Positions 1 to 64,000 of a stretch of 64,000 bases of DNA are shown one piece after another; within the stretch, counting starts at the first letter, position 1; each line of letters starts with the position of its first letter. Position numbers and translations under genes: made by a program. This DNA comes from Lacticaseibacillus absianus. Its GTDB lineage: Bacteria; Bacillota; Bacilli; Lactobacillales; Lactobacillaceae. Under the pieces are notes generated by a model. It ran no database searches, was not told where the DNA came from, and worked only from the letters and a program-made list of their open reading frames with translations. The stretch lies in assembly GCF_013407595.1 (NCBI RefSeq), contig NZ_JABEKX010000002.1:974220-1038219 (forward strand), given 5' to 3'.

Positions 1-190
1 CCTTACCGTCGATCGTACCGTCATTGTTCAGATCGGTGCCACCGTTGGCAATCCAGATATCCAGCGCCGATTTTCCATCGGCACCCTTCAGGGCTTCGAT
101 CATATCGTCGGCGTCAACCGTACCGTCGCCAGTCAGGTCTTTGCCGCCATTGGCGATCCAGATGTCCAGTGCGGACTTACCGTCGGCACC
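1..190 (-). repeat. 105-bp tandem repeat: collagen-like motif plus calcium-loop motif
   Basis: Two consecutive 35-residue units, 86-190 and below 1-85, each carry GADGKSALDIWIANGG followed by a D-x-T/N-x-D-G-T-x-D loop (first copy 104-139, second copy beginning at 34). Equivalent bases are exactly 105 apart. The first copy fits the 12-residue EF-hand/dockerin-type loop with D at positions 1, 5, 9 and 12; the second copy has G at position 12. The array continues outside the window. Confidence 0.85.
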
Positions 191-3100
191 CGCATCACCC
201 TTATCGCCTTTGATGCCATGTGGGATCGTAAAACTTGAGCCATCAGTCAGGGTGATCACAATGTCACCATTGTCCTCAGTTGTCTGGCTTGCGATTCCAA
301 CACCATCCTGCCCATTGATGATCTCGTAATCTTGACCATCAATGGTCAAGACGTACCCGACTGTTTGCCCATCAACGACTTTTGGCATCACGCTGATGTC
401 CGTGTTGGCCTCTGGCTTCGGTAAGGTAATGTGTGACCCATCGCTGAAGTTGATGATCGTATTCCCGTCACCATCAGTAGACTGGCCAGTCACCTTGATT
501 GAATCGCCCTTATCACCTTTTTCACCATTGGAAATCGTATAAAGCTTGCCATTCAACTCAACTTTGTACCCTTTGATCTTGCCCGCCGCATCAACGATCG
601 GGGTGACCGTTGGGGTCTTGCCATCTTCGCCGTTATAGATTGTCCCAACGATCTGACCACCCATGAGGATGTTGTAGCCAGTGACCTCTCCCGTATCAGG
701 GTCAGTGATTGGTTCAAAGGTCGGGGTCATCGCGTCCTTGGGTTTAGCAACGTACATGACCCAGATATCCTGGCCAGCTGTGGCAAACGCGGCATCGGCC
801 GTACTATCATCCGGCAGATTATTGATCTGACCACCGTTCATATCCGCCGTCGCATAGTAGTAGAGCGTGGAGACATCAAGTGTCCCGTTCGCATCGTCTA
901 GGTCCAGACCTTCACCACTGATCGTTTCGGGGATCTCATAGTCTCGGCTGTAGTCATACCCAAACTCGCCACTAACCGCGACTGGTGGAATCAACTCGAC
1001 CCCATTGACGTCTCGATAGACATAGTGAACAGTCCCGGCGCCTGTCTGAGCAGCAACCTTGGTATAGTTGACCGTCACTGTGATCTGATCGTCGTCGTCA
1101 CTCGCTTGGGCTTGAAGCAACGTCACGACTTGATTGATCGCAACGCCATCATCGTCCAGTGTGCTACTCGTGACGCTCGTCAACGAGGCTGTGTACCCGT
1201 CAACGACCGGAATTGCAACCGTCTGCCACGGCTCATCAACCGTCCAATCCCCATGCGCAACGACCGACTGCGACGGATCGTTCTCATCTGTCGTATAGGT
1301 CCGCGACAATTCCACTTGCTGCGTCTTAAATTCAACTTTTTGCCCGTCACGAACCGTATAGATCGTCACATCGAGGGTCTTGTGCGTCTCGTCATAGTGC
1401 GCATCATCGGTGTCTTTGGGCGCCGGGTGCTCGACTAGATTAGGTTCAACAACGTCTTTGGTATAGTTGACGATCGTCGTGACTGCTTCGTCCTGATCCG
1501 CTTCAACGAGCCCAAAGGCATTGGTTGCCGCCGCGATCGTCCGGCCGTCGTCCAGCTTCGCCACATCGGTGACCGTCGCTGGGGTCGCCGTGTAACCATC
1601 AAAAATAGTCGGCGTCGTGGCCACAAAAGCGCTGTTGAGCGTCCAGTCGCCGTATTCCACTACGGTCCCGTCTGGATCGTTCGCATCAACGGTATAGGTG
1701 CGGGTGAATTCGACCGGCACCGTCTTGATCAAGAAGGTCTCACCGTCCTTGACCCCATTGATGGTCACATTCAGGAACTTGTGTGTCCCGTCATAATACG
1801 GGTCCGTCGTGGCTGGCGGCGCATCGTGCGTCTCAAGATCCGGGGTCACCTCAGTCTGGGTGTAGTTAACGGTCCGGGTCACGACGAACTGGGTGTACCC
1901 TTTGCCGCCGATCATACCGCCTTTCGTCCCATCGATGTTGCCCGTTTTTTTGCCAACACCTTGCAGATCGGCGTCGGCGATCGCGTCATTGGTGCCGGTG
2001 ACGAATGCCCCAGTCGCCCCATCGATCACAGGGATCGTCTGGGCATTCGCCGGTTCTGCGGGCAGCAAGACCGTATCTGCATTACCGCCGACGCCAGAAG
2101 GATCTGTGGTCCACGGGGTGTACACTGTCTTGCCGGTCTCATCGACGGTTGCCGTGCGATAGATCGTGATCGCGCCTTCCTTGCGCTCAGCCGGCAGCCC
2201 CGCCACATCACCGGTATAAATGATGTGTTGCTCAACGGTCGCGATCAGGTACTTAGGCAACGTATCCGATGGATCACCGTCGTCCAGCACGCCGGGATCA
2301 TCCGGGGTGTAGACGCGCGGTCCATCTTTGTGGTAGGTGATCGTCAGGGTCTGATCATCTGCGGTCGTCACCGTGTATGGCGTGGCCGTGTCATCCGCCG
2401 AAATAGTGTAGCCCGTGACCGTCTTGTTCAGATCCGAAAAGGTCAGCTGATCAGCCGGAAAACCGGTCAAGTCAACATGGTCCACGCCGTCTGTGTTGTG
2501 GACCGCTTGCCCTTGATCATCGATCAGCTTGACCGTCACCGTCTGCTGCTGCGCGTACGTGATCTCCAGCACGGCCCCATTGGTCGTGAAAGTGTACGCC
2601 TGAGTCGTCGGATCGCTCACGAGCTTATACCCCGACACGACCTTGTCGATCTTGGCTTGGTCAAAATCAGCTTGTGTGCCGACTTGGCCCACGAGGCTGT
2701 AGCTCTGCTCGCCGCTCGCGTTGGTCAGTGAATTACCGGACTGGTCCACCAGCTTGACGATCACCGTCACAGACGGGATCTTCTCGTACTGGATCTTGAC
2801 CACGTTGTCTCCGCCGGTCACCGTGTAGGCCCTGGTCGTCGGGTCGCTAACGAGCGTGTAGCCTGGCAGGTCCTTATCGATATCCCTCTCGCTGAAATCG
2901 ATCACGTCCCCGACCGCGGCTTCGATCTGATAAGTCGTGGTCTCGCCGGGCAGATCGATCACGGTGTCGGATTCGTCGACGAGTTCGACCATCACGCCGG
3001 CTTTTTTCTTATACGAGATCACGATCGGCTGATTGTCCGCGGCGATCGTGTACGGCGTTGTCGTGCCGTCGTGCACCAGCGTGTACCCCGTGATGTCCGT

Positions 3101-4720
3101 GTCGATCCCGAGGCTCGCAAAATCGACCGTGTCGCCGATCGCGCCGGTATAGGCGTAGGTGTTCTTCTTACTGCCGGATTCGACCAGCGCGCCTGTCGCC
3201 TGGTCGATCAACTGCACCTCGACCGTACCAGTCGGGATCTTCTTGTAGACGACTTCGATCACCTGGTCGGGCTGATCAGTGTACACATAGTGAACCGCCA
3301 ATGGATTATCCACGAGTTCGTAGCCCGGCACCGTCAGGTTCAGCCCCGAGGTCACGATCGCCGTTTTCGCCGAATGCGTGCCAAGGTCGATCTCGGACAG
3401 TCCGTTCGTATTCTTGACCGGGCTACCCGCCTCGTCGACAAGCTTAGCGATCGCCTGATACTCATTTTGGGTGTAAGTGAGCGTCACGGTCTGCGCCGTT
3501 TCGCCGAAGGTCAGTGCCTTGGTGGCCCCATCATCCTTGAGCGTCCACCCACTGACGACCTTATCGAGCGTGCTAAAATCGACCGCGTCTCCGATCGTGC
3601 CGTTCAGCGTCACCGCTGCTTTGACCGTGGTCTTCGGATCGGTCGCCGACACAAAGTTGACCGTAACCGGTGCTGCGGCGGTCTTTTGGCCTTGATACGT
3701 AATATTGAGCGCGTCGAGGCCGGCGTCCTCGTACGCCTCTGCGTTCGCCAGTCCCATTTTGCTCAGCAGGGCGTTCAGGGCCGCAAAATCGCTAGCCTCG
3801 GCAATATCGCCTGCAACCGCATCCGCGATAACGTCAGGCAGCTCGACTTTGGTCTTCGCGACGTCGAACGTGTACCCTGCCGGTGGATCCAGCGGATTGA
3901 AGTCAACTTTTTCGCTATCCGCGAGCAGTTTCGACTGGGCACTGTTCGGGATCTCCTGACCGTTTTCATCAAGATACTTATAGTGAACGGTCAACCCAGC
4001 AGTCGCCGGCACGTCCCCGGTATCCCCGGTATCGCCCGTATCGCCGGTGTCCCCAGTATCGCCTGTTGTGCTCGGGCTGTCCGGAGAATCACCGACCGTG
4101 ACGACCCCGTCATCGTTCGCCACGACCGCCGCTTCGATCACCAAGGGCTGGCCCATCAGCGGATGGACATAGACCGCCATGGTCCCACCGGTCTCACCAA
4201 AAAGCGCCTCGACTTGCTCGGCTGGGATCGTATAGGTGAACGCGGCCTTGCTCGGATCAAAGGCAGACGAATAAAGTGTCCACTCCGAGAGATCGGTGTT
4301 CCCAAAGTTGACCCGCACATCGTCCGTCTTGGCACCCGTATCGTTATTGAGTAACTGGACCAATTCGTTATTGGCCTTTGGATCAAGTCCCTGAACCACG
4401 ACTTTGATCGGCTGATTGGTTAATAGCCGACCGTTAGCATCGACCTCCCCGGTGACGGTCACTAGGGATTTGACTTTCTCACCCAAGTGATCACCCTGGA
4501 AATTGATGCCATCTAGATCTGTTCCTGCTGTAAAGTCCTTGGTCGCGGCCTGCACGATCTGCAGCCCGGAATCGATCATCAAACTAGACCCGACCATCAT
4601 GCTCCCACCGATGACCGTGCCTGCAAACATACTGAACGCGAATCGCCAAAATTTTCCGGCCTTATACATCCGGTAATTCTTGGCGACCGGATTAGTGCCC
4701 CGTAATCGCTGACTTCTCAT
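1..4720 (-). CDS. Giant mucus-binding-type surface adhesin (partial, C-terminus outside window)
   Basis: This open frame runs uninterrupted from ATG 4720 off the left edge (over 1570 residues visible). The start follows an AGGAGGAC ribosome site. Residues about 17-26 carry a KxYKxGKxW-type signal (RMYKAGKFW) followed by a hydrophobic stretch ending near VQAA, so the protein should be exported, probably by the accessory Sec route used for such serine-rich/MucBP proteins. Order after that: a unique domain of about 170 residues, a TGD tandem linker, about six or seven MucBP-type units (roughly 2325-4000), about three MUB-like units (roughly 1050-2270), then a collagen-like, phage-fibre-like region with GDKGD and NGxDG motifs and a 35-residue repeat. 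A cell-wall anchor, if any, lies outside the window. Likely role: adhesion to mucus or other glycans. Family level is secure; ligand unknown. Confidence 0.9.
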   Translation of the reverse strand, partial: MRSQRLRGTNPVAKNYRMYKAGKFWRFAFSMFAGTVIGGSMMVGSSLMIDSGLQIVQAATKDFTAGTDLDGINFQGDHLGEKVKSLVTVTGEVDANGRLLTNQPIKVVVQGLDPKANNELVQLLNNDTGAKTDDVRVNFGNTDLSEWTLYSSAFDPSKAAFTYTIPAEQVEALFGETGGTMAVYVHPLMGQPLVIEAAVVANDDGVVTVGDSPDSPSTTGDTGDTGDTGDTGDTGDVPATAGLTVHYKYLDENGQEIPNSAQSKLLADSEKVDFNPLDPPAGYTFDVAKTKVELPDVIADAVAGDIAEASDFAALNALLSKMGLANAEAYEDAGLDALNITYQGQKTAAAPVTVNFVSATDPKTTVKAAVTLNGTIGDAVDFSTLDKVVSGWTLKDDGATKALTFGETAQTVTLTYTQNEYQAIAKLVDEAGSPVKNTNGLSEIDLGTHSAKTAIVTSGLNLTVPGYELVDNPLAVHYVYTDQPDQVIEVVYKKIPTGTVEVQLIDQATGALVESGSKKNTYAYTGAIGDTVDFASLGIDTDITGYTLVHDGTTTPYTIAADNQPIVISYKKKAGVMVELVDESDTVIDLPGETTTYQIEAAVGDVIDFSERDIDKDLPGYTLVSDPTTRAYTVTGGDNVVKIQYEKIPSVTVIVKLVDQSGNSLTNASGEQSYSLVGQVGTQADFDQAKIDKVVSGYKLVSDPTTQAYTFTTNGAVLEITYAQQQTVTVKLIDDQGQAVHNTDGVDHVDLTGFPADQLTFSDLNKTVTGYTISADDTATPYTVTTADDQTLTITYHKDGPRVYTPDDPGVLDDGDPSDTLPKYLIATVEQHIIYTGDVAGLPAERKEGAITIYRTATVDETGKTVYTPWTTDPSGVGGNADTVLLPAEPANAQTIPVIDGATGAFVTGTNDAIADADLQGVGKKTGNIDGTKGGMIGGKGYTQFVVTRTVNYTQTEVTPDLETHDAPPATTDPYYDGTHKFLNVTINGVKDGETFLIKTVPVEFTRTYTVDANDPDGTVVEYGDWTLNSAFVATTPTIFDGYTATPATVTDVAKLDDGRTIAAATNAFGLVEADQDEAVTTIVNYTKDVVEPNLVEHPAPKDTDDAHYDETHKTLDVTIYTVRDGQKVEFKTQQVELSRTYTTDENDPSQSVVAHGDWTVDEPWQTVAIPVVDGYTASLTSVTSSTLDDDGVAINQVVTLLQAQASDDDDQITVTVNYTKVAAQTGAGTVHYVYRDVNGVELIPPVAVSGEFGYDYSRDYEIPETISGEGLDLDDANGTLDVSTLYYYATADMNGGQINNLPDDSTADAAFATAGQDIWVMYVAKPKDAMTPTFEPITDPDTGEVTGYNILMGGQIVGTIYNGEDGKTPTVTPIVDAAGKIKGYKVELNGKLYTISNGEKGDKGDSIKVTGQSTDGDGNTIINFSDGSHITLPKPEANTDISVMPKVVDGQTVGYVLTIDGQDYEIINGQDGVGIASQTTEDNGDIVITLTDGSSFTIPHGIKGDKGDAGADGKSALDIWIANGGKDLTGDGTVDADDMIEALKGADGKSALDIWIANGGTDLNNDGTIDGK
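1050..2270 (-). repeat. MUB-like repeats in the adhesin
   Basis: Three units of roughly 130 residues share 'V.YT', 'V.FTRTYTVD' or a close variant, a 'GDWT' or 'PWTT' turn, and a 'P.IDGYTA' or 'PVVDGYTA' closing segment. This matches the pattern of lactobacillar mucus-binding (MUB/B2-like) domains. Boundaries are approximate. Confidence 0.6.
2325..4000 (-). repeat. Tandem MucBP-type repeats in the adhesin
   Basis: About six clear units, plus a more diverged first one, of some 70-75 residues each. Typical elements are 'VKLVD..G', then 'VGD.VDF' in the middle, then 'GYTLVSDPTT.AYT' and a closing 'V.I.Y.K'. Units are diverged in sequence, so this is protein-level rather than recent DNA-level repetition. 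Confidence 0.8.
4012..4065 (-). repeat. TGD tripeptide tandem linker
   Basis: A run of five to six Gly-Asp-Thr triplets encoded by near-identical 9-base units joins the N-terminal domain of the adhesin to its first MucBP-type unit. It is a probable flexible acidic linker and a site prone to slippage-driven length change. Confidence 0.75.
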
Positions 4721-5036
4721 AGTGTCCTCCTGTCATAGCAACCCCACTCAACTATGGCCAGGCCCACACATTTCCCAAAAAACTTTAGGTTTTTTACACT
4801 CTTTATACAACCAGTCTATCGAGAGTAGTTACGTCGGGCAACCATTTATTCTGATGCTTATGGAATGATACGCTGAAAAGCCCGTCAAATCAGTAACGCC
4901 ATGTTCAAATCAACTTTCGTAAAAATTCTTTGCGGTTTTTGTTAGTTCAGTGGTACCCTTCCCAGAATAGACGTCAAAAGGCCGTCAGTCCGGGACTGAC
5001 GGCCTTTGGCTCTCGTTGGGTGGTGCCTTCTGGTGG
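4721..5036. other. Intergenic stretch between adhesin and suf operon
   Basis: It holds the suf terminator (4977-5007) and the adhesin promoter region. On the minus strand a TATAAA-like -10 lies at 4802-4807, without a good -35. An A/T hairpin (AAAAAAC/GTTTTTT, 4777-4795) would lie in the adhesin leader. I see no gene or RNA in it. Confidence 0.5.
4977..5007 (-). terminator. Rho-independent terminator of the suf operon
   Basis: A 15-bp perfect stem (AAAGGCCGTCAGTCC and its complement) with a one-base gap, ending in a short T run on the minus strand, 30 bases after the sufB stop. Confidence 0.8.
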
Positions 5037-6473
5037 TCAGCCGACGCTGCCTTCCATCTCCATGCCGATCAGGCGGTTGAGCTCGACCGCGTACTCCATC
5101 GGCAACTCCTTAGTGAACGGTTCGACGAAGCCCATGATGATCATCTCGGTCGCCTGTGCCTCGGGGATCCCCCGGCTCTGCAGGTAGTAGAGCTGCTCCT
5201 CGGAGACTTTGGAGACCTTCGCCTCGTGCTCCATCGCCACGGTTGGGTTATGGATCTCATTGTAAGGGATCGTATCGGACTTGCTTCGCTCATCCATCAG
5301 GATCGTGTCGCATTCCACGTGGCAAAACGCGTTCTCCGCCTTCTTGGTGAAGCGCACGGTCCCGCGGTAATCGACACGGCCCCCGTCTTTGGCGATCGAC
5401 TTCGAGACGATCGAGCTGGAGGTGTTCGGTGCGTTGTGAATCATCCGCGCCCCGTTGTCCTGATCAACGCCTTCACCGGCCACCGCGATGCTCAGCATCG
5501 TCCCGTGGGCGCCGGCCCCATCGAGGTAAACACTCGGGTACTTCATCGTCGTCTTGGAGCCGAGGTTGCCGTCGACCCATTCCATCGTCGCATTCTGCAG
5601 CGCCTGCGCGCGCTTGGTCTCCAGACTAAACACGTTTTTGGACCAGTTCTGGATCGTCGTGTAGCGGCAGTACGCGTCGTCTTGCACGAACACCTCGACC
5701 ACCGCCGCGTGCAGGGAATCACTGGAGTAATTCGGCGCGGTACAGCCTTCGACGTAGTTCACATGGGCGCCCGGCGCGACGATGATCAGCGTCCGCTCGA
5801 ACTGGCCTGTGTTCTCCGCGTTGATCCGGAAGTAGGACTGGATCGGCACATCGGTCTGCACGCCAGCCGGCACGTAGATGAAGCTGCCGCCGGACCAGAC
5901 GGCCGAGTTCAGGGCTGCGAACTTGTTATCGCTCGGGTGGACCAGCGTCCCGAAGTACTGACGCACAAGGTCCGGATAGGCTTTGAGCGCCGAATCCATG
6001 TCCATGAAGATGATTCCGAGCTTGTCGAACTCGTCTTTCATGTTGTGATAGACCACCTCGGATTCATATTGCGCGCTCGCCCCGGCGAGGTATTTGCGCT
6101 CTGCCTGAGGCACGCCGAGGCGATCGAACGTTGCCTTGATCTCTTCGGGCACGTCATCCCAGTCCTGGTAGGTCCGATTCGTCGCCTTTTGGAAGTACAG
6201 CATGTTCTCGAGGTCCAGATCGGAGAGGTCAGGTCCAAACGGCGGCATTGGCAACTTCTGGTAGGTCTCAAAGGCCCGCAGGCGGTAGTCGAGCATCCAC
6301 TCTGGCTCGCCTTTTTCGGCCGAGATCGTCCGCACAGTCGCCTCGGTCAACCCCCGGCCGGTGGAGAATACGGGACGGATATCATCTTTGAAGTCCGCCG
6401 GGTTGGTGTCCGGCAGAAAGTCGACCGCAGCTGCGACGGTCTCGTTGTTCTTAGTGTTTTTGGTCTCAGTCAT
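5037..6473 (-). CDS. sufB: Fe-S cluster assembly scaffold SufB
   Basis: 478 residues, the normal length for SufB. It forms the SufBCD scaffold on which Fe-S clusters are built in the cytosol, using ATP hydrolysis by SufC and sulfur delivered via SufS/SufU. Family marks seen are the N-terminal 'WMLDYRLRA', '[19 protein letters not shown]', 'YVEGCTAP' and the C-terminal 'MGFVEPF' segment. The ATG overlaps the sufU stop by 8 bases and follows a GGAAGGGG site, which indicates translational coupling. It is the last gene of sufC-sufD-sufS-sufU-sufB and is followed by a strong terminator. Confidence 0.97.
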
Positions 6474-6909
6474 GTTGTGCCCCTTCCGTTAACGCCTGCG
6501 CTGCGGCCTTCCAGGCTAACGTCGCGCACTTGATCCGCGCCGGGAACTGGTGAACGCCCCGCAGGATCGCCGCGTCGCCCAGGAGCGCCTCATCAGCCGC
6601 CTGCCCATCGATCACCAGCGTCGAGAACGTCTCGACCATCCGACTGACCGTAGCCGGTGTCTGCCCGATGATCTGATCGGTCATCAGGCTCCCCGACGCC
6701 TGGGAGATCGTGCAGCCACTGCCTGCAAACGCCGCGGCCTGGATCACCCCATCGACCACTTGCAGATCCAGCGTCAACACGTCGCCGCAACTTGGGTTGC
6801 GCACTGTGATCGTATGGGTCGGCTGCGACAGCTTGCCGTGGTGGCGCGGATGCGTCGCCTCATCAAGGATCACCTGGCGGTAAAGTTGGTCGAGTTTAGT
6901 CAGTGCCAA
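6466..6909 (-). CDS. sufU: Zinc-dependent sulfurtransferase SufU
   Basis: About 147 residues. SufU accepts persulfide sulfur from SufS and passes it to the SufBCD scaffold in Gram-positive bacteria. The three conserved cysteines are present in 'NPSCGDVL', 'SGSGCTIS'-like and 'RIKCATLAW' contexts, with the Asp two residues after the first Cys, as expected for the zinc site. I chose the TTG at 6909 because AAGGGGG lies 7 bases upstream and the product then begins [11 protein letters not shown], as in the family; a TTG 24 bases further up has no such site. The start overlaps the end of sufS by 14 bases. Confidence 0.95.
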
Positions 6910-8098
6910 GAAAATACCCCCTTGCTGCGGCAACGCCGCCGATCAACCGGTCGATATCGCTGGCGTCGTTATAGAGCCCCAGGCTGGCGCGCACCGTCGC
7001 CGGAACGCCAAGGCGCGCCATCAGCGGCTGGGCGCAGTGGTGCCCAGCCCGCACGGCGATGTGCTGCTCATCCAAGAAGGTCGCCAGGTCGTGTGGATGG
7101 ACCCCGGTCAGGTTGAAACTGACGATGCCGAAGCTATCGGCCGTGCCGTACAGCGTGAGCCCGTCGATCGCCGCCAGCCCCTGGCGCAGTCGGCGGATCA
7201 GCTGATCCTCGCGCGCCCGGACTGTGGACCAGTCTTGCGCCTGTAGGAACGTCAGCGCCGCGCTCAGGCCGAAGACCCCGGCGATGTCTGGCGTCCCGGC
7301 CTCGAACTTCAGTGGGACCGGCGCCCAAGTCGAGTGCGCGTCCGTCACCTCATCGATCATCTCGCCACCGAACTGGGCCGGTGGCATCGCGGCCAGGAGC
7401 GCGCGACGCCCGTACAAGACGCCGATCCCGGTGGGGCCGTACACCTTGTGGCCCGAAAACGCGAAGAAGTCGGCCCCCATGGCTTGCACATCAACGGGCA
7501 TGTGCGCCACGCTCTGGGCCCCATCGACGACCACGATCCCCCCCTGGGCGTGCAGGCGGTCAGCAAGCGCCCGCACTGGGACCAACCCGCCGGCCACATT
7601 CGTGACCTGGGCGATGGCCAACAGGCGCGTCCGCGGCGTGATCAGTTGGGCCAAGGCCGCCGGGTCCGTGTTCCCATCCGCCTGCACCGGTGCCACGACG
7701 AAGCGGGCACCGACGCGCTCGGCCAGCTGCTGCCATGGGATGAAGTTGCTGTGGTGCTCGCTGGCACTGACCAGCACCTCATCTCCTGCCTGCAGGACTT
7801 GGGGGCCGAAGCTGCCTGCGACCAGGTTCAGACTATCGGTCGTTCCCCGAGTGAAGACGATCTCCTCTGCTTGCGCCGCGTTCACGAAGGCCGCGACCTG
7901 GGCCCGGATCGCCTCGTAACGCTCGGTCGTCTCAAAGGCCAGCTGATACAGCCCCCGGTGAACGTTGGCGTTGTCATTCAGGTAGTAATCCCGCAAGGCG
8001 TCAAGCACGACCTGCGGCTTTTGGCTCGTCGCCGCTGTGTCCAGGTACACTAAGTCCGGGTGTTGGGCGAAAAACGGAAATTGTTCACGCATTCTCAT
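6896..8098 (-). CDS. sufS: Cysteine desulfurase SufS
   Basis: 400 residues, a PLP-dependent class V aminotransferase-fold enzyme that removes sulfur from L-cysteine to give alanine and an enzyme persulfide. The PLP lysine is K218 in 'FSGHKVYGPTG', and the persulfide cysteine is C355 in 'RAGHHCAQPL', the group II (SufS) pattern. Its partner SufU is encoded directly downstream. The start overlaps the sufD stop by 14 bases; a second in-frame ATG two codons on is also possible. Confidence 0.97.
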   Translation of the reverse strand: MRMREQFPFFAQHPDLVYLDTAATSQKPQVVLDALRDYYLNDNANVHRGLYQLAFETTERYEAIRAQVAAFVNAAQAEEIVFTRGTTDSLNLVAGSFGPQVLQAGDEVLVSASEHHSNFIPWQQLAERVGARFVVAPVQADGNTDPAALAQLITPRTRLLAIAQVTNVAGGLVPVRALADRLHAQGGIVVVDGAQSVAHMPVDVQAMGADFFAFSGHKVYGPTGIGVLYGRRALLAAMPPAQFGGEMIDEVTDAHSTWAPVPLKFEAGTPDIAGVFGLSAALTFLQAQDWSTVRAREDQLIRRLRQGLAAIDGLTLYGTADSFGIVSFNLTGVHPHDLATFLDEQHIAVRAGHHCAQPLMARLGVPATVRASLGLYNDASDIDRLIGGVAAARGYFLGTD

Positions 8099-9110
8099 TC
8101 ACCAAGGTTTCATCGATCGTCTCAAATAGCTCCTGCTTGAGCGTCGGATCAGTGATCTCTGCAAGCCCGGCCTCCAGGAAGCCTCGGATCACCAACCGCG
8201 AGGCCAACGCATAAGACAGCCCCCGGCTCATCAGATAGTAGAGCTGGGCTTTGTCTACGCGCGTGACCGACGCGGCGTGCCCCGCAGTGACGTCATTCTC
8301 GTCGATCAACAGGATCGGGTTCGCGTCGCCGCGTGCGCGTTCCGCCAGCATCAGCACGCGGTTCTCCTGTTGATTATCGCTGCCACGAGCGCCTTGCACG
8401 ATGTGCCCGATCCCGTTGAAGATCAGGTGGGCACTCCCGGTGATCACGCCGCGTTGGTTGATGTGGCCCCGCGTCTTGCGGCCATAGTTCGTCATCGCCG
8501 TCGTGTAGCCGATGTGCTGCTTGCCGCTGGCGAGGACACCGACGTTAGCCGTCGCTTGGGCCCCTTCACCATTCAGGTTGACCGTCACTAAGCTAGCCCC
8601 CGAGTTCTGGGAAAACCCAGCCACCGTCCAGTTGAGCTGGCTGCCCGCGGCCAAGTCAGCCGTCCGCTTGATCACCGCGGTGGTCGCACGCAGCGCATCG
8701 TAGGTCAACCAGCTGACCACGGCATGCGGGGCCAGTTGCACCTGCACCCCGATCCCCAGCAGCGTGCCGCGACTGCGCCACTCTTCCTGCAAGACGACAT
8801 GCGCCCCTTCGCCGACGCGGATCAGCAGGACCCCGCCCCCGTCGGCCGGCCCGGTCAAGACCAGCGGCGCTGAGGTCGTGAAGCCGGCGGGGATCTCAAC
8901 GATCGTCATCTGCTGCGCGTCTTGGCGCAGCCAGGTATCCAGCTGATCGTCACTTGCAAACGCCGCCGCGGTCCCTGGCCGAACGGTCACCGCATCCGGG
9001 GCCGTCACCTGGACCATCGAAACGGGCTGGGTGTCCTTGGCCTGCTTCAAGTAGCGCGCCAGCGGGATCTTCGGCGTGCTCGGTAAGCGTTGCTCAGGCA
9101 TTCGACTCAC
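8085..9110 (-). CDS. sufD: Fe-S cluster assembly protein SufD
   Basis: 341 residues, shorter than typical Bacillus SufD (about 435), mainly because the N-terminal region is short. It pairs with SufB and SufC in the scaffold. The C-terminal core with 'HINQRGVITGSAHLIFNG', 'NENDVTAGHAAS'-like and 'YYLMSRGL' elements is intact. The GTG at 9110 gives the listed start; an ATG at 9101 sits 5 bases after AGGTGA and may be the real one. Both overlap the sufC stop. Confidence 0.93.
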   Translation of the reverse strand: MSRMPEQRLPSTPKIPLARYLKQAKDTQPVSMVQVTAPDAVTVRPGTAAAFASDDQLDTWLRQDAQQMTIVEIPAGFTTSAPLVLTGPADGGGVLLIRVGEGAHVVLQEEWRSRGTLLGIGVQVQLAPHAVVSWLTYDALRATTAVIKRTADLAAGSQLNWTVAGFSQNSGASLVTVNLNGEGAQATANVGVLASGKQHIGYTTAMTNYGRKTRGHINQRGVITGSAHLIFNGIGHIVQGARGSDNQQENRVLMLAERARGDANPILLIDENDVTAGHAASVTRVDKAQLYYLMSRGLSYALASRLVIRGFLEAGLAEITDPTLKQELFETIDETLVNENA

Positions 9111-9861
9111 CTGCCTTGAGGTGACTATACCCCGTCTTCTCCAAGTCCTTCGCCAGCTCCGCCCCGCCGGTCTCGATGATCTGACCGTCTTTCATCACGT
9201 GGACATAATCCGGCACAATGTAATCGAGCAGGCGCTGGTAGTGGGTGATGATCAGGCTGCCGAATTCGGGGCCCCGCTGTAGGTTGACGCCCTTGGCCAC
9301 GATCCGCAGCGCATCAATGTCAAGCCCCGAGTCGATCTCGTCTAGCAAGGCAAACTTCGGGTGGATCATCATCAGCTGCAGGATCTCGTTGCGCTTTTTC
9401 TCCCCGCCCGAAAACCCCTGGTTCAAGTAGCGGTCCGCCATGTTGTCCGGCATCTCCAGCGTGGCCATCGTCTGATCCAGTTGGGCCAAGAACTGCATGA
9501 TCGGGATCTGGTCGTCGTCCGGACGCCGCGCGTTGATCGCCGCGCGAATGAACTCGGCGTTAGTCACCCCGGCGATCTCAGCCGGATACTGCATGCCCAG
9601 GAACAACCCGGCGCGCGCCCGCGCATCGACGGCCATCTCCAGCAGGCTCTGCCCGTCGATCAGGATATCGCCTTGGGTCACGACGTAACGGGGATTCCCC
9701 ATGATGGTCTCCGCTAACGTCGACTTCCCGTTCCCGTTAGGCCCCATCAAGGCATGGACCTCGCCTGTGCGCACCGTCAGGTCGACGCCGCGCAGGATCT
9801 CTGCATGCGCCGGTTCGTCCTTGATCTTGACGTGTAGATCTTTGATCTCTAATGTACTCAT
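9094..9861 (-). CDS. sufC: Fe-S assembly ATPase SufC
   Basis: 255 residues, an ABC-type ATPase that drives the SufBCD scaffold. Walker A GPNGNGKST is at residues 40-48, the signature FSGGEKKRNE at about 150-159, and Walker B ALLDEIDSGLD at 171-181. The ATG follows GGAGG at a 7-base distance. It is the first gene of the suf operon, and a sigma-A-like promoter lies just upstream. Confidence 0.97.
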   Translation of the reverse strand: MSTLEIKDLHVKIKDEPAHAEILRGVDLTVRTGEVHALMGPNGNGKSTLAETIMGNPRYVVTQGDILIDGQSLLEMAVDARARAGLFLGMQYPAEIAGVTNAEFIRAAINARRPDDDQIPIMQFLAQLDQTMATLEMPDNMADRYLNQGFSGGEKKRNEILQLMMIHPKFALLDEIDSGLDIDALRIVAKGVNLQRGPEFGSLIITHYQRLLDYIVPDYVHVMKDGQIIETGGAELAKDLEKTGYSHLKAGESNA

Positions 9862-9909
9862 CGTTTCGCCTCCACGATCTTGGCCCGTTCAACGGCCACT
9901 TTCGTTTCC

Positions 9910-9938
9910 ATTGTACGGCATCTGACCGGGCAAAACAA
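9910..9938 (-). promoter_or_regulatory. Predicted promoter of the suf operon
   Basis: TTGTTT at 9933-9938, a 17-base spacer and TACAAT at 9910-9915, read on the minus strand, place the transcription start about 40 bases before sufC. Confidence 0.6.
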
Positions 9939-10076
9939 ACCGCTTCCAGATACAGTCATCTCGCTGAACACCGGCGCTCATCCCCCACCGATGGCACAGT
10001 TGGCGATAACGATTTCACGCCGTCCCGTGGCCGTCCCACCCCGCCAGTGAGCGGGCCAGCCGGACGTGCAGACACC

Positions 10077-10109
10077 AAAAAGCCGAGACACACATCAGTG
10101 TTCTCGGCT
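10077..10109 (-). terminator. Terminator after marR
   Basis: AGCCGAGA/TCTCGGCT stem with a 13-base loop, followed by TTTTT on the minus strand. It closes the arlR-arlS-marR unit. Confidence 0.8.
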
Positions 10110-10145
10110 CTCCCAGCGACACCTAGGCGCCGCTAGTGACGACAC

Positions 10146-10577
10146 TCAGTGGATGATCTCATTGGAGACTCGGCGCATGATCCGCAACAGCTCGCGGCCG
10201 TCCTGTTCGCCGATCACCTCGACCCAGCGGTAGAAGCGCTCGTGGATCGCTGCGTTCAGCGCCGTGGTGACTTCCTCACCGCGCGCGGTGAGCCGCAAGT
10301 ACAACCGCCGCCGGTCGTTCGCATCGCGGTCTTGCACGATGTAGTGGTTATCCAGCAACGTCTTGATCTGCCGCGAGATCGCTGCCCGCGTGACGTGCCG
10401 GTTCTTGGCGACGTCTGAGATCGACAGGGTGTGGCCCGCCAACAGGTCGCGCATGATCAAAAATTGCTCAAAAGACAGGTTATACTGCTTCATCGGGGCG
10501 GACACCAGGTCACCCACGTACTTGAAGCCGGTCATGTACACATCGATGTAATCGTCTAACAGGTTCTGATCAGTCAT
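10146..10577 (-). CDS. MarR family transcriptional regulator
   Basis: 143 residues from the ATG at 10577, which follows an AAGGAG/GAAGGGTG ribosome region; the longer frame upstream has no such support. A winged-helix domain is visible, with 'LSISDVAKNRHVTRAAISRQIKTL' split over helix-turn-helix and recognition helix, then the wing with 'RDANDRRRLYLRLT', the classic MarR D-x-R-R pattern. It starts 19 bases after arlS and probably shares its transcript. The ligand and targets cannot be told from sequence. Confidence 0.9.
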   Translation of the reverse strand: MTDQNLLDDYIDVYMTGFKYVGDLVSAPMKQYNLSFEQFLIMRDLLAGHTLSISDVAKNRHVTRAAISRQIKTLLDNHYIVQDRDANDRRRLYLRLTARGEEVTTALNAAIHERFYRWVEVIGEQDGRELLRIMRRVSNEIIH

Positions 10578-10596
10578 CGCACACCCTTCTTTCTCC

Positions 10597-12165
10597 TTAT
10601 AGTTCGCTCTTGATCGCCGCAATCGGCTTGGGCTTGGCGTCTTCTGTCGCACGCAGCTTATCCGCAGCAGCCGCCGTGATCACCGGCAAGTCGACGCGAA
10701 AGACTGAGCCGTGGCCCAGCGCTGAATCGACAGAGATCTGGCCATGGTAGCTTTCGACCAGCTGCTGGGCGATCGACAGCCCGAGGCCGTTGCCGCCTTT
10801 TTCCCGGCTGCGAGCCTTATCGACCCGATAGAACCGGTTGAAGACGCGGTCGCGGTCCTTGGGGCTGATCCCTTCGCCGAAGTCCTGGACCGCCAGCGAG
10901 ACCCCGTCGCTGTTCTCGGCCGCCGAGACATGGATCTCCTTGCGGTCCGTCGAATACTTGAACGCATTGTCCAGCAGGATGATCAGCACCTGCTCGACGT
11001 GGTTGCGGTACATGCGCACCCAGGTCTCCCCCTTGAGGTCGTTGTCCAAGGTGAAGACGAATTCGGGGTGGATCATGCGAAAATCATTGACCACCTGATT
11101 GATGGTCTGGTTGATATCGCAGACCGCGTTCGGGAACTGAACATCGACTTGATCGGCGCGCGTCAGATCCAGCATCTCCTGGATCAGGCTCTTCATGCGC
11201 GTCACCTCTTGCAGGCTGGCCGCCAGCGACTCTTCCAATACCTCTGGGTCATCTTTGCCCCAGCGGTTGAGCAGTTGCAGGTGGCCTTCGAGGATCGCCA
11301 CCGGGGTCCGCAATTCGTGGCTGACGTCTTGGACGAACTCACCTTGCTGGTCGATGAACCGCTGGATCCGGTCCAGCATCTGGTTGAATTCAGTCACCAG
11401 GTCACCGAGCTCGTCATTGCGGCGTAGCGTCGGGATCCGGATGCTGCTCTGCGGTTCCTCGTTGACCACATCGATGGTCTTCGTGATCAGCCGGATTGGC
11501 TTGAGGAACCGTCGCGCCAGGAAGAAGCCGATCAGCATCGAGATCAGCAGGGCAACGACGCAAAGGGCAGCGATCAGTTCGTAGACTTGCCGCATGGTCG
11601 CAAAAAAGTCGGACATCTGATCGGTGACCTGCACGTACCCGATCAGCTTACCGTTGACCGTTGACACGATCGGTGCGCGCCCGATCGTCCCGTTGAAGTC
11701 ATGGGACTCGATCATCTCGATCTGGGTCGTGGTCGTGCGCACCAGCGGCTGATCGTTGTGCCTAGAGGAGAACAGTTGCTGGCCGTCCTTGTCGTAGATC
11801 GCCAAGCTGATATCTTCCCGCGAGATCTTTTGGATCACCGAATCGGAGAAGATACTGTCGCTTGGCACTTCTGTGAACGAATCGTCGGGCCCGTAATCGT
11901 TCGTGGTCCCTTCGATGCGTGGCACGACGGTCGCGATGGTCAGGTTATCGGCAGCGACCGGGGATAATCGTTGCTCGATCGCACTGACCGTGTCGTTGAC
12001 GCTGTTTTTTTCTTGGGTGATCAAGATCTGGCGCATCACCGTGACCAAGACCAATGAGAGCACCGCAAATGTGACAAAGATCCCGACCGCCACGATGGCT
12101 GTCCACTTGAACCCAAGTGGCCACCTGCGCTTGGTGGCCGGCGTCGTTTGCGCAACGTCTGGCAT
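10597..12165 (-). CDS. arlS: Sensor histidine kinase, ArlS-like
   Basis: 522 residues. Membrane segments are at about 21-45 and 195-218, enclosing an extracellular sensor domain of about 150 residues. HAMP follows at about 219-272, then HisKA with phospho-acceptor H283 in 'VSHELRTP', then the ATPase domain with N-box 'LLDNAFKYS' and the 'GLGLSI' glycine box. The basic C-terminal tail after the ATPase domain is longer than in Staphylococcus ArlS. The start shares one base with the arlR stop (TGATG), so the two are translationally coupled. Assigned to ArlS by its partner regulator; the signal is unknown. Confidence 0.85.
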   Translation of the reverse strand: MPDVAQTTPATKRRWPLGFKWTAIVAVGIFVTFAVLSLVLVTVMRQILITQEKNSVNDTVSAIEQRLSPVAADNLTIATVVPRIEGTTNDYGPDDSFTEVPSDSIFSDSVIQKISREDISLAIYDKDGQQLFSSRHNDQPLVRTTTTQIEMIESHDFNGTIGRAPIVSTVNGKLIGYVQVTDQMSDFFATMRQVYELIAALCVVALLISMLIGFFLARRFLKPIRLITKTIDVVNEEPQSSIRIPTLRRNDELGDLVTEFNQMLDRIQRFIDQQGEFVQDVSHELRTPVAILEGHLQLLNRWGKDDPEVLEESLAASLQEVTRMKSLIQEMLDLTRADQVDVQFPNAVCDINQTINQVVNDFRMIHPEFVFTLDNDLKGETWVRMYRNHVEQVLIILLDNAFKYSTDRKEIHVSAAENSDGVSLAVQDFGEGISPKDRDRVFNRFYRVDKARSREKGGNGLGLSIAQQLVESYHGQISVDSALGHGSVFRVDLPVITAAAADKLRATEDAKPKPIAAIKSEL

Positions 12166-12851
12166 CAGGAGCGCATCACGTAACCGGTTCCCCGCACGGT
12201 CTGAATATAGCTCGGCTCGCCTTGGCGGTCGATCTTGTTACGGATATAGCGCACATACACGTCCACGACGTTGGTCTCGACATCTGAGTTATAGCCCCAG
12301 ACCTTGGAGAGAAGCACGTCACGCGCCAGGACGACGTTGATGTTCTCCATCAAGGTCAAGAGCAGCTCGTATTCGCGCTTGGTCAGCTCAATGATGTCAT
12401 CACCGCGCCGCACGACCCGATTCTCTTTTTCGATCGTCAGGTCGCGGTACGTGATCGTCGTCTGCTTGGCGGCATTGTGCTCGCCTTCGATGCTGATCCG
12501 GCGCAACAAGGCGCGCAGGCGCGCGAGCAGTTCCTCGATCGCAAACGGCTTGACGATGTAGTCATCAGCGCCGTGGTCCAGCCCACTGACCCGATCGATC
12601 ACCGAGTCACGCGCCGTCATCATGATGATCGGCGTGTTCTTGACCTGGCGCACACGCCGGCAGACCTCCAGCCCGTTGAGCTCTGGCAGCATCAAGTCCA
12701 GCAGGATCGCGTCCCAGTCTTCTGCGAGGGCGGCCTCCAGCCCGGTCCGTCCGTTGAAGTGGACGGCTGTCTCGTAGCCTTCATGCTTCAATTCCAGCTC
12801 GACGAAGCGGGCGAGGTTTTTCTCATCTTCAATAATTAAAATTCGACTCAT
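12165..12851 (-). CDS. arlR: OmpR-family response regulator, ArlR-like
   Basis: 228 residues from the ATG at 12851, which has AAGGAG 7 bases upstream. The receiver domain has the acidic pair E8/D9, phospho-acceptor D52 in 'LLDLMLPELNG' and the conserved 'KPF' lysine. The C-terminal winged helix contains 'KVWGYNSDVETNVVDVY', the pattern I associate with ArlR rather than CovR or WalR. In Staphylococcus, ArlRS controls surface, adhesion and autolysis genes; whether that holds here is inference. Confidence 0.85.
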   Translation of the reverse strand: MSRILIIEDEKNLARFVELELKHEGYETAVHFNGRTGLEAALAEDWDAILLDLMLPELNGLEVCRRVRQVKNTPIIMMTARDSVIDRVSGLDHGADDYIVKPFAIEELLARLRALLRRISIEGEHNAAKQTTITYRDLTIEKENRVVRRGDDIIELTKREYELLLTLMENINVVLARDVLLSKVWGYNSDVETNVVDVYVRYIRNKIDRQGEPSYIQTVRGTGYVMRS

Positions 12852-12957
12852 TGTTCGACTCCTTAGGGTTGATTTGGGCGGCAAGAATTGGTGGCGTCAG
12901 CTCTCATTATCGTGCGATTGCTTGCAACGGTTTTCTCATGTGGGCCCTTGCTAGCCC

Positions 12958-12966
12958 AGTGTACCA
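12958..12966 (-). promoter_or_regulatory. Possible extended -10 promoter of arlRS-marR
   Basis: TGGTACACT on the minus strand (TG-n plus a TACACT hexamer). I see no good -35. It lies about 105 bases upstream of arlR. Confidence 0.35.
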
Positions 12967-13121
12967 CAGGAGTCACGCTTTGGCTATCACATGAATATCT
13001 AAGGGATACTTTTTTGGAAAAAAATTTGACTCGTCACGGCACGCTAACCGGTCTAGTCCAAATATGTTTGTGAATATGTATAATTATTATTATCAAAAAT
13101 GGACTAGGCCAAAATGGCCAT

Positions 13122-13148
13122 AAAAAAGCGCCGAGCCCCCTCGACGCG
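13122..13148 (-). terminator. Terminator after the YdeI-like gene
   Basis: GCGtCGAG/CTCGgCGC stem closed by a GGGG loop and followed by TTTTTT on the minus strand. Confidence 0.75.
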
Positions 13149-13158
13149 TCCTTAGTGC

Positions 13159-13398
13159 TTATTGCGGCCGTGAATCGTATGCGCGCTTAGATTTATAGCC
13201 CGCCGCAAACACGGCCTTCATCTGATCGATGTGGCGCTGCTTCGTCGCAAGCGCCTTGGCGCCGAAGATGAAGCGCGCCCACTCGCGCTGGTAGCCCGGG
13301 GTCAGCGCCACAAAGAATGCCTGCATCGCAGGCTCATCGGCTAATAGGTCGGCGACCGCGGGGATGTCCGCCTCGTAGTCGGCCAAAGTCTTGGTCAT
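13159..13398 (-). CDS. Small YdeI/OmpD-associated (OmdA-type) domain protein
   Basis: 79 residues. The segment 'LTPGYQREWARFIFGAKALA' followed by 'KQRHIDQM' matches the C-terminal domain of YdeI/OmpD-associated proteins, a family also linked to bacteriocin protection. Full-length members are about 190 residues, so this is a stand-alone C-terminal-domain version. The start has a GGAGGCGG-type ribosome site. Function unknown; it appears monocistronic with its own terminator. Confidence 0.75.
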   Translation of the reverse strand: MTKTLADYEADIPAVADLLADEPAMQAFFVALTPGYQREWARFIFGAKALATKQRHIDQMKAVFAAGYKSKRAYDSRPQ

Positions 13399-13453
13399 TG
13401 GACCGCCTCCTTACCCCTCTATTGTGCCCGAGCGCAGCGGTCCCGTCTAGTCC

Positions 13454-13819
13454 TTATCTGGCGGCGAAGTCGACCCAGTAGTCGTCGAGTTGGAGCACGA
13501 GCACACTGGCGTCGACCGCCAGCACGCCGAGGTCAACGGCGTACACGATCAGCTCGGCGACGGTATCCAAGACGATCAATGCCGTCGCCCGGTCCTGCCC
13601 GGCCAGTGCCAGTTTCAGGCTAGCCAGGCCACGCTGCACCATCGGGGTCGTCCAGGCCCGCATCGGCAGCCAGGTGATCGGGATCATCAGCTGGCCCAAG
13701 AGCGTCCCCGTCACCGCCAGCGGCGCGGCCGCCCCGGCACTGGCCAGCTCCCGGTAGTAAGGCTGCTGGGCAAAGTTCACCCAGAGCTGTTCAAACGTGG
13801 TGTCGATTGATGTCGTCAT
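13454..13819 (-). CDS. Hypothetical helical protein
   Basis: 121 residues, unrecognised. The sequence is mostly hydrophobic and helical, rich in Ala/Leu/Val with a 'TWLPMRAWTTPMV' segment and an acidic 'LQLDDYWVDF' end. There is no clear signal peptide or motif. An AAGGAGGGG ribosome site precedes the ATG, which supports a real gene. It is separated from the YdeI-like gene by 55 bases and may share its transcript. Confidence 0.6.
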   Translation of the reverse strand: MTTSIDTTFEQLWVNFAQQPYYRELASAGAAAPLAVTGTLLGQLMIPITWLPMRAWTTPMVQRGLASLKLALAGQDRATALIVLDTVAELIVYAVDLGVLAVDASVLVLQLDDYWVDFAAR

Positions 13820-14127
13820 CTTGACCCCTCCTTATACTAAGAGATTACGCCAACTGTCAGCTGAACCCCGCCGGGTGGCCCAAAAAAGCTGAGCCAAAAT
13901 GCGGGTTCGCCCAGCGCTAGAATGCCTCGCTGCGGCCTTCGGCATAGTCGGACGGCAGCATGGGCGCCGCAGTTTGTCTCGTCCTTTAGTCTCGCGCGCA
14001 AAATGAAAAATCCGGTAAGCACTGGAAAAATCGCCAGTTCTTACCGGAACTAATCTTAGCTCGTCTGGACTAGTGGTGCGCCCAACCTTATTTTTGGCTC
14101 ATGGCTCAGGCGCTCGCCAAGACGCGC
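13820..14127. other. Intergenic stretch before the MFS gene end
   Basis: It holds the MFS terminator at 14004-14048. A short minus-strand frame at 13837-14022 has no ribosome site and overlaps that hairpin, so I do not call it. Nothing else is recognised. Confidence 0.5.
14004..14048 (-). terminator. Terminator after the MFS transporter gene
   Basis: TCCGGTAAGxACTGG inverted repeat (14011-14025 with 14034-14048) with an 8-base loop, followed by TTTTTCATTTT on the minus strand. Confidence 0.8.
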
Positions 14128-15360
14128 TCACGCACGGGCCCTCGCACTGAGCTCGCGCAGCCCGGGCAGGCTAAGCATCGTGACCAATGAGACCAGGTAG
14201 AGGGCGGACAAGAAGCCCATCGTCACCGTCAGCGTGTAGTGATCCATCAACAACCCGATCACCACCGACGAGAAGCCACCGATCGCGCGGCCGACGTTCA
14301 TGATCACGTTGTTGGCCGTGCTGCGGATCCGCGCTGGGTACAGCTGGCTGATGACCGCGCCGTAACCGCCGAACATCCCATTACTGCAGAATCCGACCAC
14401 CGCACCGATCACGACCAACACAGCGCTCGAATGCGCCAGCGTGATCGCATAGACGATCAAGGCGCTCGCCGTCAAAAACGTGCCAAACGCCCACCGGGGC
14501 CCGATCGCATCCAGGATGTTCCCGAACACGACCATCCCGAGGCACATGCCAAAGATCGTCGCGATCATCCACAGGGCGGAGCCCGAGACTGACAGGCCCT
14601 GTTGCTTCTGGACGATCACCGGTAGCCAGTTCATCAGCCCGAAGTAACCGGCGATCTGCACGATCGTCATCACCATCAGCCCCAGCGTCTGGCCGGCCAG
14701 CGCCTTGGTCTTGAACAGTTCACCGAACCCGACCCGCTCATGCTTGGCTTGTGCAGCCGCCCGGGCAGTGAGGAATGCCTCTGACTCCTTGAGGTGCCGG
14801 CGCACGAAGAATGTCAGCGCAACGGGCAGCACCCCAAGCAAGAACAGGGCGTGCCAGCCCCACAGTGGCAGGATCCACCAGGCGGCCAGCGCGGCGATGA
14901 TCGCGCCGACCTGCCCACCGATCGCCGCGACCGAAGTCATCCGCCCGATCTGGTGGTGATCGAAGCTCTCAGCGATCAAGGCGATCCCGACGCCGTACTC
15001 CCCACCTGCCCCGATGCCGGCGAGGAAGCGCAGGGCGTAGATCAAGTACAAGTTGTTGGCAAACGCCATCAGCGCCGTGGCGATCGCGAAGATCAAGATC
15101 GTGTGTGAGAAGGTCTTCACCCGCCCGTACCGGTCGCCGAGCAAACCAAAAAGCGCCCCGCCGACAAGCATCCCAACGTTGGTGATCGACCCGATCAGCC
15201 CCGCTGCCCCACTGGAGATGTGCAGTTCGGTGATGATCGGTGTCAACGCGAAGGATAAGAACATGATGTCCATATTCTCCAGCGAAAACCCGGATGCCGT
15301 TGACGCCATGACGAGCCGCTGCTCGCGGCTGAGTGCGGTGGTGCGCAATGTGTGTTCCAT
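14128..15360 (-). CDS. MFS transporter, AAHS/sugar-porter-like
   Basis: 410 residues with about 12 predicted membrane segments. The loop 2-3 motif 'GLLGDRYGRVKTF' and an acidic residue in the first membrane segment ('NMDIMFLSF') fit the aromatic acid:H+ symporter/NiaP-like group of MFS carriers. The ATG at 15360 follows GGGAGGAC; the 6-codon-longer TTG frame lies inside that ribosome site and is rejected. It is a single-gene unit between two terminators. Substrate unknown. Confidence 0.85.
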   Translation of the reverse strand: MEHTLRTTALSREQRLVMASTASGFSLENMDIMFLSFALTPIITELHISSGAAGLIGSITNVGMLVGGALFGLLGDRYGRVKTFSHTILIFAIATALMAFANNLYLIYALRFLAGIGAGGEYGVGIALIAESFDHHQIGRMTSVAAIGGQVGAIIAALAAWWILPLWGWHALFLLGVLPVALTFFVRRHLKESEAFLTARAAAQAKHERVGFGELFKTKALAGQTLGLMVMTIVQIAGYFGLMNWLPVIVQKQQGLSVSGSALWMIATIFGMCLGMVVFGNILDAIGPRWAFGTFLTASALIVYAITLAHSSAVLVVIGAVVGFCSNGMFGGYGAVISQLYPARIRSTANNVIMNVGRAIGGFSSVVIGLLMDHYTLTVTMGFLSALYLVSLVTMLSLPGLRELSARARA

Positions 15361-15450
15361 ATTCAGTTGTCCTCCCAAAACGAGCGCTCTCTGTCGCCCA
15401 TTATTTTGTTCTGTCTAAGCTTGCCACTGTCACCGGTGGAATGCAAGGAC

Positions 15451-15490
15451 AAAAAAGAAGCGGGCCACCGGTCATCCGGTCCCACTTCCG
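15451..15490 (-). terminator. Terminator after the FMN-binding protein gene
   Basis: GAAG-GGG-CCGG interrupted stem with an ATGA loop, then CTTCTTTTTT on the minus strand. Confidence 0.75.
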
Positions 15491-15526
15491 CTTTGTTGGC
15501 CCGATCGAACTTGCGCGTCAGGCCCC

Positions 15527-15892
15527 TCAGATCTTCTGTTCGATCTTGTCGATCGTTACGACCAGCACCCGGGTGACCCACGGGAACTCGGCCTGCTTGG
15601 CGTCGAAGTCCGGGCCTTGATCGATGAACGCCCCGGTGCCGTAGACGTAAAACCCGGCGCCAGGACCCACCGTGCCGATCACCGCTTTGCTGCCGAAAGT
15701 CACGACCAGCTGATCATCTGTCGGCAGGTCCCCTTCAATGCTGTGCATCCCGGCCGCCGGGATCAACAGCTTGCCGTCTTGAACGGTCACGTAGGACATC
15801 CACGTGCTCACGACACTGGCGGGATGCGCGTTGACGGTGACGATCGTGACAGGGCCCTCGTGTTGCAGGACTTCTAGAAATTTTTCATTCAT
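15527..15892 (-). CDS. FMN-binding split-barrel protein (pyridoxamine-5'-phosphate-oxidase-like)
   Basis: 121 residues from the ATG at 15892 after GGAGGGCG. It shows the split-barrel pattern 'PVTIVTVN', 'WMSYVTVQDGKLLIPA' and 'VVTFGSKAVIG...GFYVYGTGAF' of small FMN-binding flavoproteins. Such proteins bind FMN as homodimers; the reaction is not known for this subgroup. It is followed by a terminator and lies next to an ApbE flavin transferase gene, so flavin chemistry is a shared theme, though no common substrate is shown. Confidence 0.8.
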   Translation of the reverse strand: MNEKFLEVLQHEGPVTIVTVNAHPASVVSTWMSYVTVQDGKLLIPAAGMHSIEGDLPTDDQLVVTFGSKAVIGTVGPGAGFYVYGTGAFIDQGPDFDAKQAEFPWVTRVLVVTIDKIEQKI

Positions 15893-15970
15893 AGTGCGCC
15901 CTCCTATCCTTGATTGATCTGACTTTACCACAGACTGGCCAGTCGTGCCTAGCGGATATTCCCCTCGGAT

Positions 15971-16972
15971 CTATCCTCGGGCCACGGCTTGGAGCGGTGC
16001 CCCGATCACCTCGGTGTGCCCGTCTTCGAAGGCGAAAACGGCGCCCAGGTGCGTCGAATCATCCAACCAGCCGGGCAACGGCGCCCCCGCGAAAAACAGG
16101 CGCTTAGCCTCCAGCTCGCCTTGGATCGAATCGCGGGTAAACACGGTGACGCCCGCCAACGCGGTCTGCAAGGGGGCGCCTGTCCGCGGGTCCATCAGGT
16201 GGTGATACTTCTTACCGTCTTGGACCAAGTACCGCTCGTAGATCCCGCTGGTGACCGCCGAACATGCCGGCAACACAGTGGTGCCGAGGTCCTCGTGGCG
16301 CGCCCGCCCAGGGTCCTGCACGCCGATCACCCAGCGGCCATCGGCACGCCGGGGCGACGCGCCCACGAACAGCAGATTGCCTCCGAGGTCGATGATGCCT
16401 GCCGCCACGCCGTATGCGCCCCACAGCGTGCGGATCTGATCGGCGATGAAGCCCTTGGCGATCCCGCCCAAGTCCAGTTCCATCCCGGGGTGGGCCAGCG
16501 CGACGGTGTGCGTCACGTCGTCTAGTTGCACCGCTGTCGGGTCGCTCAACGCTAACCGCGCCGCGATCTCACCGTTGCTGGGGACCGCGGCGCCCGCGAA
16601 GCCGATCTTCCACAGCTTGACCAGCGGGCCGATCAGGGCGTTGAAGCCGTAATTCGCCCGGCTCGCCGCCACCGCCGTCTGGATCAGCGCATAGGTCGCA
16701 CTCGACACCGCCACCCCCGCTTGGCCAGCGGCGCGGTTGACCGCCATCACCTCGGAGTCGGGGCGGTTGACAGTCAGCCGGTCCTCCTCACGCTGGATCA
16801 AAGCGGCCGCGGCGTCCAGTGCCGCATCATCCTGTTCGCCGAACACGGTCAGGGCGATCCGGGTCCCGAGCGCGCGCAGCGTTTGGCGCCGCGGCGCCGT
16901 GACCGTTGCGCCCGGCCAGGCAACGCCCTCGACCGGCGGCGTGCGTCTGTCAGTGGATCCTTGTTGAACCAT
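15971..16972 (-). CDS. apbE: FAD:protein FMN transferase, ApbE family
   Basis: 333 residues from the ATG at 16972, with AAGGAGAG 7-9 bases upstream. ApbE moves FMN from FAD onto a Thr/Ser of target flavoproteins using Mg2+. Seen: 'ALGTRIALTVFG' near the N-terminus, the FAD-binding 'ELDLGGIAKGFIAD', 'GIIDLGGNLLFVG', and 'YHHLMDPRTGAPL' with the metal-site region. No lipobox, signal peptide or membrane helix precedes the domain, whereas many ApbE proteins are lipoproteins, so this one probably acts in the cytosol. No obvious target is encoded in the window. It is divergent from the AraC regulator. Confidence 0.9.
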   Translation of the reverse strand: MVQQGSTDRRTPPVEGVAWPGATVTAPRRQTLRALGTRIALTVFGEQDDAALDAAAALIQREEDRLTVNRPDSEVMAVNRAAGQAGVAVSSATYALIQTAVAASRANYGFNALIGPLVKLWKIGFAGAAVPSNGEIAARLALSDPTAVQLDDVTHTVALAHPGMELDLGGIAKGFIADQIRTLWGAYGVAAGIIDLGGNLLFVGASPRRADGRWVIGVQDPGRARHEDLGTTVLPACSAVTSGIYERYLVQDGKKYHHLMDPRTGAPLQTALAGVTVFTRDSIQGELEAKRLFFAGAPLPGWLDDSTHLGAVFAFEDGHTEVIGAPLQAVARG

Positions 16973-17063
16973 CGGACATCTCTCCTTCTCACCGCGGTGC
17001 GGCGATGATTGACGGTTGCAGGCCCCTACCCGCTCCGCTATCCTGAAGGGGGAGGGATCTGCC

Positions 17064-17921
17064 ATGTTACACACTTATACTGGGAACCAGTCGGTCACAT
17101 TAGACCTGATGCCGATGCAGGCGGCCGGGACGGCTGCGCGCGTCCCGTTTGCGATCCTGCAGAACCGCGCGGACAGCACGATGCGCTTGCCCGGTCGGCC
17201 GGTCACGCTCAAAATCGGCGATATCGCCCTGATCCGGGCCACGGGGCCCGTGTCGCTCGCGCCGCTCACCCCCGCGGCTGCGCTCGACGCGCGCCTGTTT
17301 CAGCTGCCGATCGCCTCGGACGCTGGGTTCGGGCCCAATGAGCTGATCAGCTCAATGCTGACCACAATGGACGATGCCCACATCGTGTTTCGGCGGATCG
17401 ACCACGCGATCACCAACGGCTACTGCGACCAGCTCGCCCGCCTGGCCCAGGCACAGCCGCAAGACGCCTTACTCAGCTACGAGCAAGGAATGCTCGCGCA
17501 CCTGCTGTTGACGGAGCTGTCCCGCTCGGATATGAACGCGATGATGATCATCGAGTCCGACTTTCCCGAGACCGACCTGCGGCGCACGCCGAAGGCCCGG
17601 CAGGCGGGCATCATCCTGAATTACATCATGACCAACATCGCGACCGTCACCCTGCAAGGGACCGCGGCGCATTTTGGCTACGAGCCGAACTATTTCTCAC
17701 GGCTGTGCCACCAGCTATTCCATAAACCCTTCTCCGAAGAGGTCCGCTTCATCCGGATGAATCAGGCCAAGAAACTGCTTGAGCTGACGCCGCAAAGCGT
17801 CAACGACATCGCAGACGCGCTGGGCTACAAGAACCCGGCCAACTTCGGCCATCACTTCAAAGTCTTCACCGGCCAGACCCCCTCTGCGTACCGGCACCAC
17901 TTGCGCCCAAGCGCGCCGTGA
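17064..17921 (+). CDS. AraC family transcriptional regulator
   Basis: 285 residues from the ATG at 17064, preceded by AGGGGGAGG. The C-terminal third is a double helix-turn-helix domain: 'TLQGTAAHFGYEPNYFSRLCHQ' split over the first motif and 'SVNDIADALGYKNPANFGHHFK' over the second, ending 'TGQTPSAYR' as typical. The N-terminal part resembles a cupin-type ligand domain but is diverged. Divergent from apbE with 91 bases between, so apbE is a natural candidate target. The ligand is unknown. Confidence 0.88.
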   Translation: MLHTYTGNQSVTLDLMPMQAAGTAARVPFAILQNRADSTMRLPGRPVTLKIGDIALIRATGPVSLAPLTPAAALDARLFQLPIASDAGFGPNELISSMLTTMDDAHIVFRRIDHAITNGYCDQLARLAQAQPQDALLSYEQGMLAHLLLTELSRSDMNAMMIIESDFPETDLRRTPKARQAGIILNYIMTNIATVTLQGTAAHFGYEPNYFSRLCHQLFHKPFSEEVRFIRMNQAKKLLELTPQSVNDIADALGYKNPANFGHHFKVFTGQTPSAYRHHLRPSAP

Positions 17922-17940
17922 CGCATGGGTCACCTAGACA

Positions 17941-17990
17941 AAACAGCACCCGGGCGCCCACCGTTACCGGCGCCACCCAAGGTGCTGTTG
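17941..17990. terminator. Bidirectional terminator between araC-type gene and gnd
   Basis: Outer stem AACAGCACC/GGTGCTGTT with an inner GGCGCC pair, placed between two convergent genes. The T runs are weak on both sides. Confidence 0.55.
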
Positions 17991-18006
17991 CAAGACGCGT
18001 CACCGC

Positions 18007-19431
18007 TTATTGTTCGGTGTACCAAGAATAGTGGTAGATCCCCTCGCGGTCGGTCCGGCTGTACGTGTGCGCCCCGAAGTAGTCGCGTTGCGCCTGCGTC
18101 AGGTTAGCCGGCAGCACCGCCGAGCGGTAGGAATCGTAGTAGCTGATCGCCGCGGAGAAGCCAGGAACTGGCACCCCGGCCTTGACGGCAAAGCCGACGA
18201 GGTCGCGAACGCTTTCTTGATAATTCTTCGCGATGTCTTTGAAGTAATCATCCAAGAGCAGGTTCTTCAGTGCCGGGTCCTTGGTGTAGGCATCGGTGAT
18301 GTTCTGCAGGAACCGCGCGCGAATGATGCAGCCCGCCCGCCAGATCTTGGCGAGCTCTCCGTACTGCAAGTGCCAGTCGTAGTGGTCAGAGGCCACGCGC
18401 ATCTGCTCGAAGCCTTGGGCGTAGCTCATCAGCTTGGAGAAGTAGAGCGCCTTGCGGATCAGCTCGATCGCTTCGGCCTTGTCGGCGAACTGCACGTTGC
18501 CGACCGGCTTCGGCAGCACCTTGCTGGCCGCCACCCGCTCGTCTTTCATCGCAGAGATGTAGCGCGCGTAGACAGACTCGGTGATCACGCTTTGCGGCAC
18601 ACCCAACTCCAGGGCGGACTGTGAGCTCCACTTCCCGGTGCCCTTGTTGCCCGCGGCGTCGAGGATCATGTCGACGATCGGCTTATCACTGCCCAGGTCG
18701 TCTTTGCGGGTCAGGATCTCAGCGGTGATGTCGATCAGGTAAGACGACAGCTCGCCTTCACTCCAGTCCTTGAAGACAGCCGCGATCTCGGCGACAGACA
18801 TGTTGAGCATGTTACGCATCACGTTGTAGGATTCCGCGATCAGCTCCATGTCGCCGTATTCGATCCCGTTGTGGACCATCTTGACATAGTGACCTGCACC
18901 GTTAGGGCCGATGTAGGTGACACAAGGCGCCCCGTCTTCGTCGGCCTTGGCCGCGATCTGGTTGAGGATCGGTGCGACCAGATCGTACGCGTCTTTTTGA
19001 CCCCCTGGCATCAGTGATGGGCCCTGCAGCGCGCCGAGCTCGCCACCGGAGACCCCCATGCCGATGAAGTTGATACCGGACTTGTCCAGCTCAGCGTTGC
19101 GGCGCATGGTGTCTTCAAAGAAGGTGTTGCCCCCGTCGATCAGCACGTCCCCTTTGTCCAAAAGCGGCAGTAGCTGTGCGATGACGGCATCCGTCCCGGC
19201 ACCAGCCTTGACCATCAAGATGATGCGCCGGGGCTTCTCTAGGCTTGCGACAAAGTCCTCGAGCGCATAGCTCGGCACGAGCTTCTTTTCGCTGTGATCC
19301 TGCATCACCGCTTCCGTCTTGCTCCCGGTGCGGTTATAGATCGCGACGGTGTAGCCGCGGCTTTCGATATTCAGCGCCAGGTTCTTGCCCATGACGGCCA
19401 TGCCGATGACGCCGATTTGTGGTTTGTCCAT
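18007..19431 (-). CDS. gnd: 6-phosphogluconate dehydrogenase, decarboxylating
   Basis: 474 residues from the ATG at 19431 after GGAGGGAAAC. It converts 6-phosphogluconate to ribulose 5-phosphate and CO2, reducing NADP+, in the oxidative pentose phosphate path. The N-terminal Rossmann motif is '[16 protein letters not shown]'. Catalytic-site segments '[21 protein letters not shown]', which I split as GVSGGE and GPSLMPGG, and '[13 protein letters not shown]' with the catalytic Lys are present, as is the C-terminal '[12 protein letters not shown]' tail. Length and tail fit the NADP-dependent, long form. Confidence 0.97.
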
Positions 19432-19490
19432 GTGTTTCCCTCCCGTGATGCGCTTGCATCGACTCTTGTTCGGGTGCGTGCACCCGCTCG

Positions 19491-19506
19491 TTGCTAATAT
19501 TAGCAA
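19491..19506 (-). promoter_or_regulatory. Perfect palindrome over the probable gnd promoter
   Basis: TTGCTAATATTAGCAA, a perfect 16-bp palindrome 60 bases upstream of gnd. Read on the minus strand it contains TGCTAATAT, an extended -10 candidate. The rest of the leader contains a 7-bp hairpin (19471-19486) and a 5-bp one (19447-19460). An operator role is inferred. Confidence 0.55.
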
Positions 19507-19527
19507 ATTCGAAAGTGTTTTAAAAGT

Positions 19528-20073
19528 TTACTGGTCATCCGGCTCATCCGGGAACAGTGCCTTGAGCTTGGCGAACTCGGGATTGCCGGCCTCGCTCTGG
19601 CTGGCCGAATAATCGTCCTCACTGATCACCGTCCAGTCCTTTCCGGCTGGCATCGTGCCGTCGGCGGCTTCCGCCGGCGTCAGGATCTGCATCGGGATGC
19701 TGAGCAGGATGTGGTCGGCGACTGCTGGACCCAAGTCGATGACGTCGTCTTCGATATCGATCAGCAGCTGCCCGTCTTCGTACTTGGCCTTATCCGTCGT
19801 CGGACTGACGTAGATCTCGCTGAAGGTGAAATTGACCGGCCAGTCGACCGGCTGGAGGCTGCGCGTCGACGGGACCACGAGCTGCCCGCCCAACGTCACG
19901 CTGGCGACAAAATCGCCATCAACAAAGCGGATGGTGCCGGTGACCGTGATCGGACTGACGTCTAGGATCTCTGGGTCGCGCGCCATCAGGTCGGCCTTGA
20001 GGGCCAGCGTCTCCTGAAAGTGCAGCGGCTCACTGCGGTGTTTGATCAAATCTTGTGTGCTCCACTTAAGCAT
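19528..20073 (-). CDS. yceD: YceD family protein (DUF177)
   Basis: 181 residues from the ATG at 20073, which has GGAGG 7 bases upstream and overlaps the tmcAL stop by 8 bases. The acidic C-terminus and the central 'VTGTIRFVDGDFVASVTLGGQL' region, read here as strands rather than one motif, fit the YceD/DUF177 family. In plants and bacteria this family is linked to 23S rRNA accumulation. In many genomes yceD is followed by rpmF; no rpmF follows here, and gnd comes next. Confidence 0.85.
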   Translation of the reverse strand: MLKWSTQDLIKHRSEPLHFQETLALKADLMARDPEILDVSPITVTGTIRFVDGDFVASVTLGGQLVVPSTRSLQPVDWPVNFTFSEIYVSPTTDKAKYEDGQLLIDIEDDVIDLGPAVADHILLSIPMQILTPAEAADGTMPAGKDWTVISEDDYSASQSEAGNPEFAKLKALFPDEPDDQ

Positions 20074-21232
20074 GTGTATCCTCCGTGGCATCCGGCATCA
20101 GTGGCCGCTGCCCAAAATTCTGTTCAACGTGTGTCAACGTCGTAATCAACCGGTCAGCGCGATGCTGCCAGTACAGCAGCCCGCCCGGCGCCAGCATCGG
20201 CAGGCTGACCTTCGTGACCAGCGGTAAGCCGACGTGTTGCTTGACTTCGTGCAGATAAGCGCGACCGGCGGCGGTGAAGCCCAGCACCTGCAAGTAACGG
20301 TGCGCATGGGCCGCGGCCATCGCCGCATCGGTCAGATTCAGCACTGTGTACAGCGCCAGCCGCCGCATCCGCGCGTAGGTGTAACGCTTGGATTTGATCG
20401 CCGCCATGAAGGCTGGCCAATCCGCCGCCTGGTCCACCTGCTGGGTCAGCCGGTACTCCAGCCCCTCCGTCATCGTGTAGATCGTGCGTAGCGCCGCGAG
20501 GTCCGCGGTCTGCAGCCGGTAGCGCAGCAGCGGGTAGAGATCGGCCCACGACTGGTGTCGCGCCGCCTTGAGCCCGGTAGCCATCACCGGCGGGACCTGG
20601 TCACCAACGGCTTCGCCGCGGGCCAGTGCCGCACGGATCGCACTGGCGCTGGCCGGGGCGTGCGCCGAGGCGGCCGGGGCGTCATGGGGCGCCCCCACCC
20701 GTGCGAACGGCACGAGCGTCATCGGACTGCCTTGCGCCAGCACTGCCTGCGCGTAGCTCATCCCCAGCAACAGGTTCGGCTGCGTGAAGCTGACACCGGC
20801 GGCCTGTTGGTAGTACTGGTTCAGCTGGGTGGCATAGGTCTGGGTGAAGTCGGTGAACGCCGCGCGATCGGGCGCCGTGTGTGCCAGCGTCTTGGCCAGC
20901 GCCAGGTAATCAAGCGCTGGCGCTTCAGTGCCAAAGGCCAGCGCGTCGACCCCCAGCGCCGTCAACAGCGCAACGCCGCCAGTGGCGAACGGGCCGGCCG
21001 CCTGCACCGCGTCGGTCACCGGCAGCTCGACGACCAAGTCGGCGCCGGCTGCTAGCGCCGCGCGCGCACGGACCCACTTGGTCACCAAGGCCGGCTCGCC
21101 GCGTTGGACGAAGTTGCCGGCCATCACGACCACGACGACATCGGCGTTGGCGCGCTGACGTGCTTGCGCGAGTGCGTAAGCATGCCCGTTATGCAGCGGA
21201 TTGAACTCCGCGATCATCCCGACTGCGCGCAA
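20066..21232 (-). CDS. tmcAL: tRNA(Met) cytidine acetate ligase TmcAL (YlbM)
   Basis: 388 residues. TmcAL makes N4-acetylcytidine at the wobble position of elongator tRNA-Met, using acetate and ATP. The nucleotidyltransferase motif 'EFNPLHNGH' is at residues 9-17, followed by 'VMAGNFVQRGEPAL' and 'LPVTDAVQAAGPFA', as in YlbM. I chose the TTG at 21232 because GGAGGT sits 6 bases upstream; starting at the first internal ATG would leave only three residues before the nucleotide motif. Sixth-to-eighth place in a tightly packed housekeeping operon. Confidence 0.93.
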   Translation of the reverse strand: MRAVGMIAEFNPLHNGHAYALAQARQRANADVVVVVMAGNFVQRGEPALVTKWVRARAALAAGADLVVELPVTDAVQAAGPFATGGVALLTALGVDALAFGTEAPALDYLALAKTLAHTAPDRAAFTDFTQTYATQLNQYYQQAAGVSFTQPNLLLGMSYAQAVLAQGSPMTLVPFARVGAPHDAPAASAHAPASASAIRAALARGEAVGDQVPPVMATGLKAARHQSWADLYPLLRYRLQTADLAALRTIYTMTEGLEYRLTQQVDQAADWPAFMAAIKSKRYTYARMRRLALYTVLNLTDAAMAAAHAHRYLQVLGFTAAGRAYLHEVKQHVGLPLVTKVSLPMLAPGGLLYWQHRADRLITTLTHVEQNFGQRPLMPDATEDTHA

Positions 21233-21243
21233 GGCGCCACCTC

Positions 21244-21984
21244 CTACTCTGACTTTTTGGCGTGGAAGAACCAGCGCGTGCTCGTCGGGGTCACCGGTCC
21301 GCGCCCGAAGTCTGCGGTCACCTCAATGTCCTGGAACCCGGCGGCGACCAGGGCCCGCTTAAAATCGGCGACCGGATACGTCCGCTCGTGGTGTGTTTCG
21401 ATCAGCGGGTGGTACGCATCGAGCTTGGCGTCGTAGACGAAGAAGGTCAAGTCGTGCTCGACACTGTGCGCCACATCGCCTTCGTAGCTGCTCCAAAGAA
21501 ACGCGTAGTCTTCCGTCTGGTAGTTGTACATGTAGCCGGGAAAAACATCGTCCATCTGGTGCAGCGAATGGGCGTCGAACATGAAGTCACCGCCCGGCGG
21601 CAGAACACTGGCGACCTGCGTGAACACCGTCTGCACGGCGGTCAGGTCCTGCATGTAGCAGATCGAATCATCGAAGCAGGTCACAACGTCATACGTCGGC
21701 ATCTCGCTCAGATCCCGCATGTCCCCGAGGATCAGCGGGATGTCGCGGTGGGCAGCGTCGATCTTCTGCTCCGCCAGCGCCAGCATATCCCCGGACAGAT
21801 CGAAGTCCGTCACGGCAAACCCGGCATCATCGAGAAGCAGCGCCAGGCTGCCCGAGCCACCGGCCAGCTCCAGCACCGGCTGGTGGGCGGGCGTCACGCG
21901 CGCCAGCACATAGTCGCGCCAGTCGGCGTACAGGCTGTCGTCCATCAGGGTGTCGTACACCTGCGCGAAGGTCGAGTAGATCAT
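21244..21984 (-). CDS. yqeM: YqeM-type SAM-dependent methyltransferase
   Basis: 246 residues. The class I methyltransferase fold is visible: motif I 'VLELAGGSGSLAL', motif II 'VTDFDLSGDMLALA', then 'DVVTCFDDSICY'. The substrate is not known; the gene is constantly found with rsfS and nadD in Firmicutes. The ATG at 21984 overlaps the rsfS stop as ATGA; an upstream ATG at 21999 inside rsfS is less likely because relatives begin at the 'IYSTFAQVYD' segment. Confidence 0.88.
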   Translation of the reverse strand: MIYSTFAQVYDTLMDDSLYADWRDYVLARVTPAHQPVLELAGGSGSLALLLDDAGFAVTDFDLSGDMLALAEQKIDAAHRDIPLILGDMRDLSEMPTYDVVTCFDDSICYMQDLTAVQTVFTQVASVLPPGGDFMFDAHSLHQMDDVFPGYMYNYQTEDYAFLWSSYEGDVAHSVEHDLTFFVYDAKLDAYHPLIETHHERTYPVADFKRALVAAGFQDIEVTADFGRGPVTPTSTRWFFHAKKSE

Positions 21985-22340
21985 GCCTCTGTCAACCATG
22001 CGGAGACGTCGACCAGCGGTGCCTGGGCCCAGAGCTTCTCCAGGTTATAAAACGCGCGCTCTTCCGGCACGAAGATGTGGACGACCACGTCGCCAAAATC
22101 CATCAGCATCCAGCGGCTGCCTTTTTTGCCTTCGATGCGCGGCGTCGGGCCGCCAGCTTCTTCGACCTTGTCTTCGATCGCATCGACCAGGGCCTGCACT
22201 TGGCGGTCCGAGCCACCGTTCATGATCACAAAGTAATCCGCCAGAAGGCTCACGTCGCGCATATCCAGCGCCACGATGTCGTCAGCGCGCTTATCATCGG
22301 CGGTCCGGACCGCCAGTTCTAGTAAGGTTTGTGCGTCCAA
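21981..22340 (-). CDS. rsfS: Ribosomal silencing factor RsfS
   Basis: 119 residues. RsfS binds protein L14 of the 50S subunit and blocks joining with 30S when nutrients fall. It has the diagnostic 'DIVALDMRDVSLLADYFVI' region, split here as DIVALDMR and LADYFVI, then 'EGKKGSRWMLMDFGDVVVHIF'-like C-terminal core (W, D-F-G-D-V-V-V-H). The start is TTG at 22340, with AAAGGAGAG 6 bases upstream. Confidence 0.95.
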   Translation of the reverse strand: MDAQTLLELAVRTADDKRADDIVALDMRDVSLLADYFVIMNGGSDRQVQALVDAIEDKVEEAGGPTPRIEGKKGSRWMLMDFGDVVVHIFVPEERAFYNLEKLWAQAPLVDVSAWLTEA

Positions 22341-22359
22341 AAAATTCTCTCCTTTGAGG

Positions 22360-22962
22360 TCACGCGCGCGTGGTCACGAACGCGTTATATGTCAGCAGTG
22401 TCTTCGGGTAAACGACCCAGCGCTTCTCGATCAGGTAGACCAGCGTGTTCTCCAGTTCGATGCGCGTCGCCTCGTCAAGGTCGGTGGCTGCGGCGTCGCG
22501 AGCCTTCGCTTCGATCGGCAGGTCGCGCGCCGGCTCGATGAAGTCGGCGACAAAAATGATCTGATCCAGCACGCTCATGTCCGGGTCACCCGTCGTGTGA
22601 CGTTCGATCGCCTGCAAGACGAGCTTATCGGTGATGCCGACTTCTTGCTGGATGAACCACGTGCCGACCAGCCCGTGCCAGATCCCGCGGTTGTATGCGA
22701 GCAGGTCCTGATCGAACCCGTTGCGCACGATGGTCTCGCGGTACGTCGCATTGGGGATCTGTTTGGCGTAGTCGTGCAGCAGTCCGGCCAGCCCAGCGCG
22801 ATCAACGTCGGCACCAAACCGCGTCGCCAATTGCCGCGCCGTCTCCTCGACGCGCAGGCAGTGGGCGTAACGAGCGTCATCTAGCCGGTTGTGCAAGTGG
22901 TTCAGCAGCTCGGCGCGGCTCATGCCGTGCGTCAGCGCCGCCGGGTATTCAATCGTTATCAA
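22360..22962 (-). CDS. yqeK: HD-domain hydrolase YqeK (probable diadenosine tetraphosphatase)
   Basis: 200 residues. The HD-domain metal ligands are visible: 'RYAHCLRVEETA', 'GLLHDYAK' (the HD pair), 'HGLVGTWF' and the late 'VADFIEPAR'. YqeK of Gram-positives hydrolyses Ap4A symmetrically to ADP. I chose TTG at 22962 because AAGGAAGGG lies 7 bases upstream; it overlaps the end of nadD by 14 bases. The longer frame has no ribosome site. Confidence 0.9.
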   Translation of the reverse strand: MITIEYPAALTHGMSRAELLNHLHNRLDDARYAHCLRVEETARQLATRFGADVDRAGLAGLLHDYAKQIPNATYRETIVRNGFDQDLLAYNRGIWHGLVGTWFIQQEVGITDKLVLQAIERHTTGDPDMSVLDQIIFVADFIEPARDLPIEAKARDAAATDLDEATRIELENTLVYLIEKRWVVYPKTLLTYNAFVTTRA

Positions 22963-23596
22963 GGTATAACCCTTCCTTTGTGATATAATCGCGCACCGCA
23001 TCCGGGACCAGGTAGCGAATGCTCTGGTCGGTACGGATACGCTCGCGCAGCTGAGTCGAGCTGATGTCGATCATTGGGGCGTCGACCCAGAGAATCGGGT
23101 ACGGGCTCGTCGGCATGTACCCGCGGCGCTTGACACCGACGAAGGTGACCAGCTTGACGAGGTCTGCGATCCGGTGCCACTTGGGCAGGTAAGCGACCAT
23201 GTCCGCCCCGATGATGAAGTAGTACTCGGTGTCCGGGTGCAACTGCTTCAGCCCCAGCATCGTGTCGTACGTGTAGCTGACCCCGCCGCGGTGGATCTCA
23301 GTCAGCTCGAGACCAAAGCGTGGGTTCCCTTGGATCGCCAGTTGCAGCATCGCCACGCGGTCTTTCGCCGCGATCGCCCCTTTGGCGTCGACATGCGGCG
23401 GCTGGTTGTCCGGCATGAACAGGATCTGGTTCAGCCCCAATTGCGTCCCGACCGCCTCGGCCATGATCAGATGCCCGTTGTGAACGGGATTGAACGTGCC
23501 ACCGAACAGGCCGATCTGGCGCCGACGGGGGCCCAAGAGCTGCTCACGCGCGGCCTCTGTGATGACGGGATGCGTCAGCGTCTTCACTTGCGTCAT
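22949..23596 (-). CDS. nadD: Nicotinate-nucleotide adenylyltransferase
   Basis: 215 residues from the ATG at 23596 after TAGGGTGG. It adenylates nicotinate mononucleotide to deamido-NAD+ in NAD synthesis. The nucleotide motif 'GGTFNPVHNGH' is at residues 32-42 and the second motif 'DISSTQLRERI' is near the C-terminus. A 30-residue N-terminal extension precedes the first strand; similar extensions occur in lactobacilli. Confidence 0.95.
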   Translation of the reverse strand: MTQVKTLTHPVITEAAREQLLGPRRRQIGLFGGTFNPVHNGHLIMAEAVGTQLGLNQILFMPDNQPPHVDAKGAIAAKDRVAMLQLAIQGNPRFGLELTEIHRGGVSYTYDTMLGLKQLHPDTEYYFIIGADMVAYLPKWHRIADLVKLVTFVGVKRRGYMPTSPYPILWVDAPMIDISSTQLRERIRTDQSIRYLVPDAVRDYITKEGLYLDND

Positions 23597-23606
23597 CGCG
23601 GCCACC

Positions 23607-23918
23607 CTACAGCTTGGCGATGGCCGCCGAGAGCTGGCGGTTCTCCGCCTTGGACGCTTCGCGGTAGACGAGCAGGGTGCGCCCGATCGTCTGCGCGACT
23701 TCAAGCCCCGGCACTTCATTGGTCAGGTACGCTCCGACCGCTTTGGGGGTCTCTTCTGCCGCGGGCAGCAGGCTGATCTTGACCAGCTCGCGCTTATCGA
23801 CGGCTTGGAAGACGCCGGCGACGAACGTGTCGCTCAGCCCGTTTTTGCCCAAGTTGATCAGGGGCTTCATCGTCATCCCCTGGCTTCTCAAGTAACGTTT
23901 TTGTTTGCCTGTCAGCAT
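23607..23918 (-). CDS. yhbY: RNA-binding CRM-domain protein YhbY
   Basis: 103 residues, a single CRM domain (YhbY fold) with 'LTGKQKRYLRSQG', 'INLGKNGLSDTFV' and the GxxG-like loop region. It associates with pre-50S ribosomal particles in E. coli. It lies between yqeH and nadD, 10 bases before nadD, as in most Firmicutes. The ATG follows AAAGGAGAAC. Confidence 0.93.
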   Translation of the reverse strand: MLTGKQKRYLRSQGMTMKPLINLGKNGLSDTFVAGVFQAVDKRELVKISLLPAAEETPKAVGAYLTNEVPGLEVAQTIGRTLLVYREASKAENRQLSAAIAKL

Positions 23919-23939
23919 TAAGTTGTTCTCCTTTGTGAG

Positions 23940-25046
23940 TCAGATCAGCGCCTTGCGCATCAGGACATCGACACCTTGCGGGGCCCAGCCGGCCACCGTG
24001 CTGCCTGCCGGCACGACCACCCAACCCAGCCCGGCGAAGACCAGGTCGGACTTCTCCTTAGGCGTGAATTCGAAGCGGACCAGCGGTGGGAACTCGGCTT
24101 CCGGGCGCGGTGGCGCCAGCAGCCCCCCCTTGTGTTTGGCGTAAAAAGCGTCGGCGTTGCCCAACTTCGTGCGGTGCAACAGGAGCTGGTTGTCGCAGTA
24201 GAAGGTGAAGCCGCGCTTGGGCCCGCGCAGGTAATCAAAGCGCGCCAAGCCGGCTAGGAACACCGTCTGCTCCGGGTTGAGCTGGAACACCGTCGGGCGG
24301 ATCGGCTTGGTCGGTGCGACCAGGTTCAGGTCCTTCGGGTCGATGTAATGTGCCATCTGGTTGCGGTGAATGATTCCTGGCGTGTCGATCAGGAAGTGGC
24401 CGTCGTCCAGCGGGATCTGAATGCGATCCAGCGTGGTGCCCGGGAAGCGGGAGGTCGTGATCAGGTCCTGCACGCCGGTCAGCTGCTTGATGATCCGGTT
24501 GATCAACGTCGACTTGCCGGTATTCGTCACGCCGACGACGAAGACATCTCGCCCTTGACGGTAGTCCTCGATCGCCGCCATCAACTCGTCCAGCGCAACG
24601 CCCTTCTTGGCGCTGGTCAGCAGCGTGCGGACCGGCCGCAGCCCCTGCGCGTGCGCGGCCTGGGTCAACCAAGTGGTCACCCGCCGTTGGTTGATCGACT
24701 TCGGCAGCACGTCGGCCTTGTTGCCGACCAGGATCACAGGGTTATCACCGACGAAGCGGTGCAGGCCCGGGATCACGCTTCCGTTGAAGTCGAAGATGTC
24801 CACCACGTTGACGATTAGCGCGTTGCTTTCGCCCAGCGCGTTGAGCAGCCGGAGAAAATCATCGTCGGTCAGGTCGACGTCTGCGACCTCGTTGTAGTGA
24901 CGCAGACGGAAGCACCGCTGGCAGTACAGCTCCCCTTCCGGATCCGCTTTGGCCAGCGTGCTCGCCGGCAGAAAGCCGGCCTTCTTCGGGTCTTCCGTCT
25001 GAAGCTTCGCGCCACAGCCGATGCAGTACAACTCTTGGTCAGTCAT
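23940..25046 (-). CDS. yqeH: Circularly permuted ribosome-assembly GTPase YqeH
   Basis: 368 residues. The N-terminal zinc finger has C8, C11, C42 and C45. The GTPase motifs occur in permuted order: G4 NKAD at 109-112, G5 'TSAKKG' at about 144-149, then G1 'GVTNTGKS' at 172-179 and G3 'DTPGI' later. YqeH is required for 30S subunit assembly. The start overlaps the yqeG stop by 8 bases. Confidence 0.96.
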   Translation of the reverse strand: MTDQELYCIGCGAKLQTEDPKKAGFLPASTLAKADPEGELYCQRCFRLRHYNEVADVDLTDDDFLRLLNALGESNALIVNVVDIFDFNGSVIPGLHRFVGDNPVILVGNKADVLPKSINQRRVTTWLTQAAHAQGLRPVRTLLTSAKKGVALDELMAAIEDYRQGRDVFVVGVTNTGKSTLINRIIKQLTGVQDLITTSRFPGTTLDRIQIPLDDGHFLIDTPGIIHRNQMAHYIDPKDLNLVAPTKPIRPTVFQLNPEQTVFLAGLARFDYLRGPKRGFTFYCDNQLLLHRTKLGNADAFYAKHKGGLLAPPRPEAEFPPLVRFEFTPKEKSDLVFAGLGWVVVPAGSTVAGWAPQGVDVLMRKALI

Positions 25047-25554
25047 TCAAGTCCTCCTGATAGTGCAGCGGCTTCATCGCGCGCAGCACGAAGCCTTCAA
25101 AGAAGCGGTTGATCCGCGTGTTCCACGCGTCGGATTCGATCAGCGGGCGCACGAGGATCGAGCGGACCCCCGCAGTGTGCGCCGCCGCGATGTCTGTCAG
25201 CAGCTGATCGCCGATCATCACGACGTCTGATTTGTTGAGGCCCAGCTGGCGCACCGCGCGATCGATCCCGACCGGGAGCGGCTTCAAGGCGCGGGCCACG
25301 AATGGCAAGTCAAGCGTCGCCAGCGCTCGGGCGATCCGCTCGTGCTTATTGTTCGACACCACCATCACGGTGATGCCCGCCGCCTGCATCGTGTGCAGCC
25401 AGCGCTTGAGCGCCGGTGTCCCATCGGGGTTGTTCCAGGCGATCAGGGTGTTGTCCAGATCGGTCAGGATCGCTTTGATCCCGTGTTGAGCCAAGCGTTC
25501 TGGCGTCAGCGTGTAGATCGCGCTGACCAGCCAGGTCGGGGTAAATACAGACAC
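25039..25554 (-). CDS. yqeG: HAD-superfamily phosphatase YqeG
   Basis: 171 residues. HAD motif I is 'ILTDLDNTLIAW', motif II 'VVSNNK', and motifs III/IV 'KPLP' and 'MIGDQLLTDI'. The start is GTG at 25554: GGAGG lies 7 bases upstream, and relatives begin with the 'FTPTWLVSAIY' segment right after it. The much longer upstream frame runs through the promoter and is rejected. It is the first gene of the operon running to yceD; the physiological substrate is unknown. Confidence 0.92.
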   Translation of the reverse strand: MSVFTPTWLVSAIYTLTPERLAQHGIKAILTDLDNTLIAWNNPDGTPALKRWLHTMQAAGITVMVVSNNKHERIARALATLDLPFVARALKPLPVGIDRAVRQLGLNKSDVVMIGDQLLTDIAAAHTAGVRSILVRPLIESDAWNTRINRFFEGFVLRAMKPLHYQEDLND

Positions 25555-25590
25555 TCGGGTGCCTCCTTTAATTTTGTTCATACGCAATTC

Positions 25591-25596
25591 ATTATA
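25591..25596 (-). promoter_or_regulatory. Probable -10 of the yqeG-yceD operon promoter
   Basis: A perfect TATAAT on the minus strand, 37 bases upstream of the yqeG GTG. The -35 region is weak. Confidence 0.5.
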
Positions 25597-25671
25597 GCGG
25601 ATTTGACCCTGCTTTGCACTGCGTATCATTCGCCTTGTCTCCGGCAACGCGTTACCATAGCAGTAGGCCCC

Positions 25672-25700
25672 TTGGCAGGCCGTGACCCGCGCGGTATACT
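25672..25700 (+). promoter_or_regulatory. Promoter of the VOC dioxygenase operon
   Basis: TTGGCA at 25672-25677, a 17-base spacer and TATACT at 25695-25700, each hexamer one base from consensus, about 35 bases before the ATG. Confidence 0.75.
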
Positions 25701-25734
25701 GATTATTAGTAAGCATCAAAAAGGAGGGCTCGCC

Positions 25735-26559
25735 ATGCTTTTTCACCACGCCTCGCTACTCACCGGTGACCTGACCGCCACCGACGCCTTCTACACCCAG
25801 CGGCTCGGCCTGCGCCGGGTCAAAAACAGCGTCAACCAGGAGAACCTGCACATGCGCCACGTCTTCTACGGGGATGCGCTCGGGACCCCTGGGACAGTGA
25901 TCACCTTCTTCGCGGTGCCGCGCCTCGGGCCCCGCTACGATGGCGCGAACTACATGAGCGGCCTGGGCCTAGCCATCCCCCAAGACAGCGTTGCCTACTG
26001 GACTGCGCGCCTTGGTAGCCTGCACGTGGTCGACCCCAACGGTGTGGCGATCCGCCTGATCCCGACCGCCGGCCAAGTCCCCCACCCGGTCGCAGGGCCC
26101 GTACCGGCGGCCGCGCAGATCATCGGGCTAGCCGCCAGCCAGCTGTTCGTCGCTCAGCCGACCGCCAGCACGCGCTTTTTTCAGCGCCTGAGCGACTCGG
26201 TGCCCAGTGGGCTGACGATCGCCCCGTCCAATTCGACCGCCACCCACCGCTTCGGCCGCGGGAGCATCGATCACCTCGCCTTCACCGTCGCCGATGCGCA
26301 CGCACTGGATGCGCTCGAGGCGCGCGCGGCGGCAGCCGGTGACCCGATCGAAGAGCGGATCGACCGCGGGTGGTTCGAGTCCCTGTACGTGCGCGACCCT
26401 AACGGCAACCGCATCGAGTTCGCGACGCCCACCCCGGGCTTCACCCTCGATGAGCCCGAAGCAACGCTGGGTGAAGACTTCGGGCTGCCGCCGCACCTGG
26501 AAGCCCAACGTGCTGCGATCACCGCGTGGTTTGCCGCCCAGGGCGAGGCCCTGACGTGA
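25735..26559 (+). CDS. VOC-family ring-cleaving dioxygenase-like protein (MhqO/MhqA type)
   Basis: 274 residues from the ATG at 25735 after AAGGAGGG. Two vicinal-oxygen-chelate halves are visible: the first begins 'FHHASLLTGDLTATDAFYTQ', split as FHHASLL and DAFYTQRLGL, and the second has 'SIDHLAFTVAD' and the metal-ligand 'NRIEFATP'. The likely metal ligands are H in the first strand, H in 'DHLAF' and the late E. Homologues (MhqA/E/O) of Bacillus are induced by hydroquinones and catechol. It overlaps the next gene as GTGA. Confidence 0.85.
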   Translation: MLFHHASLLTGDLTATDAFYTQRLGLRRVKNSVNQENLHMRHVFYGDALGTPGTVITFFAVPRLGPRYDGANYMSGLGLAIPQDSVAYWTARLGSLHVVDPNGVAIRLIPTAGQVPHPVAGPVPAAAQIIGLAASQLFVAQPTASTRFFQRLSDSVPSGLTIAPSNSTATHRFGRGSIDHLAFTVADAHALDALEARAAAAGDPIEERIDRGWFESLYVRDPNGNRIEFATPTPGFTLDEPEATLGEDFGLPPHLEAQRAAITAWFAAQGEALT

Positions 26560-27176
26560 ACGCGCCGGTGCGCTGGGTCCCTGGTACGCCCGGTCAGCCC
26601 ACACTGGTCCTCCTCCACGGCAGCGGTGGCCGGGCGGACGACCTGCTGCCGATCGGCCGGTTCCTGTGCCCGGGCGCCCCTCAGCTAGCGCTCAGCGGGT
26701 GGACGCAAGAGGCGGGGCAGGCCCGCTTCTTCCCGCACGCACCCGGCGGCGGGTTCGCCGAAGCGGCCCTTGATCACGCGGTGGATCGCCTGCTGGCGAC
26801 GCTGACCCAAGCAGCGGCCGCCCACGACTTGGCCTTAGACCAGATGATCCTCATCGGCTATTCGAACGGGGCCAACCTGATCGCCCATACCCTGCTGACC
26901 CGCCCCGTCTCCTTTCGGCGCGCGGTCTTGCTGCATGCCCAGAGCCTCGGGCTGCCTGCGCGGGTGGGGCACCACGCGTCGGCACACGCCTTCGCGAGCT
27001 TTGGCACCCACGACCCCCGCGTGTCGGCACCGTCATTCGAGGCGCTAATTGACGCGCTCGACGCCGTCGGGGTCACGGTGACCCCGTTTCGCCACGACCA
27101 GTTTCACAACCTGACTGCCGGTGAGCTGAATGCCGCCAAAGCCTGGTTGGCCACCCCTCAAGGAGGTCTCTCATGA
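26556..27176 (+). CDS. Alpha/beta-hydrolase carboxylesterase, MhqD-like
   Basis: 206 residues from GTG at 26556, which overlaps the previous stop by 4 bases. The nucleophile elbow is 'IGYSNGAN' (G-x-S-x-G), the oxyanion region 'LLHGSGG', and the late His lies in 'HDQFHNLT'. It matches the phospholipase/carboxylesterase group that includes MhqD. Next to a VOC dioxygenase and a quinone reductase, a role in breakdown of aromatic or quinone derivatives is plausible but not shown. Confidence 0.85.
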   Translation: MNAPVRWVPGTPGQPTLVLLHGSGGRADDLLPIGRFLCPGAPQLALSGWTQEAGQARFFPHAPGGGFAEAALDHAVDRLLATLTQAAAAHDLALDQMILIGYSNGANLIAHTLLTRPVSFRRAVLLHAQSLGLPARVGHHASAHAFASFGTHDPRVSAPSFEALIDALDAVGVTVTPFRHDQFHNLTAGELNAAKAWLATPQGGLS

Positions 27177-28102
27177 TCCGATTCGGTTTTGATCAGTTCG
27201 GCGGGCCAGACGTCTTCCAGGCGATCGACGCCCCGATCCCGCAACCTAAACCCAACCAAGTTCAGCTGAATGTACTCGGCTTCGGCCTTAACCCTTACGA
27301 TGCCAGTCTGCGCCGCGGTGAGCAGGCGGCTAACCGCCCACTACCTTGGCCGATTGTGCCGGGGACGGACGTCGTCGGCCGCGTCACGGCAGTCGGCGCA
27401 GACGTCTCGACGCTCGCCCCTGGTGACCTCGTGCTCAACTACCGGCCCATCGGCGGCTACAGTGAGACCGTCACCGCCAGCGCGAGCAAAGTCTTCCGCG
27501 TACCCGATACCCTGGGCCTCGCCGCGGCGGCCGGCCTACCTAACGCCGCTGTTGCAGCCTACACCGTCATGACCCAACTACTGGCCCTCCCCGCTGGCGC
27601 AACGCTGGCGGTGGTCGGCGCCAGCGGCGCGGTCGGGGGACTGATCGTCCAGCTCGCCAAGGCCCAGGGGCTGACCGTCATCGCCACGGCAAGCGCCCGC
27701 AACCGCGCAGCCGTGCTGGCACTGGGCGCCGATGAATTCGGCGCCTACGACCAAGAAGACACTGGCACCCACTTCGCCAATCACGCCGATGCTGTCGTCA
27801 ACGCGGTCAACGGCGGCCAAGACCACGGTGCGGCGGTGCAGATCGTCCGTCCCGGCGGGGTCCTTGTGACCACCGCCTTCGTCGACGTGGACCTGAGCAC
27901 CAAACCCGACGTGTCACACCGCCAACTCGGGGCTGACCGTCCGGCTAAGGCTGAGGACGCGCTCCCGGCACTCCTCGCACTCCCCGATCTGACCGTTCAG
28001 GTCGCGACCACGCTGCCCTTCACCGTCGCCGGCGTCCAACAGGGGCACGCCCTGCTGGACACACACCACGCCGCGGGTAAGCTAGTGGTTATGCGCGAGT
28101 GA
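27173..28102 (+). CDS. Zinc-independent quinone oxidoreductase (MDR family)
   Basis: 309 residues. The GroES-like N-terminal domain has 'GFGLNPYDASLRRG' and 'PGTDVVGRVTAVG', and the Rossmann domain has 'AVVGASGAVGGLIVQLAKAQG', split as GASGAVGG and LAKAQG, an NADPH-type motif. The structural zinc cysteines of alcohol dehydrogenases are absent, which fits the quinone reductase branch. The ATG overlaps the esterase stop as ATGA and has AAGGAGGT upstream. Last gene of the operon. Confidence 0.88.
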   Translation: MIRFGFDQFGGPDVFQAIDAPIPQPKPNQVQLNVLGFGLNPYDASLRRGEQAANRPLPWPIVPGTDVVGRVTAVGADVSTLAPGDLVLNYRPIGGYSETVTASASKVFRVPDTLGLAAAAGLPNAAVAAYTVMTQLLALPAGATLAVVGASGAVGGLIVQLAKAQGLTVIATASARNRAAVLALGADEFGAYDQEDTGTHFANHADAVVNAVNGGQDHGAAVQIVRPGGVLVTTAFVDVDLSTKPDVSHRQLGADRPAKAEDALPALLALPDLTVQVATTLPFTVAGVQQGHALLDTHHAAGKLVVMRE

Positions 28103-28113
28103 ACCGAAAGACA

Positions 28114-28147
28114 AAGGCACGATGGATCAGCTGATCCATCGTGCCTT
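28114..28147. terminator. Bidirectional terminator, perfect 34-bp palindrome
   Basis: AAGGCACGATGGATCAG followed directly by its exact complement, located between two convergent genes. T-rich on both sides. Confidence 0.75.
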
Positions 28148-28155
28148 GTTTGTTG

Positions 28156-29853
28156 TTATAACTGACTGTCGTCCACACTGTCCAGCTGGGCCTTGACCGC
28201 GGTCAGGGTGTCATCCAGTGCCCCGGCCTCGAACGGCGAGCGCAGGTGCCCCAGCGCGATCAGCTCCAGCAGCGTCTTGCTCCCGCCAGCCTTGGCCATC
28301 GTCATGTAGTCTTGCCAGGCAGTCTCGTCGTGGTCGACATTGAATCGCTTCCAGAACTGGTAGGCAACGACCTGGGCGATCGTGTAGTCGATATAGTAGA
28401 ACGGTGCCTCGAAAATGTGGCCCTGACGCATCCACCAAATGCCCCGCTCTAGGTCGGCGTTGTCGCTAAAGTCCTTGTCCGGGTTGTACAGTTTCTCCAA
28501 CCGGCGCCACTCTGCTTTGCGCGCGGCCGGGGTCCAGTCCGGGTGCGTGTAGACCTGGTGTTGGAAGTGATCGACCAAGATCCCGTACGGCAGGAACTCA
28601 AGCGCCGCCTGCAGGTGCGCATACTTGTACTTCGGCGTCTGCGTGCCGAAGAACGACTGCATCCACGGGTAGGCGATGAATTCCATGCTCATCGAGAAGA
28701 TCTCGGCCGCCTCAAACGTCGGGAAGACGCAGTCGCCCGGTCGGATCCACTGCGCTAAGTAGGTCTGGAAGGCATGGCCGGCCTCGTGTGTCAGCACATC
28801 GACATCATCCGAGGTCCCGTTGAAGTTGGCGAAGATGAACGGCGATTCGATCGCTGGGATGAACGTCGCATAGCCACCGGACGCCTTACCCGGCTTCGCC
28901 AGGAGTTCCAGCAGGTTCGACTGCACCATGTGATCGAAAAACGCCCCGGACTCCGGCGACATCTCGTGGTACATCTGACGCGCCGCTTCGACTAATTCGT
29001 CGGCGGTCCCTTCAGGCGTCGCGTTGCCTGACTTGAACTGCACCCCCAGATCGTAATACGCCAGGTGATCGAGGCCCAGGCGCTTGGCTTGCTTGGCGCG
29101 TTGCGCCTGCACCAGCGGCACCACCTTCGTCTGCACTTCGTGGCGGTACGTGGCGACCATGTCCTCGTCGTAGTCGAAGCGATCCATGAAGACGTAGCTC
29201 ATCTCCGCAAAGTCCTTGAAGCCCAGCTTGCGTGCAATCTCAGTCCGCGTCTTGACCATCTCGTCGTAGATCCGGTCGAACTCTGCTTCGTGCGCCGCAA
29301 AGAAGCCCCAGTAGGCATCATTCGCCGCCTTGCGCGTGGCGCGGTCCGCATCATCGCGCAGCGGGCCGATCTGGGCCAGCGTGTACGTCTGTCCGTTGAA
29401 GTCCAGTTGCGCCGAAGCGATCAGTTTCGTGTACTCGCTGCTCAACGCGTTGGCCTTTTGCTGCAACGCGACGACCTCTGGCTTGTTGGTCTTCATCTGG
29501 TCTTCTGCCTTCAGGAAATACGGCTTCGGGTACACCGTCTCCAGCGCCTCCCGGAACGGGCTGGCGAGCACCGCCTTGAGGTAGTCGACTTCGGCGTTGG
29601 CTAGCTGCGGCTGGAACTCGTTCCAGAACTCGTTCTCCTGGGCGTAAAACGCATCGCGTGTGTCCACCGTGTGCCGGATCTCCGTATACATCGACTGCGA
29701 CATGGTGTCGTTGAGTAGGTCGGTGACGCGGTTGGCAACCGCAACCGCCGCATCCCCGTCTTTGGCGGCCTGTAAGTCCGCCGCACCTTGGCGGACCTGC
29801 GCCATCACGGCCTCTGCGTCGGGTCGCGTGTAAGGCACTTCATTAAAGTTCAT
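28156..29853 (-). CDS. pepF: M3-family oligoendopeptidase
   Basis: 565 residues from the ATG at 29853 after GGGAGGAAG. The zinc site is HEAGH at residues 356-360, with the downstream Glu about 25 residues later in 'FEAAEIFSMSMEF'. It is the thimet-oligopeptidase-like fold of the roughly 565-residue M3 group, which is a separate subgroup from the 600-residue lactococcal PepF. It degrades short peptides in the cytosol. It is a single-gene unit. Confidence 0.9.
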   Translation of the reverse strand: MNFNEVPYTRPDAEAVMAQVRQGAADLQAAKDGDAAVAVANRVTDLLNDTMSQSMYTEIRHTVDTRDAFYAQENEFWNEFQPQLANAEVDYLKAVLASPFREALETVYPKPYFLKAEDQMKTNKPEVVALQQKANALSSEYTKLIASAQLDFNGQTYTLAQIGPLRDDADRATRKAANDAYWGFFAAHEAEFDRIYDEMVKTRTEIARKLGFKDFAEMSYVFMDRFDYDEDMVATYRHEVQTKVVPLVQAQRAKQAKRLGLDHLAYYDLGVQFKSGNATPEGTADELVEAARQMYHEMSPESGAFFDHMVQSNLLELLAKPGKASGGYATFIPAIESPFIFANFNGTSDDVDVLTHEAGHAFQTYLAQWIRPGDCVFPTFEAAEIFSMSMEFIAYPWMQSFFGTQTPKYKYAHLQAALEFLPYGILVDHFQHQVYTHPDWTPAARKAEWRRLEKLYNPDKDFSDNADLERGIWWMRQGHIFEAPFYYIDYTIAQVVAYQFWKRFNVDHDETAWQDYMTMAKAGGSKTLLELIALGHLRSPFEAGALDDTLTAVKAQLDSVDDSQL

Positions 29854-29906
29854 CTGTTCTTCCTCCCATCCACATGTTGGTCTCATTATCCGCTATTCAG
29901 CGGAGA

Positions 29907-29947
29907 AAAGAAAGGACCGTAATGATGGCACACCGGGACCATCACGG
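29907..29947 (-). terminator. Terminator after rmlB
   Basis: CCGTGATGG with a near-complement (29917-29947), followed by TCCTTTCTTTTC on the minus strand. Confidence 0.6.
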
Positions 29948-29981
29948 TTGCGGTGTCGTTGTCATCAGTTGGTCAACCAAA

Positions 29982-31039
<1,058 letters not shown>

Positions 31040-31050
31040 CAAAATGCAAT

Positions 31051-31947
31051 CTAACGCTGTGTCAAATCTGTCTCAAGGCGCTTGGCGAGTTGCAATAGGT
31101 AGGCCCGCAGCTCGTCTTTGACTTCCGGATGCGTCAGACCGTACTCGATCGTCGTCTGTACGAAGCCAAACTTGTTGCCCACATCGTAGCGAGCACCCTT
31201 GAACTCATGAGCGAAGACACGCTGCGTCTGGTTCAGGCGGTCGATCGCATCCGTCAGCTGGATCTCGCCGCCCTTCCCTGGTGCCTGAGTCTCCAGCATC
31301 TCGAAGATCTCCGGCGTCAGCAAGTAGCGCCCGATGATTGCTAAGTCGCTCGGTGCTTCCGCCACAGCCGGCTTCTCAACGAACTTCTTGACATTGAACA
31401 AGCCCGGTGCGACTTCTTGTTCCGGATCGATCACTCCGTAAGCCGACACTTCCTCATGTGGTACCTTCTTCACCGCAAGAATCGAGGCATGTGTCCGCTC
31501 ATACTCATCGATCAGCTGCCGAGTCAAGGGCACAGTATCCATCATCAGATCATCCCCCAGCATCACAACAAAGGGTTCATCCGCGATGAATGACTTGGCC
31601 AGTCGCACGGCATCACCGAGTCCCTTGGGGTAAGCCTGACGAACATAGAAGAGATTGACGCCGATATCCGTCGTCTCATGAACCATTTTGAGAAGTGCTG
31701 TCTTGCCCTTCTCCTCTAAGTTCTGTTCCAGCTCGGGCGCAGAATCGAAGTGATCTTCGATCGACCGCTTATTCTTGCCCTCAATGATCAAGATATCTTC
31801 GATTCCGCTGGCCTTGGCCTCTTCAACGATGAATTGAATCGTCGGCTTGTCGACGATTGGAAGCATCTCCTTCGCCAACGCCTTGGTTGCCGGTAAGAAT
31901 CGCGTGCCTAGCCCAGCAGCCGGGATAACAGCCTTGCGTACTTTCAT
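31051..31947 (-). CDS. galU: UTP-glucose-1-phosphate uridylyltransferase
   Basis: 298 residues. It forms UDP-glucose, a precursor for polysaccharide, teichoic acid and glycolipid. '[18 protein letters not shown]' with the nucleotide loop, '[14 protein letters not shown]', '[10 protein letters not shown]' and 'FVEKP' are intact. ATG 31947 or GTG one codon earlier (31950) are both reasonable after AAGGAGG; the ATG gives the usual MKVRKAVIP beginning. Confidence 0.96.
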
Positions 31948-31980
31948 CACAAAATTCCTCCTTAGTTCATTACCTAGGCA

Positions 31981-34765
31981 CTACCGCGTACTCGTCAGCT
32001 TGAGCGCGCCAGAGTGAACATAGCCGAGCCAAGTCCCGTCTAGGCGCCAAAGGGAATAATACGTGCTCCCATTGACGTGCCGATACTTCCCGTTGACCCG
32101 GAACTGTTGACCATACACCGCAGTTGTGCTAGTGCTCGAGTGCCAGCCAAAGTCCTTCCAGATCGATGTGCCCTTCAGGCTGATTGTCGCATATCCCCCC
32201 TGAGATTGCCAGACCCCTTGTGCATTAGCCGTCGTCTCGACATCCTCGACGTTCATGTAACCTTTCCATTGTCCTTGGCCATCATACAGGGACAAGACCC
32301 ACATGCCGTTGAACAAATGATACTGCCCATTGATCCGATAAGTGCGGCCCAGATGACTGGTGCTGGTGCTGGCGGCCTGACCCGAGAAGTCTCGGTAGAT
32401 CGGCTTGTTTGCCTTAGTCAACGTCGCGTAACCTGCTTGATACAACCAGATCCCTTGCGGACCAGCTGCAGCCTGCGTGGCCGCCTCGTCGATGTACCCG
32501 ACCCAGTTATCTGCTGCGTCGTACAGTGACAGGTAGGTCTTGCCGTTGAGGTGCTTGTACAGACGCTTTGACAGTAGCGTCTGGTGATAGAGTGTTTGAC
32601 TCGTTGATTTGACCTGCCAGTCAAAATCGGACCAGAGCGTTGGTTGGCGACTCGTGATCGTGATATAGCGCCCGTCATTAATCGGGTTGCCTTGAGGTGT
32701 CGCATTCAGCTGAACAGCGCCAGCATGAGCATAGCCGAGCCAGCTACCATCTGCTCGCCAAAGAGAATAATAGGTGCTCCCATTAGCGTGGTGATACTTG
32801 CCGTTGAGCTTAAAGGTTTGACCCAACACCGCATCCGTTCGCATGGCCGGTTGCCACTCAAAATTTCGCCACAATGATGTGCCCTTGAGTGTCACGGTCG
32901 CATAGCCGGTCTGACTCTGCCACACGCCTTGAGGGTTGGTCCCCGCTTCGAAGTCCGCAGGGTCCATATAGCCGATCCATTGCCCCTTCAGATCGTACAG
33001 CGAATCGTACGTGCGCCCATCAAAAGTGTGATACTCACCATTGATCTGATACGTGTTGCTCAAAAGAGGGGTGCTGGCGCCCGTCGCTTGCCCAGAAAAA
33101 TCACTATAAAGCGGGCGGCCTGTCCGCGTCAGCGTTGCGTAGCCAGACTTATTCAACCAGACGCCTTGAGGACCGCTAGCGATCTGCACATCACGTTCGC
33201 TAACGTAGCCTTGCCAAATATCCTCCGCGTCATACAATGACAGGTACGTCTGACCGTTTGCATGATGGTACTGTTGCTTAGCCAGGAACGTCCGTTGGTA
33301 GAGATCGGAACCAGATTTGAGTTCCCAGTCAAAGCTCGACCAGACTGGAGTGTTACTTTTGGCGATTGTCACATAGCGGCCATCGTCGACCGGTTGGCCT
33401 TGGCCTTGCGAATCGCCTTCCAGCGCAACGACGGCACTATGCCCATACCCGAGCCAAGTCCCATCCGCCGCCCAGAGCGAGTAATAAGTGCTACCGTTGA
33501 AGTGGTGATACATGCCGTTGATCTTGACCGTCTGGCCAAGGTGTTGATTGGAACTGGCCTTGACGTTCCAAGTGAAGTCCGCCCATAGGGACGTGTTCGC
33601 CATCGTGATCGTCGCGTAACTGGCGTGACTTAACCAAACCCCTTGTGCACCGGCTGCAATACTTACGGCCTTTTCGTTGATCAGTCCCATATCGTTGCCC
33701 TGCGCATCGACCAGGCGTAAGTATGTACTCCCGTTCGCGTGTTCATACTTCGCGATCGAATGATAGGTCCGGTTCAGCACCGCGTTCGTCGATTGCTTGG
33801 GTGTCCAGTCAAAATCCGCCCACAACGTGTTATTGATCTCCGTCAGGGTCACGTAACGATCATCTGTGATACGAGGTCCTTCCGGCGCAGTAACGCCCGT
33901 GAAGAGTCCGGCATAGTCGATCGAAGCGTCGATCAGGCGCCCACCTGATTGGCCGAATTGACTCGGGAGCTGAGCGGTGCTCGAGAACTGCCAGGCTCCA
34001 TAATCCGTATTCCAAAGTGATGAACTTGACGGCGTGTACGGGTACTGCGCCCACCAGGTTGCCTTCTTGCCCACGGTGGCGATCACATCGGCATTCTTCG
34101 TATAACCACCACCTGTATAGACGAGATGATTGGTGTACCCAGCCGCAGAAAGCACTTGCCAAAACGCATTCAGATTTGTTCGCACATCCCCTGTCACCGT
34201 GTCGTTCTCCTCAATGTCAGCCACGACCGGTGTCGATTTGGGCAAGCCCAGCTGTGCTAAGGCGGCAGCCGCATAAGTGGCCTCTGCCTTAGCCGAACTC
34301 AAACTGCCAAACTGTGCGTAGTGATACACAGAGACCTTCAACCCCGCCGCTTTCGCGTATTGGATCTGTTGCTTGGCGGCAGGGTTCGTGTAATTCGTCT
34401 TCTGCGTTGTTTTCACGACCGCTGCGCGAACCCCACTGGCATAGAGTTCATTGAAGTCTTTTTGAGTCATCCAATCCTGATACGACGCCACGTCTACGAC
34501 ATCGACCCGCGGTCGCGCTGGATCTCCGATCTTGATCGTATCGACCCAGCTCGACGCGGCCACCTGAATGATCTCCTGTGCACGACCCGTGGCCGCCTGA
34601 TCCGCTGCAGCCGTCACTTTAGCCACCGCCAACCAATCATTCGCTAAGGTCTCATCCAGACTCGTAGGCATGCGTAGGATGTGTTTCGTTGTTGTCGAGC
34701 CCGTCTCGTCGATCATGTCTGCCAGCGCGGCCCGTGAAAGCTCACTACCCATCACTTTGTTCGTT
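31981..34765 (-). pseudogene. GH25 lysozyme-like cell-wall hydrolase, 3' part of a gene split by IS66
   Basis: About 925 residues continue from the target duplication to the stop. A GH25 (Cellosyl/1,4-beta-N-acetylmuramidase) domain comes first, with 'RVDVVDVASYQDW' (catalytic Asp region) and 'VVADIEEND' (D-x-E pair), and ends near 'ASIDYAG'. Eight GW/SH3-like repeats of about 75 residues follow, each with 'Y.T', 'LW.DFDW' or 'LYSDFSG', and 'YHH.NG.TYYSL..AD'. Joined to the fragment at 37044-37245 with one duplication copy removed, the frame is continuous: 2979 bases, 992 residues. As it stands the hydrolase has lost its signal peptide; an ATG at 34752 could still give a non-exported product. 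Confidence 0.9.
34758..34765. repeat. IS66 target-site duplication, left copy
   Basis: TGTTCGTT, directly against the left inverted repeat and identical to 37044-37051. Eight bases is the length expected for the IS66 family. Confidence 0.95.
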
Positions 34766-34852
34766 GTAAGCACCCAATAACAGACCGGATATGATTGCCC
34801 CTTGCCGGGCAGTATGATTGCCTCATCAAATCTAAATTGGTGAGGTAATTTT

Positions 34853-35038
34853 ATGGATGAGAAACCTGAGATTGTTCGGATCAAATTAGAGGATGACCAG
34901 CGGCGGGCGCCACTGAGCACTGCCACCAAGGCCTTTCAAGTTAAGATTGACACCAACAAAACGGTTGTAGTGTATAACCATATCCAGGGCTATATCCTGG
35001 ATGCCTTGATGAAGGCGGTGTTCGCCAATGCTCATTGA
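34853..35038 (+). CDS. tnpA: IS66-family TnpA-like protein
   Basis: 61 residues, preceded by GAGGTAATTTT. It sits where TnpA lies in IS66 elements and is shorter than the usual 100-130 residues, without the full helix-turn-helix of long TnpA. The 'VYNHIQGYILDALMKAVF' end, split as VYNHIQGY and DALMKAVF, resembles TnpA C-termini in lactobacillar IS66 copies. The end overlaps tnpB by 11 bases. Confidence 0.7.
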   Translation: MDEKPEIVRIKLEDDQRRAPLSTATKAFQVKIDTNKTVVVYNHIQGYILDALMKAVFANAH

Positions 35039-35420
35039 TATCCACAAGCTCAGCGGCATTTATTTGATTTGTGGTAAGACCGACTTGCGTCGTGGTATTG
35101 AAGGCTTGGCTGGAGTTATCCAAGAGGAATATCATCTGGATCCGTACAGTCGGGCACTGTTTCTATTTTGCGGGACCCGCAAGGATCGGTTTAAGGCCCT
35201 ATATTGGGCTGGCGATGGATTTATCCTGCTCTACAAGCGAATTGAGGACGGCCGGCTACAGTGGCCAACGACTCAAAATGAGGTTAAGAAACTCCACGCT
35301 AAGCAATTAGAGCGTCTTTTATCTGGTTGGGGATTGGAGTCGACGGTAAACCAGTTTTGTCCAAGAAATAATGGTAGAAAGCCCGTCGCACCAGTGGTAC
35401 ACTCAACCCAACATCAATGA
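35028..35420 (+). CDS. tnpB: IS66 accessory protein TnpB
   Basis: 130 residues with the TnpB core: 'IYLICGKTDLRRGIEGLA', split as CGKTDLRRGI and GLAGVIQ, then 'ALFLFCGTRKDRFKALYW' with its F-x-G-x-x-x-D-R-x-K pattern, and 'FILLYKRIEDGRLQWP'. TnpB is needed for transposition with TnpC in characterised IS66 elements. It is not related to the RNA-guided IS605-type TnpB. Confidence 0.93.
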   Translation: MLIDIHKLSGIYLICGKTDLRRGIEGLAGVIQEEYHLDPYSRALFLFCGTRKDRFKALYWAGDGFILLYKRIEDGRLQWPTTQNEVKKLHAKQLERLLSGWGLESTVNQFCPRNNGRKPVAPVVHSTQHQ

Positions 35421-35436
35421 ATCGAGGGCTACGCCC

Positions 35437-36966
35437 ATGGTCACTACGACTGAAGATCTGCTCAAACAGGCACTCGAGCAAAATCGAGAACTCATGAAAC
35501 AAGTTCAGGCGCTCACCGAGCAGGTCGCGTATTTAACTCGGAAACTCTACGGCTCCCATTCGGAGAAGATGACCGATCCTAATCAGCTGTCTCTTCTGGG
35601 AGATAACAGTGTTTTTACCGACCCAGAGCAGACTGGGCAACAAAGCGAAGAAATAGTCGTAGTAAAAGCCAAGCGCAAGCCTAAAAGCAGTCGCGGTGAA
35701 TCAATCGATCCAAAATTGCCCATCGAAGAAACCGTGATCACTCGAAAAAGTGAGCTGTGTGATCATGGTCATCAGCTGGCTAAAGTGGGCAAGCATCTCG
35801 TGCGTGAAGTGGTCCAACACATACCAGGCAGATTGTATGTTGAGCGTATCTTTGAAGAGACATACAAGTGTCCGGAATGTGAGCTCGAGGATGGTGTGAG
35901 TCACCTGTATCAAGGACAAGCGCCGCAGGCGTTGTTCCCGCACAGTCTCGCGACCTCGTCGCTAGTCGCTGAGTTGCTCTATCAGAAATACATGCTGGGT
36001 ACACCGCTTTATCGTCAGATATTAGAATGGCGCCGAGCGGGTCTTCTACTCAGTGAGACGACCATGACAAACTGGGTAATCAACGCGGCAGAAATCGTCA
36101 GACCAGTCTATGACCTGATGCACGAGTACCTCCTGTCAGAGCGGTTCCTGCAAGGCGACGAAACACCGTTCCAAGTGCTGAGAGAACCGGGTAAGTCGGC
36201 AAAGAGTAAATCATACATCTGGGTAGAACGCAGTATTCGCCTCGCCGACCAGCAGGTCGTCTACTACGCTTATGGCAACACCCGCTCTGGTAAGTTCGCG
36301 CAGCGAATATACTCAGGCTATACTGGGGTCCTGCAGTGTGATGGCTATGCCGGATATAATCTTCTTGGCGACAGCGTCATCCGTGTTGGTTGTTGGGCGC
36401 ACGTTCGGCGTAAATTCTACGACGACGCAGCGAAGGTTAAAGGTAAATTTACCAGCACGAAACCGCTAGAGCTGCTCAACCAGATGTTCCACCTTGAGAC
36501 ACAATGGGCGCTCTTATCACCGGCCGAGCGTCTGAAATGTCGACAGGCAGAACTAGAACCTCTGATTGATCAGTTCTGGGCTTGGTGTGATCAGGCCGCG
36601 CCGGCGCCGAAATCGCGACTGGGTGTCGCTCTGACCTACGCTTTGAATCAGCGGTGCATGCTTAATCGAGTCTTGGAGTTTGGCGAGATTGATTTGAGCA
36701 ACAATGCATCAGAGCGGAACATGAAGTCCTTCGTGATTGGACGAAAGAACTGGCTGTTCGCCACCAGCCCAAAGGGGGCCGAAGCCAATGCGATCTGGAT
36801 GACGATCGTTGAGACTGCCAAAGCCAACGGACTGGATCCACGAAGTTACATTGAGCGACTTCTGCATGGGCTGTCACAACTGTCTGCCTCACCAACGAGG
36901 GAACAAGCTGAGGCTTATTTACCTTGGAATCAGCATCTAAAGCCAGCAACTAGCGAAACCGCGTAA
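35437..36966 (+). CDS. tnpC: IS66 transposase TnpC
   Basis: 509 residues from ATG 35437 after GAGGG. An N-terminal coiled-coil-like region with 'KLYGSHSEK' is followed by a zinc-finger-like 'YKCPEC' segment and then the DDE catalytic domain: 'LQGDETPFQ' (D1), 'LQCDGYAGYN' (D2), and 'NNASERNMKSFVIGRKNW' with the catalytic Glu. The C-terminal 'EAYLPWN' end is typical of the family. No stop or frameshift is seen, so the element is probably active. Confidence 0.96.
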   Translation: MVTTTEDLLKQALEQNRELMKQVQALTEQVAYLTRKLYGSHSEKMTDPNQLSLLGDNSVFTDPEQTGQQSEEIVVVKAKRKPKSSRGESIDPKLPIEETVITRKSELCDHGHQLAKVGKHLVREVVQHIPGRLYVERIFEETYKCPECELEDGVSHLYQGQAPQALFPHSLATSSLVAELLYQKYMLGTPLYRQILEWRRAGLLLSETTMTNWVINAAEIVRPVYDLMHEYLLSERFLQGDETPFQVLREPGKSAKSKSYIWVERSIRLADQQVVYYAYGNTRSGKFAQRIYSGYTGVLQCDGYAGYNLLGDSVIRVGCWAHVRRKFYDDAAKVKGKFTSTKPLELLNQMFHLETQWALLSPAERLKCRQAELEPLIDQFWAWCDQAAPAPKSRLGVALTYALNQRCMLNRVLEFGEIDLSNNASERNMKSFVIGRKNWLFATSPKGAEANAIWMTIVETAKANGLDPRSYIERLLHGLSQLSASPTREQAEAYLPWNQHLKPATSETA

Positions 36967-36971
36967 GCAAT

Positions 36972-37008
36972 GAAGGGTCGCAATCCAAAAATAGGATTGC
37001 GGCCCTTC
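36972..37008 (+). terminator. Hairpin after tnpC inside the IS
   Basis: GAAGGGtCGCAATCC/GGATTGCGgCCCTTC stem with a 7-base loop. Its T run is short, so it may act as a terminator or as protection against transcription through the end. Confidence 0.55.
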
Positions 37009-37043
37009 TCAGTTTGCAAGACGGTCGATTATTGGGTGCTTAC

Positions 37044-37051
37044 TGTTCGTT
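37044..37051. repeat. IS66 target-site duplication, right copy
   Basis: TGTTCGTT directly after the right inverted repeat, identical to the left copy at 34758-34765. Confidence 0.95.
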
Positions 37052-37245
37052 GGCACTTCAGCTGGGTCGTTCCAATGCCCGTTGGTCGCAAAAACATCAA
37101 ATTCGCCCTTTATAACCTGGCTCTTTTCTAAGCTATCAGCCCTTGTGAATTTGTTTGTTCCAAGCATAACGCCCCCCGCTAATGCCAGCGAGATGATAGC
37201 CGCGCGTTCTAATAGTCTGAAAGTGTGCCTCACTGCAATGTTCAT
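37044..37245 (-). pseudogene. GH25 lysozyme-like gene, 5' part with signal peptide
   Basis: The first 67 residues of the split gene. The ATG at 37245 follows AGGGGGAATCTT. A signal peptide is clear: basic start 'MNIAVRHTFRLLERAA', hydrophobic core 'IISLALAGGVMLG' and a probable cut after 'KFTRA'. The frame enters the IS and stops there (at 37009), giving a short 78-residue product from the ATG at 37245. Promoter and ribosome site are still in place, so a useless secreted peptide may be made. Confidence 0.88.
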
Positions 37246-37276
37246 AAGATTCCCCCTACGCATAGTCGATGATTCA

Positions 37277-37306
37277 ATTATATCAGAGCCAGGAAAATAA
37301 CAACAA
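37277..37306 (-). promoter_or_regulatory. Promoter of the split GH25 gene
   Basis: TGATATAAT (extended -10, TATAAT at 37277-37282) with TTGTTG 18 bases upstream at 37301-37306, minus strand, 31 bases before the ATG. Confidence 0.6.
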
Positions 37307-37626
37307 CCCGTTCTGTAAGCCTTTCTAAAAAGGACGCATAGTCAAAGACCTGCACTCATCACCCGTTCACCACTTTATTTCGCGCCGCTGATCTTGCTAT
37401 CCGCTTACCTAGCCTTGGACAGTCAACACCTAAGCCGACGCTCAGGTCACTGAAAGGTCTGAGCAGGTCGCGCCGCTGAGCTGTGACTCCCAAAAGATCG
37501 GTTGAATTTGACCGCAAGCATATGAAGTTTCGGTCTCGCACTCGCCCAAGCCGCCTTCATCACAAGCCAAAAAAGCCCCCTAAAAGGGAGCCTTGGCTCA
37601 CTAACTTAACATAGGCTAAGGCATGA
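37307..37626. other. Intergenic stretch between split GH25 gene and sstT
   Basis: It contains the sstT terminator (37569-37594). A minus-strand frame at 37359-37541 has no ribosome site or family resemblance and is not called. Nothing else is seen. Confidence 0.5.
37569..37594 (-). terminator. Terminator after sstT
   Basis: GGCTCCCTTTTAGGGGGC hairpin followed by TTTTTT on the minus strand. It is the first clear terminator after the unit starting at 44186. Confidence 0.75.
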
Positions 37627-38877
37627 CTATTCCCGCATTTGCGCTCGTCTCACCGCCGCCTTAACATCTACAGGACGGCCACTACGACGGAGATCATGGT
37701 ACTCTGCAGCCGCAGTGAACAGAAGATCCGAGGCAGAGTTAACGGCTGTTTCGACCGAGTCTTGGATCACGCCGATGATGAATCCGATCCCCACGACTTG
37801 CATCGCGATATCGTTGGAGATCCCGAAGAGACTCGCCGCCATTGGAATGATCAAAAGCGAGCCACCTGCGATCCCGGAAACTCCGGTTGACGCCAGTGCA
37901 CTCAAGAAGCAGAGTAACAACGCAAGGGGGAATGAGACCTGAATCCCAAGCGTGTTGCACGCGGCAAGCGCCATGATCGAGATCGTGATCGCAGCGCCAC
38001 CCGAGTTTGCCGACCCGCCAAGCGGGATCGAGATCGCGTAAGATTTCTCGTTCAATCCTAGGTCAGCAGCGGCTTTTAAGTTGATCGGAATGTTGACGGC
38101 CCCGCTTCGCGTGAAAAATGCTGGAATACCAGAAACCTTCAACGTCCACAACGTCAGTGGGTACGGGTTTTGTCCCGTCATCCCCCAGACCATCAACGGA
38201 TAAGCCACCAAATAGACAAAGGCCATTGTCCCGACTAACAGTCCAACCAACTGCCCATATTTGACCACGCCACCAAAACCAGTCTGGCTGATCGTCGTGA
38301 ACAAGAGCCCGACGATCCCGACCGGTGCAAATTCGATCACTAACTGTGCCACACGTTGGATCGCGTCGGTGATATCTTGAAACACCTCACGCGTCGCAGG
38401 TCGCGCTAATTGTAGCGCGAACCCGATCATCAACGCCCAGAATAGGATAGCCAGGTAGTTGCCATCAATGACGGCCTGAACAGGGTTCGCAACCGCATTC
38501 ACTAACAGATCCTTGATTACGGTTCCTAGATCCTTTGGCGCACTTTGCGCCACGTGGACCGCCTGAGGAAAGACCAGCTTGACCCGAAAGATGAAACTTG
38601 CCACGACCGCGATCACCGCAGACAGAAAGGTCGCACTGAGGTACAACACGATGACCGATCCAAAGTGCGTCTCTGCTCCGGCCTCGTATTTAGAAATTGC
38701 TGTCATGATCAAGAAGAAGACGAGTATCGGTGCGATCCCTTTCAAAGCGCCGATAAACAAATCCCCAAAAACGCCGATCCACGTCCACTCAGGCACAATG
38801 ACCCCGAGCAGCGCCCCAACGATCAATCCGATCACAATCCGAACAATCAAGCTGGTCTGTCGATATTTAGCAAACAT
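37627..38877 (-). CDS. sstT: Serine/threonine:sodium symporter SstT
   Basis: 416 residues from the ATG at 38877 after GAGGAGGAAGG. A DAACS-family carrier with eight or more membrane segments. The diagnostic parts are 'AFFTRSGAVNIPIN' (hairpin with the serine-rich region), 'AISIPLGGSANSGGAAITI' and 'GVIQDSVETAVNSASD'. SstT imports L-serine and L-threonine with Na+. It starts 45 bases after the flippase stop with no terminator between, so it is probably in the same transcript as the polysaccharide genes upstream, which is unusual. Confidence 0.93.
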   Translation of the reverse strand: MFAKYRQTSLIVRIVIGLIVGALLGVIVPEWTWIGVFGDLFIGALKGIAPILVFFLIMTAISKYEAGAETHFGSVIVLYLSATFLSAVIAVVASFIFRVKLVFPQAVHVAQSAPKDLGTVIKDLLVNAVANPVQAVIDGNYLAILFWALMIGFALQLARPATREVFQDITDAIQRVAQLVIEFAPVGIVGLLFTTISQTGFGGVVKYGQLVGLLVGTMAFVYLVAYPLMVWGMTGQNPYPLTLWTLKVSGIPAFFTRSGAVNIPINLKAAADLGLNEKSYAISIPLGGSANSGGAAITISIMALAACNTLGIQVSFPLALLLCFLSALASTGVSGIAGGSLLIIPMAASLFGISNDIAMQVVGIGFIIGVIQDSVETAVNSASDLLFTAAAEYHDLRRSGRPVDVKAAVRRAQMRE

Positions 38878-38922
38878 TCGCCTTCCTCCTCTTCTCATGG
38901 TCGATCGCACGCTGACCAATCC

Positions 38923-40332
38923 TTACCGCTTCAAACGCCGCCGCACCACTTTCAGCCCTGCATTCGCCAGCCGATCCACGATCGCGCGGTTGGCGACCAG
39001 AAGCCCGATCAGGAACAAGCACTGTAACCCGTATGCTAGCCAGACCTGACTGATAAACATCGTCGCGTACTGGCCCAACAATAAACCCATCTGGATCAAA
39101 ACGCTCCAGATCGTCACATTGGAGTTGACGGTCTGGATAATGTCTCGATGTCGCACGATCCAGATCAAGAGAAAACTCAAAAAAGACGCAAGTGACACAG
39201 CATTGATCCCGACAAACTTAACGAGCAGAAAACTCAAAACAATGCTGGTCGTTGATCCCGCGATCGTTGTCTTGAAAATTTCGACTGTCCGCTTAGCTGC
39301 AACATACTGAGACCCCAAAAAACCGGAGAGGCTAGAAAAAATTACAGATAGCAAAAGTAAGGGGATGAACTGCCAAGCGCTGTAATAAGTCGACGCCACT
39401 AAGATCCGCATCAGCGGCTTAACCAGGACCATGATCGTAGACGCACCGACGAACAGCAATGCAATGTACACTCGGTAGATCGTATCGAAGAAGTTGTCCT
39501 TCCGGTCCCCTTCAGACTCAAATTCTTCGATTGCGGCCAACTGCCAAGACTGTGCAAAAATATTCGTTACCGTACTTAAAAGTGATGGAATCTTACTTGC
39601 GACAGCGAACATCCCGTTGGCTCCAGAGCCCAAGAAAATCAGGATCGCGTAGCGGCCAGCCGTATTCGAGATATTCCAAGCGACTGAATTCGGGATCAAT
39701 GGTGTGCTGAACGCTAGGATTCGGTGTGTATAGTCACGACTGATCCGGTCAGGCTGATAAAACTTCGACAGATGTAGCCGAAAGTGCAACATCAAGTTCG
39801 AGATCAACAGCGCCAAGCAAGTCGAAAGGAAGTAGCCCGCAAACCCCATATTGAGGGGCCAGAGAAAGATAATGTTCAATCCTGCCGTCAGGGCCGTTAA
39901 GAATACCCCGTTGAAGGCAAATAGCGAGATCTTATCAATCCCCTTTGCAAACTGCGTGTAAAGCGATTGATACGCCTGGAGGACTAACAAGATGGGCAAG
40001 ACCGTGAACGGCCGGTAGAAGAGATAAAACAGCGGCATGGTTAGTAACGCGATGACCGCCCCGATCCGGGTGATTCGAACACTGTTCGAAAAGATTTCAG
40101 CCGGGTCAACCGTTCGGTCCATCGTAAAGCGTAAAACCGCATCGAAAACGCTAAGCGAAACGACGGGTAACAAGAGCCCCGCCGTTGTTGAAATCACATC
40201 CACCAACCCGTAATCGCTCGGAACCATCCGCGCGGTATATAACGGTAACATGAAAAAGGTGATGAACTTACTGCCTAGGTTCCCGATCGCAAACAGCAGT
40301 GAGTTACTGAATAATCGTTTGTATTTCTGCAC
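38923..40332 (-). CDS. wzx: Polysaccharide repeat-unit flippase (Wzx-like)
   Basis: 469 residues with about 12-14 predicted membrane helices. The N-terminus 'NSLLFAIGNLGSKFITFFMLPLYT' (split as LLFAIGNLGSK and FFMLPLYTARM) and 'SDYGLVDVI' are typical of MATE-like oligosaccharide flippases. It would move the lipid-linked repeat unit across the membrane for polymerisation by Wzy. The GTG start lies 9 bases after the DUF1015 gene. Sugar specificity cannot be read from sequence. Confidence 0.9.
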   Translation of the reverse strand: MQKYKRLFSNSLLFAIGNLGSKFITFFMLPLYTARMVPSDYGLVDVISTTAGLLLPVVSLSVFDAVLRFTMDRTVDPAEIFSNSVRITRIGAVIALLTMPLFYLFYRPFTVLPILLVLQAYQSLYTQFAKGIDKISLFAFNGVFLTALTAGLNIIFLWPLNMGFAGYFLSTCLALLISNLMLHFRLHLSKFYQPDRISRDYTHRILAFSTPLIPNSVAWNISNTAGRYAILIFLGSGANGMFAVASKIPSLLSTVTNIFAQSWQLAAIEEFESEGDRKDNFFDTIYRVYIALLFVGASTIMVLVKPLMRILVASTYYSAWQFIPLLLLSVIFSSLSGFLGSQYVAAKRTVEIFKTTIAGSTTSIVLSFLLVKFVGINAVSLASFLSFLLIWIVRHRDIIQTVNSNVTIWSVLIQMGLLLGQYATMFISQVWLAYGLQCLFLIGLLVANRAIVDRLANAGLKVVRRRLKR

Positions 40333-40341
40333 AGGGACGCC

Positions 40342-41409
40342 TCATTCCTGATATTTGCTCATCACCAGAAGCGACGGCGCTTTAGGACTCATCCACGTCG
40401 ATTTCGGCGGTAAAATATTGCCTTGATTGGCCGACTCAGTGAATTCTGCTTTAGTCATCGGCGCGACCTTGAAGAAGACCGAGTGTGTCGAGCGACGCAT
40501 CGCCTTGGCACATGCGACTTCACTCAAGTAACGAAGCTTACGGTCATCGAATGTCCGAAAAGCCTGCTGGATGATCTGCGTGTTGAGTCGATAGATGTCG
40601 TTGTTCCAGAAGCCATCCGAAAGTAGCGTGATCAGGTGCACGCGCCAAGCCTGCCCTCCACGGTACATCATCACCGTATCCTTTTGTGGCGCCATCGCCG
40701 CCTCGTCTGCCTGATCGACTGACTCGACCTTAAACTTGGTCTGGAGGAACCTTAACGCCGCATCAAATTGTGCATCGGTCAGGTGTGGTAGCTGACGGTG
40801 AATCGGCAAGATATCAACGCTGTCGATGCTGATCACATAGGAGAGGACATATTGCTTGAACCCCGAGAGCGAGGTCGAATACAGTCGGTGGTGGCCATCT
40901 CCAACGTAAAGCGCATCGGTGTCGCCAAATGCAGCCAACAACTCATCCGCAGCCGTGCCGGTGTAGTAATAGAGCTGATCAGACGCCACTGTATAGATCA
41001 GTTCTGCAGGATGCTCGGCAACGAAAGCATCAAGGTCTACCGCCTGTTTGGCAATCAACATCACTGGCGCAGCCTCAGCGTTATAGCCATGGTAGTTGCT
41101 CAGCATCCCTTGGATCGTCTCTGGTAACACCAGCTCATGATTCTTAACTGCCCCACGCTGGTACTCTGTGATCGGCAGATCACAGATCAGCCCTTTGCGT
41201 CCCTGGTTATCGATCACGTACACGCCTTGTGTGTGCTTCACGATCGCTTCAGCGTTGAGCTTGTCCTTCATCGCCTGATCTAAGAAAATCGTACGATCAT
41301 CAAAGCTGATCTGATCATTTTTGATCTGGACGAGGTTAATGAATTCCGAATCGTACAGCGTACCCGACACGTTCACATAACTATTCGCAAGTTTTTCCAG
41401 TTTCACCAT
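40342..41409 (-). CDS. DUF1015 family protein
   Basis: 355 residues. The DUF1015 marks are 'DGHHR' at 171-175, 'VKNHE' at 88-92, and the C-terminal 'NILPPKSTWMSPKAP'. The function of this family is not established. DGHHR resembles, as I recall it, the motif of free-serine kinases of the ParB/sulfiredoxin fold (SerK, SbnI), and DUF1015 genes often sit beside serA/serC in clostridia; both points are from memory. It lies 4 bases after the ornithine-cyclodeaminase-family gene in a tight operon. A role in making O-phosphoserine for a polysaccharide substituent is my inference. Confidence 0.85.
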   Translation of the reverse strand: MVKLEKLANSYVNVSGTLYDSEFINLVQIKNDQISFDDRTIFLDQAMKDKLNAEAIVKHTQGVYVIDNQGRKGLICDLPITEYQRGAVKNHELVLPETIQGMLSNYHGYNAEAAPVMLIAKQAVDLDAFVAEHPAELIYTVASDQLYYYTGTAADELLAAFGDTDALYVGDGHHRLYSTSLSGFKQYVLSYVISIDSVDILPIHRQLPHLTDAQFDAALRFLQTKFKVESVDQADEAAMAPQKDTVMMYRGGQAWRVHLITLLSDGFWNNDIYRLNTQIIQQAFRTFDDRKLRYLSEVACAKAMRRSTHSVFFKVAPMTKAEFTESANQGNILPPKSTWMSPKAPSLLVMSKYQE

Positions 41410-41413
41410 GAGA

Positions 41414-42376
41414 TCACCAATACCAAACTTTCTCTGTCGGCGGCGTCAGCTCGATTGATGCGGTCGCCTCTGCCTGGACTTTGTCATACAGCTTAGCAGC
41501 AAAGAAAATGTCGTGTAACGCTAACCCAATATTGTAAACCGTGATTCGTTCCTCATCAGTCTGCCGCCCGAGCGAAGGCTCTTGTAAGACCTCCGCCACT
41601 TCAGCCAGGTGCTTGAAGTCCTTGAAGTATTTGAACCCCTGAACCTGTGCCACATCATCGCAGTAGACCCGGTCTACAACACAATCGAGATTCATGAACC
41701 CCCGCGTATGGATCGGCACTAGCAATGTCCCTGGTCGCATCATTGTCGGGTCTGGCAGTAAGTCGGCTTCAGCATATGTCAGCGCGGACAAGATCACTTC
41801 GCTAGCTGCAAATAACGCGGCGACCGTCGGCACATCGGTGATTGTCAAGCGCTCATGTCCAGGTAGCGTCATTAAGTACGCGCGAAAATCACGTTCCTGG
41901 CCCTGAAACGCGTACAGGTTGATCGTCAAGTCGCGATTAGGGAATAACGCGAGCAGTGCCTTGACCGCCGAGCGAGCTTGATTGCCAAGCCCAATTACAC
42001 CAACACTCGTAAAATCGTGCTTCGCGAGAAGTCGTACGCTATGCGCGGCAACGGCACCGGTCCGGGCGGTGGTGATAAAGTTACCATCCATGATTGCTTT
42101 TAATCCGCCAGTTTTCAGGTCATACAACATAATCTGGCTATCCAACGCTGGCTGCCGCGTCGCATAGCGATTTACGACCTTGACCCCGGCAACTTGAAGC
42201 GCCGGAATAATCGTCGGCATTACGTTGAAAAATGTGGTTGCGTCGGGCTTCAAACTCAATTTTGCGGGTAGGATCACCTGCTGTTTCATTCGTAGCGCAT
42301 CGTCGACCCAATCGACCATCTCTGTCTCACGAAGTGACACTCGAGAAAGGTGTGCAAAATCAATTATTTTGGTCAT
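41414..42376 (-). CDS. Ornithine cyclodeaminase/mu-crystallin family protein
   Basis: 320 residues from ATG 42376, with AAGGAG 7 bases upstream; it overlaps the fusion gene by 17 bases. The NAD(P)-binding motif 'GVIGLGNQARSAVKAL' is near residue 125, preceded by 'ITTARTGAVAAHSVRLLA' with the family's T-x-R-T-x-A pattern, and K in 'GVKVVN' fits the substrate lysine. Members include ornithine cyclodeaminase, alanine dehydrogenase, ketimine reductase and SbnB (an amino-acid adduct dehydrogenase of siderophore synthesis). Which reaction applies here is open. Its place suggests synthesis of an unusual amino-acid precursor. Confidence 0.87.
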   Translation of the reverse strand: MTKIIDFAHLSRVSLRETEMVDWVDDALRMKQQVILPAKLSLKPDATTFFNVMPTIIPALQVAGVKVVNRYATRQPALDSQIMLYDLKTGGLKAIMDGNFITTARTGAVAAHSVRLLAKHDFTSVGVIGLGNQARSAVKALLALFPNRDLTINLYAFQGQERDFRAYLMTLPGHERLTITDVPTVAALFAASEVILSALTYAEADLLPDPTMMRPGTLLVPIHTRGFMNLDCVVDRVYCDDVAQVQGFKYFKDFKHLAEVAEVLQEPSLGRQTDEERITVYNIGLALHDIFFAAKLYDKVQAEATASIELTPPTEKVWYW

Positions 42377-44186
42377 CCGCAAACTCCTTCATTGCAAGTA
42401 ACAACTCGTCGTTCTCCTCGCGCGTCTTAACTGCGATCCGGACATACTGGCCATTGATGCCATGTTTTTCCGTCAGATCCTTGATCAAGATCGCATGGGT
42501 CTGAAGCAGATAGGCCCCCAGCCCCGCAGCCGTCACACCCTCTGTCAGCCGCAACATAAAATAGTTGGCCTGGGAAGGCAGAACGGTGACGTAGTCCAAT
42601 CGTTCAAGCCCCGCTGCTAACGCCTCGCGAACGGCATAAAAGCGCTTCAGCCCCTTCTGATAATCACCCTTATATTTTTCGATGATCTGCAAGAAAAACT
42701 CGCCAAAGGAATTGATGTTCCAAATTGACACTTCACGTTTGATCGTCGCAATCAGCGCCACATCACCACTGGCCAAGATGCCCAACCGGACGCCCGGTAC
42801 ACCAAACGACTTGGAAATACTCTTGATCACAGTCAGGTGTGGATACCGATCAAGCAGATCGCGATCAAGCATTGAGGTGACCGCTTCCGCATCCGCAAAG
42901 TCTGAGAAGGACTCGTCAACAATCAACTTGATCCCCGCAGCCTGCGTCCAATCGCAAAGTGTCAGCAATTCGGCATGCGTTAAGTAATTCCCAGTTGGAT
43001 TATCGGGATTGATCACGATCAGCTGGCTCAAGCCCTTATCGGCAAAGAAACGTTGAATGTCCGCTGCGGTATACGTGTACCCTTGTTGATCTGTATTCAT
43101 ATACACTAGGCGGTCTGCAGGCAGGCGGTTCGGATATTCCTCGAACGTTGGTCGGATCACACCGACGCGGCCGCTCCCCTGCGCAAGCACGACCTTGATC
43201 AACTCAGCTGCACCGTTCCCCACAACGATTTGATCAGGCCGTAGCGCGTAATACTTCGCTGCAAGGCCTGAGTTCACACTCAGGCCGGACGGATAATCAA
43301 TAATCAGCCGGTCTAGATTCTCGTGGAACTCATCCACCATCGCACGCGGTGGAAAGAATGGGTTGACCAGATAGGCGTAATCATGAACAGACGGGAAGCG
43401 CCAGTAGCCCCCGAAGCGCGCCCCCATCTCCTTCATTTTTTGAATCGGATCCGCACAAAATTTGATTCCGGCGATTGTCAGATCCTGAATGTCATCGGTT
43501 TCGTACCAATCATCCGGTGACAATACCTCCGCTTGCATTCCCTCTGGGTCAATCGCAACAAGCGTGCCCATGACCGTTTCGTAGTACGAATCACCGCCAA
43601 AGCCTACAATCTGAGCGTTCAGATACGGTAGGAACTTGGTCCGCGAGTATGCGGCGCTCAGTCGATAGATGTTGACCGTCTTGAGAAGATCTGTCGTGTG
43701 TTGACGATTGATCTGTGCTTTGGGCACAAAAGCAGTGATGTTCCCCGCTTCGTCTGTGCGAACACAGGTCCCATCCATCCAGGTCTCAAATGGACTTACG
43801 ACCGCAAAATTCGTGTTTGTGGAAGCAATCAATCGCTCAACAACGCCGTCTGCTAGGATCAAATCAGATTCGAACATCAAGGCATCTTCGGCGATTAAGG
43901 CATCACTCGCTTTTTGGACCGAAATAATGTTATTTGCCCGGTCAAAGGTATCATTGATGATGACCTCAACTGGCGTCTTAAAGGTAAAAGTAGCCAGATG
44001 GGCTTTCAAGACGTCCGCCTTGTAGCCAGCCACAATCACGACTCGTGACAACCCGAGGCCATCAAGCTGGCGGAGCAATCGGTGAATCAACGTTTCCCCA
44101 TTAACTTGGACCATGCACTTCGGTTGTGTTGCGGTCAACTCCTTGAAGCGCGTTCCCTTACCTGCTGCTAAGATAATTGCTTGCAT
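42360..44186 (-). CDS. Fusion: nucleotidyltransferase (LicC-like) plus PLP-dependent aminotransferase/decarboxylase
   Basis: 608 residues. Residues 1-240 are a sugar-nucleotide/phosphocholine cytidylyltransferase-type domain with 'ILAAGKGTRF' (6-14), 'PKCMVQVNGETLI' (22-34) and 'FESDLIL' (105-111). Residues about 250-605 are a fold-type I PLP enzyme of the HisC/CobD group: 'NPDNPTG' (393-399), D424 in 'LIVDESF', the PLP lysine K459 in 'SISKSFG', R467 and late R583. A likely reading is that the C-terminal half makes an amino-alcohol phosphate and the N-terminal half activates it with CTP for LicD. Whether it transaminates (for example to serinol phosphate) or decarboxylates (phosphoserine or phosphothreonine) cannot be told by eye. 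First gene of its transcript. Confidence 0.9.
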   Translation of the reverse strand: MQAIILAAGKGTRFKELTATQPKCMVQVNGETLIHRLLRQLDGLGLSRVVIVAGYKADVLKAHLATFTFKTPVEVIINDTFDRANNIISVQKASDALIAEDALMFESDLILADGVVERLIASTNTNFAVVSPFETWMDGTCVRTDEAGNITAFVPKAQINRQHTTDLLKTVNIYRLSAAYSRTKFLPYLNAQIVGFGGDSYYETVMGTLVAIDPEGMQAEVLSPDDWYETDDIQDLTIAGIKFCADPIQKMKEMGARFGGYWRFPSVHDYAYLVNPFFPPRAMVDEFHENLDRLIIDYPSGLSVNSGLAAKYYALRPDQIVVGNGAAELIKVVLAQGSGRVGVIRPTFEEYPNRLPADRLVYMNTDQQGYTYTAADIQRFFADKGLSQLIVINPDNPTGNYLTHAELLTLCDWTQAAGIKLIVDESFSDFADAEAVTSMLDRDLLDRYPHLTVIKSISKSFGVPGVRLGILASGDVALIATIKREVSIWNINSFGEFFLQIIEKYKGDYQKGLKRFYAVREALAAGLERLDYVTVLPSQANYFMLRLTEGVTAAGLGAYLLQTHAILIKDLTEKHGINGQYVRIAVKTREENDELLLAMKEFADDQNN

Positions 44187-44230
44187 TGTTCTCTCCTTAA
44201 CCTGCCTCGAAAAATCAGACCCATGCTACG

Positions 44231-44236
44231 ATTATA
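44231..44236 (-). promoter_or_regulatory. -10 of a second promoter inside the polysaccharide locus
   Basis: A perfect TATAAT on the minus strand 45 bases before the fusion gene and downstream of a terminator. The -35 region is weak. Confidence 0.5.
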
Positions 44237-44310
44237 CAAAGATTCGTATGATATCCTTCTGCCTCGAGAAAAATGTTAACTTTTCTGAAGAATCGCTCGT
44301 GTCACAGTTT

Positions 44311-44333
44311 AAAAGGGAGCCTTCAACGCTCCC
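44311..44333 (-). terminator. Terminator after the GT4 gene
   Basis: GGGAGC/GCTCCC stem with a 7-base loop followed by TTTT on the minus strand. It splits the polysaccharide locus into two transcripts. Confidence 0.7.
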
Positions 44334-44368
44334 TCCATTACACGCGGACTATCATCGCACTACCAGTT

Positions 44369-45499
44369 TCAATTTGGATTATTATAGATACGTCGGAACT
44401 CATCGGCAAAGAAGTTCATCGAAAACCTAGATGCTGCCACTATCTCGTTATCCTTGTACCGCTGAGCAGGATTGAGCGCCAAGTTGAACGTCTTTATCTG
44501 GTCAGTCCAGACCTCGTCAGATGCCGAAAGTGACAAAAATTGGACTCGTTGGGTGACGTTCGTCATCTTCGGAACACCCGTTGATGCCAATACCGGTAAC
44601 CCCGCCGCCTCCGCTTCGATGACGCTGATTGATAGCCCCTCTGCCACTGAGGTCGAGATGTAAAGATCTGCGGCTGAATAGAACCGGCGCACATCTGTGC
44701 GTTGACCCATAAAAAAGACTCGCTGTGTAACGTGAGGGGCATAAGTATGTGCGTATGTCCTGAGCTGGTCAAGCTCCGGACCTTGACCAACAATCACTAA
44801 TGCGTCGAGCTGTTCATCGAAGACTTGAGCAAACAACTCAATTGTTCTTTTGATATTCTTGATTGGCATTAACCGCGCAACAACTAGGGCCACCCGCGCG
44901 CGTTCGGAAAGCCCTAGCTCTGCACGAACGCTCTGTCTAGTATCAAGATCAAAACGCAATGCACTTGTGTCGATTCCGTTGGCAACAACTTTTACAGACC
45001 TCTCGGTTAACCGATGTCCAAAGACCTGAACTGCGGCGTCGTCACTAACACTGAGAAGGGTTAGCCCCTGATGACCCAAATACCAGCGTTGAGCGGGCTT
45101 ATTGACCTGAGTCAATAGCCTTGCCAGCGCACTATACCCCGATGGCTGCGCGTTGTGTATTTGAAAAATAACCCTGGCCCCACTGCGTGTCGCTGCTTTG
45201 GCGATGTATGTGGCGTTAAGCGTTGTCGCATTGATATGAACAATATCAAAATGGTGCTCAGAAAAAAAAGCGTCTAAAACCGCCCCTCTTCTCAACACGT
45301 TTTTTAGTCCAAAGATATTACCGAGTTGATAGACCGAGATCTTCCTGTCCGACAGAAAGGACTTCATCGCATAGTCACCAGACGTGGCTGCTAAGATCGA
45401 GAAATCATATTCCTGACTCAGAGCAGTGATCAAGACACGGAGAAACGATTCAGTTCCCCCGAGCTTGTCGCCTAATCCTGTTAATAGTACCTTCTTCAT
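44369..45499 (-). CDS. Glycosyltransferase family 4 (GT-B fold)
   Basis: 376 residues. The N-terminal 'GLGDKLGGTESFLR' donor/acceptor loop and the C-terminal 'LVVARLMPIKNIKRTIE', 'VGQGPELDQL' and 'EGLSISVIEAEAAGLPVLAS' with the E-x7-E pattern are typical of GT4 retaining transferases. It adds a sugar to the lipid-linked repeat unit in the cytosol. Donor and acceptor unknown. Last gene of the transcript starting at 51438. Confidence 0.92.
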   Translation of the reverse strand: MKKVLLTGLGDKLGGTESFLRVLITALSQEYDFSILAATSGDYAMKSFLSDRKISVYQLGNIFGLKNVLRRGAVLDAFFSEHHFDIVHINATTLNATYIAKAATRSGARVIFQIHNAQPSGYSALARLLTQVNKPAQRWYLGHQGLTLLSVSDDAAVQVFGHRLTERSVKVVANGIDTSALRFDLDTRQSVRAELGLSERARVALVVARLMPIKNIKRTIELFAQVFDEQLDALVIVGQGPELDQLRTYAHTYAPHVTQRVFFMGQRTDVRRFYSAADLYISTSVAEGLSISVIEAEAAGLPVLASTGVPKMTNVTQRVQFLSLSASDEVWTDQIKTFNLALNPAQRYKDNEIVAASRFSMNFFADEFRRIYNNPN

Positions 45500-45510
45500 C
45501 TCTTCACCCT

Positions 45511-46503
45511 TTACTTTTCAAAGGAGGACTTACTACCCAATTCGATTGAGAAAGCCTGACGCAACCCCGCGGTCGCTTCTTCATATTCGTGATCAGACAT
45601 TTTATCTGAATCATTGATATTTAGAACTCGATGCTTGGATTTTAAGATGTCACGAACGGCGTCGGTCCAGTTCTGCAACTGGTATGCTTTACCAAAATCG
45701 GCCCGCCTATGGCTGTAATATCCCGACAATAGATCGAAGTACCTGAAGAACCACAGCGAAAAGTCAGAAGTGGCTCGAGTCTGGTTCGGACAAGTCGACG
45801 CCAGCATCTCTGGAAATTGGGCCAGACCGCCCCTTATCCGACTCTGGCAATAGGAAACGGGTGTATGTGGGTCGACAAATCGTGTAAACATTGGAAAAGG
45901 GAGTAGACATAAGTTGATCAAGTTCCACTTACCATTCTTAGGGTTAAAAATTTTGAAAAACTGCTCCGCAAGCGTCTTTTTTTTTGAAAAGGCGTTGTTT
46001 AAAATAGCTAAATTATTGACGTAGGTATGCTCAAACACGTTATTTGGCATAATCGCGTTGAAGGACAAAAAGTCTCTAGGGTGCCCCTCTGAATCAAAGA
46101 AGTCCGTGGGTTCGACCGCACGGTTGAGGAACATGTCGTCATTAAAGTACACAAAGTGTTCCGCTAATCCAGGAATGTTGACTAAATGAAAGTCAATGAC
46201 ATTGGAATTAAATGTTGGCAGATATCTGGCCGGAATAATTTGTTTATGATCTATCACGGTAACCTTTTCGTTCTCGGTTTTTAACCAGGCAGGGACTTGT
46301 TCATCCGTGACGAGGAAAACGTGATTGACCCATGGTGCATAGACTTCAATTGAGCGAAAGAGAAACTTCAGCGTGCCATAATCTCGGTAACGCGCCTGCT
46401 CATCCCCATTAGGATCTTGTGTGCCGGCGACCGATGCATATTTTTCTAACCACTTCTGGTCATTTTGATCGACCCAAGTGATGACAAAATCTATTGGAAA
46501 CAA
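45511..46503 (-). CDS. Stealth-family polysaccharide phosphotransferase
   Basis: 330 residues. Stealth region CR1 is 'IDFVITWVDQNDQKW' (4-18), CR2 is 'RYRDYGTLKFLFRSIE' to 'HFVYFNDDMFL' (38-126), and CR3/CR4-like parts follow with 'FEHTYVNNLAILN' and 'ISYCQSRIRGG'-like motifs. Members transfer hexose-1-phosphate, giving phosphodiester-linked polymers as in meningococcal capsule and protozoan GlcNAc-phosphotransferase. The start is TTG at 46503, with AGAGAG upstream, which is weak. It implies a phosphate-containing repeat unit. Confidence 0.9.
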   Translation of the reverse strand: MFPIDFVITWVDQNDQKWLEKYASVAGTQDPNGDEQARYRDYGTLKFLFRSIEVYAPWVNHVFLVTDEQVPAWLKTENEKVTVIDHKQIIPARYLPTFNSNVIDFHLVNIPGLAEHFVYFNDDMFLNRAVEPTDFFDSEGHPRDFLSFNAIMPNNVFEHTYVNNLAILNNAFSKKKTLAEQFFKIFNPKNGKWNLINLCLLPFPMFTRFVDPHTPVSYCQSRIRGGLAQFPEMLASTCPNQTRATSDFSLWFFRYFDLLSGYYSHRRADFGKAYQLQNWTDAVRDILKSKHRVLNINDSDKMSDHEYEEATAGLRQAFSIELGSKSSFEK

Positions 46504-46570
46504 CTCTCTACCACCTTTACCAATAACCGAACACGCCCTTCAAAGACACCGACCGAGCGCCACACGATTT

Positions 46571-47362
46571 CTACCGCCAATACGCTTCAAAAGTATGACG
46601 CTCAATCTTCTCTGGTGGTGGCGGTGTCATATAGTTTGCGCCATATAACACAGTGAGATATTTCTCGGCTTCCTGCGGGATCGGCATCTGCTTTCCCTCG
46701 AACTCGGCCATACGCCCACTTCCTAACCATGCCGCCTGATATTGCTTAGTTGGATTCCAAGTCACCATCATTTGAGTTCTCAAACTTGAGTTCGTGTCAC
46801 GATATTGACTCGCGTACCGATCGAGTTGACGCCGCAACCAATTTCCTGGAATTAAATTGCCCAACCCATAAACGGTCCGTTTGAACAGGCCACGAATGCC
46901 TTGTCCAGGATTGCGTAGTTTTTGCTCACATACTCGTAAGACCCGTGTCAGTCGGTTCATCCCACGAAAGTAACGCGATTTCTGCTCTGTCTCTTCTGGT
47001 AATACGTCGACTGGTAAAATGTCGATGTAAACGCCAATTTTCTGGGGGTGTCTCAACCTGGTTTCAACTAACGAGGTTCGCGCATCATAAACCTTTATAA
47101 AAGCCGTCGGATAAGTTGCATCTGTCAGTTTATAACGCGCATCCCCCGTAAACAACTGACGAAAGCGATCATAGTCACTTCGCTCCATGATCAAATCTGC
47201 ATCATCGTCCCAAGGAATAAACCCTCTGTGTCGAATCGCCCCGAGCAAAGTGCCACTATCCAAGAAAACCGTTAACCCACGTGCTCGGCAGAACTCAACG
47301 ACATACTCAATCATATCCAACTCAACTTTTTGTACTTCGCTAAGCGATAACTGCTTTGTCAC
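46571..47362 (-). CDS. licD: LicD family phosphotransferase
   Basis: 263 residues. The LicD core is at 33-67: 'FLDSGTLLGAIRHRGFIPWD' followed by 'DDADLIMERSDYDRF', with the D-x-G-T-L-L-G and D-D-D-x-D metal-binding pattern. LicD proteins transfer phosphocholine or similar alcohol phosphates from CDP-activated donors to sugars. No choline uptake, kinase or LicC is nearby, but a LicC-like domain is in the fusion protein at 42360-44186, which could supply the donor. The start is GTG after AAGAAGGA. Confidence 0.92.
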   Translation of the reverse strand: MTKQLSLSEVQKVELDMIEYVVEFCRARGLTVFLDSGTLLGAIRHRGFIPWDDDADLIMERSDYDRFRQLFTGDARYKLTDATYPTAFIKVYDARTSLVETRLRHPQKIGVYIDILPVDVLPEETEQKSRYFRGMNRLTRVLRVCEQKLRNPGQGIRGLFKRTVYGLGNLIPGNWLRRQLDRYASQYRDTNSSLRTQMMVTWNPTKQYQAAWLGSGRMAEFEGKQMPIPQEAEKYLTVLYGANYMTPPPPEKIERHTFEAYWR

Positions 47363-47376
47363 AATAAATCCTTCTT

Positions 47377-48531
47377 TCAGTCCATGATGTCTTGCATCTT
47401 TTCGGCTTCTGTTGACGCTAACGGTACGTGTGTCACTAGGTGATTAAATCCTGGCAACCCCATAACCAACGCCATCGGCAACAAGGGCGACTGGAACGCG
47501 AAGAAGGGTGGATTTTCAGAGAATGAAAACACGAGAAGCATTAAAATCAGTGCAACGAACCGCGTATCATGTTGCTTCAGCATAGCGTTAATCGAAACGG
47601 ACAGAACTATCAGGATCAGCATGAAGAGCAATAGCCCATTTGCATACGGGTAGTAAACAAACGCCCCATCAAACGCGCCGTTCGCATATGTTAGTGGATC
47701 TGGTAAACTGTTTCCCACCAACTTGACGTGTGAATAAACAAAATAATGGTTCCAGATATCCGGCCGAGCAGTGAAAACACGATTCAACCGCCGGATCACC
47801 TCTAGGTGATCCCAACCCCATGCAATGAAAAATGCCAGACCAGTGAGTAGAAACGGTGAGCCGACCAATAGCCCACGATTAATTTTCAGATAAGCAAACT
47901 TTGGCCACAGCCGATCGATCACCCACAGACAAATCCCCACCACCAAAGTTAAAATCGCAGTCCAATCTTCAAGGTAAACTGAGCAAAAAGCGATCGCCAA
48001 CGTCGCGATAATAAAGTACCTGTACGTAAGCTGCTGCCAGTTCTTCACCAAAACTAAAATCAGAATCACAACGAGGTAGTAACCCATGACGTTGGGGTTT
48101 TTAAACCCAAAAACCCAAAAACCCTTCAATTCAAGAAAGATCGGAAGGGCACCGACCAGGCTTGCGCCAGCCACTGTCAGCACGCCCGCGATCATCGCAA
48201 AAAGGTAAACATTGATGAGGTCCTTGACTCGATAGAAACTGGCAGCCATTGCGAATAAGAATACAATGACGACGGTTAGGTTCCCTAGTAGTAAGTAGAC
48301 ACCCATCAGCCCAAGCATTAGTCCTTCGGACAGTAACTGTTTAACCGTGAATTTGTAAGTCCACGCTTGAACAATGACGAACGCGAGCAAAACACCATAC
48401 AGGAGGTACCCAGCGATCTTCCACCAAGGATTATCATCCAAGGTTATCCAAGCACTATTCATAACAATCTGATAGTACACAATGAGGCCCGTGATTGCTT
48501 GGCCTAACCAATGGTCTTGCCTTCTTATCAT
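47377..48531 (-). CDS. wzy: Polysaccharide polymerase-like membrane protein (Wzy candidate)
   Basis: 384 residues with about ten predicted membrane segments and one long extracytoplasmic loop at roughly 245-290 ('RRLNRVFTARPDIWNHYF' region, split here as RRLNRVFTARPD and IWNHYF). The 'R-x-x-IW' pattern in a loop and the 'FGFKNPNVMGYYLV' segment are common in Wzy/O-antigen ligase-type proteins. Position between Wzz and transferases supports polymerase. Sequence is otherwise too variable for firm assignment. Confidence 0.75.
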   Translation of the reverse strand: MIRRQDHWLGQAITGLIVYYQIVMNSAWITLDDNPWWKIAGYLLYGVLLAFVIVQAWTYKFTVKQLLSEGLMLGLMGVYLLLGNLTVVIVFLFAMAASFYRVKDLINVYLFAMIAGVLTVAGASLVGALPIFLELKGFWVFGFKNPNVMGYYLVVILILVLVKNWQQLTYRYFIIATLAIAFCSVYLEDWTAILTLVVGICLWVIDRLWPKFAYLKINRGLLVGSPFLLTGLAFFIAWGWDHLEVIRRLNRVFTARPDIWNHYFVYSHVKLVGNSLPDPLTYANGAFDGAFVYYPYANGLLLFMLILIVLSVSINAMLKQHDTRFVALILMLLVFSFSENPPFFAFQSPLLPMALVMGLPGFNHLVTHVPLASTEAEKMQDIMD

Positions 48532-48571
48532 GCAACTTTCCCCTCACGCAGCACAACCAAGCCGACTAAAA

Positions 48572-49174
48572 TCACTTCTGCTTGCCCCGTTTAGACTGAA
48601 CGACTTCAATTAAGAAGGCAGCCGCAACGGCCACAAGGACACCGACAGCAGCACCAAGAATAATTGCCTTTTTCTTACTGAACCCTTCAACTGTCTTGTC
48701 GATAGTCGTTGCCTTGGTAATAATGGCAACTTTATATGTTGGCAATTCTTGCTCCGCGACTTTTTTCAGGCGTGATGCGATCAACCCCACCAACTTTTTT
48801 GAATCCTTCGCGGTTTCCTGATCAGCCGTGATCGTGACAACTCGAGAGTTGCTCCCAACATTGACCAACAAGTTAGTATACAGATCTGAATAATCGGCCC
48901 GATCATCTTTATCTGAAAGCGACCGGTTATACTCACGAACAGCCTGACCAAGAACAGCCTGCGACCGAGTAAGATCGCTTAACGTTCCATTACTAATATC
49001 GAACCTTTGATTTGGTGAAACCATAACTTGCGCGGTTGCGGAACTAGCGACCATATCACCCGGGCGCAGTAAAAACGTTGCGCCGGCACCCACGATTGCA
49101 AAAACCAGTACGAGCCAAAATCTTTTCATGACGATCGAAAAAAGATCGCCCAGCGAGAATTTTTTGTTATCCAT
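48572..49174 (-). CDS. Chain-length determinant protein (Wzz/CapA type)
   Basis: 200 residues. Two membrane helices, at about 18-36 and 172-192, enclose an extracytoplasmic Wzz domain. I chose ATG 49174, 5 bases after AAGGGTGG; the GTG three codons up overlaps that site. In Gram-positive loci this protein normally activates a tyrosine kinase (CapB/CpsD); no such kinase or its phosphatase is encoded in this window. No C-terminal kinase-activating tail beyond a short basic end is visible. Confidence 0.85.
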   Translation of the reverse strand: MDNKKFSLGDLFSIVMKRFWLVLVFAIVGAGATFLLRPGDMVASSATAQVMVSPNQRFDISNGTLSDLTRSQAVLGQAVREYNRSLSDKDDRADYSDLYTNLLVNVGSNSRVVTITADQETAKDSKKLVGLIASRLKKVAEQELPTYKVAIITKATTIDKTVEGFSKKKAIILGAAVGVLVAVAAAFLIEVVQSKRGKQK

Positions 49175-49207
49175 CTTTTCCACCCTTTATAGTCTTTACC
49201 TAGTCAA

Positions 49208-50026
49208 TTAGGAGGCGTGCAAGCGTGACACATATAACTTTTGACGCCATGAATTGGGAATAAGCGAGAACACGATATGCACTGCTGAGACGATGATGAA
49301 ATCAACAAGTCCACCCAGGCCAGCACGATACACTTTGTATCGCCCCTTTATCCCTGGAATTAAGTAGCTGACGCCGCCGCGTCGAGAGAACATCTCCTTA
49401 CCAGTTCGCGCAAAGACAAGATCTTGCTGAATATTTCTAGCTCGATCACCTTGCTTAAGCATCCTTGCCCAAAGATAGTAATCCTCGAACCCGGTCAAAG
49501 GTTGATAATTACCAGCTTTTAAAACAGCTGATTTTTTGAACATCACAGTCATATGATTGAAAGGATTTCGCTTCTTTGAAAAACGTCTGATCTCGACGTC
49601 ACTTTCTGGGACGCGCCGGTGTCCGATCACATTATCCGGCTGACCATCAAACTCCAAAATATTCGAGCTACAAATTTGAAGGTTAGGATCTCGCTCGAAT
49701 TCTGCAAGTTGAAGTTCTAAGCGATCGGAACGCATCACATCATCAGTATCCATTCGAGCAATCAACTCATTTCGGCAGGCATTGACCCCGACCGCCAGTG
49801 AGTGACCAAGCCCACGATTAATGGGCTGCCGTTCAATACGCAAAAGCGTTGTTTTCTGCCGGAATTTATCTAGTGTTGCTTCCAGCTGGTCAGTGATCGG
49901 TCCATCAAGCACGATGACCACTTCATCTGGTTGCAAAGATTGCTTTAGTATACTAGTTAGACATTCTGCAAGAAAGCGAGGATCCTCCCTAATGTACAGT
50001 GACATCAGCACGCTGATTTTTGCCAC
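49208..50026 (-). CDS. Glycosyltransferase family 2
   Basis: 272 residues, GT-A fold. 'ISVLMSLYIREDPRFLAECL' start (split as ISVLMSLY and EDPRFLAECL), 'VVIVLDGPI', 'NRGLGHSLAVG' and the 'ARMDTDDVM' D-x-D site are visible, and a late 'GFEDYYLWARML' acceptor segment fits the rhamnosyl/galactosyl-type GT2 of capsule loci. GTG start at 50026 follows AGGGGGTG. Donor unknown. Confidence 0.9.
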   Translation of the reverse strand: MAKISVLMSLYIREDPRFLAECLTSILKQSLQPDEVVIVLDGPITDQLEATLDKFRQKTTLLRIERQPINRGLGHSLAVGVNACRNELIARMDTDDVMRSDRLELQLAEFERDPNLQICSSNILEFDGQPDNVIGHRRVPESDVEIRRFSKKRNPFNHMTVMFKKSAVLKAGNYQPLTGFEDYYLWARMLKQGDRARNIQQDLVFARTGKEMFSRRGGVSYLIPGIKGRYKVYRAGLGGLVDFIIVSAVHIVFSLIPNSWRQKLYVSRLHAS

Positions 50027-50037
50027 GCAGGCACCCC

Positions 50038-51438
50038 CTAAGATAAGTGATCGATGTCGTTTTCTTCAACAATCTCATGAAGCTTGACAGAGCTCGGCTC
50101 TTCTTCTTCATCGACCCCTGCCGATGACATCTTATCGAACAAGATCTTGATCGTCTGAAGCAGGATCTTGGCGTCCAGCATCAAGCTGTACGACTTGATG
50201 TACAGCAGGTCGAACTTCAGCTTGCTGTGGTAATCAGACGCGTATTTCCCGTAGACTTGGGCGTAGCCCGTGATCCCTGCGCGGACATTGTGGCGCAGGT
50301 AGTAGTGCGGTTCCTCTTCGTTGAACTGATCGACGAAGAACGGCCGCTCTGGACGCGGCCCAACGATCGACATGTCGCCGAGCAGCACGTTGAAGATCTG
50401 TGGCAGCTCATCGAGGCGCAGCTTGCGCAGGTACTTCCCGACGGTCGTCACCCGTGCGTCGTTGGCTGTCGCGAGCATCGGCCCACTCTTCTTCTCCGCG
50501 TCATTGCGCATCGTCCGGAACTTGTAGATGCTGAACTCGCGCTGGTTCATCGTGATGCGGGTCTGTTTGTAGATGATCGGCCCCGGGGAGGTCAGTTTGA
50601 CTAGGAGCGCCGTCACCAGCATGAACGGTGAGGCGACGATGAACATGAGTAGTGCAACGATGATGTCGAACAGGCGCTTGAAGAACGCATTCTCCGGTGT
50701 GAGCCGGAAGCCGCGAATACCCATGACACTTTCGTCTTCGAAGTTCATCAGGTTCGGCCGCAACATCAGCAGATTGTCGAAAGTCGAGGTCAGCATGATC
50801 TGCTTGTCGTGCCTGAGCGCCAGATCGATGATCGCCCGCCGCGTGTCATCCGCCAGGCTCTTGTTCAGATAGAAGATATCGACGTCGTCCAGGATCTGTT
50901 CAGCGTTGGCGATAAAGTGGTCGGTCACGACATAGGTGATCTTATGCTTATTGTTCTTGGCCGAATTGAAATTCTGAACGATCGCCGGCAACTCAGTTTC
51001 ACCAGCCACGACCGCCACGCGCTGGCTCGGGGTCAGCCGCAGGTACATCAAGAAGACCAAGACACGCCAGCACCCAAGGACCACGATACTGATCAGGAAA
51101 GAATAGGCCAACACCGACCGGGGAAAGGCGAACAGACGCCCGATGAAGGTGATCATAATCAACCCGGCGATCGTGATCAGCTGCCCCAGCACGGTATTGA
51201 ACAGGATGTCACTGACCCGGCGATTGTAGTAGACGTACACCCCGAGCAGGAAGTTCACCAAGAGGAACAGCACTGTAATGTACACCGCTGATTTCTCGTA
51301 TGTATAGAAGTTACGCTCTGGGATCACATGTCCGAATTTCAGGTAAAAGGCAAGCAGCACGCTGAGATTGAATAGGACCACATCCCCAATAATGGTCGCG
51401 AAACGCTTCAATCCGCCCCAAGCAGCTTTTGGTTTCAT
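50038..51438 (-). CDS. Undecaprenyl-phosphate sugar-1-phosphate transferase (priming enzyme)
   Basis: 466 residues from ATG 51438. Four or five N-terminal membrane helices, a CoA-binding-like middle domain and a C-terminal bacterial sugar transferase domain (about 255-455) with 'FKRLFDIIVALLMF', 'YKFRTMRNDAEKKSG', 'LRKLRLDELPQIFNVL', 'MSIVGPRPERP' and 'VRAGITGYAQVYGKY'. It starts repeat-unit synthesis by placing a hexose-1-phosphate on undecaprenyl phosphate. The acidic tail 'GVDEEEEPSS' is unusual. First gene of the transcript. Confidence 0.94.
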   Translation of the reverse strand: MKPKAAWGGLKRFATIIGDVVLFNLSVLLAFYLKFGHVIPERNFYTYEKSAVYITVLFLLVNFLLGVYVYYNRRVSDILFNTVLGQLITIAGLIMITFIGRLFAFPRSVLAYSFLISIVVLGCWRVLVFLMYLRLTPSQRVAVVAGETELPAIVQNFNSAKNNKHKITYVVTDHFIANAEQILDDVDIFYLNKSLADDTRRAIIDLALRHDKQIMLTSTFDNLLMLRPNLMNFEDESVMGIRGFRLTPENAFFKRLFDIIVALLMFIVASPFMLVTALLVKLTSPGPIIYKQTRITMNQREFSIYKFRTMRNDAEKKSGPMLATANDARVTTVGKYLRKLRLDELPQIFNVLLGDMSIVGPRPERPFFVDQFNEEEPHYYLRHNVRAGITGYAQVYGKYASDYHSKLKFDLLYIKSYSLMLDAKILLQTIKILFDKMSSAGVDEEEEPSSVKLHEIVEENDIDHLS

Positions 51439-51502
51439 AAACTTAACCCTCTCACACAATCTTTTTGTCGGCGATGAACGCCGCATATGCATACAGTCAT
51501 TG

Positions 51503-51511
51503 ATTATACCA
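51503..51511 (-). promoter_or_regulatory. Promoter of the polysaccharide operon
   Basis: TGGTATAAT, an extended -10 with perfect TATAAT, on the minus strand 65 bases before the priming transferase. No good -35 seen. Confidence 0.55.
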
Positions 51512-51534
51512 TAGCATCCGTGGCCCTTGAGTAC

Positions 51535-51573
51535 AAAAACGGTCACCCTGAATGATACCAGAAAGGGTGACCG
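51535..51573 (-). terminator. Terminator after mvaK2
   Basis: CGGTCACCCT/AGGGTGACCG perfect 10-bp stem, 14-base loop, then TTTTTG on the minus strand. Confidence 0.8.
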
Positions 51574-51605
51574 CTACGGCCTCGCGCCATTAAGCTTAAC
51601 TAAAT

Positions 51606-52685
51606 CTATGAGTTCTCGCGGATCTCGTGCACCTGAAAACTCAGCGGTTCGATCGCCTTGTCGCGCCACGCTTGCAACAGGGCGTCGGTCTCGATCTGTG
51701 CATCGATCAGCACGATGCCGCAATCCCCGCCGCCAGCCCCTGAGGACTTGGCCGCCCCGCCGATCTGCTCCGCCGAATCACACATCTGCCGCAGCAGCGG
51801 CGTCTCGATCTCAACACCGGAGAACTCAGCCAGGCGCTGAAGCAACTGCCGGTTGGTCCGGACACCGGCCTGGATCTGCGCCAGCGAGCCAGCGCGGAAG
51901 CCGGCGATCATGCGCTGGATCGTTTCGCGGCTCTCAGCTAAGAAGCGCTGATAATCCGCCCGGCGTTGCGCCTTGGCGATCGCGATCTTATCCACCAGCC
52001 GGGAGGTCGACGCCGGTGAGCCCGTCCAGCCGATCAGTAGCCGCATCGCGTCAGGTGCGGTCAGCAACTCGATCGACAGCTGCGGCCAGTCCATCACCAA
52101 GAGCTCGCCCAGGCTGTGCTGTCGCCGTTCGGCGGCGAGCCAGTCCTTATCGAACGACTGGTAGGCGATCCATCCGCCGTAGACAGAAGCGGCGATATCG
52201 CCCAGCGATCCGTTGCCCTGGATGTCGAGGTGCGCGATCGCAGCAAGCTTGTAGAGCTGGTCGCTCGTCATGCCCAACCCATAGAATAGGTTGAGCGCCT
52301 TGACGGTCGCGACTGTGACGGCCGCCGAGCTGCCCAACCCGTACTTCTTGCCGTCCAGTGAGTCGAGATCCGAGTCGACGAAGAGCCGGTACAGGCCCAG
52401 CGGCTTGCCCTGTTCGCGCGCATACTGCTCGGTCAACCGGATCGCACTAAGGATGTAGTGGAAGGGGTTATCCCGATTGTCGAACACCATCTCATCCCCG
52501 TTGCGGGACCACATCAGCGAATTTTCCTGGTACTGTTTCGAGACGATGCTGCCATAGGTCGGCATGCGCTCAACGGTCACCGTCACGAATTGATTCAAAG
52601 CCACGATAATAGCGGGGTACCCTGTTTCGACCACCGCGTATTCACCGGCAACGTAGAGCTTGCCTGGCGCCTGCGCTGTTACCAC
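51606..52685 (-). CDS. mvaK2: Phosphomevalonate kinase
   Basis: 359 residues from GTG 52685. It phosphorylates 5-phosphomevalonate in isoprenoid synthesis, supplying undecaprenyl lipid among others. GHMP kinase marks: 'APGKLYVAGEYAVVETGYPA' (split as APGKLYVAGEYAV and ETGYPA), 'KKYGLGSSAAVTVATVKAL' with G-L-G-S-S-A-A, and 'SSGAGGGDCGIVL'. A TTG six codons upstream (52703) is possible; the GTG gives the usual start of the family and has GAAGGG upstream. mvaK1, mvaD and fni are not adjacent. Confidence 0.93.
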   Translation of the reverse strand: MVTAQAPGKLYVAGEYAVVETGYPAIIVALNQFVTVTVERMPTYGSIVSKQYQENSLMWSRNGDEMVFDNRDNPFHYILSAIRLTEQYAREQGKPLGLYRLFVDSDLDSLDGKKYGLGSSAAVTVATVKALNLFYGLGMTSDQLYKLAAIAHLDIQGNGSLGDIAASVYGGWIAYQSFDKDWLAAERRQHSLGELLVMDWPQLSIELLTAPDAMRLLIGWTGSPASTSRLVDKIAIAKAQRRADYQRFLAESRETIQRMIAGFRAGSLAQIQAGVRTNRQLLQRLAEFSGVEIETPLLRQMCDSAEQIGGAAKSSGAGGGDCGIVLIDAQIETDALLQAWRDKAIEPLSFQVHEIRENS

Positions 52686-52797
52686 TTGATCAGAACCCTT
52701 CAACTTTCTTTCATGTAAGTCAGGTGCATGTCACCATTATACGTGGCGCATGCCCACTCGCCGCATACTGGCGGGAACTGTTACTTTTTCTGAAGAA

Positions 52798-52827
52798 ACA
52801 CCTCATCCATTCTAGCGGATGAGGTGT
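52798..52827 (-). terminator. Terminator after the GtrB-like gene
   Basis: ACACCTCATCC/GGATGAGGTGT perfect stem with an 8-base loop, followed by TTCTTC on the minus strand. Confidence 0.7.
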
Positions 52828-52834
52828 CCAAAGC

Positions 52835-53767
52835 CTAGCCTTTTTTGCCGTCACGTTCCTTGACGATGTACAGCGGCCGCTTCTTGGTCTCCATGAAGAT
52901 CTTGCCGATATACTTACCGATGATGCCCAGACACAGGAGTTGTATCCCCCCGAGAAACAGGAAGATCGAGACCATCGATGGCCAGCCTGCGGTCGGGTCC
53001 CCGTAGAGCCAGGCGCGGATCACGATGAACACCAATGCGAGCCCCGAGCCCACACAGGAGAACGCCCCAACGAACGAAGCGAGGTTCAGTGGCAACTCGG
53101 AGAAGTTGACGATCCCTTCGATGGAGTAATTGAACAGCTTCCAGAAGGACCACGACGTCCGTCCGGCCACGCGCCCCCGGTTCTCGAAGCTCAAGTAGGC
53201 CACGTTGAAGCCGACCCAGCTGAACAAGCCCTTAGAGAATCGGTTGTACTCCGTCAGTTCGAGCACCGCGTCGACCATCTGTCGGGTCATCATCCGGTAG
53301 TCTCGCGCCCCGTCGACCATCTGAGTCTGCGAGATCTTATTGATCAGCCGGTAGAACCGCCGCGCGAAGAAGCTGCGGATCCGCGGCTCCCCCTTGCGAT
53401 CGATCCGGCGCGTCCCCACGCAGTCGAGGTCCGCACCACCGCGCAGCATGGCCAGCATCTCGGGCAACAAGGTCGGCGGATCCTGCAGGTCGGCGTCCAT
53501 CACGACCACATAGTCGCCACTGGCTTGCTGGAGTCCGGCGAACATTGCGGCTTCCTTCCCGAAGTTGCGGGAGAACGACAGGTAGTGCACCGCCGCATGC
53601 GCCGCGGCCAGCGCGCGCAGCGCCGCCAGGGTTCCGTCGGTGGAGCCGTCGTTGACGAACCAGTACTCGAGTGGCGTCGCCAGCGTCGATCGCTGGGCCT
53701 CGACTGCTGCAAAAAACTGCGGCAGCGTCTCCTCTTCATTAAAACAGGGCACGATGATCGAGAGCAT
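52835..53767 (-). CDS. Polyprenyl-phosphate glycosyltransferase (GtrB/DPM-like)
   Basis: 310 residues. GT2 domain with 'SIIVPCFNEEETLP', 'FVNDGSTDGT', 'SFSRNFGKEAAMFAGL', the D-x-D in 'VVMDADLQDPP' and 'YRMMTRQMVDAV', then two C-terminal membrane helices at about 235-258 and 268-292. Such enzymes load glucose or another sugar on undecaprenyl phosphate for transfer outside the membrane (GtrB, CsbB, YfdH). The usual partner GtrA is encoded 3.6 kb away at 57362-57823; a third, membrane GT-C transferase is not in the window. Confidence 0.92.
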   Translation of the reverse strand: MLSIIVPCFNEEETLPQFFAAVEAQRSTLATPLEYWFVNDGSTDGTLAALRALAAAHAAVHYLSFSRNFGKEAAMFAGLQQASGDYVVVMDADLQDPPTLLPEMLAMLRGGADLDCVGTRRIDRKGEPRIRSFFARRFYRLINKISQTQMVDGARDYRMMTRQMVDAVLELTEYNRFSKGLFSWVGFNVAYLSFENRGRVAGRTSWSFWKLFNYSIEGIVNFSELPLNLASFVGAFSCVGSGLALVFIVIRAWLYGDPTAGWPSMVSIFLFLGGIQLLCLGIIGKYIGKIFMETKKRPLYIVKERDGKKG

Positions 53768-53797
53768 CTGCGCTCCCCCCTTCCTTGACGTGGACCA

Positions 53798-53824
53798 AAA
53801 AAGCTAAGCCCACAGCTTAGCTTC
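53798..53824 (-). terminator. Terminator after map
   Basis: AAGCTAAGC/GCTTAGCTT stem with a 5-base loop followed by TTTT on the minus strand. Confidence 0.8.
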
Positions 53825-53836
53825 CATTCTACCGCA

Positions 53837-54631
53837 TCACAGCAGATATTTCGCGTCTTCGACCGGATCCTGGCTTGTCAGGATCTTTGGCCCGTCATCC
53901 GTGATCACGATCGTATGCTCGTACTGCGCGCAATCCGACCCGTCCGCCGTCACGTAGTACTCCCAGTCGTCACCGGGCAGGTCGTGCGACTTGATCTTCC
54001 AGGTGCCGGTAGTGATCATCGGCTCGATCGTGATCGTCATGCCGGCCTTCAAGCGCAGGCCATGCCCGGGTTCGCCGTAGTGAGGCACGTTCGGGCTCTC
54101 ATGCATGGTCGGCTGAATGCCGTGCCCGATCAACTCGCGTACGTCACCGTAGCCGTTCTCGTCTTCGGTAAAATGCTGGATTGCGTACCCGATATCGCCG
54201 ATCCGGTTCCCGACCACCGCCTGATCGATGCCCAGGTACAGCGCCTTTTTGGTGATGGCCATCAGCTTACGCCGCTTCTCGGAGATCGCCCCCACCGCAT
54301 AGGTCCAGCAGGAGTCCGACATGTAGCCCTGCCAGTTGACCACGGTGTCGACGGCCACGATGTCGCCTTCCTTGAGGATCAAGTTCTTACGCGGCGTCGC
54401 GTGTGCGACCTCGTCGTTCACCGACACGCACGTCGCGTACTTGTAGCCCTCGAACCCCAGCTCAGCGGGGATCGCGCCTTGCGCCTCGATGTACGCGCGC
54501 CCGACCCGCTCGATCTCCCAACTGGAGATCCCCGGCCGGATGATCGCGGCGACCGCCTTGTGCATCCCGGCAAGGATCGCGCCAGACTTAGCCATCCCTT
54601 CAATTTCTCGTTCAGATTTCAATGTGATCAA
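53837..54631 (-). CDS. map: Methionine aminopeptidase, type I
   Basis: 264 residues. It removes the initiator methionine from new proteins. Metal ligands appear in order: D in 'VDTVVNWQGYMSD' (two Asp), H in 'GHGIQPTMHESP', E in 'TIEPMI' and E in 'QYEHTIVIT'. 'VNDEVAHATP' holds the substrate His. TTG at 54631 is the start; AGGAG is about 12 bases upstream, a long spacing. It has an extra C-terminal stretch compared with the 250-residue E. coli form. Confidence 0.95.
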   Translation of the reverse strand: MITLKSEREIEGMAKSGAILAGMHKAVAAIIRPGISSWEIERVGRAYIEAQGAIPAELGFEGYKYATCVSVNDEVAHATPRKNLILKEGDIVAVDTVVNWQGYMSDSCWTYAVGAISEKRRKLMAITKKALYLGIDQAVVGNRIGDIGYAIQHFTEDENGYGDVRELIGHGIQPTMHESPNVPHYGEPGHGLRLKAGMTITIEPMITTGTWKIKSHDLPGDDWEYYVTADGSDCAQYEHTIVITDDGPKILTSQDPVEDAKYLL

Positions 54632-54655
54632 AACAGTGCATCTCCTAATAGTTGA

Positions 54656-55591
<936 letters not shown>

Positions 55592-55793
55592 GTTTGCCTC
55601 CCAAGTTGTCATTCACCTCCCCATCCTATCACAACTGTATTTGTTTGCGAACTTCTACCGAATCTGGTTTTACGCTTTGTGAAGAAAAAAGCTTGATTTG
55701 TCTCGCCCCCACGCTTAGATTTATAAAGTACTTCTGCGAATGTACCTACTGATGGTATGTGACCAGCAAGCCATCTGCGAGGAGGAAAGCACC

Positions 55794-56834
55794 GTGGATC
55801 TGCTACTTTGGGGATTACTGATCCTGATCTTGTTATCTGTCAGACCGACCCAGAATCTTGTTCAGGGGCATTTAGATAAGTCTTCGACTGATGGCCTCAA
55901 GGGTGTCAGTATCTTGGTCATCATGCTTCACCATCTGAGTCAAGCCACGCTCCATACCTCTTCAACCAACTTATGGTTCTCAAAGCTGACCATCACGGGC
56001 AGATTTGCCGTCGCGATTTTCTTTTTCGTCTCAGGATACGGGTTGGTGCGTCAATTTCAGCTCCGGGGCCCGGCTTACCTGCAGCGATTCTTCCCGCACC
56101 GAATTCTTCCAATTCTTAAAACCTATTTTTGGGCAATGCTGATCGTTTTCTTGATCAAGCGTGTGACGCTTGGCTTAAGCCTCACGCAAGCCGGGTTGAG
56201 CCTAGTGACAGGGAGTCCTTTTGTCGACAACAGTTGGTTTATCGTTGCCATTTTGTACTTCTACGTGGCCTTTTGGCTCACCTACTCGATTCCGGTTTTC
56301 ACCTCGACGATGAAAAGCCTTGTACTTGGCGGTTTGACGATTGTTTACATCGCAGGTACATTTCACCTCGGATTTGGGGAGTGGTGGTACAATGCGGCCG
56401 CCACCTTTTGGCTCGGCACCCTACTTGCTGAACACGAACAATCAGTTTTCGATCGGCTGAATCGCCACTACTGGCTCATCCTGACAGCATCACTGGTTAT
56501 TTTTGGCCTGTGCTTCAAAATGGACTACTCGCACCATACCGACCTAATTCGCGCACTGAGCGTTGTCGCATTCATCGGAATGGTAGTCGTCATCACGACC
56601 AAATTCCAACTTAAAAACCCACTATTCACGCAGTTCAGCCGGTTATCGATCTACCTGTACTTAGCCCATGGCATTTTCATCCGATATTTACGGTATGCCC
56701 CATTCATATACGTCCGCAGCAGCGTTGCCTTCTCATTACTCGTACTCATTTGTTCATTCGGCACCGCACTCTTTTTCACTGCAATCCCCAAATACTTACG
56801 CGCTCACGCCATTAATCGACAAGCTCGCCAATAG
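55794..56834 (+). CDS. Acyltransferase-3-like membrane protein
   Basis: 346 residues from GTG 55794, with GGAGGAAAG upstream; the longer frame from 55740 lacks a site. About ten predicted membrane segments. 'LKGVSILVIMLHHLSQ' carries the His of the first segment, and 'AIFFFVSGYGLVRQF' and 'YLYLAHGIFIRYLRY' fit the acyltransferase-3/OafA group that O-acetylates cell-wall or capsule sugars. It is AT-richer than its neighbours, like the polysaccharide locus, so it may be foreign or part of the same envelope set. The substrate is unknown. Confidence 0.82.
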   Translation: MDLLLWGLLILILLSVRPTQNLVQGHLDKSSTDGLKGVSILVIMLHHLSQATLHTSSTNLWFSKLTITGRFAVAIFFFVSGYGLVRQFQLRGPAYLQRFFPHRILPILKTYFWAMLIVFLIKRVTLGLSLTQAGLSLVTGSPFVDNSWFIVAILYFYVAFWLTYSIPVFTSTMKSLVLGGLTIVYIAGTFHLGFGEWWYNAAATFWLGTLLAEHEQSVFDRLNRHYWLILTASLVIFGLCFKMDYSHHTDLIRALSVVAFIGMVVVITTKFQLKNPLFTQFSRLSIYLYLAHGIFIRYLRYAPFIYVRSSVAFSLLVLICSFGTALFFTAIPKYLRAHAINRQARQ

Positions 56835-56845
56835 GAGGAACCAAG

Positions 56846-57304
56846 ATGCCAATCGCTAAGATCGTCTATGCCAGCATGACTGGCAACAATGAAGAAATCG
56901 CCGGGATCGTCGAGGAAGAACTCGACAACGCCGGCTTCGAGGTGACCACCACCGAAGTCTCACAGGCAACTGCTGCCGACTTTGAAGACGCCGATCTCTG
57001 TGTCGTCGCGACCTACACCTACTCCGACGTCGGAGACGGGGTGTTGCCGGACGAAGCCGTTGATTTTTACGAGGAGCTCAAGGACCTGGATCTGACCGGC
57101 AAGGTCTACGGTTGCTGCGGCAGTGGTGACCGCTTCTACGACGACTTCTGCACCAGCGTCGATGACTTCGACCAGGCGTTTGCCGCGACCGGCGCGACCA
57201 AGGGGGCCCCAAGCGTCAAGATCGACCTCGCGCCAGAGGCAGATGATATCACGGCCCTGGAGGCGTTCAGCCAACAGCTCGTGGCCGCCGTCACCGCAAA
57301 ATAA
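56846..57304 (+). CDS. Flavodoxin
   Basis: 152 residues, preceded by AGGAGG at 7 bases. The FMN phosphate loop is 'YASMTGNNEEIA' (8-19), with 'ATYTYSDVGDGVLP' and 'GCCGSGDRFYDDFC' for the isoalloxazine sides. It is a short-chain, very acidic electron carrier. Eleven bases after the acyltransferase on the same strand and probably co-transcribed, but a functional link is not evident. Its electron partner is unknown. Confidence 0.93.
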   Translation: MPIAKIVYASMTGNNEEIAGIVEEELDNAGFEVTTTEVSQATAADFEDADLCVVATYTYSDVGDGVLPDEAVDFYEELKDLDLTGKVYGCCGSGDRFYDDFCTSVDDFDQAFAATGATKGAPSVKIDLAPEADDITALEAFSQQLVAAVTAK

Positions 57305-57343
57305 AAAAGGCGCCAGCAACGATGCTGATGCCAGGCTATGGTT

Positions 57344-57375
57344 AAGGGGTGAGCCGCGGGCTCACCCCTTTTTTG
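57344..57375 (+). terminator. Terminator after flavodoxin
   Basis: AAGGGGTGAGCC/GGCTCACCCCTT stem with a GCG loop followed by TTTT. The stop codon of the opposite gtrA-like gene lies in the hairpin. Confidence 0.8.
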
Positions 57376-57823
57376 CGTGGGGCCGAGAGCAGTGGTCGGT
57401 GGTCCGAAAGATCACGAGTTTGCTAAAGCCGTAATTCGCAACCACGATCAAGATCTGGGTGAACCCCTTCGCCCAAGCGATCCGTAGCCCCATCACACTG
57501 ATCAACCCCCACATGCAGGCGTAGTCGAGCCCGAGTGACGCGACCCGCGCAGCCACGAAGGCACCCAGTTCACCGAACGTCTGCCGCCGCCCACCACCTC
57601 GTGAACGGAAGACCCAGTACTTGTTGGTGACGAAGGCAACCAACACCGCCACCCCCCACGCGCACAAATTGGCAAGCGGCCAACTGGCGCCGAGTGCGCG
57701 CAAGCCGGCGAAGCTGACAAGGTTGAGTCCTGTCGTCAGCCCGCCGAAAAACAGGTAGAGCAACGGCGCCCACCATCCGTGTGTGCTCAACCAGCGCTGC
57801 ATCTGACGCCATCGTGCCCTCAC
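57362..57823 (-). CDS. GtrA-family membrane protein
   Basis: 153 residues with four predicted membrane helices. 'YLFFGGLTTGLNLVSFAGL', 'LCAWGVAVLVAFVTNKYWVF' (W-x-N-K-x-W-V-F core, TNKYWVF) and the closing 'VVANYGFSKLVIF' are typical of GtrA, which is thought to move or help undecaprenyl-linked sugars made by GtrB-type enzymes. GTG at 57823 overlaps the stop of the YihY gene (GTGA), with GGGAGG upstream. The probable partner is at 52835-53767. Confidence 0.9.
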   Translation of the reverse strand: MRARWRQMQRWLSTHGWWAPLLYLFFGGLTTGLNLVSFAGLRALGASWPLANLCAWGVAVLVAFVTNKYWVFRSRGGGRRQTFGELGAFVAARVASLGLDYACMWGLISVMGLRIAWAKGFTQILIVVANYGFSKLVIFRTTDHCSRPHAKKG

Positions 57824-58845
57824 TCGCCGACCTCCCGGCGCGCCAGCCGCCGGTTGACGCGCTGACGCCGGACGAAATCATGGAGCTTGCCGCGTGAATG
57901 GTGCAGTCGGCCACAGTAATACTCCGCCACGATCGCGTTGACGACCGCGCCGATCAGCCACATCATCGCGCTGAAGTTCAGCCACAGGAGCAACACCATG
58001 AACGTCCCGATCGTGCCGTACGAGTTGTAGCGCGTGCCGAAGTAGTGCATGTAGATCGCAAACAGCTGTGCCAGCGCCAGCCACGCCGCGATCGTGAACC
58101 CGGCCCCAGGTAGAATGGTCCAAAATTTGATCCGCGCGTTCGGTAGGATATAGTCGATCAACGTGATCACGGCGACCAATGCCACCAGCGTGATCGGCCA
58201 GCGCCAAGTATTGAAGGTGGTCAGCCACGCATCGGACAGCCCCAGCAGTGGCACCAACCACTCGAGGAACTGGCGCCCGAAGGCAAAGGCGATCATCACC
58301 GCCCCCAACACAACGATCAAGGTGAAGAAGACCAGCATCGATAAGAGACGTTGCAGGATGAAGTTTCGCGGCGGCGTGACCCCGTACGCCTTGTTGAAGC
58401 CATTCTTCAAGCCGTTGACGCCCAGACTGGCGGCCCACAGCGTCGCGATCGCCCCGATCGACAGGATCCCACCACTGGTCGATGCCAGCAGATTCTGAAT
58501 GACCGGATTGATGAAGGTCATGATGTCTTCTGGAATCACTTGCGCGAGGTACGTCGACACGCCGCTGTAGCTGAGTCCGAACAGCGGTAGCAGGTTCCCG
58601 GCGGTGATCAACATGGGGAACAGAGACAACAGCGCGTAATAGGCCAGGGACGCAGCCGTAGCCCCCAGCTCGGCCTCGCTGATCCGACGCTGCGCCAAGC
58701 GCAGCATCTCTTTGAGCTTGAGCCGCCAGGGCAGGGCCAGTTTCGCCAGCGGCACCCGCCCCGCCTGGATCGCCCGGCGCTGAGCGGGTGTCAGCGTGGT
58801 CTTCGGGCGCTTCTTCATTTCGCGCGCAACGGTCGGCTTCGCCAT
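57820..58845 (-). CDS. YihY/virulence factor BrkB family membrane protein
   Basis: 341 residues with six predicted membrane helices in the pattern of the YihY family. 'GATAASLAYYALLSLFPMLI', 'LWAASLGVNGLKNGFNKAYG', 'PGAGFTIAAWLALAQLFAIY' and 'YNSYGTIGTFMVLLLWLNF' are the diagnostic parts (each quoted up to its core). It was once called ribonuclease BN by mistake; the true role is unknown. The basic N- and C-terminal tails are cytoplasmic. Translationally coupled to the GtrA gene. Confidence 0.92.
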   Translation of the reverse strand: MAKPTVAREMKKRPKTTLTPAQRRAIQAGRVPLAKLALPWRLKLKEMLRLAQRRISEAELGATAASLAYYALLSLFPMLITAGNLLPLFGLSYSGVSTYLAQVIPEDIMTFINPVIQNLLASTSGGILSIGAIATLWAASLGVNGLKNGFNKAYGVTPPRNFILQRLLSMLVFFTLIVVLGAVMIAFAFGRQFLEWLVPLLGLSDAWLTTFNTWRWPITLVALVAVITLIDYILPNARIKFWTILPGAGFTIAAWLALAQLFAIYMHYFGTRYNSYGTIGTFMVLLLWLNFSAMMWLIGAVVNAIVAEYYCGRLHHSRGKLHDFVRRQRVNRRLARREVGE

Positions 58846-58877
58846 GAGTCGCTCCTCCTTCGATCGCTTTTGCCTTA

Positions 58878-58886
58878 ATTATACCA
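58878..58886 (-). promoter_or_regulatory. Promoter of the yihY-gtrA pair
   Basis: TGGTATAAT (extended -10, perfect TATAAT) on the minus strand, 33 bases before the ATG. Confidence 0.55.
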
Positions 58887-59030
58887 GATTGACTCAGGCG
58901 GCCGAAATCCCACCGCAAACAGGTGACTGGCCCGCTTGCGATTCTAACAAAATTGTTACTTTAAAAGTTTTGCGCGCTTTTATAAGCCCAATCGAGTAAA
59001 ATACAATCAGCGTATAATTGGAGGATTTTT

Positions 59031-60080
59031 ATGACAAAACAGCGATCTAGTGAGCCACAACGCAAAGGCCGACTGCTTAAGTTGGTCACGCTCGTACTGC
59101 TCACCACCCTCATGCTTGCCGGCGGGTATGCGCTCCACCTCTATTCACAGACCAAAGTGGCGATCGACAAGACCTACGTCAAGAACAAAGCCACAACCAA
59201 GAAGACGGTTAACCTCGCAGATCAAAAACCCATCAGTATCTTGCTGATGGGGACCGACACCGGCGAGTTCGGGCGCTCTGATACTGGGCGTTCTGACACG
59301 ATGATCGTGGTGACCATCAACCCGCAAGGTAAGCGGACGACGATGATCAGTATTCCGCGAGACACGCTTGCGGAAATGACAACCAGTCAGTACACGGGTT
59401 ATCAAAAGATCAACGCGGCGTACACCTTCGGCGGCGTTGACGCCACCGTCGCAACGATCAAAACCCTGATCAATGTGCCGATCAACTATTACGTGATCGT
59501 CAACATGGCCGGGCTGGAGAAAATCGTTGACGGCATCGGCGGCATCGACGTCAACGTCAAGTTCAGTTGGAGCGACCCATACTCACACGGAACGTTCACT
59601 AAGGGCCCTGCGCACCTAAACGGTAAGCAGGCATTAGCCTACGCACGCATGCGCCATGCCGACCCCGAGGGTGACTATGGCCGCCAGCAGCGGCAACAAG
59701 AGGTGATCACCGCAATCGTCAAAAATGCCCTGTCGGCGAAGTCACTGACGAACTATAAGTCGCTGATGACCTCACTATCAAACAGTATGCGTACCGACCT
59801 CACCTTCGACGAAATGGTGACGATCGCTGAAAATTACCGGGGTGCGGCTAAAACGATCAACAAGTCAACCCTCCAGGGGCTTGGCGCATACATTAGTAGC
59901 GCCGCGTATCAAGTCCCGACGACGGCCGACCTCCAAAAAACTTCTGATCTGGCCCGCACCGAACTCGGGCTGGCGACGACCACGCTGGATAACTTCAACA
60001 CGAAGCAGAATGCACTCAACACGCAGATGGGCTTCAACTGGAACGATTTGAATAACCCGACTTACCACGTTTATCGGTAA
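59031..60080 (+). CDS. LytR-CpsA-Psr family glycopolymer ligase
   Basis: 349 residues. Short cytosolic N-terminus, one membrane helix at about 17-35, then an extracellular LCP domain with 'ISILLMGTDTGEFGRSDTGR' (phosphate-binding start, about 68-87), 'SIPRDT' at 107-112, 'KINAAYTFGG' and 'ALAYARMRHADPEGDYGRQQ' with the conserved Arg residues. LCP enzymes attach lipid-linked wall polymers to peptidoglycan. Given the polysaccharide locus, it could anchor capsule or teichoic acid; which polymer is not shown. AGGAGG-like site 8 bases upstream. Confidence 0.94.
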   Translation: MTKQRSSEPQRKGRLLKLVTLVLLTTLMLAGGYALHLYSQTKVAIDKTYVKNKATTKKTVNLADQKPISILLMGTDTGEFGRSDTGRSDTMIVVTINPQGKRTTMISIPRDTLAEMTTSQYTGYQKINAAYTFGGVDATVATIKTLINVPINYYVIVNMAGLEKIVDGIGGIDVNVKFSWSDPYSHGTFTKGPAHLNGKQALAYARMRHADPEGDYGRQQRQQEVITAIVKNALSAKSLTNYKSLMTSLSNSMRTDLTFDEMVTIAENYRGAAKTINKSTLQGLGAYISSAAYQVPTTADLQKTSDLARTELGLATTTLDNFNTKQNALNTQMGFNWNDLNNPTYHVYR

Positions 60081-60087
60081 ATGATCG

Positions 60088-60111
60088 CCCCGCGGCAACG
60101 CGGGGTTTTTT
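60088..60111 (+). terminator. Terminator after the LCP gene
   Basis: CCCCGCG/CGCGGGG stem, GCAA tetraloop, then TTTTTT. Confidence 0.9.
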
Positions 60112-60127
60112 GCGCCCCTGCCACGCC

Positions 60128-60151
60128 AAAAACGAGCGGTCCCCCGCTCGT
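60128..60151 (-). terminator. Terminator after the 131-residue hypothetical gene
   Basis: ACGAGCGG/CCGCTCGT stem followed by TTTTTGG on the minus strand. Confidence 0.75.
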
Positions 60152-60161
60152 CTGCCTGGCC

Positions 60162-60557
60162 TCACAGCTCTGCGCGCTCGCGCCAGCTGAACAGGAGCCG
60201 GGTCGGATCGCGCATCGCCATGCGATAATGGGCGGCGGCTTGCAGGAAATCTTGCACTAAAGCAGGCTGCGCCGTGTAGTAGCGGCCGTTCGGGGCCTGG
60301 TTCGGGACCAACTGTAGCGGGCCCGCCTTGAAATCACCGGCCTGTAGCTGCTGATTCAACATGATGCTGAACGCCGTCGCCGTCAGCTTGGCGGTCGCCA
60401 AGCCGCCGTGATGATCCTCGTAGACAATGTCACCGCGCCAGCGATCCGACAACGCGAAGATAAAGCCGATCAACTCAGGCTCGCGCACGGTCACCGTCTG
60501 CACGTGCCGCCGCAGCTTGGTGATCAACTGCTGTAATTGCACATCGAACATGGTCAT
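60162..60557 (-). CDS. Hypothetical protein
   Basis: 131 residues from ATG 60557, or 129 from ATG 60551, both after an AGGAGGAGGG site; the much longer upstream frame is rejected. I do not recognise a family. The sequence is soluble-looking with 'IGFIFALSDRWRGDIVYEDHH' as its most distinctive part (split: IGFIFALSDRWRGD and IVYEDHH) and a C-terminal 'TRLLFSWRERAEL'. It is a single-gene unit with its own terminator. Confidence 0.65.
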   Translation of the reverse strand: MTMFDVQLQQLITKLRRHVQTVTVREPELIGFIFALSDRWRGDIVYEDHHGGLATAKLTATAFSIMLNQQLQAGDFKAGPLQLVPNQAPNGRYYTAQPALVQDFLQAAAHYRMAMRDPTRLLFSWRERAEL

Positions 60558-60672
60558 CCCTCCTCCTAAGCTTGCGGCCAGTCTACCCCGCGCAACGCCC
60601 GCCGTCAAAATATCTGCTTGACCCCCAGTGATGCTCGCGACTGAGCCGGCGCCCCGCCCTGAACCACGGCGC

Positions 60673-60700
60673 AAAAAAGCGTCACACGGTTGCGTGACGC
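60673..60700 (-). terminator. Terminator after the DUF2252 gene
   Basis: GCGTCACG/TGTGACGC stem with a 6-base loop, then TTTTTT on the minus strand, about 60 bases after the stop. Confidence 0.8.
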
Positions 60701-60760
60701 CATACGGGCGCATGTTCTGCATCGCGGGGACTGCGCGCTTTTGTCGCGTGCCGGTGCGCC

Positions 60761-62119
60761 CTAGCCGACTGCCGCCACGAAGGCCGCGTAGTCGTCGATC
60801 ACCTGTTGCAGGTAATCCTTGCACCACCGCTGCACGGCCAGGTCGAAGTGCTTGTCCATGTACCCAGCCGCCACGGCCGCCGATGGGCTCTGCGCATGGG
60901 CGAGCGCCAGCAGGTAGGCGCAAACGTGGCAGTACGCCTCATACTGCGGCCAATCCAAAGCAGCCGGGTCGATCGACTCCTTCATGTCCCGGAACTGGCG
61001 GACATAAAACGACTTGCCCGCCGCATTGAACCAACCGAGAAACGGGTCAGATGCTTTTTGGAGGATCTGCTGAGCGGCGATGATCCGCTGGCCCTCGCTG
61101 ACCTCACGCTGCTGGTCCACGGTCTGATCGTTCGGCGCCAACTCGCGCCGGCGCGGCAGCGCCTCTTTGACCTGCAACACGAGGTGGCTCCCGCCCATTC
61201 CGGTCAAGAGGATCAAGTAGCAGCTCGTCCCGAAGCTCCCGATCCCCACTGAATGGCGGACCACATCGGTCACGTGGTACTGGCTCAGGAGCAGGCCCAC
61301 GTCGGCGCGGACCGTGTCTTGGTACGCGCTGAACCCCGCCAGCAAGGCCGCGCGCGTGTCCCCACTCACCGTGACCGTCCGTGGCGGCGCCGGCTTGAAG
61401 CGCAGCTGACCGGCAACGGTCGCGGTGTACTTTTTGACCACCGACTCCGAATCGCGCGCCGCGGCGCGCTCGCGGATGCGGGTGAGAAACTCGAGGTCGA
61501 TCTCGTCGGGCAAGGCGGCCGCCAGCGCCGAGACCGCACTGGACGCATAGAACCGCGTCAGGGCCCCCTGCTTGAAGGCATGCTTGACGGTCTTGCGGTA
61601 AGTCCGCACCACGTGGCGCGCGAGGTCATCCAATGCTGCCTCATCGAAGCGATCCTGCGCGCCCAGCAAGTAGACACTGGTCACGAGTCGCTTGACATCG
61701 AACTCGAACGCGTTGGGCGCTGCCTCATCGAAATCGTTCAAGTCGAACAAGAGGTTCCGCTCCGGCGACGCATAGAAGCCGAAGTTCTGCAAGTGCGCAT
61801 CGCCGTCGCCTAGCACGCGGATCCCGGACTGAGCCCCATGGCTGAGATCATACGCCATCAGCTCAGCGGTCCCACGGAAAAACGCGGCCGGGCTGGCGAG
61901 CATTTTGGCGTGCCGGGCCGGCAGCAGCGTCTGGATCAGGTTCGCCTCGATCGCCTGAATGAAGGCGACCGGGTCGCGCTGCCGCACCGGGCGCAAGCGC
62001 AGGCTGTCGATCGGCACACGTGCGCGCAGCTGCTGGCCCAAGTCGTGAAGCTCACGCTGGCTACCGACCGCGATCGTGTGGCGTAGCGCAAACAGTTCAT
62101 CTAACATGTTGTCTTGCAT
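60761..62119 (-). CDS. DUF2252 family protein
   Basis: 452 residues. The family marks are clear: 'KMLASPAAFFRGTAELMAYD' at about 72-91, 'GDGDAHLQNFGFYASPERNL' with the G-D-x-H-x-x-N-F-G pattern, 'FDLNDFDEAAPNAFEFDVKR', and the late 'YLLALAHAQSP'. The 'GDAHLQNFG' and 'FDLNDFD' segments resemble the catalytic loop and metal site of aminoglycoside-phosphotransferase-like kinases, so a kinase role is often proposed; no substrate is known. AGGTGAGAAG precedes the ATG. Confidence 0.88.
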   Translation of the reverse strand: MQDNMLDELFALRHTIAVGSQRELHDLGQQLRARVPIDSLRLRPVRQRDPVAFIQAIEANLIQTLLPARHAKMLASPAAFFRGTAELMAYDLSHGAQSGIRVLGDGDAHLQNFGFYASPERNLLFDLNDFDEAAPNAFEFDVKRLVTSVYLLGAQDRFDEAALDDLARHVVRTYRKTVKHAFKQGALTRFYASSAVSALAAALPDEIDLEFLTRIRERAAARDSESVVKKYTATVAGQLRFKPAPPRTVTVSGDTRAALLAGFSAYQDTVRADVGLLLSQYHVTDVVRHSVGIGSFGTSCYLILLTGMGGSHLVLQVKEALPRRRELAPNDQTVDQQREVSEGQRIIAAQQILQKASDPFLGWFNAAGKSFYVRQFRDMKESIDPAALDWPQYEAYCHVCAYLLALAHAQSPSAAVAAGYMDKHFDLAVQRWCKDYLQQVIDDYAAFVAAVG

Positions 62120-62194
62120 CTTCTCACCTCTGGTCCCACGCTACCGCATCACGCGGCACGTTGCAAGCCTGCTGCAGACTTAGCCCCGCAACGA

Positions 62195-62222
62195 CAAAGC
62201 AGCCTCCCGTATGAGAGGCTGC
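62195..62222 (-). terminator. Terminator after the TetR gene
   Basis: GCAGCCTC/GAGGCTGC stem with an 8-base loop followed by TTTG on the minus strand. Confidence 0.65.
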
Positions 62223-62249
62223 CCGATCGTTCTACGCTTCCTAGTCGCC

Positions 62250-62858
62250 TCAGCTGGCGGTGTTTTCGATCCCAGCCGCCAACTCGACGGCCTTCGGGTT
62301 TTCCGAGAAGCGGCCGTTGACGATGAAGTCTTGGATCACCGCCTTGAGGATGTCGATCATCTGCTCGCGCGTGATGTCGATGAACCCAGGGGCCATCAGG
62401 TTGGCCACCCCGGTCGCGACGATCCACAGGCCGGAGATCGTGTTCGCCTGCTGCGCCGGTGTCAGCGCGCGCGCCGGCGCGTAAGTATTCAGGCGCTTGA
62501 CTGCCGTCGTCAGCGCGAAGTCGCGCATCTCGGTCACCCCGAAGTGATCCTCGACAAAGACGGCGCGGTACAAGGCGCGGTTGTCCAAAGCAAAATTGAT
62601 GTACGCCAGACCCAGATCAACGATCGGGTCGGTCGTGAAGCGTCGGGCCATCTTCTCGGCCAGCGTGTGCTTGATCTGCGTCATCACCGACTGCTTGAGT
62701 TCGGCCATGTTGGCGAACTCCAAGTAGATCGGCTGCGTCGAGCACCCCATGCGCTTGGCGATATTACGGGCGGTGAAGTGCTTGAAGCCCTCTTCGACCA
62801 CCAATTCGTAGGCCGCGGCTAAGATCTGATCATGTGTGATCGTTTTTTTGCGTGCCAC
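62250..62858 (-). CDS. TetR family transcriptional regulator
   Basis: 202 residues. N-terminal helix-turn-helix: 'ITHDQILAAAYELVVEEGF', 'FTARNIAKRMGCSTQPIYLEF' (recognition helix within), then an all-helical ligand domain with 'DHFGVTEMRDFALT'. The 'GCSTQPIY' in place of the usual 'GVSxGTLY' marks a subgroup often seen in lactobacilli. It is divergent from pepS, with 274 bases between. Ligand unknown. Confidence 0.9.
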   Translation of the reverse strand: MARKKTITHDQILAAAYELVVEEGFKHFTARNIAKRMGCSTQPIYLEFANMAELKQSVMTQIKHTLAEKMARRFTTDPIVDLGLAYINFALDNRALYRAVFVEDHFGVTEMRDFALTTAVKRLNTYAPARALTPAQQANTISGLWIVATGVANLMAPGFIDITREQMIDILKAVIQDFIVNGRFSENPKAVELAAGIENTAS

Positions 62859-63093
62859 GTGATATTCCCCCTATTCTTCCAGCTCCACTCCCACGAAGCC
62901 GGCCAGCAATCGAATGGCGCAACTACTGTTATCGTTATTTTACCAGAGGCACACGCAAACGCAAACATTATCATTAAAAAAATCATGCCACGATAGCCAT
63001 CGGCTTACGCTCCCGGTGAAATAACATCGGGCTCCTGATCCGTGTGGCGCTAGGCCGCTCGAGGGACGTTATGTTCCCCCGTCTGTCGGTTTT

Positions 63094-63102
63094 TGGTACA
63101 AT
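63094..63102 (+). promoter_or_regulatory. Possible pepS promoter
   Basis: TGGTACAAT, an extended -10, about 30 bases before the pepS start; no clear -35. Confidence 0.45.
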
Positions 63103-63132
63103 GAAGGGATTAAAGTAAAGTGAGGGAACCCG

Positions 63133-64000
63133 ATGACAAACACACAATTCGCTGAGAACCTGCGCAAGTATGCCGAGCTGACCGTCGACCTCGGCGCCGG
63201 GGTGCACCCAGGGGACACCGTCTACCTGCAAATCGGCACCGACCAAGTCGAACTCGCCCACCTGATCACGGAAGCCGCGTACGCCCGCGGTGCTGCCGAG
63301 GTCGCCCTGTGGTGGCAAGACGACTTCACCCGCCGCCAAGACATGCTGCACATGCAAGAAGACCGCCTGTTCAACCAGCCGCCCCAAACCCAGGCGATGA
63401 TGGACTACTGGCTGAGCCACAACGCCAAGCGCATCACCGTGCACTCCGCCGACCCAGATAACCTCGCCGGCGTGCCGAGCGCACGCGTGGCAGGGTTTCA
63501 GGCCGGGTTCCAGCAGGCCTACGCCAAGCTATCCGAAGCGATCTCGGCCAACCGCATCAGCTGGACGATCATCGGCGCCGCCAGCCCGAAGTGGGCGCAA
63601 AAGGTGTTCCCGGACGCCCCGAGCGCTGAAGCGGCGACCGCTCAGCTCTGGGACGCGATCTTCAAGACCGTCCGCATCGACCAGCCAGACCCGACCGCGG
63701 CGTGGGTCGCTCACATCGACAAGCTCAACGCGAAGGCCGCTTGGCTCAACGAACTGGCCCTCGATCGCCTGCACTACACGGCCCCAGGCACCGACCTGAC
63801 CGTCGGCCTCCCTAAGGGCCACATCTGGACCGCGGCCGGCGGGGAAAACCCGCAAGGCGACCGCTTCATCCCGAACATGCCGACCGAAGAAGTCTTCACC
63901 GTACCGGATAACCGCCGCATCGATGGCACGGTCGCGTCGACCAAGCCGCTCTCCTATGCTGGCAATATCCTGGACGGCATGCACTTCACCTTCAAGGCGG
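63133..64000 (+). CDS. pepS: Aminopeptidase PepS, M29 family (partial, C-terminus outside window)
   Basis: 289 complete codons are visible and the frame continues past the right edge; full-length members have about 410 residues. The N-terminal 'FAENLRKYAELTVDLGAGV' (split as FAENLRKYAEL and VDLGAGV), 'VHPGDTVYLQIG', 'LWWQDDFTRRQDM' and 'NRISWTIIGAASPKWAQKVF' (split likewise) fit the AmpS/PepT-type M29 metallo-aminopeptidases. 'TDLTVGLPKGHIWTAAG' and 'IPNMPTEEVFTVPD' hold the first metal ligands (Glu). It trims peptides in the cytosol. The ATG follows GAGGGAAC. Confidence 0.94.
   Translation, partial: MTNTQFAENLRKYAELTVDLGAGVHPGDTVYLQIGTDQVELAHLITEAAYARGAAEVALWWQDDFTRRQDMLHMQEDRLFNQPPQTQAMMDYWLSHNAKRITVHSADPDNLAGVPSARVAGFQAGFQQAYAKLSEAISANRISWTIIGAASPKWAQKVFPDAPSAEAATAQLWDAIFKTVRIDQPDPTAAWVAHIDKLNAKAAWLNELALDRLHYTAPGTDLTVGLPKGHIWTAAGGENPQGDRFIPNMPTEEVFTVPDNRRIDGTVASTKPLSYAGNILDGMHFTFKA

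Follow-up and report, generated by a model that had tools for sequence, protein, structure and literature searches.

LicC-type cytidylyltransferases are found in pneumococcal LicC (PDB 1jyk) and in the PntC-AEPT protein of Treponema denticola (6pd1), where the domain is fused to a PLP enzyme, and the neighborhoods of PntC/LicC-type genes are reported to include LicD-like phosphotransferases or glycosyltransferases (PMC6697681). Ethanolamine phosphate for the capsule of Campylobacter jejuni is reported to be made by Cj1436, which decarboxylates serine phosphate (PMC11800397), and is described as being amide-linked to glucuronate in an ATP-dependent manner. The locus analyzed here resembles 6pd1 in that a LicC-type cytidylyltransferase is fused to a PLP enzyme, but the PLP enzyme is CobD-like whereas that of 6pd1 is a class V aminotransferase, and the predicted substrate is ethanolamine phosphate rather than a phosphonate or phosphocholine. 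It is like the Cj1436 system, by description, in that phosphoserine is predicted to give ethanolamine phosphate for a surface polysaccharide, but activation here is predicted to use CTP and to be carried out by the same protein. Our search of the literature found no description of this fusion or of the gene module in which it lies.

The window, the whole 64,000-nt stretch of DNA that was analyzed (Lacticaseibacillus absianus, NZ_JABEKX010000002.1, positions 974,220-1,038,219), carries five closely packed open reading frames on its minus strand between 37.6 and 44.2 kb (Table 1). Their Pfam domains are NTP_transf_3 plus Aminotran_1_2 (in one protein), OCD_Mu_crystall, DUF1015, Polysacc_synt and SDF. 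The OCD-family frame overlaps the fusion gene whichever start is used (42382 or 42376), and the remaining frames are spaced by 4, 9 and 3 bases, the last being 45 if SstT starts at 38877. A LicD gene (141 bits versus a Pfam cut-off of 22.6) is in the block that precedes this set. The sequence-only reading of this DNA had described the same five genes in this order with overlaps or small gaps, a DGHHR motif in the DUF1015 protein and LicD in the upstream block, and all of these were found; the terminator it placed at 37569 corresponds to a hairpin, 37594-37572, listed by our scan for terminator-like sites. At the other end of the block, the hairpin it took for a terminator at 44311-44333 is real (GGGAGC/GCTCCC stems, -14.8 kcal/mol, z -3.5) but is absent from the scan list, as the scan demands a longer T-run, and the TATAAT it noted at 44231 is present, but the promoter scan lists no two-box promoter at 44236-44231. 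The nearest listed minus-strand promoter site, 44409-44381, lies ahead of the 44333-44311 hairpin. It is plausible that the five genes form a single transcript.

Table 1. Features of the gene block and its surroundings (positions are those of the window)
Feature	Position	Strand	Details and basis
Fusion protein, LicC/PntC-like cytidylyltransferase (aa 1-245) and CobD/6oux-like PLP enzyme (~aa 265-605)	42360..44186	-	608 aa; Pfam, NCBIfam, PDB profile search, tree
OCD/mu-crystallin-family putative imine reductase	41414..42376	-	Pfam; ORF 42382-41414, likely ATG 42376
Divergent DUF1015 protein, putative free L-serine kinase	40342..41409	-	355 aa; Pfam, SerK profile matches, alignment
Wzx-type flippase of polysaccharide locus	38923..40332	-	Pfam Polysacc_synt
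SstT serine/threonine transporter	37627..38877	-	NCBIfam; ORF from 38919, likely ATG 38877
LicD-family phosphotransferase, putative user of CDP-activated unit	46571..47362	-	Pfam
Intrinsic-terminator-like hairpin closing gene block	37572..37594	-	Terminator scan and fold
Hairpin with short T-run, between upstream block and fusion	44311..44333	-	Sequence and fold
TATAAT upstream of fusion	44231..44236	-	Sequence

We propose, with a probability of about 0.6, that the role of this gene block is to produce an activated amino-alcohol phosphate that is destined for a cell-surface polysaccharide. The scheme draws on the genes observed in the block, their kinship, their site residues and the way the parts recur, and would run as follows: the DUF1015 protein would phosphorylate free L-serine, the PLP domain would, by its kinship, decarboxylate the resulting O-phospho-L-serine to ethanolamine phosphate, and the cytidylyltransferase domain of the same protein would, judging from kinship and site residues, combine this with CTP to give CDP-ethanolamine. 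This core, from serine to CDP-ethanolamine, we regard as likely. The OCD-family enzyme may in addition reduce the Schiff base that the amine forms with a 2-oxo acid, of which pyruvate is the probable one, and so yield an N-(1-carboxyalkyl)ethanolamine unit; this N-carboxyalkylation, which could come before or after activation, is a tentative part of the scheme with slightly less than an even chance of being correct. LicD would then transfer the phospho-alcohol to a repeat unit, which the flippase would export. Much of this pathway was put forward in the sequence-only reading, and its core is supported (the PLP domain, the DUF1015 kinship and the co-occurrence of the genes, below), but SstT as a part of the module and the option of serinol phosphate are not supported.

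Do the parts of this block recur together elsewhere? The survey of fusion genes lists 80 relatives of at least 561 confirmed; L090 was excluded as it is on the same contig as L067, L159 repeats L077 and was not counted, and L105 was left out of the 81-locus neighborhood count as its fusion frame was not recovered. In one scoring step of the analysis, no more than three candidates were taken from each genome. Among the matches listed, a DUF1015 gene adjoins the fusion in 11 of 81 other loci versus a mean of 1.7 under random placement, a test that takes no account of kinship (the 82 fusions form 53 clusters at 80% identity), and because of this excess the arrangement is more than chance. LicD is within five genes of the fusion in 23 of the 81 loci, and LicD, a TagF-type enzyme or a CDP-alcohol phosphatidyltransferase in only 39 of 81 (22/39 with five genes on both sides), again among the matches listed. 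In the same set of matches LicD adjoins the fusion nine times (random maximum 10), the TagF type three times (random mean 2.3) and the phosphatidyltransferase five times (random maximum 5), so that none of the three exceeds every random placement; the nearby transferase varies among related loci and is not always LicD. The outcome that the sequence-only reading had named as telling against it, a fusion and DUF1015 that never keep company with LicD or flippases, did not occur, since they do co-occur with both elsewhere. SstT itself scores 538 bits versus an NCBIfam cut-off of 308, but no relative of it is among the matches listed for 82 other loci, many of which are short contigs; it shares the gene block without being conserved as a component of the module. 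In a congener (G951) a three-gene cassette lies beside an accessory Sec locus; the 523-aa gene that follows DUF1015 there matches nothing in Pfam, even at E 10, and a TagF-like reading of it, which rested on inspection by eye, was dropped. The best scores of a small CDP-alcohol transferase at another locus (L097) are with phosphatidylserine-type synthases, below cut-off.

The OCD-family protein of the window scores 90.7 bits against PF02423 (cut-off 24), and the best matches of a profile built from 15 module OCD proteins are pyrroline-2-carboxylate reductase, 4m54 ("putative ornithine cyclodeaminase") and alanine dehydrogenase. Ornithine cyclodeaminase proper was rejected as an assignment (1u7h, 38.6 bits, versus 134.5 for the pyrroline-2-carboxylate reductase 6t3e). 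The OCD step, unexplained in the earlier reading, is now assigned to a slot that opine dehydrogenases hold in related loci: among the matches listed, an opine dehydrogenase adjoins the fusion in 15 of 81 loci and an OCD protein in 11 of 81 (random means 2.4 and 2.0, maxima 8 and 7), and in two pairs of sister fusions, L108/L143 and L124/L146 (SH-aLRT 99 each), an opine dehydrogenase and an OCD protein, respectively, are at +1. Because opine dehydrogenases take the OCD slot, the OCD enzyme may make the N-(1-carboxyalkyl)ethanolamine unit. It could be argued that the OCD enzyme is off the decoration route, an amino-acid or imine dehydrogenase that is in surface-sugar loci by chance, as the OCD family has many roles and 52 of 81 loci have neither an OCD protein nor an opine dehydrogenase among the matches listed; the same count makes this step an option and not part of the core. 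We consider that reading unlikely, though it is the strongest of the alternatives: among the matches listed, 11 of the 13 loci with an OCD gene have it immediately next to the fusion, the two genes overlap in the window, and between sister lineages an opine dehydrogenase is exchanged for it at one and the same position. Some related gene sets of gut bacteria seem to include one or other of these two interchangeable enzymes, which would alter the product chemistry. The SbnB model TIGR03944 gives the window OCD protein only 64 bits (cut-off 326.9). In staphyloferrin B synthesis the SbnI-SbnB pair consists of a serine kinase and an OCD-family enzyme that acts on an amine/2-oxo-acid conjugate; unlike that system, the block has no SbnA-like partner within its five genes, and the step proposed is a reductive N-alkylation, not an oxidation. 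N-[(R)-1-carboxyethyl]ethanolamine phosphate, a listed component of O-polysaccharides of Proteus mirabilis (PMC9630907), is by its chemistry what the module is proposed to make in its opine-dehydrogenase version; with the OCD enzyme the product could be the opposite stereoisomer or carry a different acid moiety.

The PLP domain of the window fusion scores higher with the NCBIfam CobD model (TIGR01140, 171 bits) than with the hisC model (TIGR01141, 142 bits), and all 82 aligned fusions match both models among the matches listed. These scores are well under the curated cut-offs (290.55 and 276.55, respectively), and for this reason the fusion was not filed as CobD. Nineteen sampled fusions join 6oux (96/93) in a tree, apart from E. 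coli HisC and CobD, with a warning from the program about long branches converging at 6oux and CobD; five stand-alone relatives were intended for this tree, of which L151, L153 and L154 were lost by the ORF filter. The title of 6oux is "threonine phosphate decarboxylase-like enzyme", and it is closer to the fusion than is CobD 1lc5 (155 versus 99 bits). A W-N-x-N motif, present in 82/82 fusions, aligns with Y-P-x-S of E. coli HisC, and position 569 is Lys in 81/82 fusions and Arg in CobD, 6oux and HisC (both counts among the matches listed). By model scores and tree, then, the PLP domain resembles CobD and not HisC, in keeping with the CobD-type decarboxylation in the sequence-only reading. 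These comparisons bear on the idea that the domain acts as an aminotransferase on dihydroxyacetone phosphate, yielding serinol phosphate for the decoration, with the DUF1015 and OCD proteins acting elsewhere. Cj1437 is reported to do so for the Campylobacter capsule (PMC11800397), and the fusion is under the CobD cut-off. It is nonetheless improbable: CobD outscores hisC for the window protein, the fusions sampled fall with 6oux in the tree and do not carry the HisC Y-P-x-S motif (Cj1437 being outside the comparison), a neighboring serine kinase would serve no purpose, and nothing in the analysis favors serinol phosphate.

Phosphorylation of serine by the DUF1015 protein would supply the proposed decarboxylation. 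The window protein scores 82.3 bits with Pfam PF06245 (cut-off 25.8) and is divergent, since canonical relatives score roughly 240-374. E92, D171, G172, H174, R205, P334 and K336 are invariant in 24 aligned DUF1015 members. Compared with solved structures, a profile of 24 family members has as its only significant matches 1vk1, a chain similar to SerK (5e-5), and three SerK entries (0.0024-0.0026; 5x0b, 0.0024), the next match being at 1.7, and a profile of the 12 module-type members finds only 1vk1 and the three SerK entries at E<10 (E 0.037-0.21), which falls short of significance. The kinship shows only with profiles; the window protein alone gave three chance matches in the PDB and no SerK. 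DGHHR and PK[ST]T are in the same order as in the two structure chains aligned, a feature common to Thermococcus SerK and the SerA-adjacent DUF1015 proteins. The canonical DUF1015 gene adjoins a SerA-like gene in 58/58 loci examined (the identity of four was confirmed), whereas the module subfamily lies in glycan loci and not beside SerA-like genes. These profile matches and neighbors are in line with the link to SerK drawn earlier, and suggest a distant relationship between SerK and the DUF1015 family. The fold is no safe guide to kinase activity, as one SerK-like protein is reported to bind CTP rather than ATP (PMC12704722). Weak DUF1015 matches in three genomes (G231, G275 and G212) were set aside, the surrounding stretches being without any module gene, and a search of viral contigs with the DUF1015 alignment confirmed nothing.

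Models for SerC (TIGR01364), PEP mutase (PF13714) and phosphatidylserine decarboxylase (TIGR00163) give no match in the window genome, and its five matches to the SerA model are all under cut-off. Of 13 genomes in which DUF1015 adjoins the fusion, 5 have full-length SerC, versus 18 of 27 in which it does not (19 counting one truncated gene), the 27 having been chosen from 70 loci without DUF1015 next to the fusion; at a one-sided p of 0.089 or 0.057 this difference is only suggestive. The substrate might instead be O-phospho-threonine or some other phospho-amino acid, with CDP-aminopropanol or a similar compound as the product, as CobD proper acts on threonine phosphate (its family name) and SstT is named a serine/threonine transporter. 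That would be slightly less probable still than serinol phosphate, given that archaeal SerK is reported to take free serine and not threonine (PMC5120207), that canonical DUF1015 genes adjoin SerA-like genes and that the closest solved relative is 6oux and not 1lc5.

The best PDB profile matches of the cytidylyltransferase domain are LicC 1jyk (3e-22) and PntC 6pd1 (3.8e-21), the next being at 2e-12. The reported GxG(T/S)R...K signature of LicC/PntC-type cytidylyltransferases, with its catalytic Arg and Lys (PMC6697681), is present as R13 and K23 in 82/82 fusions, as is D108, among the matches listed. PntC E104 and E196 are reported to lie near the amine and are paired with LicC D105 and D192 (PMC6697681); fusion E106 aligns with PntC E104 and E203 with LicC D192, and both are Glu in 82/82 fusions (among the matches listed), aligning with the amine contacts of the aminoethylphosphonate enzyme. 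That this pair is invariant suggests that the cytidylyl site takes a small amine, and N-alkylation before activation is therefore less likely. Activation of 2-aminoethylphosphonate, with the PLP domain as its transaminase, has in its favor that 6pd1 is among the two best matches and that a fusion of both activities exists (PMC6697681), but it is very improbable, as the title of 6pd1 is class V aminotransferase, in contrast to the C domain here, which is CobD-like and matches Aminotran_1_2, and PEP mutase has no match in the window genome and seven more of 13 genomes (4/13 are over cut-off, in a family wider than PEP mutase).

Returning to the route from serine, a wider version of it is more speculative than the N-carboxyalkylation step, and we put it forward with considerable reserve: the module may be a widespread mobile cassette that turns serine and a 2-oxo acid into a CDP-activated N-(1-carboxyalkyl)ethanolamine, with two unrelated imine reductases for one step. 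Opine dehydrogenase would then produce the (R) form, which is known from Proteus, and the OCD enzyme might produce the (S) form. Any CDP-alcohol transferase at hand would use the unit, LicD on capsules and others elsewhere, and the G951 partner beside the accessory Sec locus might decorate an exported adhesin.

If the proposed route is true, it would explain how ethanolamine phosphate is supplied to the surface in a bacterium that has no SerC or phosphatidylserine decarboxylase model matches, and would give a working guess for the function of DUF1015. It would also provide a candidate gene for N-carboxyethyl-ethanolamine phosphate, and amino-alcohol-phosphate decorations of gut bacteria could be recognized by a gene marker.

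Pfam and NCBIfam searches confirmed on the minus strand the five genes that the sequence-only reading had placed in one block: the fusion (608 amino acids, with a LicC/PntC-like cytidylyltransferase N domain and a CobD-like PLP-enzyme C domain), an ornithine-cyclodeaminase-family (OCD) protein, a DUF1015 protein (355 amino acids), a flippase and SstT. The fusion ORF overlaps the OCD-family ORF, and the other ORFs are separated by 3-9 bases. A terminator-like hairpin lies at the end of the block in this 2.84 Mb, 11-contig genome, and the fusion is preceded by a second hairpin and a TATAAT, at which the promoter scan listed no two-box promoter. The preceding block encodes (Pfam) a Wzz-like protein (23.2 bits, marginally short of the 25.5-bit cut-off), a membrane protein that has no match in Pfam and is taken for a putative polymerase, LicD, a Stealth protein and a glycosyltransferase. 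The core of the earlier proposal, a module in which serine gives rise to a CDP-activated amino-alcohol phosphate, stands, with a CobD-like C domain in the fusion and kinship of DUF1015 to the serine kinase SerK by profile only; the inclusion of SstT in the module was not borne out. No description of such a module was found in a literature search mostly outside subscription journals.

The nearest solved structures to the N domain of the fusion are LicC and PntC. In the PntC paper, two Glu residues are described near the primary amine of aminoethylphosphonate, whereas the phosphocholine enzyme LicC has Asp at both equivalent places, a difference judged to be mainly steric (PMC6697681). Fusion E106 aligns with PntC E104 at the first of these positions, within an LLLESDLI stretch of the profile, and E203 aligns with LicC D192 at the second (a pairing reached by taking chain and published numbers to differ by 20 residues, at a place where the alignment to PntC is out of step by one). 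Because both residues are Glu in 82/82 fusions, the alignments point to a small primary amine as the substrate of this domain. The CobD and hisC models are both matched by all 82 fusions; for the C domain from the window the better of the two is CobD (171 bits, against 142 bits for hisC), both well below the NCBIfam cut-offs. Its best solved relative is 6oux, named "threonine phosphate decarboxylase-like" (155 bits versus 99 bits for CobD), presumably the enzyme that decarboxylates phosphoserine in a norcobamide producer. In a tree of 19 fusions and references the fusions join 6oux with support of 96/93, but the program flagged this as a place where long branches come together. In one locus (L106) a class V aminotransferase gene directly follows the fusion.

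Is the DUF1015 protein related to serine kinase? As a single query against the PDB, the protein from the window did not find SerK. A profile of 24 family members gave 1vk1 (5e-5), three SerK entries (0.0024-0.0026) and then 2l6n (1.7), with individual stretches weak and significance only in the whole-chain scores; a profile of 12 module-type proteins recovered only the same four chains at E <10, none of them individually significant. With both profiles, DGHHR and the C-terminal PK[ST]T align in order in both chains for which alignments were printed. Canonical DUF1015 genes (L002-L031 and L039-L066) adjoin a SerA-like dehydrogenase gene in 58/58 loci examined, drawn from the best 60 matches listed, the remaining two being the window itself and L038. 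The four SerA-like proteins tested have PGDH as their best NCBIfam model, below its cut-off, and match Pfam 2-Hacid_dh, and in two genomes (G242 and G158) SerC also lies about 1.2 kb from DUF1015. The canonical family may perform a step of serine/phosphoserine metabolism. Neither of two DUF1015 proteins scanned matched an NCBIfam family. In L115 the gene immediately after the fusion encodes a fuller DUF1015 protein (186 bits). In one study a SerK-like protein is reported to have bound CTP rather than ATP (PMC12704722), which counts against a simple kinase reading of DUF1015.

The SerC model TIGR01364, which may miss other phosphoserine aminotransferases, matched nothing in the window genome or in that of its congener G951. 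Full-length SerC was found in 5/13 genomes with DUF1015 beside the fusion versus 18/27 without (19/27 counting a truncated one), the 27 having been chosen from 70 loci without that adjacency. These values fit a serine kinase substituting for a missing phosphoserine route, with a difference that is not significant (one-sided p 0.089, or 0.057 counting the truncated SerC). No PEP mutase match was found in the window genome, making a phosphonate less likely. Model TIGR00163 for phosphatidylserine decarboxylase also had no match there, and matched only 3/14 control genomes.

Genome contigs were scanned with four fusions as queries, giving at least 561 confirmed relatives, of which 80 were kept: judging by titles and lineages, many from gut or rumen Bacillota, some from Actinomycetota, Bacteroidota and Verrucomicrobiota, and one from a Fusobacterium. 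Few evenly sampled genomes carry a full fusion: 3/398 from the phylum (with at most three candidates scored per genome) and 2/30 from the genus, the window genome being counted in both. Among the 81 loci with a recovered fusion, opine dehydrogenase genes adjoin it in 15, OCD genes in 11 and DUF1015 genes in 11 (random-placement means 2.4, 2.0 and 1.7), more than in every one of 2000 random placements, which ignore kinship (the 82 fusions form 53 clusters at 80% identity). Adjacency of LicD (9; mean 3.8), CDP-alcohol phosphatidyltransferase (5; 1.1) and TagF-type genes (3; 2.3) does not beat all 2000. LicD lies within five genes of the fusion in 23/81 loci, and one of these three transferase types does so in 39/81. 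Four parts of the window's set, LicD, OCD, the fusion and DUF1015, recur together on a Fusobacterium mortiferum contig (L092). A cluster of proteins present in six loci is often encoded beside TagF-type genes near the fusion; the one member tested (L131) has a YidC-like domain joined to a sulfatase/LTA-synthase-like domain. Three loci (L126, L069 and L080) have, near the fusion, genes for an MFS transporter, a CDP-alcohol phosphatidyltransferase and a protein of AMP-ligase/acyltransferase type, a hint that lipid synthesis may be another use of the activated unit; an NCBIfam scan on this question gave no assignment above cut-offs.

The OCD step, left unexplained in the sequence-only reading, can now be given a proposed and testable role. 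Opine dehydrogenase appears as an alternative to OCD: the two proteins tested match Pfam Octopine_DH at 91 and 95 bits (cut-off 30), and the best solved match is octopine dehydrogenase (126 bits). The two families co-occur in 1/81 loci (L099), and in two pairs of sister fusions (SH-aLRT 99 for each) the same +1 place holds opine dehydrogenase in one and OCD in the other (L108 versus L143, and L124 versus L146). Neither is present in 52/81 loci. When 15 module OCD proteins are combined in a profile, its nearest solved structures are pyrroline-2-carboxylate reductase, 4m54 and alanine dehydrogenase, with ornithine cyclodeaminase (1u7h) far off. Both families share one kind of reaction, in which an amine and a 2-oxo acid form an imine that is then reduced. 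We infer that the OCD enzyme may N-carboxyalkylate ethanolamine phosphate; with pyruvate, imine reduction would give N-(1-carboxyethyl)ethanolamine phosphate, the (R) form of which is listed for P. mirabilis O-polysaccharides (PMC9630907).

Large GH25 muramidases (five proteins, four of them with a Pfam assignment) are encoded in 4/23 loci with LicD within five genes of the fusion versus 0/58 without, in two lineages only. By analogy with choline-binding proteins, the extra repeats they carry could attach to the polymer once it is decorated; the L123 protein has a choline-binding repeat match just below the cut-off.

Positions of features in the window and in surveyed loci (L-numbers)
Feature	Locus	Position	Strand	Remark
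Terminator-like hairpin, end of block	window	37594-37572	-	
Second hairpin, before fusion	window	44333-44311	-	
TATAAT, before fusion	window	44236-44231	-	
Two ORFs just downstream of block	window	35028-36966	+	presumably resembling IS66-type transposition genes
Large GH25 muramidase	window	31981-34929		
Large GH25 muramidase	L032	1998-4517		
Large GH25 muramidase	L033	2158-4584		
Large GH25 muramidase	L123	16680-19826		
Large GH25 muramidase	L125	17144-20200		BLAST alone
Class V aminotransferase	L106	11843-12916		
YidC-like/sulfatase-like protein	L131	16036-18807		

A second setting is found in G951, of the same genus, in which the fusion, OCD and DUF1015 proteins are 51, 54 and 58% identical to those of the window and are encoded in the same order. 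No LicD match was found within the 19.9-kb stretch of G951, where the trio comes after an accessory Sec locus (Asp1, Asp2 and Asp3 above cut-offs, SecY2 and GtfA below theirs). The 523-aa product of the next gene after DUF1015 in G951 matches no Pfam family, even at E 10. The protein exported by such an accessory Sec system is usually a serine-rich-repeat adhesin. Since the same three genes stand in the same order beside this locus, the fusion, OCD and DUF1015 genes seem to be transferred together from one glycan locus to another.
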